Assembly (NCBI GenBank): GCA_003670925.1 | Contig: QWQG01000145.1 | Coordinates: 1-33,655 of the forward strand | From: Planctomycetota bacterium | GTDB taxonomy: Bacteria; Planctomycetota; Planctomycetia; Planctomycetales; Planctomycetaceae | Length of the DNA: 33,655 nt | Direction: 5' to 3' | Shown: one piece after another, positions 1 through 33,655 of the stretch | How positions within the stretch are numbered: the first letter of the stretch is position 1 | Layout of the letters: each line of letters starts with the position of its first letter | The notes under the pieces: generated by a model | Told to the model about the DNA's origin: nothing | The model's input: the letters and a program-made list of their open reading frames with translations, nothing else | Databases searched by the model: none | Translations under genes and position numbers: made by a program

Positions 1-203
1 CCCGCTGCATGCGCTGAGGTCTGTACCCAACCATCAAAATCCGACGACTCTTCACTGACGCTTTCAATAAATCGAAGGCGGCCAACCACTTTCAATCAAA
101 CCGACCATTTTCCGGACGCTATTGGGCAGAGCCAGTGGCACACAATCACTGACCGTCCTGATTTATTCCGTCAGTGCCACCCCGCCGAGTCTTTCATGCG
201 GCG
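1..203. other. Left-edge stretch without a recognisable gene
   Basis: No open frame here looks like a real protein; the plus-strand frames are rich in Ser/Arg/Cys and have no family resemblance. One small dyad is visible: CACTGAC at 147-153 pairs with GTCAGTG at 170-176 around a 16-nt loop. It has no T-run, so I do not call it a terminator. Confidence 0.4.
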
Positions 204-464
204 CTAGCGGCTATCTCGAAAATCCCGTAAATTCCCATGGACAACGCCATTCGTATCAGAGATCTGTAACAGTGCTGCTTTATTATCTGCCTCAGATGTG
301 GCTACGGCGAGTTGGCGAAGCAAGTCCTCGGCGACTGACTTGTTGGTGCCGCGTGGATTCTCGATGTACTGTTGCAGTAAAGCCTTTGCTTCCGTCGGCT
401 TGACATCGGAAAGGAAACTTCTCGCGTCTACGAGCAACTGTTCCGCGTTTCGAGCTGCTTTCAC
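204..464 (-). pseudogene. Probable remnant of a helical planctomycete hypothetical protein
   Basis: An 86-residue minus-strand frame starts at a GTG; the only in-frame stop upstream is about 50 bp before it and there is no ATG. The composition is protein-like: alternating Ala/Leu/Glu/Lys helices (for example LLVDARSFL, EAKALLQQYI, AEDLLRQLAVATSE). It resembles a helical repeat module I associate with large planctomycete hypothetical proteins that describe stepwise helical hairpins. There is no convincing Shine-Dalgarno sequence and the frame ends abruptly in a basic tail. I therefore read it as a fragment of a longer gene now decayed rather than a working small gene. A genuine small protein is the alternative. 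The resemblance is from memory and is not a search result. Confidence 0.4.
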
Positions 465-582
465 TGACTCGGTTCGATAAATGAAGAAGCCACTCGTCCC
501 AAGCGAGAAGCCTCAACTGCAATAGAAGTGCCGAACACTATTAGGCCGGACCCCTAATGGCACTCCAGCCGCGAACGCCGAA

Positions 583-2043
583 CTAGTGATCAGTACGTGG
601 CTTGCCCGGCATGCGAATAATCAGGGCACCGCCGCTGAGGATAAGAATGGCACCCAGAAAGTAGGGTAAAGCAGTCGATTGACGCAGTAATGGAATGCCG
701 AGCGATGGACCAAGGATGCGTGCCAGTGAAGAGAGGCTCTGGCCGGTACCCAGCACTGATCCTTGTTCATCGCTTGACGCTGCCTGCGACAACATTGATT
801 GGAGCGAAGGCGTCACGGCGGAAAATCCGATGACGACGACCGGCAGAATGAACCACAATGATACCGGAGGCAAAATTTTCATCCCGGTAAAACCGATGAG
901 TGAAAACCCGATCGTCATCAGCGTGACACCGATCAACGCCATGCGCCGTTCGCCAAGTCGCGGCAACAGACGACGGACAAGCATCCCTTGTCCGATCGAC
1001 AGCACAATACCGACATAGGCGTACAGGAGAAAATTCCATTGAATGCTGTAGCCAAACTCGCTCGTCAGCAGTGACAACGTGCTTTCAAACTGGGCAAATC
1101 CAAATGTGGTAATGAACACGGCGAACAGAATGATTGACATTCCGGGTGTTGAAAGATGCCGGATAGCTTCACCCGGCCGAAACGCGCGGTGTGATGATCG
1201 CTGCGCTGATTCAGAGGGCCGACGAGATTCCTGAAGTTTCCACGTCGCGAGGAGGAATGCCAATGCGGAAAGGACCGCTGCCACATAACCCGGCATCCCG
1301 GACGGCGGGTCTAGCAGACGATGTTTGAGATCAACACGCGGCAGGGGTGTTGTCAGCAGCGAAGCAATGGCTTCGGTGTTGGCGTCAGAAATCTTTGAAT
1401 CGCGAAAAACCTCTTCTAAAAATTGTTGTTGAGAGACCGGAGTGGTCTCATCTTTCCATGCTTTGACCAGTTCCCATTGCGGCTCATTCAGTGCGACATC
1501 GGCGTCGTTTGAAACGCAAATCGCGCCAATCAGGGGCCCGAATGTGAATCCGATTCCAAACGCGGCACCGATCAATGCCATCCCTTTACCACGATTTTCG
1601 GCTCCGGTACAGTCGGCAATGACAGCCTGAGCTGTCGAGATCGTGGCGCCGGCAATGCCCGCTCCGATGCGCGTCACATACATCCAGACGAGGGGACTGA
1701 AGCCCAGAATAAGGCCGTCGCGGCCGTGAGTTGATACCAGTCCAAACAATCCATAGGAGATGGTGGATCCAGCTAGTCCTAGCATTAGAATCGGCCGTCG
1801 GCCGATGCGATCGGACAAAGCGCCCCACATGGGCGCGAAGACAAACTGCATGGCCGAAAACGAGGCCATGAGCATTCCGAGTTGCCAACCGCTCGCATTA
1901 AACAAGGCGCCGTAGCGCGGCAACAGCGGCAACACAATTCCGAAACCTAACAGGTCGATAAACACTGTCAGAAAGACGATAAACAATGTCGCCTTATTCA
2001 CGGAAGTCACGGCAGGTTGCGCAGCGGAAGCAGCATTTGTCAC
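583..2043 (-). CDS. MFS transporter, TetA/DHA1-like
   Basis: Major facilitator superfamily transporter of 486 residues, probably a 12-helix inner-membrane drug/proton antiporter or related exporter. The N-terminal half is classical for the TetA-like DHA1 group: the first helix (about residues 19-42) contains VFIDLLGFGIVLPLLP, followed by motif A in the 2-3 loop (GALSDRIGRRP, about 74-84). A second set of hydrophobic helices fills the C-terminal half. Between the two halves there is an unusually long hydrophilic linker (about 177-250) rich in Asp, Glu and Lys, longer than in TetA itself. The start codon is GTG. It is last in a minus-strand series after the Gfo/Idh oxidoreductase and the 35-residue microprotein, with a 27-bp gap to the latter, so co-transcription is likely. 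The substrate cannot be deduced. Confidence 0.9.
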   Translation of the reverse strand: MTNAASAAQPAVTSVNKATLFIVFLTVFIDLLGFGIVLPLLPRYGALFNASGWQLGMLMASFSAMQFVFAPMWGALSDRIGRRPILMLGLAGSTISYGLFGLVSTHGRDGLILGFSPLVWMYVTRIGAGIAGATISTAQAVIADCTGAENRGKGMALIGAAFGIGFTFGPLIGAICVSNDADVALNEPQWELVKAWKDETTPVSQQQFLEEVFRDSKISDANTEAIASLLTTPLPRVDLKHRLLDPPSGMPGYVAAVLSALAFLLATWKLQESRRPSESAQRSSHRAFRPGEAIRHLSTPGMSIILFAVFITTFGFAQFESTLSLLTSEFGYSIQWNFLLYAYVGIVLSIGQGMLVRRLLPRLGERRMALIGVTLMTIGFSLIGFTGMKILPPVSLWFILPVVVIGFSAVTPSLQSMLSQAASSDEQGSVLGTGQSLSSLARILGPSLGIPLLRQSTALPYFLGAILILSGGALIIRMPGKPRTDH

Positions 2044-2070
2044 AGAAGATCTTTCTCAACCGAACGAGGC

Positions 2071-2178
2071 CTAGCGTTTCATAATCCACACACAGGCCCA
2101 TGCCAGCAGCGGAAACAGGACAAAGATCAACGCGAACGCGATCAGATTGGAGCGACGATTGTCAGGCCAGCGTCCCAT
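2071..2178 (-). CDS. 35-residue single-pass membrane microprotein
   Basis: A short frame begins with ATG at 2178 and ends with TAG at 2071, encoding 35 residues. The N-terminus is polar and basic (MGRWPDNRRSN). It is followed by an uninterrupted hydrophobic stretch of about 20 residues (LIAFALIFVLFPLLAWACVW) and a positively charged end (IMKR). This is the pattern of a single transmembrane helix. It sits between the oxidoreductase gene, whose stop lies only 9 bp upstream, and the MFS gene, whose start is 27 bp downstream, all on the same strand. Coding potential is supported by the tight operon spacing and the coherent membrane profile; no family is recognised. It could be a chance frame, but it fills the gap almost exactly. 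Confidence 0.5.
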   Translation of the reverse strand: MGRWPDNRRSNLIAFALIFVLFPLLAWACVWIMKR

Positions 2179-2187
2179 GCGACTTAA

Positions 2188-3753
2188 TTATCCCGTGATT
2201 TGCTCATCAGTTTCCGGCACAGCGTCGCTCGACGAATCGAACCATTCGTCCTTGAACACAATGCGTTTCTGATGCTTCATCGCCAAATTGGCCGTGAGCG
2301 CCATGATGGCATCTGCCATTGCGACCCGGCCGTTGCAACGCAGTTTGTCGGCGCCCAGCTTATTGCTGATGCAATAACAGAAGTGCTCCATTTCTTCCTT
2401 ATAGCCGCGACTAACTTTGTCGCCAATCCCAGCCTGAGCCATCGCACCAGCCGCGGTCGGAGCTGCGGTGTTGTAGCTGTCGAGCGCTGGTCCACCCCCC
2501 TTAGCGTTATCGATGACCCACAACCGCTGATCCAGCCCTCCACCGCTGGATGCGCTCTGCTCTTTGTAAAGCAACGCCTCTTTTTCTTCCTTCATCACGA
2601 GCGTGCCACGGCTGCCGAAAACCGTTTCACCGTAGAATTCCTGACGATTGGTGCTGATTGAAGAATATGTCACAACCGCGATGTCTTTCTTTTCTTCATC
2701 ATACAGTCGGCCAGGAAATTCTAAGGTTACATAAATATGGTCATCAATGTCGCGGTCATCGACCCATTTGTCTTCCGGACCAAGTCCTTTGACGCCGTAG
2801 AAATTCTTGCCGCCGTAGCCCTGCACCGCGAGTGGATGCTTCTTGCCAAGGAAAATACTGGAGGCATCCATTTGATGGCTGCCGAGTTCCGCCATCAGTC
2901 CGCCGCCCGTCTTGTTGTACAGTCGCCAGTCGACAAGCTGTTGCGCACTGTCATAACCCAGTTCTTTGAGCTTGCCTGATTTTTCGAGTTCCAGCAAATG
3001 CTCCCGCTCCGCAGTCGGGGTGTCCTCCCATTTACGCCAGCTATCGCGTCCGGGAAAACTATTGTTCCGGTGCCACTGCGCCCGGATGAACTTGATGTCG
3101 CCGAGCAGACCTTTTTTAATAAGGTCATTTGCGTTGTCATACAGCACGCTGTAATGCCGCTGATGTCCAACAGCCAGCAGTAGGCCTTTTTCGTCGGCCT
3201 TGCGAATCATCTGCTTGCATTCCGTGATATTGTGAGCCATCAGTTTTTCGGTGAGCACATGCAGTCCGGCATCAAGGCATGCGATCGCAATCGGGGCATG
3301 CTGGCTCAGCGGAACAGCAATCACCACCATGTCGAAACTCACCTTGCCGTCGGCTCGCGCCTGCAACAATTCAAGATGGCTTTCAAAGACTTGGACGGTG
3401 CCAGCCTTCTCCTGTCCCAACTTTTTGATCAGTCCAATTCGAGCTTCCGGGTGAGTGCCTCGAAAGGTGTCTTCAATATTTGCCTTGCGCGGGTCTGCAA
3501 TCGCCACCACTTCCATGTATTCCGTTGGATGCTCGGTCAGCAGCACATTTGCTTCGTCTCCGCAGCCAATAAACGCGGCTTTAATCGGAGATCCATGCAG
3601 CTTCTCATAGTCAAAGTACAACGCCCCAAGACCAACGCCGGCGGCAGCTGTGGCCTTCATCATGTCGCGACGCGTAATCCCGACAACTTCGTTGAAATTG
3701 TCTTTTCCAATCTGAGTCTGCTCAGGCGTAATTTCCACAGTGTTCTTCTCCAC
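2188..3753 (-). CDS. Tat-exported Gfo/Idh/MocA family oxidoreductase
   Basis: NAD(P)-dependent dehydrogenase family protein acting on sugars or cyclitols. A twin-arginine signal lies at residues 27-40 ([13 protein letters not shown]), so the protein is probably exported folded, as is common for this family in planctomycetes. The Rossmann fold begins at about 57 with [11 protein letters not shown] (dinucleotide-binding glycines), and the family's catalytic EK pair is at 169-170 (HVLTEK). The C-terminal alpha/beta domain contains the substrate region [14 protein letters not shown]. The first possible start is GTG at 3753. A better one may be the GTG five codons in (3738), because GTGGAGAAG lies at a good Shine-Dalgarno distance before it. 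It is the first gene of a run with the microprotein and MFS gene. Substrate unknown. Confidence 0.9.
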
Positions 3754-3773
3754 TTTATGTTTGTTTATTTGTC

Positions 3774-3779
3774 ATTGTA
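3774..3779 (-). promoter_or_regulatory. Possible -10 element (TACAAT) before the oxidoreductase
   Basis: TACAAT on the minus strand lies about 20-35 bp upstream of the candidate GTG starts, in a markedly AT-rich stretch that follows the terminator hairpin. No good -35 match is present at 16-18 bp, because that position falls in the hairpin. This is suggestive only. Confidence 0.2.
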
Positions 3780-3784
3780 TTTTG

Positions 3785-3825
3785 AAAAGCGGCCGCTGGC
3801 GCTTCAGCGAATCTCAACCGGCCGC
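3785..3825 (-). terminator. Rho-independent terminator of the apbE-doxX-like unit
   Basis: Read on the minus strand, GCGGCC (3825-3820) pairs with GGCCGC (3794-3789). Between them is a second small stem, CGCTG pairing with CAGCG, and the outer stem runs straight into TTTT (3788-3785). It lies 36 bp beyond the stop of the DoxX-like gene. This separates the apbE/DoxX-like unit from the oxidoreductase unit. Confidence 0.6.
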
Positions 3826-3860
3826 GTGCGTAAAATAGGCAGGCGACGTCCCACCATGGA

Positions 3861-5057
3861 CTATTTCTTGGCCACAGCTTTCGCGGTCTTCCGTTTGGAT
3901 AAGAATCCAGCAACTAATTTATCTAAGCCAAACCAATAACCCGTAGGAACTGCGGACAGCGCCAGCAAGGCAAAGACTTCAATCAGGTTTTTATTCACAA
4001 TAAAACTGTGTTCCGGTCCCGGCGCATCGGGCACGCCGGGCAGCGGAGGCATCGCTAAGTAAAAGCCAAACACCATGAAGGCTGCGGACAAGGCGGAAAA
4101 TCGTGAACAGAGTCCGACAATCAACAAGATCCCTAGCCCCGCCAAGCCAGCGATGGTGAGCAAGTCAACAACACGGATCGGCGACAGCGGCGGTGACAGT
4201 GGGCCACGAGTCAACTGCGACACCTCCGGAATCTTCAAAGCCTCTTCCTTCAGTTCCTTGTCCAACGCCATTACTGGACCAGCGAGATCGCGCGCCTTCG
4301 CACGGGCGTCTGACCAAATGCGATTGAGGTGCTCTTGTTCAAAGCTAAGTTTGGCAGAGGCCAGTCGATCTTCGTAGCGGCTCACCATTTGGTTATACAG
4401 CTCAATCTGACTAATGCGACCATCAATCAGACCCGCATTCTCCGGATCACCGAGCAGATGGGCCCGCATCCGTTCTTTGTATGAGAGTCGACTGGCGCGG
4501 GTGAATGCATCGTTCAGTGCTTTGCGATATTGATCGTAGTCGGCGCCAGTGCGATCGGCGACTTGGGCGTCGAGAAGGGCCTTTTCAGAAGCCATCATGC
4601 GCCGCTGTCCATCAATCTTTAGACGTTTTGCCGTCGCATCGAAGGAGATGGTTTTATCCAGCTTTAATGCGGTGAAATCTACACCCTCTGGCAGTTTTGT
4701 CACGTCCAAGATCGCGTCATGACTGCTGGCACCATCAAGCAGTTTTTTTAGCTGAGACTTTTGCCCATCGTTCAGTTGATAGTGACGGCTAAAACGCTGA
4801 TTAAAACTATCCCAGCGCGCGGCTACACTGTCCGGATCTAGCCATAACTTATCGTCGGGATCCCCGGACATGGATCGAAAAAGCCCGCGAAACGGCCCTT
4901 GAGCATTTTTTAGGTAGCCGTCAGATGACCACGGCGACTGGGTGCTGAGCGTATTAATTTTCCACATGCCCTCGTAGAGCAGTTGCCAGCCAATGCTAAC
5001 CCGCAAAACAACGAGCAGCATGACAGCGGCGAGCGAATATCCGCGAATATCAACCAC
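3861..5057 (-). CDS. DoxX-like membrane protein with large inserted domain
   Basis: A 398-residue integral membrane protein related to the DoxX/DoxD group, whose members include the small subunit of thiosulfate:quinone oxidoreductase. The first helix (about 7-28) ends in SIGWQLLYEG, typical of DoxX helix 1. Three more helices follow at about 297-317, 320-338 and 356-374, with PPLPGVPDAPGPEH in the last loop. Between helix 1 and helix 2 lies a soluble, highly charged, mostly helical segment of about 245 residues, which ordinary DoxX proteins (about 130-150 residues) lack. The C-terminus is lysine-rich. It is just downstream of apbE on the same strand (about 50 bp), so the two may be co-transcribed. 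A thiosulfate or quinone function is not shown by the sequence. Confidence 0.8.
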   Translation of the reverse strand: MVDIRGYSLAAVMLLVVLRVSIGWQLLYEGMWKINTLSTQSPWSSDGYLKNAQGPFRGLFRSMSGDPDDKLWLDPDSVAARWDSFNQRFSRHYQLNDGQKSQLKKLLDGASSHDAILDVTKLPEGVDFTALKLDKTISFDATAKRLKIDGQRRMMASEKALLDAQVADRTGADYDQYRKALNDAFTRASRLSYKERMRAHLLGDPENAGLIDGRISQIELYNQMVSRYEDRLASAKLSFEQEHLNRIWSDARAKARDLAGPVMALDKELKEEALKIPEVSQLTRGPLSPPLSPIRVVDLLTIAGLAGLGILLIVGLCSRFSALSAAFMVFGFYLAMPPLPGVPDAPGPEHSFIVNKNLIEVFALLALSAVPTGYWFGLDKLVAGFLSKRKTAKAVAKK

Positions 5058-5106
5058 AGGAGAAAATCTCCGATTTCTGTCTGAAAGTACGTTTGAGTTC
5101 CAAACC

Positions 5107-6207
5107 TCAGGGTCTTACGATCTGGTCTTCGTCCCAGACAATGAGTTCTTCAGGAATGTTGACAAGAGTCGGCTGGACTTTGCTTCCTTTGTCCGGGAAG
5201 GGCAGCAGGATAGCACCGACGTCCGCCCAATTCTTGCAACAGTGTCGGGCTTTTTCGACTCCCATTACGAAAAATGCTGTCGAGAGTGCATCAGCCAGTG
5301 CCGCTGATGGCGCCAAAACCGTCACCGACAGCATTCCGTCGACTGGCCAGCCGGTTTGCGGATCTAGAATATGCCCATAGCGTTTTCCTTCATGTCGGAA
5401 AAACTGAATATTCGAGCCACTGGTCGCCATGGCCTGATCGCAGAGCAGCAGCGTTCCCAAGCGTTTTTCAGTGAAAAGCGGATTTCCGAGACCAACCGGC
5501 CAGCCTCGATGACCGTTGTGTCCACCTCGCGCAAGCAAACTACTGTGTCCACCATGCAGGAGAAACGAGTCCGGGCCATGCTCAAGGCGACTCATCCAAT
5601 CGCGGGCTTCGTCCAGCGCGTAGCCTTTGCCGATTGCTCCCGGGTCGAGCACAATTCCCGTTTGACGAAAAGAAACGCTTTGCGAATCAGCATCCAGATC
5701 CACGTATTTCAGGCCCGCCTGAATCAATGCCGCATCGATTTCAGCTTGCGTGGGAATCCGTTGATCGCGGCGGGATGCGCGCCACAGGCGCGTCAGGGAA
5801 CCAGTCGCTAGATCGAACGCTTCGCCTGTAAGTCTATGGATTTCGGCCGATTTTTTAAGCAAATCGAAAAGTTCCCGACGAACGTGAACCGGGGCTTTGG
5901 CGGCCGTCCGGTTAACCGCCGACAATTCGCTGGATTCCCGGTAAATGCTCAGCCAGCCTTCGATTGCGTGGACCAACTCTAGGGCCTCTCCTGCAGCTTC
6001 AATTTGTGCTGTCCGGCCCGGATTCATGATGACTGAAAAATCACACGCCATTACCCGCGCGGACAGTCGCACGGTTATTCCTGCTGCTGGCTGAAGGCGG
6101 GAACTGGCGACCGCAATCGCCGGAGAATCATGTTTTTGGAAGGCGCGTCCGAGATTCAGGGCGGAAAGGAGGTTTCGACGTGAGGCAGAAGGTGACGGAT
6201 CGGGCAT
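5107..6207 (-). CDS. apbE: FAD:protein FMN transferase (ApbE)
   Basis: ApbE attaches FMN from FAD covalently to Thr/Ser of partner flavoproteins outside the cytoplasm. Visible family landmarks, in order: an N-terminal ACDFSVIM strand, LSIYRESSELSAVN, FDLATGSLTRLWR, the highly conserved LDPGAIGKGYALDEA, LLHGGHSSLLARG, MATSGS, and near the end GHILDPQTGWPVDG followed by the Asp/Ser-containing AALADALSTAFFVMG. Length suits the family. The frame opens upstream at a TTG (6330), but the stretch before 6207 is unlike a protein N-terminus. I prefer the ATG at 6207, which leads into SASRRNLLSALNLG; ATGs at 6228 and 6222 are alternatives, and none has a clear ribosome site. It precedes the DoxX-like gene. 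No neighbouring protein shows a clear flavinylation motif (S/T-G-A-T/S). Confidence 0.93.
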   Translation of the reverse strand: MPDPSPSASRRNLLSALNLGRAFQKHDSPAIAVASSRLQPAAGITVRLSARVMACDFSVIMNPGRTAQIEAAGEALELVHAIEGWLSIYRESSELSAVNRTAAKAPVHVRRELFDLLKKSAEIHRLTGEAFDLATGSLTRLWRASRRDQRIPTQAEIDAALIQAGLKYVDLDADSQSVSFRQTGIVLDPGAIGKGYALDEARDWMSRLEHGPDSFLLHGGHSSLLARGGHNGHRGWPVGLGNPLFTEKRLGTLLLCDQAMATSGSNIQFFRHEGKRYGHILDPQTGWPVDGMLSVTVLAPSAALADALSTAFFVMGVEKARHCCKNWADVGAILLPFPDKGSKVQPTLVNIPEELIVWDEDQIVRP

Positions 6208-6471
6208 ACAAAGAACGCTCATAAACATAAAAAACAGAGCAGAACCGCCTTGAGGGGGCGAACTCACCGTTGAAAGCCTAGACTCTCGTAAAAACTCCCA
6301 ATACGATAGACGAAATAGCCGTAACAACAATCTGAAACAGAAAAACTGGCAATTTGGGGCTTAATCCATGGTTGCGAACTCAGCAACTGGGCAAAGTCTC
6401 CTTGAGTTTCTGTTTGACAGGACGCTCGTTCTGTTGGTCCCCGGTGTTTCGAAAGTGAAGTAACTCAAACT

Positions 6472-7989
6472 ATGTCCCCAAAGCCTACGCCATCCAGATC
6501 CATCGTTGCGCCATCACGAGTTTCGAGTGGAATTCCTTGGTGGCTCTGCTTGATTTTGGTCATTTTTGGGATCTCAATCGCCGCGATGCTGGTCAGAAAA
6601 GCGATCCCTGAAGATCCCCAGATGACTTTTGAGGAAGGCATGGACGGACTCAAAAAAGGTGACATTGTGGCGGTTGAACGCAGCATCCAGAAGCTGAAGA
6701 ATTTCCCCGATCGTGCTTCAGAGTTAAAACTGCTCGAAGGCATGTTGTTGCTTGGCAAATCAAAGCCAATGCTCGCGATCCCCTTGCTTCAGGACGCCTC
6801 AAAGAATCCCGCGATCCGCGTCATAGCATTGACACAACTGGGGAACGCCTACATCCGTTCACAACAGCGAGTCGAAAGCATTGCAGCTTATGAGTCGGCG
6901 CTTCAAGAAGATCAAAACATGGATGAAGCTCGCCTGAACTTGGCACGTATTTATAAGAATATGATCAGCTGGGAGGACGCGATAAAGCAGCTCACGATCC
7001 TAGTGGAACGCAAGTTCGCGCCCGGCGATGTGCAGCAGATGCTGGGGGATATTTATGCAGATATGGGCCAATATGCGGAAGCCGCAACCGCATACGAAGC
7101 AGCAATCCTAGTGGATCCGACGAATCCCACAAATTCTGAAACAACGTCGCGTTTGCTCATGTGCCGCATCGAAACAGGCAACGTAGAAGGGCTCGAAGAA
7201 CTTCTCCAAGGCGTAGATGCGGCCGGCGTTCGTGAATCTACACGAGCTCTGATTCTGGCGGGAAAAGATGAAATCGAAGGGGCACTCTCCGCGCTCGATC
7301 TGACTCTGATAGACAATCCGAACGATTTAATCGCAAATCAGACGTACGGGAAAATCATGGCCAAGAGCGGTTCAAAGGAGAAATCGATTGAAGCGCTGAC
7401 AAGCCTGCAGCTACAGATCGGGATGCACACACACAATTTGAAATTATTCGAGGTCGTGGCAGAACTGGCGAAAATCGTGAAGGACGAAGAACTCGCGGCA
7501 ACGGCTCAGCAAAATGTCGATCAACTCAAAGATCTGAAATCACAGTTTTTGGCTAAACTTGGGGAAGTCGTCAAGACACGCGAAGAAGCTCCGGCTCGAG
7601 TCGAGCTCGGCGATCTAGCTGCTGCAACCGGTCAGATGGAACTCGCGCGCACGATTTATCTAGCCGCAGGCGTGATTGAACCCACGCTGCAAGGTGTCTG
7701 CGATGCAAAAATCCTGTCCCTCTACGAGGCTACGCCGCCTTTAGTTCCGCTCAGGACTAGGGGCACGACTCCTGAAACAGTTACGCCGGCCGATCAGGCT
7801 CCGGGACCAACACCGGAACCAACACCGGGACCAACACCGGAACCAACACCGGAACCAACACCGGAACCAACACCGGAACCAACACCGGAACCAACACCGG
7901 AACCAACACCGGGACCAACTCCGGGACCAACTCCGGGACCAACACCGGAACAAGCACCGGAACAAGCACCGGAACAAGCACCAAATTGA
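6472..7989 (+). CDS. Membrane-anchored TPR protein with Pro-Thr-Pro-Glu repeat tail
   Basis: A 505-residue protein. An N-terminal transmembrane helix (about 23-44: WWLCLILVIFGISIAAML) anchors it, probably with the rest outside the cytoplasm. Residues about 50-250 are tetratricopeptide-like helical pairs (ALTQLGNAYIRSQQRVES, EARLNLARIYKN, MLGDIYADMGQYAEAATAYE), and helical hairpins continue to about 425. The last 60 residues are 15 tetrapeptides of PTPE/PTPG, ending in QAPE/QAPN. Such proline-rich tails behave as stiff extended spacers. TPR domains usually scaffold protein-protein contacts; no enzyme motif is seen. It stands alone: divergent from apbE on the left and convergent with the YbhN-like gene on the right, 19 bp away. 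The partner is unknown. Confidence 0.85.
   Translation: MSPKPTPSRSIVAPSRVSSGIPWWLCLILVIFGISIAAMLVRKAIPEDPQMTFEEGMDGLKKGDIVAVERSIQKLKNFPDRASELKLLEGMLLLGKSKPMLAIPLLQDASKNPAIRVIALTQLGNAYIRSQQRVESIAAYESALQEDQNMDEARLNLARIYKNMISWEDAIKQLTILVERKFAPGDVQQMLGDIYADMGQYAEAATAYEAAILVDPTNPTNSETTSRLLMCRIETGNVEGLEELLQGVDAAGVRESTRALILAGKDEIEGALSALDLTLIDNPNDLIANQTYGKIMAKSGSKEKSIEALTSLQLQIGMHTHNLKLFEVVAELAKIVKDEELAATAQQNVDQLKDLKSQFLAKLGEVVKTREEAPARVELGDLAAATGQMELARTIYLAAGVIEPTLQGVCDAKILSLYEATPPLVPLRTRGTTPETVTPADQAPGPTPEPTPGPTPEPTPEPTPEPTPEPTPEPTPEPTPGPTPGPTPGPTPEQAPEQAPEQAPN
7807..7986 (+). repeat. 15 tandem 12-bp units within the TPR gene
   Basis: The consensus unit is CCAACACCGGAA, in frame as Pro-Thr-Pro-Glu. 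Variants are GGGA (Gly) at units 2 and 9-11, ACTCCG at two units, and CAAGCACCG (Gln-Ala-Pro) in the last three. The unit length is a multiple of three, so copy-number changes would keep the frame. The array ends immediately before the TGA stop. Confidence 0.97.
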
Positions 7990-8008
7990 GCACCATGCAA
8001 CCGCGGCC

Positions 8009-9010
8009 TCACGGCTTCTCTGATGCTTTGCGCATATCCTTCAGACTCAATCCTGATTGGTGCAGAAAATACAAACCCAGCACTGTCACTGGAATGTACA
8101 TGCTCATGTGATAGTACACCGAAGAACCTAAGACCAGTGATGGATCAGGCTTCAACAATTGAGCATTCATGCTCACCTGAAAACACATCTGAATCACGCC
8201 GAAGTAACCTGGTGTTGAGGGGATCGTCACTCCGAACGCCGTTACGCCTGTCACGATCAGTCCTGTGGCCAGTGTCACATCAATGTGAAACGCCCGCAGC
8301 GCAACATATGCAATGAGTCCATTCAGGAGCCATTGCAGCAATGACGTGACGATGATCAACAGCACCGCTTTGCCACTCTTTAAAGCCATCAAGCCGTCGC
8401 CGCCTTTGCGCAGCATCTCCACGAGCCCGATTGAGAGTTTCGCGGGCAAAAATGGCAGCAGAGACAAGCTCCACGTGAGCAGGCGAATAAAGAGCTCGGT
8501 CCAGATCAAATAAACCACAACCGCCACCACGACCACTCCGGCAATCGCCCCCAGCAGCAGGGCTCCGTTGCGATAATTGTCCGGCAGTTCATCCGTAAAA
8601 GCTAACCCGATACCAAAAAGCGCCAGAATCGCGAGGACATCGAAGATCCTTTCAAGGATGACCGTGGACAGGACTGTGCTAGCCGGCACACCATATTTCT
8701 GCCGTACAACGAACACGCGAATGAATTCTCCGAGATGTGCGGGCAGAAGATTGTTCGCGGCAAATCCGATGAGCATCACGGGAAACAACTGCTTGATCGT
8801 CAGCGGTGCGACAGGTGCCAGCAGCCATTGCCACCGCAGCGTTTTAAGCCAGTAAAAACTAAACAGCAGCGCCAGCATGAGCGGCAGTGACCAGTAGTCA
8901 GCATTGAGAAATCCGGCTTTTAACGCCTTCGTATCTGTGCCCTGTAAAGACCAGGCGAAGCACGCCACAGAAACCACGATCCCCAGAATCAAAAAGAAGG
9001 CACGTTTCAT
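8009..9010 (-). CDS. LPG-synthase-TM/YbhN-type (UPF0104) membrane protein
   Basis: A polytopic membrane protein of about 333 residues from the family that includes YbhN, AglD and the flippase half of MprF. Family landmarks are TLRWQWLLAP, the loop LLPAHLGEFIRVFVVRQKYG, the following TVILERIFDVLAIL, and the late segment GVTAFGVTIPSTPGYFGVIQ. Seven to nine hydrophobic helices are visible. Members move or help synthesise polar lipids or lipid-linked sugars. The frame opens at a TTG (9025); the ATG at 9010 (MKRAFFLILG) is the more credible start and gives a clean first helix. It is divergently arranged with the kinase/glycosyltransferase operon at 9206, which suggests a shared envelope role. Confidence 0.9.
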   Translation of the reverse strand: MKRAFFLILGIVVSVACFAWSLQGTDTKALKAGFLNADYWSLPLMLALLFSFYWLKTLRWQWLLAPVAPLTIKQLFPVMLIGFAANNLLPAHLGEFIRVFVVRQKYGVPASTVLSTVILERIFDVLAILALFGIGLAFTDELPDNYRNGALLLGAIAGVVVVAVVVYLIWTELFIRLLTWSLSLLPFLPAKLSIGLVEMLRKGGDGLMALKSGKAVLLIIVTSLLQWLLNGLIAYVALRAFHIDVTLATGLIVTGVTAFGVTIPSTPGYFGVIQMCFQVSMNAQLLKPDPSLVLGSSVYYHMSMYIPVTVLGLYFLHQSGLSLKDMRKASEKP

Positions 9011-9205
9011 CGGGTGGCTGACCAAGCACTTTCATTCGACACATAGAGATTGAGGATCGCTGCGGCAGACCGGGGGTTCTACGCGGACTGGTGGAAAAGC
9101 GTCAAGACAGATCTCATCTTGAGTTCGATTTCGTGAATCCGATACGCTATCACGCCTCTCTGATGTTCCTTCCCCCATTGCTTCTCCTTCCACAGGATCG
9201 CGCAG

Positions 9206-10654
9206 ATGCATTCTGCGTCTAGTTTCCCCAGCATCGATGCGTTACCCGATCCAGCAAGCTGCCTCGTTGCTGCGCTCAATGATCTGCTGCGCGCCGTGGA
9301 AGGTCGTGTCGTTCTCTTGCGCCCATTGGCAGCATGCTTCAACAGCCATCGCGATGACATCGACTTGCTGCTCACCGAAGCCCAGTGTGAGCAGTTACTC
9401 TACGCAGCATTTGCACATTGCGTTCAAGGGCGAATTCATTGCCGGATCCAGCAAAGTTCGTCTGCCAAGGCGCAATTGATTCTGTGGACGATCGATTGCG
9501 GGCACATGCTGATGATCGATCTCTGGACCAGTTTTGATCAACTCCCATGTCGGCGCCACAGTTGCATCCCGGCGGGTCGACTTTTAGGTACGCTGACAAC
9601 CTCCGTTTCCGACGCTCAAATTCAAGCGACTGAAGAGATTCCAGCCCTGCGTCGACTACCGCCTGACATTGACCTCTGCCTTCTGATTCAGCACCTTGCG
9701 ACAAAGCGCAGGAAAGTGACCACGCCGGCCGTGCGCGAGCGCATCGCCCGCGCCTGCGAGCGCTTGGCGTCATGGTCGCCGGAACAGACATCTCAGGATG
9801 TGCCATATGATTCGTTGGCTGAACTGCGTGTTGTTGCCGCGCAACTACCAAGAGCCATTTTAAACACACCAAGGTTCATCGCACTGTCGCATGATTATCT
9901 TTTGCAGCGACTCAGGCGTGTGCCGAGCAATCGAGGACTTCCCGTGCTGGAGCCTCGGCGACGCCGAGGACAAGTGACCAAGTTTAGAAGGACAGTTCTC
10001 AAGCACCGTCCTACGGTGGCCGTCATTGGAAGTGACGGCGCTGGCAAGACGTCCGTCGTCTCGGCACTTGCCCTTCAACAACCGAATTCGGCGTGTGTCG
10101 TTGCGAAGAAGTTTTATCGTCGCGCGCTGACGTATCAGTTCATTAGCGGGCTAATGAAGCGACTCAGCGGCACAGATCGCGGCATGTTCGACGAGCGTGC
10201 GGCAGTTCTAGTTACGCTCCGAGCGACGGCTGCATTGTGGATCAGAATTTGGATGTCGGTGCACCCGTGGTCAAACAAGGCCATGCATTTTTTAATTCTC
10301 GATCGCTCTATCGCGGGTTTTCTGATCACCGACCGCAAATCCGACACGCCACGTCTAACACGTGGCGCGACATGGATTGAAGAATTAATCCCGCCTGTGA
10401 CGAGCGTTCTTCTGACGTTGCCACATGCGGAACTGACACGCCGCAAACAGGAAATGTCGGCCCACGGCCACGATGCCTATCAACGCATGCTCTTCGAGCA
10501 AGCGCTCCGCCAGCAACCAACAGATCTGATTCTGCTTGCGAATCTGCCGTCGGCTCAGGCTGCTGCGGCGGCCATCTGTGAATTGCTGCGGGGCGATCGG
10601 CAATCAGCCGAATCATCGACAGAAACAGTAGGCAACAGAAAGGCGGTGGCATGA
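9206..10654 (+). CDS. Nucleotidyltransferase-like / P-loop kinase fusion protein
   Basis: A 482-residue two-part protein. Residues about 20-130 resemble a nucleotidyltransferase fold: RDDIDLLL carries the two carboxylates (Asp51, Asp53) and MLMIDLW a third (Asp105). The usual Gly-Ser before the first pair is replaced by Asn-Ser-His, so activity is uncertain. Residues about 268-465 form a P-loop domain with Walker A GSDGAGKT (275-282) and LILDRS (363-368), similar to the ERS/DRS of thymidylate-kinase-like enzymes. RRKQEMSAHGHDAYQ (412-426) follows where that family has its lid. I have seen NTase/thymidylate-kinase-like fusions in polysaccharide clusters, but the substrate is not evident. The stop overlaps the next gene's ATG, so translation is probably coupled. 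Confidence 0.75.
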   Translation: MHSASSFPSIDALPDPASCLVAALNDLLRAVEGRVVLLRPLAACFNSHRDDIDLLLTEAQCEQLLYAAFAHCVQGRIHCRIQQSSSAKAQLILWTIDCGHMLMIDLWTSFDQLPCRRHSCIPAGRLLGTLTTSVSDAQIQATEEIPALRRLPPDIDLCLLIQHLATKRRKVTTPAVRERIARACERLASWSPEQTSQDVPYDSLAELRVVAAQLPRAILNTPRFIALSHDYLLQRLRRVPSNRGLPVLEPRRRRGQVTKFRRTVLKHRPTVAVIGSDGAGKTSVVSALALQQPNSACVVAKKFYRRALTYQFISGLMKRLSGTDRGMFDERAAVLVTLRATAALWIRIWMSVHPWSNKAMHFLILDRSIAGFLITDRKSDTPRLTRGATWIEELIPPVTSVLLTLPHAELTRRKQEMSAHGHDAYQRMLFEQALRQQPTDLILLANLPSAQAAAAAICELLRGDRQSAESSTETVGNRKAVA

Positions 10655-11487
10655 TGTCTCCTCTTCGCCTTCTCAATGCATGGATCGATCATCAGCGACT
10701 GGCGGAACGCCGGCGGCAGGTGGAATGGCAACTTGGCGTCGTCTTCAAACAACCCATCACGCTGCGACCCACGTTTTCCGGTGGTGGCTTCGACCGGATC
10801 TACCTCGCACACGCAGATTCGCAACAGGCAAAAATCTTAGCCAGCGTCCGCATGAATGTGCCCGGCCGCGATCGACCGCAAAAAGAGCCGCATCTTCCTC
10901 GCGTTCCATTGCCCGGTGAACACCGCATTCACCGCGAAGCCCACGCGTATCGACAACTGTCGCCGCTCGGAATCGCGCCGCGGTTGATTGCACGCGGCGA
11001 ATTCTACCTCGCGAATCACTGGCTTCCGTGGCCACGTTTGGCGGATGTGCTGCGGCATCACAGTCATCTATTGTGGGAGCTTCTTCCCGTGGCCCTTGAT
11101 GCGATTCGCGAAATGCACGAGCACGATGTGGTTCATCTGGATCTGAATTGTGGCAATCTGCTGATTGCTCCTGATTTCCAATCAGTGGCCATTATCGATT
11201 TCGAATTCGCACCGCTGCTGCTGATGAGTCGATTCGATCAGCAGCGTTTCGATTATCTGCGACTGGCTCACAACCTGCTCAAGCCGCGCCGCGGTCGGGA
11301 GGCTGCGTTTCTGCAACCTGAACGCTTCGTCGAAGTATTTGCTCGATACGTCCCGGAAACTGGTCTCGGGATTCCGGATGCAATGAACACCGCGTGGTTT
11401 GACCGAGTCATCGAACATGATGTTATCCGTACCGGTTTCGCAGAGATCTTCGGAGTCCTCGATGGCGAAGCAAAGGTGATTCTATGA
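10651..11487 (+). CDS. Lipopolysaccharide-kinase-like (InaA/KdkA/WaaP-type) protein
   Basis: A 278-residue protein-kinase-like fold. A glycine-rich loop is seen at about 43-48 (SGGGFDR). The catalytic loop reads HLDLNCGN (162-169, with Asp164 and Asn169) and the metal-binding motif is IDFEFAP (Asp183), the DFE/DFG equivalent. The short length and HLDL rather than HRDL fit the family that phosphorylates Kdo or heptose in lipopolysaccharide (InaA, KdkA, WaaP), as opposed to eukaryotic-type Ser/Thr kinases. The ATG overlaps the stop of the fusion gene upstream, and its own TGA overlaps the ATG of the glycosyltransferase gene. The sugar phosphorylated, if any, is unknown. Planctomycete lipid A and core chemistry is poorly known, so the acceptor may be something else. 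Confidence 0.8.
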   Translation: MMSPLRLLNAWIDHQRLAERRRQVEWQLGVVFKQPITLRPTFSGGGFDRIYLAHADSQQAKILASVRMNVPGRDRPQKEPHLPRVPLPGEHRIHREAHAYRQLSPLGIAPRLIARGEFYLANHWLPWPRLADVLRHHSHLLWELLPVALDAIREMHEHDVVHLDLNCGNLLIAPDFQSVAIIDFEFAPLLLMSRFDQQRFDYLRLAHNLLKPRRGREAAFLQPERFVEVFARYVPETGLGIPDAMNTAWFDRVIEHDVIRTGFAEIFGVLDGEAKVIL

Positions 11488-12218
11488 ATCAGTTTGTCTG
11501 CATGAACTGGGGCACAGTCTACGGTGCGGACTACGTGAATCGTCTGTATTCGATGATCGCCCGCAATACGCAGTATCCATTTCGCCTAGTGTGCTACACC
11601 GATTCCAGAGTCGGAATTCGCAGCGAAGTGGAGTGCTTTGATTGCCCGGAAGTCGATATCCCATCACCAAAACGCAATCGCGGCTGGCGGAAGTTGGCGC
11701 TGTGGGCCAACGAACTGCCGAGTCTGAGCGGCACCGTATTGTTTCTAGATCTTGACATCGTGATCACCGGCGGACTGGATGACTTTTTTACGTATCGACC
11801 CTCTGCTGACTTCTGCGTGATCCAGAACTGGACTCATCCTGATCGCCTGATCGGCAATACATCTGCATACCGTTTCACGGTCGGTAGTCATCCGGAAATC
11901 CTCAATCGGTTTCTCGACGATTTTCGATCAGTGCTCGAAAAATATCCGAATTCACAGACATACATTTCCTCGTGCCTTGAGAAGTCGATCGAATTCTGGC
12001 CATCGGAATGGTGCCGAAGTTTCAAACGACACTGCGTACCTCGCGGTGTGACACGCTGGTTTCGCGAGCCGCTGTTGCCCGTAGGTGCCCGCTTGGTCGC
12101 ATTCCCCGGTCGCCCTAATCCCCATGAAGCACTCGACGGAAGATGGCCCGCGCCATGGTACAAACGAGTCTACAAACATGTCCGCCCAGCTGAATGGATT
12201 CAGCAACACTGGCGCTGA
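11484..12218 (+). CDS. Glycosyltransferase-like protein with DXD motif
   Basis: A 244-residue GT-A-type protein. The core motif VLFLDLDIVI (85-94) contains Asp89-Leu-Asp91, the metal/nucleotide-sugar-binding DXD. Upstream, NRGWRKLALWANEL (65-78) resembles the Lys/Trp region of GT8-like enzymes. Downstream, SAYRFTVGSH and PSEWCRSFKRH are where acceptor and nucleotide contacts often lie. No signal peptide or membrane helix is seen, so it is probably cytoplasmic or peripheral. It is the last gene of the overlapped trio and is followed by a hairpin. Sugar donor and acceptor are unknown. Confidence 0.75.
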   Translation: MNQFVCMNWGTVYGADYVNRLYSMIARNTQYPFRLVCYTDSRVGIRSEVECFDCPEVDIPSPKRNRGWRKLALWANELPSLSGTVLFLDLDIVITGGLDDFFTYRPSADFCVIQNWTHPDRLIGNTSAYRFTVGSHPEILNRFLDDFRSVLEKYPNSQTYISSCLEKSIEFWPSEWCRSFKRHCVPRGVTRWFREPLLPVGARLVAFPGRPNPHEALDGRWPAPWYKRVYKHVRPAEWIQQHWR

Positions 12219-12280
12219 TAAAACCGCCTTGCCCTGCCCGAATAGCTGATTGACGCAAACTATGAAATCCACCGCGGCAA

Positions 12281-12333
12281 TGAGCGACGAATCCAAAAGT
12301 CGCTGAATTCATGAGAATTCAGAGCGTCGGATT
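12281..12333. terminator. Bidirectional terminator-like hairpin between convergent genes
   Basis: CTGAATTC (12303-12310) and GAATTCAG (12315-12322) form a perfect 8-bp stem around ATGA. Further out, AATCC and GGATT can pair across internal loops. T-rich ends occur on both strands (ATTTCT on plus, CTTTT on minus). It sits between the end of the glycosyltransferase gene and the end of the esterase gene. Confidence 0.5.
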
Positions 12334-12351
12334 TCTACTTGAGTCGCTTAT

Positions 12352-13521
12352 TCACCGGCATCGCGGCGCACGCCGCGACTTCGAGGTACTGCGGCGAAAC
12401 AGGCGTTGCGGTCTCACAATGTTTCTGTGTACGCAGGATGCATGAGCATTAGTGCGGTAGGCGTGGCCGCTCATGAATGCAGCAATGTGCTCGATGGCCT
12501 CGCGGGATTCTGGAAGCCCCCTGATCTGGAACACATGGACCATCCCCGGCCAGACTTCAAGCTTCACAGGGATCCCGTCCGAAACAGCCTTCTTCGCCAC
12601 TCGGACACTGTCGTCACGGAGCATTTCGTGCTCGCCAACCTGAATCAGCAGCGGAGGAATGCCTCGATAGTTGCCAAAGACGGGTGACGCCAGCGGGTCG
12701 CTCGGATCCATTTTGTCCAAATAGCGATCCCGAAACTCGGGCATGGTTTGCGCACTAATAATGGGATCATGGACCGTCCTCAGGGACTCGCTCGCTAGCG
12801 TGAAATCCGTGGCTGCCGAAATGGCGATTCCTCCGGCCGGGAGTGTCCGTTTACGGTCTCGCAACGCCAGCAGCGTTGCAAGTGTCAGGTTGCCACCCGC
12901 CGAATCCCCGGCAATGAATGTCGCCTTGGCGGGACCCGGGCCAGACGGCCCGTTCGCGACCAGCCATTCGTGAGCGGCAATACAATCCTCGAGCCCGGCG
13001 GGAAACGGGTGCTCCGGCGCGAGTCGGTAGTCGGGGAGGAGCACGGCACACTTCGCCGCCACTGAAATATCGACCGCCAGCGGAAGATAGTTTCCTCCCG
13101 ACCCTGACACCCAGCCGCCGCCGTGCAGATAGAGGAGCCGCAGATCGGGGTCCGCGCCGGGGGCCAGAACCCACTCACAGGGAATATCCCCGATCTTCAA
13201 GCGAATCAACTTAACCCCGTCAAGGTGAGGCTCGTTGCGTGTTCCCATGCCCGCCCGCAGTCCCTCCAGATTGAAGTCCGTTGTGCCGAAGGGCGTGCCC
13301 TTGCTTAGTTTTTCGAGGTATGCGACACCTTCCTGCGAGACCTTCTGCGGATTCCATTCAGGAGTCACCGGGGCCGAAGGACCGTCGCCGTCATCTGCAT
13401 CATGAATCACTTGGGTGAGTTTTTGAGCAATTTTTCGCTGGTGTGGCTGATGGTTGTCAGTGGCGTACGCGCTGCCCGTGATTAAAAAAATCAGCAACGC
13501 CATTCCGAGAAATTTTTTCAT
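12352..13521 (-). CDS. Secreted HSL-type alpha/beta-hydrolase (esterase/lipase)
   Basis: A hormone-sensitive-lipase family carboxylesterase. A signal peptide at 1-20 (MKKFLGMALLIFLITGSAYA) indicates export. The oxyanion-hole motif is HGGGW (133-137), the nucleophile is in GDSAGGN (Ser207), and the acid and base are probably Asp303 (RDDS) and His329 (GMVHVF). This is the complete triad for family IV esterases. The start at 13521 is chosen because AGAAGG lies 6 bp upstream and a signal peptide follows. The frame opens further upstream at 13632, but that extension is not protein-like. After the last family helix there are about 37 additional residues, basic and low in hydrophobic content, which partly overlap a GC-rich palindrome. 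The natural substrate is unknown. Confidence 0.9.
   Translation of the reverse strand: MKKFLGMALLIFLITGSAYATDNHQPHQRKIAQKLTQVIHDADDGDGPSAPVTPEWNPQKVSQEGVAYLEKLSKGTPFGTTDFNLEGLRAGMGTRNEPHLDGVKLIRLKIGDIPCEWVLAPGADPDLRLLYLHGGGWVSGSGGNYLPLAVDISVAAKCAVLLPDYRLAPEHPFPAGLEDCIAAHEWLVANGPSGPGPAKATFIAGDSAGGNLTLATLLALRDRKRTLPAGGIAISAATDFTLASESLRTVHDPIISAQTMPEFRDRYLDKMDPSDPLASPVFGNYRGIPPLLIQVGEHEMLRDDSVRVAKKAVSDGIPVKLEVWPGMVHVFQIRGLPESREAIEHIAAFMSGHAYRTNAHASCVHRNIVRPQRLFRRSTSKSRRAPRCR
12361..12378. repeat. GC-rich palindrome at the esterase 3' end
   Basis: TCGCGGCG and CGCCGCGA are separated by only two bases. It falls inside the last codons of the esterase frame. It may act as part of a terminator or simply reflect a run-on C-terminus. 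Confidence 0.7.
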
Positions 13522-13623
13522 CGCAAGCCTTCTATTTCGTAATGACTGATCCCTGAGAGCATTCCGCGCACGGCGGACGAAGTTCGCAGAGTTGATCACT
13601 TCGCGTTCTTGTCGACCCGGCAT

Positions 13624-13654
13624 TTTATACACACGTCCACCATTTTAAAAATGG
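13624..13654 (-). promoter_or_regulatory. Possible promoter and operator dyad upstream of the esterase
   Basis: A perfect AT-rich dyad, CCATTTT (13640-13646) and AAAATGG (13648-13654) around one base, lies just upstream on the minus strand of TATAAA (13629-13624). TATAAA is about 100 bp before the esterase start. The dyad would overlap the -35 region, an operator-like arrangement. The -35 itself is poor. Confidence 0.3.
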
Positions 13655-13781
13655 ATTCGGCCGCGCCCCATTCATGGTGCAGGTTCCTACACGCCCAGAC
13701 TCCGCCATCAGAGGCACGGGAGGTGAACCGACTGCGTAAAACTGAGATAGCAACATGGGGTGCGACGATGCGGCAGAAATT

Positions 13782-15065
13782 TCAGATCGTTGCTAAACCA
13801 GTGATGCTGGTGCTCGTACTGCTTCCAAAGTTGTCGAGAGGCTGACCCATCTGCTGCGCGATCTGCACAAACAGATTGCACAACGGCGTGTTATTTTCGC
13901 GGTCGAGCAGCAGATGCTGACCGTGTCGGAAGCGTCCTCCTGCGAGTAAGATGGGCACGTTTTTTGTGTCGTGGGAATTGGCGTTACCCAAGTTACTGCC
14001 GAAAACAATCGCCGTGTTGTCCAGCAGGCGGCGATTACCCTCCGTCTTGCGTTTCATATCTGCGATAAGTTTTTCCAGCGACTGGATTTGAGCTTCTTCA
14101 ACCAGTCGCAGTTGCCGAATCTTTTCGGCATCCTGACCGTGATGCGAGAGATTGTGATGGTCGATTGTTACGCCGGGTACTGGCGGCACATCATTGCGAC
14201 CCTGAATCATGACCGTGATCAAACGTGTGGAATCCGTCTGCAGTGCCAGCGGAATCAACTCGCACAACAATCGCATCTGCCCGATCAGGTCGTTCTGATC
14301 CTTAATATCCTGAGGTTGCTGCACATCGACTTGCGGCTTTGGTTTGTGAATCCATGCTTCGGCAGTTACCAGACGCTGTTCCATTTCACGAACCGCGTGA
14401 TAGTACTCCGCCAATTTTAGTTTGTCCTCTTTCCCGATGCGGCGTTCGAACTGTTTGGCTTCCTCAAACACGGCATCCATGATGCTTCGCCCCTCGCGGA
14501 GTTTTTGGATCTGCGATTCCTGCTCGTCGGCAGAACCGTCTAGGAAGAGCTTCGCGAACATCTTCGAGGGCGATTGCTCACCCGGAATCATGATGCCGCT
14601 GCTCGAGATGCTCTGGCTGGATCCATCGGTGCTAAGTTGCAGGGATGGAAACCGCGTTTCCAGCCCGATCCGACCGGCGATCCACTGATCAATCGACACG
14701 GTGTTGCGAAAACCGGGCAGTCCCGGATGGCGGGCAGACGTCAACCAAGTCATGCCCGAAGAATGACCGTCAGAACCTGATTGATCGGGATGCGAGATGC
14801 CGTTGAACACGGTTAACTCGCCGCGATGCTCATCGAGCAACTTGAGGTACGGAGTGGGCTTGTAGTCGCGTCCTGCCTGCTCCGGAAAAAGGAACGGAGT
14901 ATGCAACCCCAGCGACGTACAAATGCAGACCATCCGTTGAGGAATGCTCTCTTCGATCGCGGCTGCGCTGCGTGGAAGAAAGGCGTTCAACAATGGCAGA
15001 GCCATGCCAACTCCTGATGCACGCAGGAAGTTTCGACGGGGCGTTCGTGGTGTTCGATGACGCAT
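13782..15065 (-). CDS. Tat-exported DUF1552 family protein
   Basis: A 427-residue protein of the DUF1552 family, abundant in planctomycetes and related to the DUF1501/alkaline-phosphatase-superfamily-like proteins. A twin-arginine signal at 9-30 (RRNFLRASGVGMALPLL) predicts folded export. Family signatures visible: FNGISHPDQSGSDGHSSG, TWLTSARHP, SIDQWIAGRIG, the His cluster VTIDHHNLSHHG, and TAIVFGSNLGNANSHD. The start codon is 11 bp beyond the stop of the large cytochrome gene, so the two are almost certainly one operon. Its function is not established; a role with the cytochrome partner at the cell envelope is inferred from context. Confidence 0.92.
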   Translation of the reverse strand: MRHRTPRTPRRNFLRASGVGMALPLLNAFLPRSAAAIEESIPQRMVCICTSLGLHTPFLFPEQAGRDYKPTPYLKLLDEHRGELTVFNGISHPDQSGSDGHSSGMTWLTSARHPGLPGFRNTVSIDQWIAGRIGLETRFPSLQLSTDGSSQSISSSGIMIPGEQSPSKMFAKLFLDGSADEQESQIQKLREGRSIMDAVFEEAKQFERRIGKEDKLKLAEYYHAVREMEQRLVTAEAWIHKPKPQVDVQQPQDIKDQNDLIGQMRLLCELIPLALQTDSTRLITVMIQGRNDVPPVPGVTIDHHNLSHHGQDAEKIRQLRLVEEAQIQSLEKLIADMKRKTEGNRRLLDNTAIVFGSNLGNANSHDTKNVPILLAGGRFRHGQHLLLDRENNTPLCNLFVQIAQQMGQPLDNFGSSTSTSITGLATI

Positions 15066-15076
15066 AGGGGTGTCCG

Positions 15077-17566
15077 CTACTTCTTCAGAAACAATTCGCT
15101 TGCCACGACTTCATGGATCAATGTCCTGAGGCCAGAGTCCTGCGATTGGACTTCCGTCACAATTTGTTCGACTTCGTCGCGGTCCGTAAAGCCAACGCCA
15201 GAGCCGGTTGCATACGTGATCAGTTTTTCGGTCAGACAGCGGACGATTTGCTTTTCCTCCGTCAGCATCAGTCGCTTGAAATCGCGAATATCCGTGAAAG
15301 GCTTCCCGTCTGCTGTCTGACCGCTGCAGTCAACCGGTTGTCCGAGCTTGTATTCCCAAATGTCTCTGCCGTGAAGTTTCTCGCTGGGAGCATCACCGTC
15401 GCCAACCGACCGATATCGCTCGCGAAAGCCACCAAGGACGTCAAAACTCTCCAACGCAAATCCGGGCGGATCGATCTCGCGATGACATCGATTGCAGGTG
15501 TCCGAATCACGATGCTTCGCCAACTGCTGGCGAATCGTCATTGCCCCTCGCGTGTCAGGTTCAATCGCATTGACCGGTGGCGGAGGCGAAGGCGGCTTGC
15601 CAATGATTCTCCGCAGAATCCACGCACCGCGCAGCACGGGGGATGTGACTGTACCGTTAGCCGTCACTTTGAGAACCGCAGCCTGCGTCATCACGCCGCC
15701 GCGCACGCTGTCTGCTGGCAAGGAGACTCGCCGGAATTCTTCGCCGTACAATTTCCCCTTCGAGTCTAGGAACGGACGCGACAGGTCATAGTGCTCTGCC
15801 ATGCGATCATTGAGCATCACAAAATCGGAGGCGATCAGGTTTGCGATGGGAAGGTTTTGGGTGAGCATCTGACGAAAGTATGCCTGCGTTTCCGCGACCA
15901 TTGAACTGCGGAGGAGATCGTCGTACTCCGGATACAGCTTTGGATCAGGTGCAGTCGCATCGATTTGATTGAGATCCAGCCACTGACCCACAAAACTGGA
16001 GACGAATTGTTCCGCACGCGGCGAAGCAAGCAGTCGATCAACCTGCTGGTGCAGAACCCTCGCGTTCGACAGTTGTCCTTCACGGGCCAGACGCAACAAC
16101 TCATCGTCCGGCGGGCCGCTCCAGAAAAAATACGACAGTCGTGACGCAAGGGCATAGTCATCCAGCATCCCTGGCGATTCGTCCAGCATCAGAAAACGCG
16201 GCGAAATCAAAATCCCGCGTAGTGCGACGCGCATCGCCTGTTCGTAAGAACGGCCTCGATCGAGTTCTGTGTCGGCCAACTGGACAAAACGATCGGCTTC
16301 CCCGGTAACCAGCCGACGGCGAAACGCGAGCGGGGCGAAACGCGTGATCGCTGCGGTGGCCGATGCTTGCGGATCTTCAGGAGCCAGTTCGTATCCGAGG
16401 TGTCCCTGATCAGTCCAGCGGCCACGATTTTTCAGTTTGAGGATTGCATCTTCACCGAACGTTAAAGCAACACTTGTGGGCGGCCACTGATCCAGCAATG
16501 GCCCTTCGATTTCGATCCACTCGATCGCCATTCCAGGCACTTTCCAGTCCTTGACACTATCGACGTTCCACACGTTTTTTCCGGAGTCATCAATCCCAAT
16601 CCCGTATCCCTTGAATCGAAAATGCTCGCGTGCGGTCAACGCAACCGTAAATTCAATCGTCCGCGGCTTGTCTGGCAGAAGTTCAAAGTAGTGGAGCAAT
16701 CGTTCGCTTTTCCAGTCGCTGGCATAGACACGCAAGGCGATGGAGTCGCCCCGACTATCGACCGCGTAAGCAGAGACGCGGACGCGATAGCGGCCTTGCG
16801 CAGGCGGTGAAAACTGTTTCAGGTGATCGGGTGCGTAAGCATGACTGATAAAGACAACGGCATTGTCAAGTTCCCGAAACAATCGTCGATGACGCTGCCC
16901 TGAGACAGAATCGACTTGCTCTTCAGGGGTATCCAAATTCTCGCGAACTTCCTTTTCATCATGAAAGCGATACCGCTTGCTGATTGATTCGGGACGCTCG
17001 GTCAGTCGCACGGCATCATCGAGTGCCACATCGATTGCTTCGAGGTATTTTTCGAGCTGTACGACGGAAATTCTTAAGCCTTCGGCGACGGTGTCAAAAC
17101 CTTGCGAACGTCCGTCTTCGGGAAGCAAGTGCTGAATCGCGACATCGACACCCAGCAGATCATGCAGGGTGTTTTCGAATTCGCGGCGATTCAGACGTCG
17201 CAGCACGGTGCGGCCTTCGCGTTGTTGCTGCAAGGAGATTTCACCGACCAGCGTCGTACGAAGCGCGTTTGTAAACGGTTCACGTTGTGCTGGCGTCAAC
17301 TTTGAATCCGGCGGCATTTCACCGCTGTGCACGCGATCGTAGATCCTGATCCACCGAGTGCGACTCTCCAGCGATTCGGACGACGCGGGCAATGCCGCGA
17401 AATCCAATCCGCCCGATTTTTCGGTGGCGTTGTGACAATCCAAGCAATTCTGCGTGATGAACTCGCGGACATCTTCTGTCTGCGCCGCGCGACTGTCCCC
17501 GGGAAACAGACCGGTCAAGCAAAACGCAGCGGCGATCCGCGGCAGAAATCTTGGCAGAGACAACAT
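15077..17566 (-). CDS. Exported diheme cytochrome-like DUF1587/1592/1588/1585 protein
   Basis: A large planctomycete secreted protein of about 829 residues. A signal peptide (MLSLPRFLPRIAAAFCLTGL) is followed by a c-type heme site, CLDCH (residues 41-45 from this start), in the planctomycete cytochrome domain. Then come LRRLNRREFENTLHDLLGVD (DUF1587), a carbohydrate-binding-like beta region, RLSYFFWSGPPDDELL (DUF1592), and RGGVMTQAAVLKVTANGTVTSPV leading to a second heme site CNRCHREIDPPG (DUF1588). The end is DUF1585-like (TEKLITYATGSG). The frame opens at 17614, but the ATG at 17566 gives the signal peptide. It forms an operon with DUF1552 downstream. Electron partner and substrate unknown; a role in polymer or sugar breakdown is often guessed for such proteins, without proof. 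Confidence 0.93.
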   Translation of the reverse strand: MLSLPRFLPRIAAAFCLTGLFPGDSRAAQTEDVREFITQNCLDCHNATEKSGGLDFAALPASSESLESRTRWIRIYDRVHSGEMPPDSKLTPAQREPFTNALRTTLVGEISLQQQREGRTVLRRLNRREFENTLHDLLGVDVAIQHLLPEDGRSQGFDTVAEGLRISVVQLEKYLEAIDVALDDAVRLTERPESISKRYRFHDEKEVRENLDTPEEQVDSVSGQRHRRLFRELDNAVVFISHAYAPDHLKQFSPPAQGRYRVRVSAYAVDSRGDSIALRVYASDWKSERLLHYFELLPDKPRTIEFTVALTAREHFRFKGYGIGIDDSGKNVWNVDSVKDWKVPGMAIEWIEIEGPLLDQWPPTSVALTFGEDAILKLKNRGRWTDQGHLGYELAPEDPQASATAAITRFAPLAFRRRLVTGEADRFVQLADTELDRGRSYEQAMRVALRGILISPRFLMLDESPGMLDDYALASRLSYFFWSGPPDDELLRLAREGQLSNARVLHQQVDRLLASPRAEQFVSSFVGQWLDLNQIDATAPDPKLYPEYDDLLRSSMVAETQAYFRQMLTQNLPIANLIASDFVMLNDRMAEHYDLSRPFLDSKGKLYGEEFRRVSLPADSVRGGVMTQAAVLKVTANGTVTSPVLRGAWILRRIIGKPPSPPPPVNAIEPDTRGAMTIRQQLAKHRDSDTCNRCHREIDPPGFALESFDVLGGFRERYRSVGDGDAPSEKLHGRDIWEYKLGQPVDCSGQTADGKPFTDIRDFKRLMLTEEKQIVRCLTEKLITYATGSGVGFTDRDEVEQIVTEVQSQDSGLRTLIHEVVASELFLKK

Positions 17567-17613
17567 GACAAACGATCTAGTACCTAAACCTTGAAACCAG
17601 AATTCTTGCGGCA

Positions 17614-17619
17614 AGTATA
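17614..17619 (-). promoter_or_regulatory. Possible -10 element (TATACT) of the DUF1592-type operon
   Basis: TATACT on the minus strand lies about 48 bp upstream of the preferred start at 17566. No good -35 match accompanies it. It agrees with the shorter start rather than the one at 17614. Confidence 0.22.
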
Positions 17620-17952
17620 AATGCGTTCAGACAAATAATCGATCCGGCCTACCACAAATTGGCAACCTTTGCCTACGTGAGGCTAATTCACATGGGCGCG
17701 TGAGTCTCAATGGATCCTATCCGCCGCGCGGCGTGCAGCCAGTCCTCGTGATTCGCTGGAAAATCTGCTGTCATGGGTCGTTCGGAAAGGGAGACGCTAC
17801 TCAAGCCCAGCGGCAATTGTTAGAAAACGACAAAAACTGGGCTCTGATGGAAATGGGTGAATCCGAGGCACGACCTTGATTGCCCCATTGGCCGGGAGAA
17901 AATATCACTAGCCCCGATTAAACTCCGATTGTCTCAACAAGGCTCGCGCCGC
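17620..17952. other. Divergent intergenic region before the MoxR gene
   Basis: About 330 bp without a gene. A zero-loop palindrome CGCCGC/GCGGCG lies at 17722-17733. A frame for an N-terminally extended MoxR opens at a GTG at 17857, but its residues are unlike the family. Nothing else is recognisable. Confidence 0.4.
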
Positions 17953-18960
17953 ATGCACGTCGATGAACAGCTCAAGCAGCAACTGGATGAGTTTCGTCAG
18001 GACTTTCATCGGCTGAAGTCTGAAATCTCAAAAGTCATCGTCGGGCAGCAGGAGATCCTTGATGACACGTTGATTTCACTGATCGCCGGCGGACATGTGC
18101 TCCTCGAGGGTGTTCCGGGGCTCGGTAAGACCCTGACAGTTCGGACGCTCGCAGATGCATTGCATCTGGAGTTTCATCGCATTCAATTCACACCTGACCT
18201 GATGCCGGCGGACCTGATCGGGACGCAGGTGATTACTGAAGCAGGTGACGGCCGCAAGGTATTTGAATTTCAAAAGGGTCCGTTGTTCTCGAATGTTCTG
18301 CTAGCGGATGAAATCAACCGAGCCACGCCGAAAACCCAGTCCGCCTTGCTGGAGGCCATGCAGGAACATTCCGTCACCGTGGCCGGTGTGACACACATCC
18401 TGTCCGAGCCCTTCTTCGTGATGGCGACGCAAAACCCGCTGGAAATGGAAGGCACGTATCCGCTGCCGGAAGCTCAGCTCGATCGCTTCTTTGTGAAACT
18501 GCTGGTCAAGTATCCCAAAGTGAGCGACCTTGAGACGATTCTCGATCGCACCACGGAGAACCTGAAGCCGAAAGCCGAAGCCGTATTGAGCGGCGAACGA
18601 ATTCTGCAGATGTCTCAGTTGTCTCGCATGATCCCGATTGCCAACGACGTGCGACGTTACGGGATTGCCCTGGTCGTGGCGACTCATCCGGATCATGAAC
18701 TCGCATCCGCTGCCGCAAAGAAATACGTCCGCTACGGAGCCAGTCCGCGCGGCCTGCAGGCGTTGATTCTCGGAGCCAAAATCCGCGCTATCTTGGATCA
18801 CCGGTATCACGTCGCCCGAGACGATTTGAAAACGATGGCGCTCCCCGTTCTTCGCCACCGGATGATCCTCAACTTCGAAGGTCAGGCCGAAGGCATCAGC
18901 GCCGACGACGTGATTCGGAAGCTGCTGGCCGACGTGAAAGAAGATGCGCTGGTTACCTGA
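17953..18960 (+). CDS. MoxR family AAA+ ATPase
   Basis: A 335-residue AAA+ chaperone-like ATPase of the MoxR group, which usually helps activate or insert metal or cofactor in partner proteins. Walker A is GVPGLGKT (53-60), Walker B is LLADEINRA (116-124), and sensor 1 is FFVMATQNPLEMEGTYPLPEAQLDRF, split here as FFVMATQNP and GTYPLPEAQLDRF. The C-terminal lid contains YGASPRGLQALI. The ATG at 17953 (MHVDEQL) matches where family members normally start; a GTG at 17857 would add 32 atypical residues. MoxR genes normally sit with DUF58 and von Willebrand factor genes, but here the next gene is convergent on the other strand 45 bp away. The partner is therefore not next door. Confidence 0.95.
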   Translation: MHVDEQLKQQLDEFRQDFHRLKSEISKVIVGQQEILDDTLISLIAGGHVLLEGVPGLGKTLTVRTLADALHLEFHRIQFTPDLMPADLIGTQVITEAGDGRKVFEFQKGPLFSNVLLADEINRATPKTQSALLEAMQEHSVTVAGVTHILSEPFFVMATQNPLEMEGTYPLPEAQLDRFFVKLLVKYPKVSDLETILDRTTENLKPKAEAVLSGERILQMSQLSRMIPIANDVRRYGIALVVATHPDHELASAAAKKYVRYGASPRGLQALILGAKIRAILDHRYHVARDDLKTMALPVLRHRMILNFEGQAEGISADDVIRKLLADVKEDALVT

Positions 18961-19005
18961 CTGGTCGGAGAAGAATTGCAGAAGTTACCACGGAATACAC
19001 GGCGA

Positions 19006-20196
19006 CTATTTTGTCACCGGCTTCTGCAGCAGCAGCACCGTGGCCAGTCCCAGCACATCGTTGTTCTCGCGAGCTGACGATTCAAGGATGTCGAAGCGTT
19101 TTGCCCCGACGCAGTATGCCGTGAACGAAAAGCCTGCAGGATCTTCCATTTGTTTCAGAAACGGGGCAGCGGCTTCGAGCGCCATGCTTGTCCGTTCCAC
19201 GCGCTGCCCCAAATCCGCGATCACAAATGCGATCATCCGTTGGTCCGGTGCATCGGGTTCCCGCTGTAGCCGATCAATAAAGTATTGCATCGATTCGTCC
19301 ACTTCCACACCCGCTAATGCGTTGAGGAAATGGCGATTCGCGACATAGTAATCATCGAACGGAACGTCGCTAGGATATCGCAGTGGTTCCGCCAATTGCG
19401 CCCCATAGTCGCTCAATTCAATGGCCAGTTGCAATTCCGGACAGTCGCGATCGAGATGCCGGGCAAAGCTGACGGTGGAATGCAGATGCGAAACGTCAAT
19501 GTGATAGCCGCCTTCCGCAAACAAAAACTCACGGCCCTGAATGAGTTCGCGGAGGGAAGCATTTTGCTTCACCAGAGGTTGTCGCCGTTCTACATCCCGA
19601 CGCACATTAGCCTGTAGGTCGCCGTAAATATTCCGGACCATCATCGCTGCTGCCTGCCGGCGTTCGTCAGGCGTCATCTGCGGCATCACTTGGCCCATCG
19701 CGGTCACCGTGTTACAGGTTCCGTGAGTCCTGAGCAGCAGCTTGAGCCCTTCCACAATGTGTGCGCCTTCGTACAGGGCAAGGTTCAGCAGTTCATCAAG
19801 CCCAGCACCAGGTTCATGCGGCACTTCGGCGACTTTTTTGGCGATTGCGGCCCGGACTGAAGCTGTTTCATTGATCGTGCGGAAATAGGCCCAAGCATCG
19901 GCTAGTTGACCGGCATCCAGAAATCGCTGGCCGACCTCACGAGCCGCCGCAGTGTAGGCGTCTCGAAATGCCACATCGTGCTCTTCCGGGATATTCCGCA
20001 ACGACGTGGGCTGCGTGATTGGCAATCCCAGGCGATGCCGCACACGAATCAGCTTAGCATCGAATAGTCGATGAAAGTCGCTCTGAACCGTCAACGTTTT
20101 TTCAGCCGCGTCCAGAATTGCATCGCCGACGCTGGCCGAAGAAACCGCGGGCTTGTTGCGTTCAGCTTCGAAAATTTCAATTGCTGTCATTTGCAC
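19006..20196 (-). CDS. Conserved-looking 396-residue protein of unknown function
   Basis: I do not recognise a named family. The protein is soluble, without signal peptide or membrane helix, and mostly alpha-helical. Segments such as RFLDAGQLADAWAYFRTI and LAGVEVDESMQYFIDRLQRE look like helical repeat pairs. Two regions are rich in potential catalytic or metal residues: GGYHIDVSHLHSTVSF (about 245-260) and LNLALYEGAHIVEGLKLLL. A Shine-Dalgarno-like AAGG precedes the ATG. It lies 95 bp downstream of the PSP1-like gene on the same strand, so joint transcription is plausible. It converges with the MoxR gene. No function is claimed. Confidence 0.8.
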   Translation of the reverse strand: MQMTAIEIFEAERNKPAVSSASVGDAILDAAEKTLTVQSDFHRLFDAKLIRVRHRLGLPITQPTSLRNIPEEHDVAFRDAYTAAAREVGQRFLDAGQLADAWAYFRTINETASVRAAIAKKVAEVPHEPGAGLDELLNLALYEGAHIVEGLKLLLRTHGTCNTVTAMGQVMPQMTPDERRQAAAMMVRNIYGDLQANVRRDVERRQPLVKQNASLRELIQGREFLFAEGGYHIDVSHLHSTVSFARHLDRDCPELQLAIELSDYGAQLAEPLRYPSDVPFDDYYVANRHFLNALAGVEVDESMQYFIDRLQREPDAPDQRMIAFVIADLGQRVERTSMALEAAAPFLKQMEDPAGFSFTAYCVGAKRFDILESSARENNDVLGLATVLLLQKPVTK

Positions 20197-20291
20197 AGTT
20201 ACCTTTTACTTTTGGCTGATAACTATTCAGTCTCGTGACGTTGTTGACGAAAACGCAGTGTCAGAAACGCAAGTCGGCGAAGCGACATTGC

Positions 20292-20852
20292 CTACGTGCC
20301 ACATGTCCCGCATCCGCCGCCACCGCTGGCTTGCACCACGCCTTCGGCGCTGACGGGTTGCACATGAATCACACCAAAGCCACCTGCTGCGGCCAACAAC
20401 GCCAAACGCGTTGTTTCGGCACTGCGATCGTTCAGCACATAGAGGATAAGACGATCATCAAGCGTGCGTTCAATGTCAATCAGTTCCAATTGGAGCTTCC
20501 ATTTTTCTGCGCGCGCAGACCAATCGGCGAAACTGTCTTCCGCGGCATGCTGATCCTTGGCACTGCGATCCAGATCGTCCACTGTCGCAAGTCGCAGCAG
20601 TTCACCGGTCGGCGTCGCAGCTTCGCCTTCGGCCGTCTTGGCATTTGGCGGCAGGGTTTGAAGGACAGTCGCAAGTTCTTGGCCGCGATCGGTTGACACA
20701 ACCACCGCCGCAGTACGCTCTGGCTTATCGCCCCAAGCTGCAAATCTTGCGACCTGAGGAACACGGCCATAACGAGCCAGCACCAGAAAGTCTGGAACGC
20801 GTTCTTCCAACTCGGGTACGCCTTCGCAAGTCTCTGCTGTCGGGGCAATCAT
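20292..20852 (-). CDS. PSP1-domain-like protein with Cys-Gly-Thr-Cys tail
   Basis: A 186-residue protein that resembles the PSP1 C-terminal domain (RicT/YaaT family). It contains RYGRVPQVARF and AAVVVSTDRGQELATVL (about 49-64), a charged helix with DRSAKDQHAAEDSF, then LELIDIERTLDDRLILYVLNDR (split: LELIDIERTLDD, RLILYVLND, about 122-142) corresponding to the strand pair that in PSP1 reads like a DVEYTFDGxKLTFYF pattern. The tail GGGGCGTCGT offers two cysteines. RicT works in RNA processing complexes that can carry iron-sulfur clusters; whether this relative does is unknown. AGAGGAAG precedes the ATG at good distance. It is first in a pair with the 396-residue gene. The family call is by pattern, not by search. 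Confidence 0.65.
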   Translation of the reverse strand: MIAPTAETCEGVPELEERVPDFLVLARYGRVPQVARFAAWGDKPERTAAVVVSTDRGQELATVLQTLPPNAKTAEGEAATPTGELLRLATVDDLDRSAKDQHAAEDSFADWSARAEKWKLQLELIDIERTLDDRLILYVLNDRSAETTRLALLAAAGGFGVIHVQPVSAEGVVQASGGGGCGTCGT

Positions 20853-21199
20853 GGGACTTCCTCTTACTGGCTCTTCGCCATTCTTTTAGATTTTAGAAGG
20901 GCAAGCCTCCTACTCAAAACTTGTCTCAACCGGAATGGCATGAGAGCATGCTTACGAGGTCGTTGCACCTTTTTGACAAATTCGCGTCGGACATGAGTGT
21001 AACATCCAATCACCAGAAAGAATTTCCTTGAATGACCTCATTCTTAGGAAATTCCCGTTACCCGACTTCCCTGTCTGGTTCAGGTGGCAAGTGGGAGACT
21101 CAACTTCCGATCGCTTTAAGGCCGCACCCGCGACAAACAGCCGAGACCGTGTTTAGAATGCCGGGATGGCTTTTTGATTTGTCCTGAGGAGTCCTCGTC
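20853..21199. other. Divergent intergenic region between PSP1-like and MBL-fold genes
   Basis: About 347 bp without a gene. It holds Shine-Dalgarno sequences at both edges (AGAGGAAG for the minus gene, GAGGAG at about 21186 for the plus gene). A TTGACA at 20973-20978 has only a weak TGTAAC 19 bp on, so no promoter is called. Confidence 0.5.
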
Positions 21200-22246
21200 A
21201 TGCGTCTCATTGTCCTGTCTGTGCTGTGGAGTTTATGGTGGGTCCCGGCCGTCGCGTCTGCGGATTCTGGGGATGGTTGCCTAGATCTCTACTTCATCGA
21301 CGTTGAGGGCGGTGCTGCGACGTTGATCGTAACACCGGCAGGCGAATCGGTTCTCATCGATTCTGGCTATCCGGATAATCAAAGCCGTGATCTCGATCGA
21401 ATTATGCATGTCGCAAAAGACCTCGCCGACCTAAAACGCATTGACCATGCGGTGGTGTCTCACTGGCATCTGGATCACTTTGGCAATCATGCCGCCTTGG
21501 CGGCAAAATTCGGGATTGGCACATTTTGGGATCGCGGTATCCCGGACGAACTTTCCGAAGACCCTGGTTATGCTGACCGCATTGCCAGCTATCGTGCCGC
21601 CTCACAAAATGCCTCAAGGGCACTGCAGATCGGCGATACGCTGCCACTCACGTCCGGAAAAACAAGGCTGGCAGTGCGTGTGCTGACATCGGGCCGGGAA
21701 GTTGTTACGGGCGAAGGCGAAGTGAATCCGTTTGCAGAGCGGCACAAAGCGCAGCCGGATGATCCATCCGACAATTCCGCCAGCCTAAGTCTGCTGTATG
21801 AGTTCGGCAAGTTTCGCTTTCTGACGTGTGGAGATTTAACATGGAATACAGAAGCCAAACTGGTAACACCACGCAATCCGGTCGGGCTTGTTGATCTTTT
21901 CATGGTGACACATCATGGACTGCCAGTCAGCAACAATCCGGCGATGGTGCTGGCGATTGATCCGGTCGTCGCCATTATGTGCAATGGTCCCAAAAAAGGC
22001 GGCGCAGCACAGACCATGGCAACTCTGCGAGAAGTCAAATCGTTGAAAAATTGGTTCCAACTGCATCGCAATGTAGAACTTGAGGCAGCACAGCAAGCTC
22101 CGACGGAATTCATCGCGAACAGCGCGCAGACGGAAGACTGCAAGGGCGAATGGATCCTCGCAAAAGTTGCGGCGGACGGGGCATCCTACCACGTGCAGAT
22201 TGGTCCGCAGGGAAAAAAGCACGCATACGCAACGCGGGCACGATAA
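21200..22246 (+). CDS. Secreted metallo-beta-lactamase-fold hydrolase, ComEC-like
   Basis: A 348-residue exported hydrolase. The signal peptide occupies about 1-21 (LSVLWSLWWVPAVASA). The metal-binding motif is HWHLDHFGNH (His88, His90, Asp92, His93). Further ligands are probably in LTCGDLTWN and MVTHHGLPVSN. The layout FIDVEGGAATLIVTPAGES and ending HHG resembles the soluble hydrolase domain of ComEC-type proteins, but no channel domain is present. It probably acts on a phosphoester outside the cytoplasm. GAGGAG 8 bp before the ATG fixes the start. It is monocistronic. Confidence 0.9.
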   Translation: MRLIVLSVLWSLWWVPAVASADSGDGCLDLYFIDVEGGAATLIVTPAGESVLIDSGYPDNQSRDLDRIMHVAKDLADLKRIDHAVVSHWHLDHFGNHAALAAKFGIGTFWDRGIPDELSEDPGYADRIASYRAASQNASRALQIGDTLPLTSGKTRLAVRVLTSGREVVTGEGEVNPFAERHKAQPDDPSDNSASLSLLYEFGKFRFLTCGDLTWNTEAKLVTPRNPVGLVDLFMVTHHGLPVSNNPAMVLAIDPVVAIMCNGPKKGGAAQTMATLREVKSLKNWFQLHRNVELEAAQQAPTEFIANSAQTEDCKGEWILAKVAADGASYHVQIGPQGKKHAYATRAR

Positions 22247-22344
22247 GTCGCAGACGCCACTTGATCAAGCCGACAAAAAATACATCCGAGCGGAACCGAA
22301 GGTTTGCAGTTGCGTCCCGAATCTGGCGCTTGAAACCGACGGTG

Positions 22345-22375
22345 TACAAAAGATTCCTGCGGCGCACCGCAGGAA
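22345..22375 (-). terminator. Terminator hairpin downstream of mdh
   Basis: TTCCTGCGG (22354-22362) and CCGCAGGAA (22367-22375) make a perfect 9-bp stem with the 4-nt loop CGCA. On the minus strand it is followed by TCTTTTGT, which fits an intrinsic terminator for mdh, about 190 bp beyond its stop. Confidence 0.6.
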
Positions 22376-22472
22376 CTATTGTCGACATTCGGCGCGCCGC
22401 AACATTTGGCAGGATCTGCGTTTCTGCACAACGGGGAACCCCCACAACTCCACGATCCGGTGCCTGCCTCTC

Positions 22473-22495
22473 CTGAATGCATGGCAAGCATTCAG
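22473..22495. repeat. Second hairpin downstream of mdh
   Basis: CTGAATGC (22473-22480) and GCATTCAG (22488-22495) form a perfect 8-bp stem with a 7-nt loop. There is no T-run on either side. It may protect the 3' end of mdh mRNA or form the first part of a two-step terminator. Confidence 0.5.
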
Positions 22496-22563
22496 ACTTC
22501 ACACGCCGGAAAACGTAAAAGTGAATTCAAGTTCAGTCGGGCGAGAGCTGAGCACTCAAAAAT

Positions 22564-23553
22564 TCAGCTCAACAGATCCTGCACCCCATTCCGCTCTTCT
22601 TTCAGTTCGTTGACGGTAATGTCGATTTTCGATTGAGCGAACTCACTGTGCGTCTGGCCTTGCACGATGGAAACTTTTTTCCCGTCGCTCACCAGCGGAA
22701 AACCGCTGATCAGGCCAACTTCGACACCGTAACTGCCATCGCTGCACAACGCGGCACTGAAACATGAGCCCGCTGCCGTTGGGCGAATGATGCCCTTCAC
22801 CGTGTCGAGGACAGCATTCGCCGCCGATGCTGCGCTAGATGCGCCTCGAGCCGCAATCACGGCGGCACCGCGTTTCTGCACCGTTGAGATGAAGTCACCT
22901 TTCAGCCATTCGTGGTCGGTAATTACGTCGGTGGCAGGTTTACCGTTGATCTTTGCGTGATCGAAATCAGGATACTGCGTCGCCGAATGATTCCCCCAGA
23001 TCCCAACGTTAGAAATCGCAGCCACGGGAACTCCGGCTTTCAGAGCCAGTTGAGAAACGGCTCGATTCTGATCCAGCATCGTCATCGCAAACCAGCGATC
23101 TGCTGGAACACCTTGCGCATTCTTCATGGCAATCAAGCAGTTTGTGTTGCAAGGATTCCCGACGACTAGGACCCGCACATCCGGCGCCGCTGCCGCTGCG
23201 ATCGCGCGACCAGTACTGGTGAAAATTGGCCCGTTGATCCGAATGAGATCAGCACGTTCCATCCCGGCTTTGCGGGGCACGCTGCCAACACACAATACCC
23301 AATTGCAGTCTTTGAAACCGTCTTCAAGGTGATCGCTGTCTGCCTTGACGACACCTGCCAGCGTTGGAAACGCACAGTCGTCAAGTTCCATGTGAATCCC
23401 GTCGAGCGCCTTGAGCACTGGCGGCACTTCAACCAGATGTAAAAGCACGGGCTGATCGGGGCCGAAGACCTCACCAGATGCAATGCGATAGATTAAAGAA
23501 TAGCCAATCTGACCGGCTGCACCTGTAACAGCAACACGAATCGGGGATGCCAT
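22564..23553 (-). CDS. mdh: Malate dehydrogenase
   Basis: NAD-dependent oxidation of malate to oxaloacetate in the TCA cycle. About 329 residues in the cytosolic-type MDH subgroup. The nucleotide-binding loop is [12 protein letters not shown]. Substrate arginines lie in [14 protein letters not shown], and DQNRA supplies the Asp-Arg pair. The catalytic histidine is in GIWGNHS (His189 from the 23553 start), paired with that Asp. The frame opens at 23583, but ATG at 23553 (MASPIRVAV) has AAGGTG upstream and matches the family N-terminus. It stands alone, with terminator-like hairpins downstream. Confidence 0.96.
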
Positions 23554-23846
23554 GAGCACGTCACCTTTCGAAATAAGAATCAAGCATGGGGACCGAAGTA
23601 TAGCTTTGAAGACGGGCGAATTTCAAAACAGTGGACGAGGCTACCGGTCAGAACACAGCATTCGGGAATGCCCCGGAGGCTCGGGAAGTGTCAGGCAGAT
23701 TGCTGATCACGGCGCAATTGGCCATGCTGGATGCTGCGGCCAAGAATTATGTGGTTTGTTGATTACGACATCGATTCCTGTCGTCGGACGCGCGGCGTTT
23801 TTCTTTTGAACCCGTGAGCGGTTCTCTCGCATGGAGGATAAACGGT

Positions 23847-24719
23847 TTACTCCAGCCAGCGTTTCTGGAGGTCACCGAAGGCGTCAATTCGTCGGTCTCG
23901 GAAGAAGGGCCAGTGAGTCCTCGCGGTGTTGATCAGCGACAGATCGCACGTCACGACAACGTTGGCTTCGGCATCGTGCGTCGCTTGGGCTACGACGTTG
24001 CCATAGGGATCGGCCAGAAAACTGCCACCCCAGAATTCAATCTCACCTTCGATCCCCACGCGATTCGCCGCGGCAACGAAGAGGCCGTTCGCGATCGCAT
24101 GGCTGCGCATCATTGTTTGCCATGCCGCATACTGACTCGCTCCGTAAACTTCCCGCTCGCCGGGTATCCAGCCAATCGCAGTCGGATAAAATAGGAGTTC
24201 GGCCCCCTGCATGGCCGTCAAGCGAGCTGCTTCGGGATACCACTGATCCCAGCAGATACAGACACCAACTTTTGCATACCGCGTTTTGAAGGCCAGAAAT
24301 CCAAGATCGCCCGGCGTGAAGTAAAATTTTTCGTAGTACAAGGGGTCATCCGGAATATGCATTTTGCGATACATCCCGGCCATGGAACCGTCGGCATCCA
24401 GCACGACAGCCGAATTGTGATACAACCCAGGTGCCCGCTTTTCAAATAGCGGTACGACGATCACCACGCGGCACTCCTTCGCAATCTGCTGTAAAGCGAC
24501 TGTGGTCGGGCCAGGAATCGATTCTGCCAATTCAAATCGAGAGTGGTCTTCCGCCTGACACGGGTACTGTGTGTTGAACACTTCCTGCAAGCAAATGACC
24601 TGAGCGCCGTCCGAAGCGGCCACCCGAATGTTGTCGATCGAACGTGTCAGATTTTCCAGCGGATCGATCCCGCATGTCATCTGCACCAACCCCACTCGAA
24701 TTTCAGCTGACTTCGTCAT
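23847..24719 (-). CDS. aguB: Carbon-nitrogen hydrolase, N-carbamoylputrescine amidase-like
   Basis: A nitrilase-superfamily amidase of 290 residues that hydrolyses a carbamoyl or amide bond. The catalytic triad is clear: Glu46 in LQEVFNTQY, Lys119 in RKMHIPDDP, and Cys156 in CICWDQWYPE. HIPDDPLYYEKFYFTPGD and the CWDQWYPE motif are those of N-carbamoylputrescine amidase (AguB) in the agmatine-to-putrescine route. The end LQKRWLE also fits. Its usual partner agmatine deiminase (aguA) is not in this window. An AT-rich dyad CACATT/AATGTG lies 19 bp upstream of the ATG (24738-24751). Confidence 0.88.
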   Translation of the reverse strand: MTKSAEIRVGLVQMTCGIDPLENLTRSIDNIRVAASDGAQVICLQEVFNTQYPCQAEDHSRFELAESIPGPTTVALQQIAKECRVVIVVPLFEKRAPGLYHNSAVVLDADGSMAGMYRKMHIPDDPLYYEKFYFTPGDLGFLAFKTRYAKVGVCICWDQWYPEAARLTAMQGAELLFYPTAIGWIPGEREVYGASQYAAWQTMMRSHAIANGLFVAAANRVGIEGEIEFWGGSFLADPYGNVVAQATHDAEANVVVTCDLSLINTARTHWPFFRDRRIDAFGDLQKRWLE

Positions 24720-24737
24720 GGCTTCTCAGACCCATCC

Positions 24738-24751
24738 CACATTAAAATGTG
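24738..24751. promoter_or_regulatory. Small dyad upstream of the amidase gene
   Basis: CACATT and AATGTG flank AA, giving a 14-bp palindrome 19 bp before the amidase start. It could be an operator or chance. Confidence 0.2.
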
Positions 24752-25010
24752 CAAAAGACAATTACCGACGATGCCTGCCTTGAAAAGACCGATCCGCCCC
24801 ACAGGACTTATCCGCGTTTCGCCCAGCAGTGTATAAGCCACTCGGCCACCCGTAAACGCGGCAGGACGGGAATGTTCGGGTTGAGCAAAATCCGCCTATG
24901 GCAAGTGAATTTGTGGAATTGCCGCAGATGTGGGGATTCACAATCTGGCTCAATAACGCCAGTCCGCTCGATCACTTGGTGGATGATGATCGAATGATTA
25001 TCTTGCGGCC

Positions 25011-26768
25011 ATGAGTAAGCATCTCCTTTTTGCAATCGTTCTCACTCACTGCCTTATGACATCAGTCGTTGCCCAGACAGCGGATGAAAAGCTGGAGACG
25101 TTTTTCAAGTCGCACTTGGAAGAATCGTTCCGCATGCGGCCGTTCGAAGCCACGATGCTGGGTGATCATCGCTTTGATCATTTATTGGACGACATCAGTC
25201 CGGAAGCTCGCAAGGCATGGCTCGACCAGTATCGACGACGACTCGAACAGTTGCCCACCGAAGTGCGGTATGGCGACTTGTCCCGCAACGCACAGATTGA
25301 CTTCGAAATTCTGCGCGACGAACTGACACGCAACATCTGGCTGGCGGAGAACACCCGACCGTTCGAAGAAGATCCGCGCACCTATGGCAATTACATCAGC
25401 GACAGTGTGTATTCGTTGCTAACGCAATCGACGCTGCCAAAAGAAACAAATATAAAAAACGCGATCTCGCGAATCACGCATCTTCCGCGCATCGTCAAGA
25501 CGGCGCAACAGACACTGCGTGAATCGCCGCCGTCGATTCTAGAAACCGCCATCTTACAAAATCGCGGCGCAATTGGATTTTACGAAAAGGGGATCTTTGA
25601 ATTGGCGGGTGAGACGCCGCAGGCACAAGAACTGCGCAAGGTCACGACCGAGGCTGTGGTGGCGTTGAATGAGCACCAGATTTTCCTCGAAGACAGTCGT
25701 CGATTCCGCGCCAACGGAGAATGGCGTCTGGGGCGCGAGCTGTTTTCAGAAAAGCTTGAACTGGTCCTGAACGCCGGATTGTCGGCCGCTCAAGTGCTAG
25801 CGGATGCCGAAGCAGAATTCATTCGCGTCCAACGGGAAATGTATGTCGTCTCACGGCAGCTCTGGAGTCACTATTTCCCCAACCAGACTCTTCCGCCTGA
25901 CGATGAATCTGGGCGGCGTGAAACGATTGCGCAGGTGACTCGTGCGGTCAGTCAGGAACATGGAAAACCCGAGGACTTGGTCACCGATGCTCGCGCCTCT
26001 GTTGGTCGGATTCAGGACTTTATTCGGAGACACGATATTCTGCGTCTCCCGGAACCGGATCGCTGTCAGATCATTGAAATGCCGGAGTTTCGACGTGGCA
26101 ATTCATTGGCGTATCTGGACTCTGCGTTGCCCCTCGATCCAATGGGACTCAGTTCGTACGCCGTCAGTCCTCCACCTGCGGATTGGGGCACCGATCGTGT
26201 TCGCAGTTTTCTGGAAGAGTACAATGAACATATGCTGCAGATCCTGACAATTCACGAAGCGTATCCGGGCCACTACGTGCAATTGGAGTATTCAAACCGC
26301 TGTCCATCGTTGATTCGTCGTGTCTTGCAGTCCGGCGTGTTTGTCGAAGGCTGGGCTGTGTACACCGAACAAATGATGCTTGATCAGGGATACGGCGACG
26401 GCAATTTAGCGTTGCGGTTAAATCAGTTAAAGTTTTATCTCCGCGCCGTCGCCAACACGATCCTCGACCACAAAATGCACTGCACCACAATGACGGATGA
26501 GGAAGCCTATGCATTTCTCACCGACGGAGCATATCAGTCCGAAGGCGAAGCACGCTTGAAAATCATTCGAGCCAAACAGAGCTCCACGCAATTGAGCACA
26601 TACTTTGTGGGCCGCATGGCTCATTATCGTCTGCGTCAGCAGGTTCAGCGTGAACTAGGTGATCAATTCGAGCTGGGCCGCTTCCACGAAGCTGTCCTTG
26701 ATCACGGTTCCGTGCCCATGAAATATCTTCCGGAACTTGTTAAGAACCGACTTACGGAACCGCGTTGA
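25011..26768 (+). CDS. Secreted DUF885 family protein, metallopeptidase-like
   Basis: A 585-residue DUF885 protein. A signal peptide (MSKHLLFAIVLTHCLMTSVVA) is followed by a largely helical body typical of this family, which is thought to be related to zinc carboxypeptidases. The signature HEAYPGHYVQLEY lies at about 417-429, and VEGWAVYTEQMM (about 445-456) supplies the following Glu and Trp-rich element. ADAEAEFIRVQREM and the C-terminal LKIIRAKQSSTQLSTYFVG are also family features. No clear Shine-Dalgarno precedes the ATG. It converges with the WD40 gene, 33 bp apart. It probably trims peptides or amide-linked compounds outside the cytoplasm; the substrate is not known. Confidence 0.9.
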   Translation: MSKHLLFAIVLTHCLMTSVVAQTADEKLETFFKSHLEESFRMRPFEATMLGDHRFDHLLDDISPEARKAWLDQYRRRLEQLPTEVRYGDLSRNAQIDFEILRDELTRNIWLAENTRPFEEDPRTYGNYISDSVYSLLTQSTLPKETNIKNAISRITHLPRIVKTAQQTLRESPPSILETAILQNRGAIGFYEKGIFELAGETPQAQELRKVTTEAVVALNEHQIFLEDSRRFRANGEWRLGRELFSEKLELVLNAGLSAAQVLADAEAEFIRVQREMYVVSRQLWSHYFPNQTLPPDDESGRRETIAQVTRAVSQEHGKPEDLVTDARASVGRIQDFIRRHDILRLPEPDRCQIIEMPEFRRGNSLAYLDSALPLDPMGLSSYAVSPPPADWGTDRVRSFLEEYNEHMLQILTIHEAYPGHYVQLEYSNRCPSLIRRVLQSGVFVEGWAVYTEQMMLDQGYGDGNLALRLNQLKFYLRAVANTILDHKMHCTTMTDEEAYAFLTDGAYQSEGEARLKIIRAKQSSTQLSTYFVGRMAHYRLRQQVQRELGDQFELGRFHEAVLDHGSVPMKYLPELVKNRLTEPR

Positions 26769-26794
26769 GTCATGAATCCGAGCAAAGCGGACGG

Positions 26795-26810
26795 CCGCAG
26801 GCTACTGCGG
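26795..26810. terminator. Hairpin between convergent DUF885 and WD40 genes
   Basis: CCGCAG (26795-26800) pairs with CTGCGG (26805-26810) around GCTA, which includes the WD40 gene's stop codon. The T-run is weak (TCTTGC). It could end transcription from either side, but the evidence is modest. Confidence 0.35.
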
Positions 26811-28220
26811 TCTTGCTGCAAAGGCGGCGATCGTTTCGCCAGTCGTAACGTCCCACAGACGCACCTCGCCGTCATAGGATCCTGTGGCGAGGTGCCCAGA
26901 GAGCGGATGATAATCTAATGCGAAGATCCAATCACGGTGGCCCACGTAATCACGAATATGCGACAGTGTGAGTGTGTCATATTCTTTGATAACTCCATCG
27001 CCCGTGGCAGCAAACAAGCGATTGCCGTAAACCCGCAACTGAAACACAGATCGTTGCGATCCGTGTGGCAGATGTTTTGTATGACCGGCGTTGGAGAATC
27101 GTTCTTCCATATCGGCTGCTGATCCGTTTTCAGCTTGAGCTTTCTCAGGCTCCCAAATGCGAATTGCTTCGCCTTGGCCTGCCGAAAATGCGAGCGGTTG
27201 CGTATTCGAAAATGCGACAGCAAAAATTGCAAATCGTCCCTTATAATCCCCGAATTGTCGCTGATGTCCATTATAGGTCGTAAACAGTTGCCCATTCTCT
27301 GCATGCAGGACTTTGATGGTGAAGTCCGTACTGCCTGTGGCGATGAAACGATCATCGTGACTAAAGTCCACTGCCGTGACAAAATCTGAGTGCAATTGCG
27401 AACGCCACATTTTTCTCCCATCGCTGGCCCCATAGCAACGCACGCTGCGGTCTGCCGATGCAGCGACAAGCTGTTGGCCCGAGCGACTGACTCCCACATC
27501 GAGGACGATGTCATCGAAGGTATCGCAAACCACTGGCGGAGCCTCGCCTTCAATATTCACGAAACTCAATTCCCCATAATCTCCTGGAGTTCCGCCTGCG
27601 AGAAACAGACGCTTCCCATGCATGGTCCAGTCCAACGCCTGAATTCGCTCAGGCAGCCGTTGCAGCCGCCGCAGGAGTGTTGTGGTGGCAACATCCCAGA
27701 TCAGGATTTCATGATGTCCGCCCACTGCGAGTACTGTCCCATCTGGGGAAAATGCGACCGCATTCACGGGGACGGGAACATGGTATCGCGATGGCGAAAT
27801 TGGGTGGATTCGGGGAGGCATTTGCGACTTTATGGAGGCCGTGTGATCAGCCGTTGCGAAATCGGCTCCCTCAGCGATCCACTGCTTCACAAGCTCAATC
27901 TCAGTTGCCGAAACGGGATCGTCCCACTGTGGCATGCGGACGGATTCGTCTTCGGCGATTAATCGCACCCACAACTCTGATTGCTCCGGTTGCCCAGGCC
28001 TAATCGTAGGAACGCCTGAGGCTCCCGGAGTTAAGATGGCATCAATCGTGTGCAATCGCAAGTCGCCATCAGCCTTGAGCGGGCCGTGACACCCAAGGCA
28101 GCGTTGAGTCAGAATGGGCGCAATTTGGCCCAAAAAACTAATCTCACCGGCCGTACCGATGCGACTCGAAAAATGACAGACCGCAAGAATAAGACCAAGC
28201 CGGAAGACAACGGAAAACAT
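26802..28220 (-). CDS. Exported planctomycete cytochrome c / WD40 repeat protein
   Basis: A 472-residue protein. A signal peptide (about 1-24, VFRLGLILAVCHFSSRIGTAG) leads into a planctomycete cytochrome domain with heme site CLGCHGPLKADGDLRL (about 42-57). SELWVRLIAEDE and AEIELVKQWIAEGADFA-like elements follow; here the second reads TEIELVKQWIAEGADF. From about 145 to the end there are WD40 repeats (AVAFSPDGTVLAVGGHHEILIWD, DFSHDDRFIATGSTDFTIKVL, DYHPLSGHLATGSYDGEVRLWD, each quoted in part), enough for one seven-bladed propeller. AGGAAA precedes the ATG. It is the last gene of the DUF1501/DUF1549 operon, 59 bp after the DUF1549 stop. It may link an extracytoplasmic electron carrier to a protein-binding scaffold. 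Confidence 0.9.
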   Translation of the reverse strand: MFSVVFRLGLILAVCHFSSRIGTAGEISFLGQIAPILTQRCLGCHGPLKADGDLRLHTIDAILTPGASGVPTIRPGQPEQSELWVRLIAEDESVRMPQWDDPVSATEIELVKQWIAEGADFATADHTASIKSQMPPRIHPISPSRYHVPVPVNAVAFSPDGTVLAVGGHHEILIWDVATTTLLRRLQRLPERIQALDWTMHGKRLFLAGGTPGDYGELSFVNIEGEAPPVVCDTFDDIVLDVGVSRSGQQLVAASADRSVRCYGASDGRKMWRSQLHSDFVTAVDFSHDDRFIATGSTDFTIKVLHAENGQLFTTYNGHQRQFGDYKGRFAIFAVAFSNTQPLAFSAGQGEAIRIWEPEKAQAENGSAADMEERFSNAGHTKHLPHGSQRSVFQLRVYGNRLFAATGDGVIKEYDTLTLSHIRDYVGHRDWIFALDYHPLSGHLATGSYDGEVRLWDVTTGETIAAFAARPQ

Positions 28221-28279
28221 CAGGCGGATTTCCTGCAGACGAAGACACTATTGATACGTGAGCGATGAAACACGCAGGA

Positions 28280-31200
28280 TTAGTGCTGAAACACGAATTC
28301 CTGAAAATTAATAATGATCCAGAGCAGGTCCTGAATCGCTTCTGCACGGTTCGCATGATCGTGCAGATACTGCGTCAATTTTTCTCGTTCGTCTGCTTGT
28401 GGCAGACGTGCCAAGGCGCTTAAAAAAATCTCGTTCAGAAGCGACTCGTTGTCAGTAAAGGAGAGATAAGAATTGAGCCCATCACGAGTTCGGCTCCAGA
28501 CAAGATCCCCGTTCAAAATCTGCAGTGTCTGGTCGATCGTGGGTTCCCCCAATCGCTCACAAGTACAAGGGCTCTCACGCTTTGGCTGACCAAAGGCCTG
28601 CAGAAAATCATTTTGCTCGGGCACCGCCCGCTGAGTATGGTACGCGGTGAGCTGAGATAGTTGCAGTTGCTGCTGTCGAAGTGAAGTCCATCTTGAGTCT
28701 GATTTTCGCTGTTCGTTGCGCAAGATTAAGCGTGCGCTGGAAGTAAGTTGTGCGGGGACAATTCTTAAGATTGCTGTCATTTCAGCAGACAATTCGGTCG
28801 GGGATACAGGGTGTCCATCGAATGACACCTGCCGATAGAAAAAACCCGTATAACCACCTGCGTCAAGGACTTTTAATAACAGTAGGTTGGCACCTTGAAC
28901 AAGATCCACTTCGATCTGATCCGCGTCATTGCTAATGCCGCGACGTTCAGGCTTATCAAGCTGCAACTTGCCATTCAGCCAGACCCGCAGCCCATCATCA
29001 CTTCCAAAAGACATTACGGCCTTTCCGGGGCGCGCAGCCATGATCATACGCGCGACATAGTGCGATCCTGGAGCCGCTGTCGGAAATGCATGCTGCTGAC
29101 CGTCGACCCAATCTGGGTGTGCAGTCCAACGGCGATCTCCCGGAAGCGGTGCAAGCAAATCAAGAGCCTGTTCCGGAGCATAAGCCGTGCTGACCGCGAT
29201 TTCATAATTGGGCTCAGCAAATACTCCGGCATAATGCCACGGGCTCAAATTACATTCCACAGATGCCAGTTTTTCACGCTGAGCGGCTTCCCAAGTCTCA
29301 TACTCAAGATCCAGTTCGGCCGTTCGATTGGCAAGAACCTCCGCTTGCTGGCGAATCTCCGTAATTTGGATACTTATCGGTGGGATTGTACGCGTACTGT
29401 AACCGACCGCATCAAACAGCTGCTCGGCCGTCATTCTCCGCGCATAATAATGCGAGAATAACGTCGTATCTGCCGCATTGAACGAGTCCGTTGCGGCGGA
29501 ACGCTGATAGGTTGCACTGTTGCAGATCAAGCGCACCAAAGACTTGCGATCATAGCCGGATCCACGAAACTCAGTCGTCAACCAATCAAGCAATTCAGGG
29601 TTGGCCGGAGGATTGGAGGAACGAAAATCGTCAACGGGATGCACAATGCCGCGGCCCAAGAGATGGGACCAAATGCGGTTCGCTTCGACTCGTGAAAAAT
29701 AGACATTGTCGGGCTGTGTTAACCACGCCGCGAGCACTGCCCGCCGGTCGCCCGGTTCATGCGGTGGTGCCGTGGGCTGGGCCGCCCCCCATGGCCGCAT
29801 GATGGCGCCGCTGGCAGGATGCGTCACTTCGCCACTGTCCACCAGCTGCAGTATGCTGCCTGCCGACTTAATCCGGGCAAAGACAGCGGCAATCCGGTAG
29901 TAGTCATTCTGCGTCCAGCTTTCAAAGGGGTGGTTGTGACATTTGGCACAATTAATCCGAGACCCCATAAACAACTGAGCTGTCGTTTCGGCCAAGGCTT
30001 CACGATCGGGTATTGCCAGAAAGTAACTGGCTGCGGCAACCGAGTTCGCATCTCCAGCGGCTGTGAGAAGTTCTTGCGTGAACTGATCGAACGGCTGATT
30101 ACGTCGCAAAGAATCCGTCAACCACTCCACAAATAACTGGGCCCGTCCGTCTGGCATCGCGGTGGGATTCGCCCGCATGAGATCGGCCGTCTTGGATGCC
30201 CAGAAATGCGCAAACTCCTCCGATTGCAGCATCTGCTCCACACGCCTTGCACGTTTGTCGCTCGTGCTGTCCGCAAGGAATGCGATAGTTTCAGCGGCAG
30301 TGGGAAGCAATCCGGTTAGGTCCAGACTTAAACGTCGCAGGAACGTCGAGTCATCACAGATTTGACTTGGGCGAAACTGCATCTGTTTGAGTCGGGTATG
30401 CACGAGTCGATCGATCGCGTTATACTCGGCCGGATCATTCCACTCAAAGCCGTCAAGCGCCTGCTCGAAGGTAAAGAAGACGGATTCCACAAGGCTTAGG
30501 TACCGCACCGTGATGGCTGCCATACCTCGCTTGTGTCCCGTCACGAGCCCCTTCGCATCCACTGTCACGACTTCCAGATTCGTCGAGGTGAATGTCGCAA
30601 TCGGCGTCACATCGCGAATGGAACCATCGCTGAACACGGCCTGGACGCTCAGTTGCTGCCGGCCATGTGGCAATCGCAAAACCCGGGCACGCGGAGGATA
30701 GACGGTCAGTTGGACGCAGGTGGGGGAATCCGCCGCGTCCTGCTTCGCACCCGCGGAAATCCAATCCGTCAAAACCTGCCAAGCAGCATCCGTTTTGCGA
30801 AGACGTTTGCCTCCGACGTGTGGCACTCTCAACATGGGCTTCCGCAGGAGCAGACTTTCTTCCGGTTGGATCGGTGTGGTACGACGCGCGTGGCCATCTC
30901 GAATGAGTGATTGTGCATCATTGTGCGGAGCGTAGGCTAACATCGACAACGCAAATCCGCCTTTTCCTTCAGGTGCTCCATGGCACGATCCTGCGTTACA
31001 ACCCTGCTTGGTGAGTACCGCCAACACCTCCGTTTGAAACTTGACCGGATCTGCCCCACCTTGTCCGGAAACAGTCACTTGAACTTGGGCCTGCCGGGCT
31101 CCATAAACTACCTTCAACTGCGTCTGGCCATCGGCGCGCGGAATCAGCGAAGATCCGACGACTTCCGCAAATTGGGGTGCCTCGATTTTCAAGCGAACGA

Positions 31201-31435
31201 CGTCCGTGATGTCTCTGACTTCGCCGTCAGGAAAATATCCGGTCACAACCAGTTGCACCTGACTTCGCGCGGATTTCAACTCCACGGATGCGGGATAGAC
31301 GTCTATCCTCTCGAGGTCTGCGGCTCCTGATTCCACTGCACGTGGCGTTTCATCAACTTGGGCTGGATTGGCACCAGCCAGCACGCAACCCCAAACGCGA
31401 GTTACCGTAATTAAAAAACTCAACAACGCAGACAT
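28280..31435 (-). CDS. Exported DUF1549/DUF1553 cytochrome-like protein with Ig and PA14-like domains
   Basis: A 1051-residue secreted protein. The signal peptide is about 1-22. Two bacterial Ig-like (Big2) regions lie at about 45-122 and 243-325. Between them is a heme-site-like GCNAGSCHGAPEG with spacing Cys-X4-Cys-His (146-152), as usual in this family. DUF1549 follows (about 335-520) with LRRLSLDLTGLLPT and the site CAKCHNHPFESWTQNDYY (496-). DUF1553 starts near 565 with the ANRIWSHLLGRGIVHPVDDF region. A beta-rich module (about 770-869, GSDDGLRVWLNGKLQ and GANLLLLKV) resembles PA14 and splits DUF1553, which resumes with QAFGQPKRES and NEIFLSALARLP. It sits between DUF1501 and WD40 genes in one operon. 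Substrate unknown. Confidence 0.92.
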   Translation of the reverse strand: MSALLSFLITVTRVWGCVLAGANPAQVDETPRAVESGAADLERIDVYPASVELKSARSQVQLVVTGYFPDGEVRDITDVVRLKIEAPQFAEVVGSSLIPRADGQTQLKVVYGARQAQVQVTVSGQGGADPVKFQTEVLAVLTKQGCNAGSCHGAPEGKGGFALSMLAYAPHNDAQSLIRDGHARRTTPIQPEESLLLRKPMLRVPHVGGKRLRKTDAAWQVLTDWISAGAKQDAADSPTCVQLTVYPPRARVLRLPHGRQQLSVQAVFSDGSIRDVTPIATFTSTNLEVVTVDAKGLVTGHKRGMAAITVRYLSLVESVFFTFEQALDGFEWNDPAEYNAIDRLVHTRLKQMQFRPSQICDDSTFLRRLSLDLTGLLPTAAETIAFLADSTSDKRARRVEQMLQSEEFAHFWASKTADLMRANPTAMPDGRAQLFVEWLTDSLRRNQPFDQFTQELLTAAGDANSVAAASYFLAIPDREALAETTAQLFMGSRINCAKCHNHPFESWTQNDYYRIAAVFARIKSAGSILQLVDSGEVTHPASGAIMRPWGAAQPTAPPHEPGDRRAVLAAWLTQPDNVYFSRVEANRIWSHLLGRGIVHPVDDFRSSNPPANPELLDWLTTEFRGSGYDRKSLVRLICNSATYQRSAATDSFNAADTTLFSHYYARRMTAEQLFDAVGYSTRTIPPISIQITEIRQQAEVLANRTAELDLEYETWEAAQREKLASVECNLSPWHYAGVFAEPNYEIAVSTAYAPEQALDLLAPLPGDRRWTAHPDWVDGQQHAFPTAAPGSHYVARMIMAARPGKAVMSFGSDDGLRVWLNGKLQLDKPERRGISNDADQIEVDLVQGANLLLLKVLDAGGYTGFFYRQVSFDGHPVSPTELSAEMTAILRIVPAQLTSSARLILRNEQRKSDSRWTSLRQQQLQLSQLTAYHTQRAVPEQNDFLQAFGQPKRESPCTCERLGEPTIDQTLQILNGDLVWSRTRDGLNSYLSFTDNESLLNEIFLSALARLPQADEREKLTQYLHDHANRAEAIQDLLWIIINFQEFVFQH

Positions 31436-31548
31436 GCGGAAAATCTTAAACGGGATTGAATAAAATTAGTGCAGCCAAAGACTGGCGAATTGCCCAACCG
31501 GAGATGCACCTTCTCTACAGGTCAAAATGACGTAAGGCAAGCCGGATC

Positions 31549-32955
31549 TCAGCACAATTCTGGAATGGGATTTCCCTTCCTTGCGAGCATGATCGGACGG
31601 TTGGCGGCCGTATAAAGCGGTTGCGTCCGGTCGATACCCAGCTTCTCGTAGATTGTCGCCGCATAATCATCCAGCGTGTAGGCCACGGAACTGGTAATGA
31701 ATCCACCCTCGCGATCTGTTGAACCAATCACTTGGCCACCTGGGACACCAGCTCCCGCAAAGGCAATCGAAAAGGCATGCGTCCAGTGGTCACGTCCTTT
31801 ACGCTCGTTGATGCGCGGAGTCCGGCCAAATTCTGTCACAAAGCAGACCAGCGTTTCCTGCAGTAAACCACGCTCAGCAAGATCCTCAAGCAGGGCCGCA
31901 AAGGCCTGATCGGTACTCCCCATCATCGGCCATGTTCCAATCCCCCAGCGACCAGCGCCAGCTCCGCCGCCAGCAATTTCAGTAGACCCTGTAGAATAGA
32001 TAAAGTCGTGATGATCCCAGTTCATGTTTGAGCCACCAGGATACGCATCCGCCGGTGGCTCACGACAGTCAATTGTCACCAAACGAACTCCAGCTTCAAT
32101 CAGCTTTCGTCCCAGCAGGTAGCATTGCCCGCGATGACCGATGCCATATTTTGCCCGCACCGATTCCGGTTCAGATTTTAAATCAAAGGCTTTCCGGGTC
32201 CCCGGATTTGTCAGCATATCGGCCGCTTGCTGGCGGAGGGAAACCAACGCCTTGGTGTCGCTTGTCTGCACTCCCGAAATCCCCAGATCGAGTCTACTGA
32301 GCATGTCGGTACGAGCTTTGAACCGACGATCATCGACGCCCAGCAGGCCTAAGTTCGGCACTGTCCAGTCAGACAGATGCGGTTGACCACCAGTCTTGAA
32401 AACTTTGTACGCCGGTGGTAAGAATCCCAACCGCGTGTTTTCCTGCTGCTCATCTGTGCCTGGCACCATGATATAGCCAGGAAGATGGCGGGCGGCAGTG
32501 CCCATGCGAGAGGTGACCACCGAACCAATATCCGGCATCTCCTCTGGGCCGCCCGGAGCTTCCCCCGAAAACACGTACTGTGATCCTTTCGGATGGGAGT
32601 TACTAATGCCGGGCGTCGGCTGAGTCATGCAGCGCACAATGGACAGCTTGTCCATATGAGACGCTGTTTTATGAAACAGTTCCGTGAGAAAAACCCCCGG
32701 AACATTGGTGGAAATTGTCTTGAACGGACTGGCGTGCTCAGTGGGCATCTCTGGTTTCGGGTCCCATGTATCCACATGCGAAATCCCTCCCTGCTCAAAG
32801 ATGACCAGCACTTGCCGCGCCTTCCCAGATGCCGCATCAGGGTGTGCGGACGACTCTGACGCTTGGGCCGATCGCCAGCCACAGAAAGCCGGCAGTCCTC
32901 CAACCCCCAACATCACCAAATTACGACGATCTTGCTGGTATCGTGCTGAGAACAT
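31549..32955 (-). CDS. Tat-like exported DUF1501 family protein
   Basis: A DUF1501 protein of about 468 residues, a planctomycete-rich family related to the sulfatase/alkaline-phosphatase superfamily. Signatures: VLVIFEQGGISHVDTWDPKP, HMDKLSIVRCMTQ, ISNSHPKGSQYVFSG, VRLVTIDC...NWDHHD, and LVCFVTEFGRTPRINERKGRDHW. The frame is open from an ATG at 33111, but residues before 32955 are unlike a signal. From 32955 the N-terminus reads MFSARYQQDRRNLVMLGVGGL, with a twin-arginine pair before a hydrophobic stretch. No good ribosome site supports any of the starts. First gene of the DUF1501-DUF1549-WD40 operon (113-bp gap to the next). Confidence 0.92.
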   Translation of the reverse strand: MFSARYQQDRRNLVMLGVGGLPAFCGWRSAQASESSAHPDAASGKARQVLVIFEQGGISHVDTWDPKPEMPTEHASPFKTISTNVPGVFLTELFHKTASHMDKLSIVRCMTQPTPGISNSHPKGSQYVFSGEAPGGPEEMPDIGSVVTSRMGTAARHLPGYIMVPGTDEQQENTRLGFLPPAYKVFKTGGQPHLSDWTVPNLGLLGVDDRRFKARTDMLSRLDLGISGVQTSDTKALVSLRQQAADMLTNPGTRKAFDLKSEPESVRAKYGIGHRGQCYLLGRKLIEAGVRLVTIDCREPPADAYPGGSNMNWDHHDFIYSTGSTEIAGGGAGAGRWGIGTWPMMGSTDQAFAALLEDLAERGLLQETLVCFVTEFGRTPRINERKGRDHWTHAFSIAFAGAGVPGGQVIGSTDREGGFITSSVAYTLDDYAATIYEKLGIDRTQPLYTAANRPIMLARKGNPIPELC

Positions 32956-33127
32956 GAGGAAATCCCGGTGATCCGAGCTGAAAACGTCAGACTGAGCCAC
33001 CACGAGGAGCGTATCATCCTGCCGGTCATCTGGCGTTGATCGCCCCCCATCAGCGGATGGCGGAAGAAGAGTATCCATGTCAAGACGCGAACTACCGCCA
33101 TTCCGCTGCATGGGATTGTTCGCATTT

Positions 33128-33173
33128 GCGATTCATTGCGATTTGCGATTCAGCGATTCGTCGCGTCGCGATT
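33128..33173. repeat. Five GCGATT hexamers upstream of the DUF1501 gene
   Basis: GCGATT occurs at 33128, 33138, 33145, 33153 and 33168 (first bases). The spacings are 10, 7, 8 and 15 bp. All are on the plus strand in the region upstream of the minus-strand DUF1501 operon. The role is unknown; it could be a regulator array or a decayed microsatellite. Confidence 0.85.
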
Positions 33174-33478
33174 TTGCCGCTCGTTCACTGCCGAATGAAA
33201 CGTAGTTGAGATGTCAGGTTACGACAGTGCGTGCGACATGGCAAGTGCATCGTTCTGACGCGGCAGAAATTCTGTCCGGAATCATCGCCCCACGTCTTGC
33301 CACGTTCGATACAAAGTTGACGTGCCAGTTCATTCCGGGGCTACATTCAATGCCCATGCCCAGCGTCTTTGCCGCATGCGAATCGCGATTGGATCGCCGA
33401 GCAAAATCTAAAGCAACCAGAGTCGGCCTCCAGCAAGCCAATGCGTAACCGTTCACGGATATCGGGAATCACCGTTTG

Positions 33479-33553
33479 AACCACAGATGGACGCAAATGA
33501 ACACAGATTGACTGTTGACTTTTATCTGTGTGAATTTGTGTTTATCTGTGGTT
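33479..33553. repeat. Large imperfect inverted repeat of CACAGAT type
   Basis: Two 30-bp arms (33479-33508 and 33524-33553) match as inverted repeats at 25 of 30 positions, around a 15-bp loop. The outer 10 bp (AACCACAGAT/ATCTGTGGTT) and inner 8 bp (ACACAGAT/ATCTGTGT) are perfect. Similar CACAGAT-rich dyads are, from memory, scattered between genes in several bacterial genomes, so it may be a dispersed intergenic element. Confidence 0.85.
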
Positions 33554-33655
33554 GATGCCGTTGGCCGCATTCTGACGCGTGAATGCGTACGCCCACGCAC
33601 ACCCAAGAATGCGATTTGTCCGTCAAGCTGGTTGCCTGCAACGTTGAATGCGAAC

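Follow-up and report, generated by a model that had tools for sequence, protein, structure and literature searches.

A small planctomycete operon with an NTase/P-loop kinase fusion as a candidate for envelope-glycan modification

The products of the locus described here can be set against three protein families: the Kdo/WaaP kinases (KdkA, WaaP; PF06293, NF002475), the GT8 glycosyltransferases (LgtC, glycogenin and the GT8 domain of WbbM), and the thymidylate/adenylate-type NMP kinases. Systems that combine such activities are also known. In the TakA-TglT pair, a kinase neutralises a nucleotidyltransferase (NTase) by phosphorylation (PMC7205606), and MenAT likewise joins an NTase fold with a kinase fold (PMC10435456). 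The O-antigen capping enzyme WbdD, a kinase-methyltransferase with a protein-kinase fold, phosphorylates a glycan (PMC3482155).

The window, i.e., the whole stretch of 33,655 nucleotides that was analysed, contains an operon of three genes, fus-kin-gt. As in TakA-TglT and MenAT, an NTase fold and a kinase fold are predicted side by side, in fus and kin; the operon differs from those pairs in an extra P-loop kinase domain, in its own glycosyltransferase and in its glycan-related neighbourhoods. Like WbdD, kin is predicted to have a protein-kinase fold, and in genus g5 a methyltransferase lies near kin. Unlike WbdD, the window operon has no kinase-methyltransferase fusion, no methyltransferase and no polymer export genes.

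The locus and its three overlapping genes

The genes fus (9206–10654, 482 aa), kin (10651–11487, 278 aa) and gt (11484–12218, 244 aa) follow one another on the forward strand, and each junction is an overlap of exactly 4 bp, ATGA (10651–10654 and 11484–11487). On the reverse strand the flippase-like gene flip (8009–9025, 338 aa) diverges from them across an intergenic region of 180 bp (9026–9205), which is presumably the site of promoters for both flip and fus. This is the layout given in the original prediction, three overlapping genes divergent from a flippase-like gene, and the reading frames lie where it placed them. Among the four genus members with the operon, dN/dS values, where calculable, were 0.06–0.12 for gt, 0.08–0.17 for kin and 0.14–0.31 for fus; because this whole range (0.06–0.31) indicates purifying selection, and because the frames and overlaps are kept in other species, we consider the genes to be real. 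No larger polysaccharide cluster surrounds the operon within the window. Upstream, at 7800–7985, the C-terminus of a TPR protein is a proline/threonine-rich tandem repeat (PEPTPG/PEPTPEP) with a regular DNA repeat beneath it.

The product of gt had been described as a DXD glycosyltransferase-like protein, and structure prediction agrees. The model (pLDDT 88.9) has a GT8 fold over its whole length, matching LgtC with a Z of 18.1 (215 residues aligned, rmsd 3.5 Å) and glycogenin with a Z of about 17.6, and the two acids of its DLD motif, D89 and D91, are invariant in 17 relatives. It differs from GT8 proteins in sequence: the window gt has no match in Pfam, with PF01501 giving none at E up to 1, while 4 of the 17 relatives do match that profile (best E 6e-4). 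Rhizobial relatives are found at 36–40% identity, some of them annotated as glycosyl transferase. In the lineage of the window gt, i.e., the operon gt and its closest relatives, FPG stands where other relatives have a C-terminal FHG; if the His of FHG is the GT8 metal-binding residue, this lineage would have lost it. Two genomes (G179 and G183; L054, L063, L055, L064) carry two tandem gt relatives, about 2 kb apart, and no fus.

For kin, described in the original prediction as LPS-kinase-like, the catalytic motifs and a weak Kdo/WaaP match hold, but every family cut-off is missed. The protein scores 19.9 bits against PF06293 (cut-off 21.3) and 30.9 bits (E 1.3e-7) against the KdkA model NF002475 (cut-off 142), which is among its best NCBIfam matches; further weak matches, also below cut-off, are to the APH, Pkinase and choline-kinase families. 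Residues H162, D164, N169, D183, E96 and R67 are invariant in 12 homologues, as are the catalytic HxDxxxxN and DFE motifs that kin shares with the Kdo/WaaP kinases. It departs from them at the invariant Arg R67, which replaces what is, read by eye, an apparent Lys in a genuine PF06293 member encoded next to fus in genus g70. Judged by these motifs, kin would be a distant Kdo/WaaP-type kinase with a small-molecule/protein-kinase fold. Its matches in the PADLOC library were generic kinase matches, and since fus had none there, a defence role was rejected; among viral contigs, no relatives of kin were found.

The fusion protein fus falls above the cut-off of no Pfam family and has no NCBIfam assignment. 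Its AlphaFold model (pLDDT 82.7, pTM 0.84) resolves an NTase-like domain at residues about 16–130 and a P-loop kinase domain of the TMK/AK type at residues about 266–466, in agreement with the earlier description of an NTase-like/P-loop kinase fusion. The C-terminal domain superimposes on dTMP and adenylate kinases with a Z of 12.6 (167–183 residues, rmsd 3.0–3.1) and shares with them a Walker A motif (GSDGAGKT, in which G275, D277, G278, G280 and K281 are invariant across 16 homologues) and a DR motif (DRS). It differs from them in the fused NTase-like domain and in sequence, since the PF02223 profile does not match the window fus and matches only 3 of the 16 homologues, marginally. A search of PDB sequences with fus returned only ABC and ARF P-loop matches, which we judged to be Walker A noise.

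In the N-terminal domain, the original prediction had seen a degenerate-looking NTase. This is not what the homologues indicate: D51 and D53 (in DDIDLL) and the third acid, D105, are invariant in 16 homologues, of which those other than the window copy are 22–76% identical to it. In the model, strands run at 51–55 and 101–107, and the order of N-terminal strands and helices is that of a pol-beta nucleotidyltransferase; fus carries the DxD and third acid of the pol-beta NTase superfamily on strands of the NTase core. The usual hG[GS] nucleotide-binding motif is altered and reads LRP or LRG. Among the fold matches listed, a list filled by the kinase domain, the only NTase was JHP933 (4o8s; E 0.004, poor superposition), a protein described as an NTase (PMC4125220). 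Because this single fold match is weak, the NTase assignment rests mainly on motif and topology.

Outside the family, four matches to fus were considered. Those in G318 and G488 are genuine though remote homologues, at about 25% identity; the match in G308 was rejected because it is MnmE, and that in G517 because it covers just a short segment of an open reading frame that is probably spurious. In the last of these, from another family (L107:6714-8399), 44 residues match the NTase core of fus at 64% identity and look like the remnant of a transferred copy.

Conservation and neighbourhoods in other genomes

The order flip<>fus-kin-gt, with both ATGA overlaps, is kept in four species of the genus (G000, G014, G001, G012), whereas the outer flanks vary: in G014 and G001, the homologues of the TPR and alpha/beta-hydrolase genes that neighbour the operon in the window are found on different contigs. 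In G006, fus and kin, with a 4-bp overlap, are found at a contig end without gt. In G062, which belongs to another genus, the cluster is reshuffled to gt-fus-kin, with identities of 60/28/30%. Thus, the gene order, whose conservation beyond this strain the original prediction had left to be established, is not strain-specific.

Across the 170 genomes of the family, fus is present in 17 and an orthologue of kin (E of 3e-40 or better) in 13, and every kin carrier also has fus (13/13 genomes, 5/5 genera). The co-occurrence has a Fisher p of 2e-16 by genome and 1e-6 by genus, the genus-level value being the fairer one because the genomes are related. The carriers of fus without kin are three g70 genomes and G069; in the latter, gt is represented by a fragment whose open frame spans 52 aa and which may lie at the end of a contig, so that the lack of kin may reflect an assembly gap. 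The operon is patchily inherited and has probably moved laterally; no relatives of fus were found on plasmids. In G182, an intact kin is accompanied by a broken second copy, on another contig, beside fus (L037:10209-10619, L104:4003-5178).

The flippase-like gene has a different distribution. Its product is a YbhN/LPG_synthase_TM-type membrane protein that scores 155 bits against PF03706 (cut-off 33.4) and is also above the cut-off of TIGR00374, and it is the sole PF03706 match in the window's genome. The gene is present as one copy per genome in 18/18 genomes of the genus, including 14 without the complete operon, and adjoins the operon in all four complete carriers (in G012 it runs off the contig end). 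The earlier view of flip as a component of the cassette is therefore weakened: because it is a core gene found in all 18 genomes of the genus and not restricted to operon carriers, it is a conserved neighbour and not a cassette-defining part. The copies that adjoin the operon fall into two lineages, G000/G014 and G001/G012. Over the 99 residues that are available, the flip proteins of G001 and G012 are 86% alike; to those of G000/G014 they are alike at about 42%. By its operon, in contrast, G001 stands nearer to G000 (kin 85%) than to G012 (kin 73%). These conflicting histories suggest lateral exchange that has placed the operon beside two distinct flippases, which hints at a working relationship with flip.

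The neighbours of fus vary among genera. In all 6 of the 6 fus-carrying genera, one of the genes directly beside fus encodes a glycosyltransferase or a Kdo/WaaP-like kinase. In the three g70 genomes, which have fus without kin, the next gene upstream of fus encodes a PF06293 kinase above the cut-off, and a GT9 protein and an FkbM methyltransferase are encoded nearby; GT9 is the heptosyltransferase family. In genera g42 and g43, five genomes have a GT4 gene as the next one upstream of fus, and in G063 a relative of this GT4 adjoins gt. In g5, the methyltransferase and a gene of YrbL type (PF10707) precede kin, with fus convergent, and a YrbL-type gene also lies before kin in G071. In G070, a 4-bp overlap joins kin to gt, and kin in turn overlaps the preceding lnt, for apolipoprotein N-acyltransferase (L101:7016-10556), while fus is on a separate contig beside a GT4 gene. 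The constant pair is fus with a kinase, and the glycosyltransferase partner (gt, GT4 or GT9) varies by lineage. The window's genome also encodes a Kdo-transferase domain of the KdtA type (PF04413), and Kdo-type LPS is therefore plausible.

Proposed function and alternatives

We consider it on balance probable that the small operon fus-kin-gt acts on a glycan or glycolipid of the cell envelope and modifies it by phosphorylation and glycosylation. An envelope-glycan role is supported by independent neighbourhoods in other genera, whose members include GT4, GT9, a Kdo/WaaP kinase, an FkbM methyltransferase, a DegT aminotransferase and Lnt. Of the original proposal of an envelope glycan/lipid cassette, the envelope role is retained on the strength of these neighbourhoods and of the conserved order, whereas flip as a cassette-specific component and the degeneracy of the NTase are not. 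By its fold and motif, gt would use a nucleotide sugar as the donor for glycosyl transfer, in the manner of LgtC on the LPS core, and kin, on the same kind of evidence, would phosphorylate a sugar hydroxyl on the same glycan. With little certainty, both heads of fus might act on a single group that carries phosphate: the P-loop kinase may add phosphate to a small substrate that is already phosphorylated, and a glycan hydroxyl may receive, through the NTase, a nucleotidyl group or one that bears phosphate. Translocation by the neighbouring flip is plausible. A glycan role for the NTase of fus would be unusual, since the common targets of pol-beta-type NTases are RNA, protein or small-molecule hydroxyls. 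The more specific notion of a new surface modification, in which kin phosphorylates an envelope glycan and fus furnishes that glycan with a nucleotidyl- or diphosphate-bearing group, is one that we hold to be unlikely.

A second reading starts from the pairing itself. A partner with a protein-kinase fold accompanies fus in nearly every carrier, sometimes unlinked, and the distribution is patchy, as might be expected if the genes formed a kinase-controlled NTase module like TakA-TglT or MenAT, in which kin would phosphorylate and restrain the NTase and the glycan genes would be incidental or the target. JHP933, the only NTase among the fold matches listed, also comes up in the TakA-TglT paper (PMC7205606). 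However, such pairs offer no role for the fused TMK-like kinase, kin is as close to the Kdo/WaaP and APH small-molecule kinases as to protein kinases, and fus has no match in the PADLOC library, which covers defence systems and not toxin-antitoxin pairs in general. The linkage to GT8, GT4, GT9, FkbM, DegT and Lnt in several genera is also left unexplained by such a module, and because of these glycan neighbourhoods we rank it lower, as an improbable account of the operon.

Quite improbable, too, is that the operon serves to produce or alter a small, secreted and glycosylated natural product, aminoglycoside-like or of another type, which the NTase and the kinase would tailor in the manner of ANT and APH enzymes. 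Aminoglycoside nucleotidyltransferases do belong to the pol-beta NTases, kin matches the APH and choline-kinase families, and the operon is small and patchy. Homologous neighbourhoods, however, carry GT9, a PF06293 protein of the LPS-kinase family and Lnt, and no polyketide, peptide or aminocyclitol synthesis gene is present among the annotated neighbours. That fus is instead a nucleotide salvage enzyme or NMP kinase, with the four genes sharing no pathway, as the thymidylate/adenylate kinase fold of its C-terminal domain might suggest, is very improbable, since the thymidylate kinase of this genome (Tmk, PF02223) is encoded elsewhere, fus being distinct from it and not matching its profile, since fus and kin co-occur across genera, and since the order of the operon is kept although its flanks differ.

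Modification of an envelope glycan or glycolipid thus remains our preferred reading of fus-kin-gt. A search of the literature on planctomycete LPS chemistry and on NTase-TMK fusions in polysaccharide clusters returned nothing direct. The parts of the operon are ordinary, and their combination is unusual and conserved. It places an unnamed NTase/NMP-kinase fusion in a functional context and, in a phylum for which the chemistry of lipopolysaccharides and surface glycans has been little described, provides a compact, testable genetic unit.
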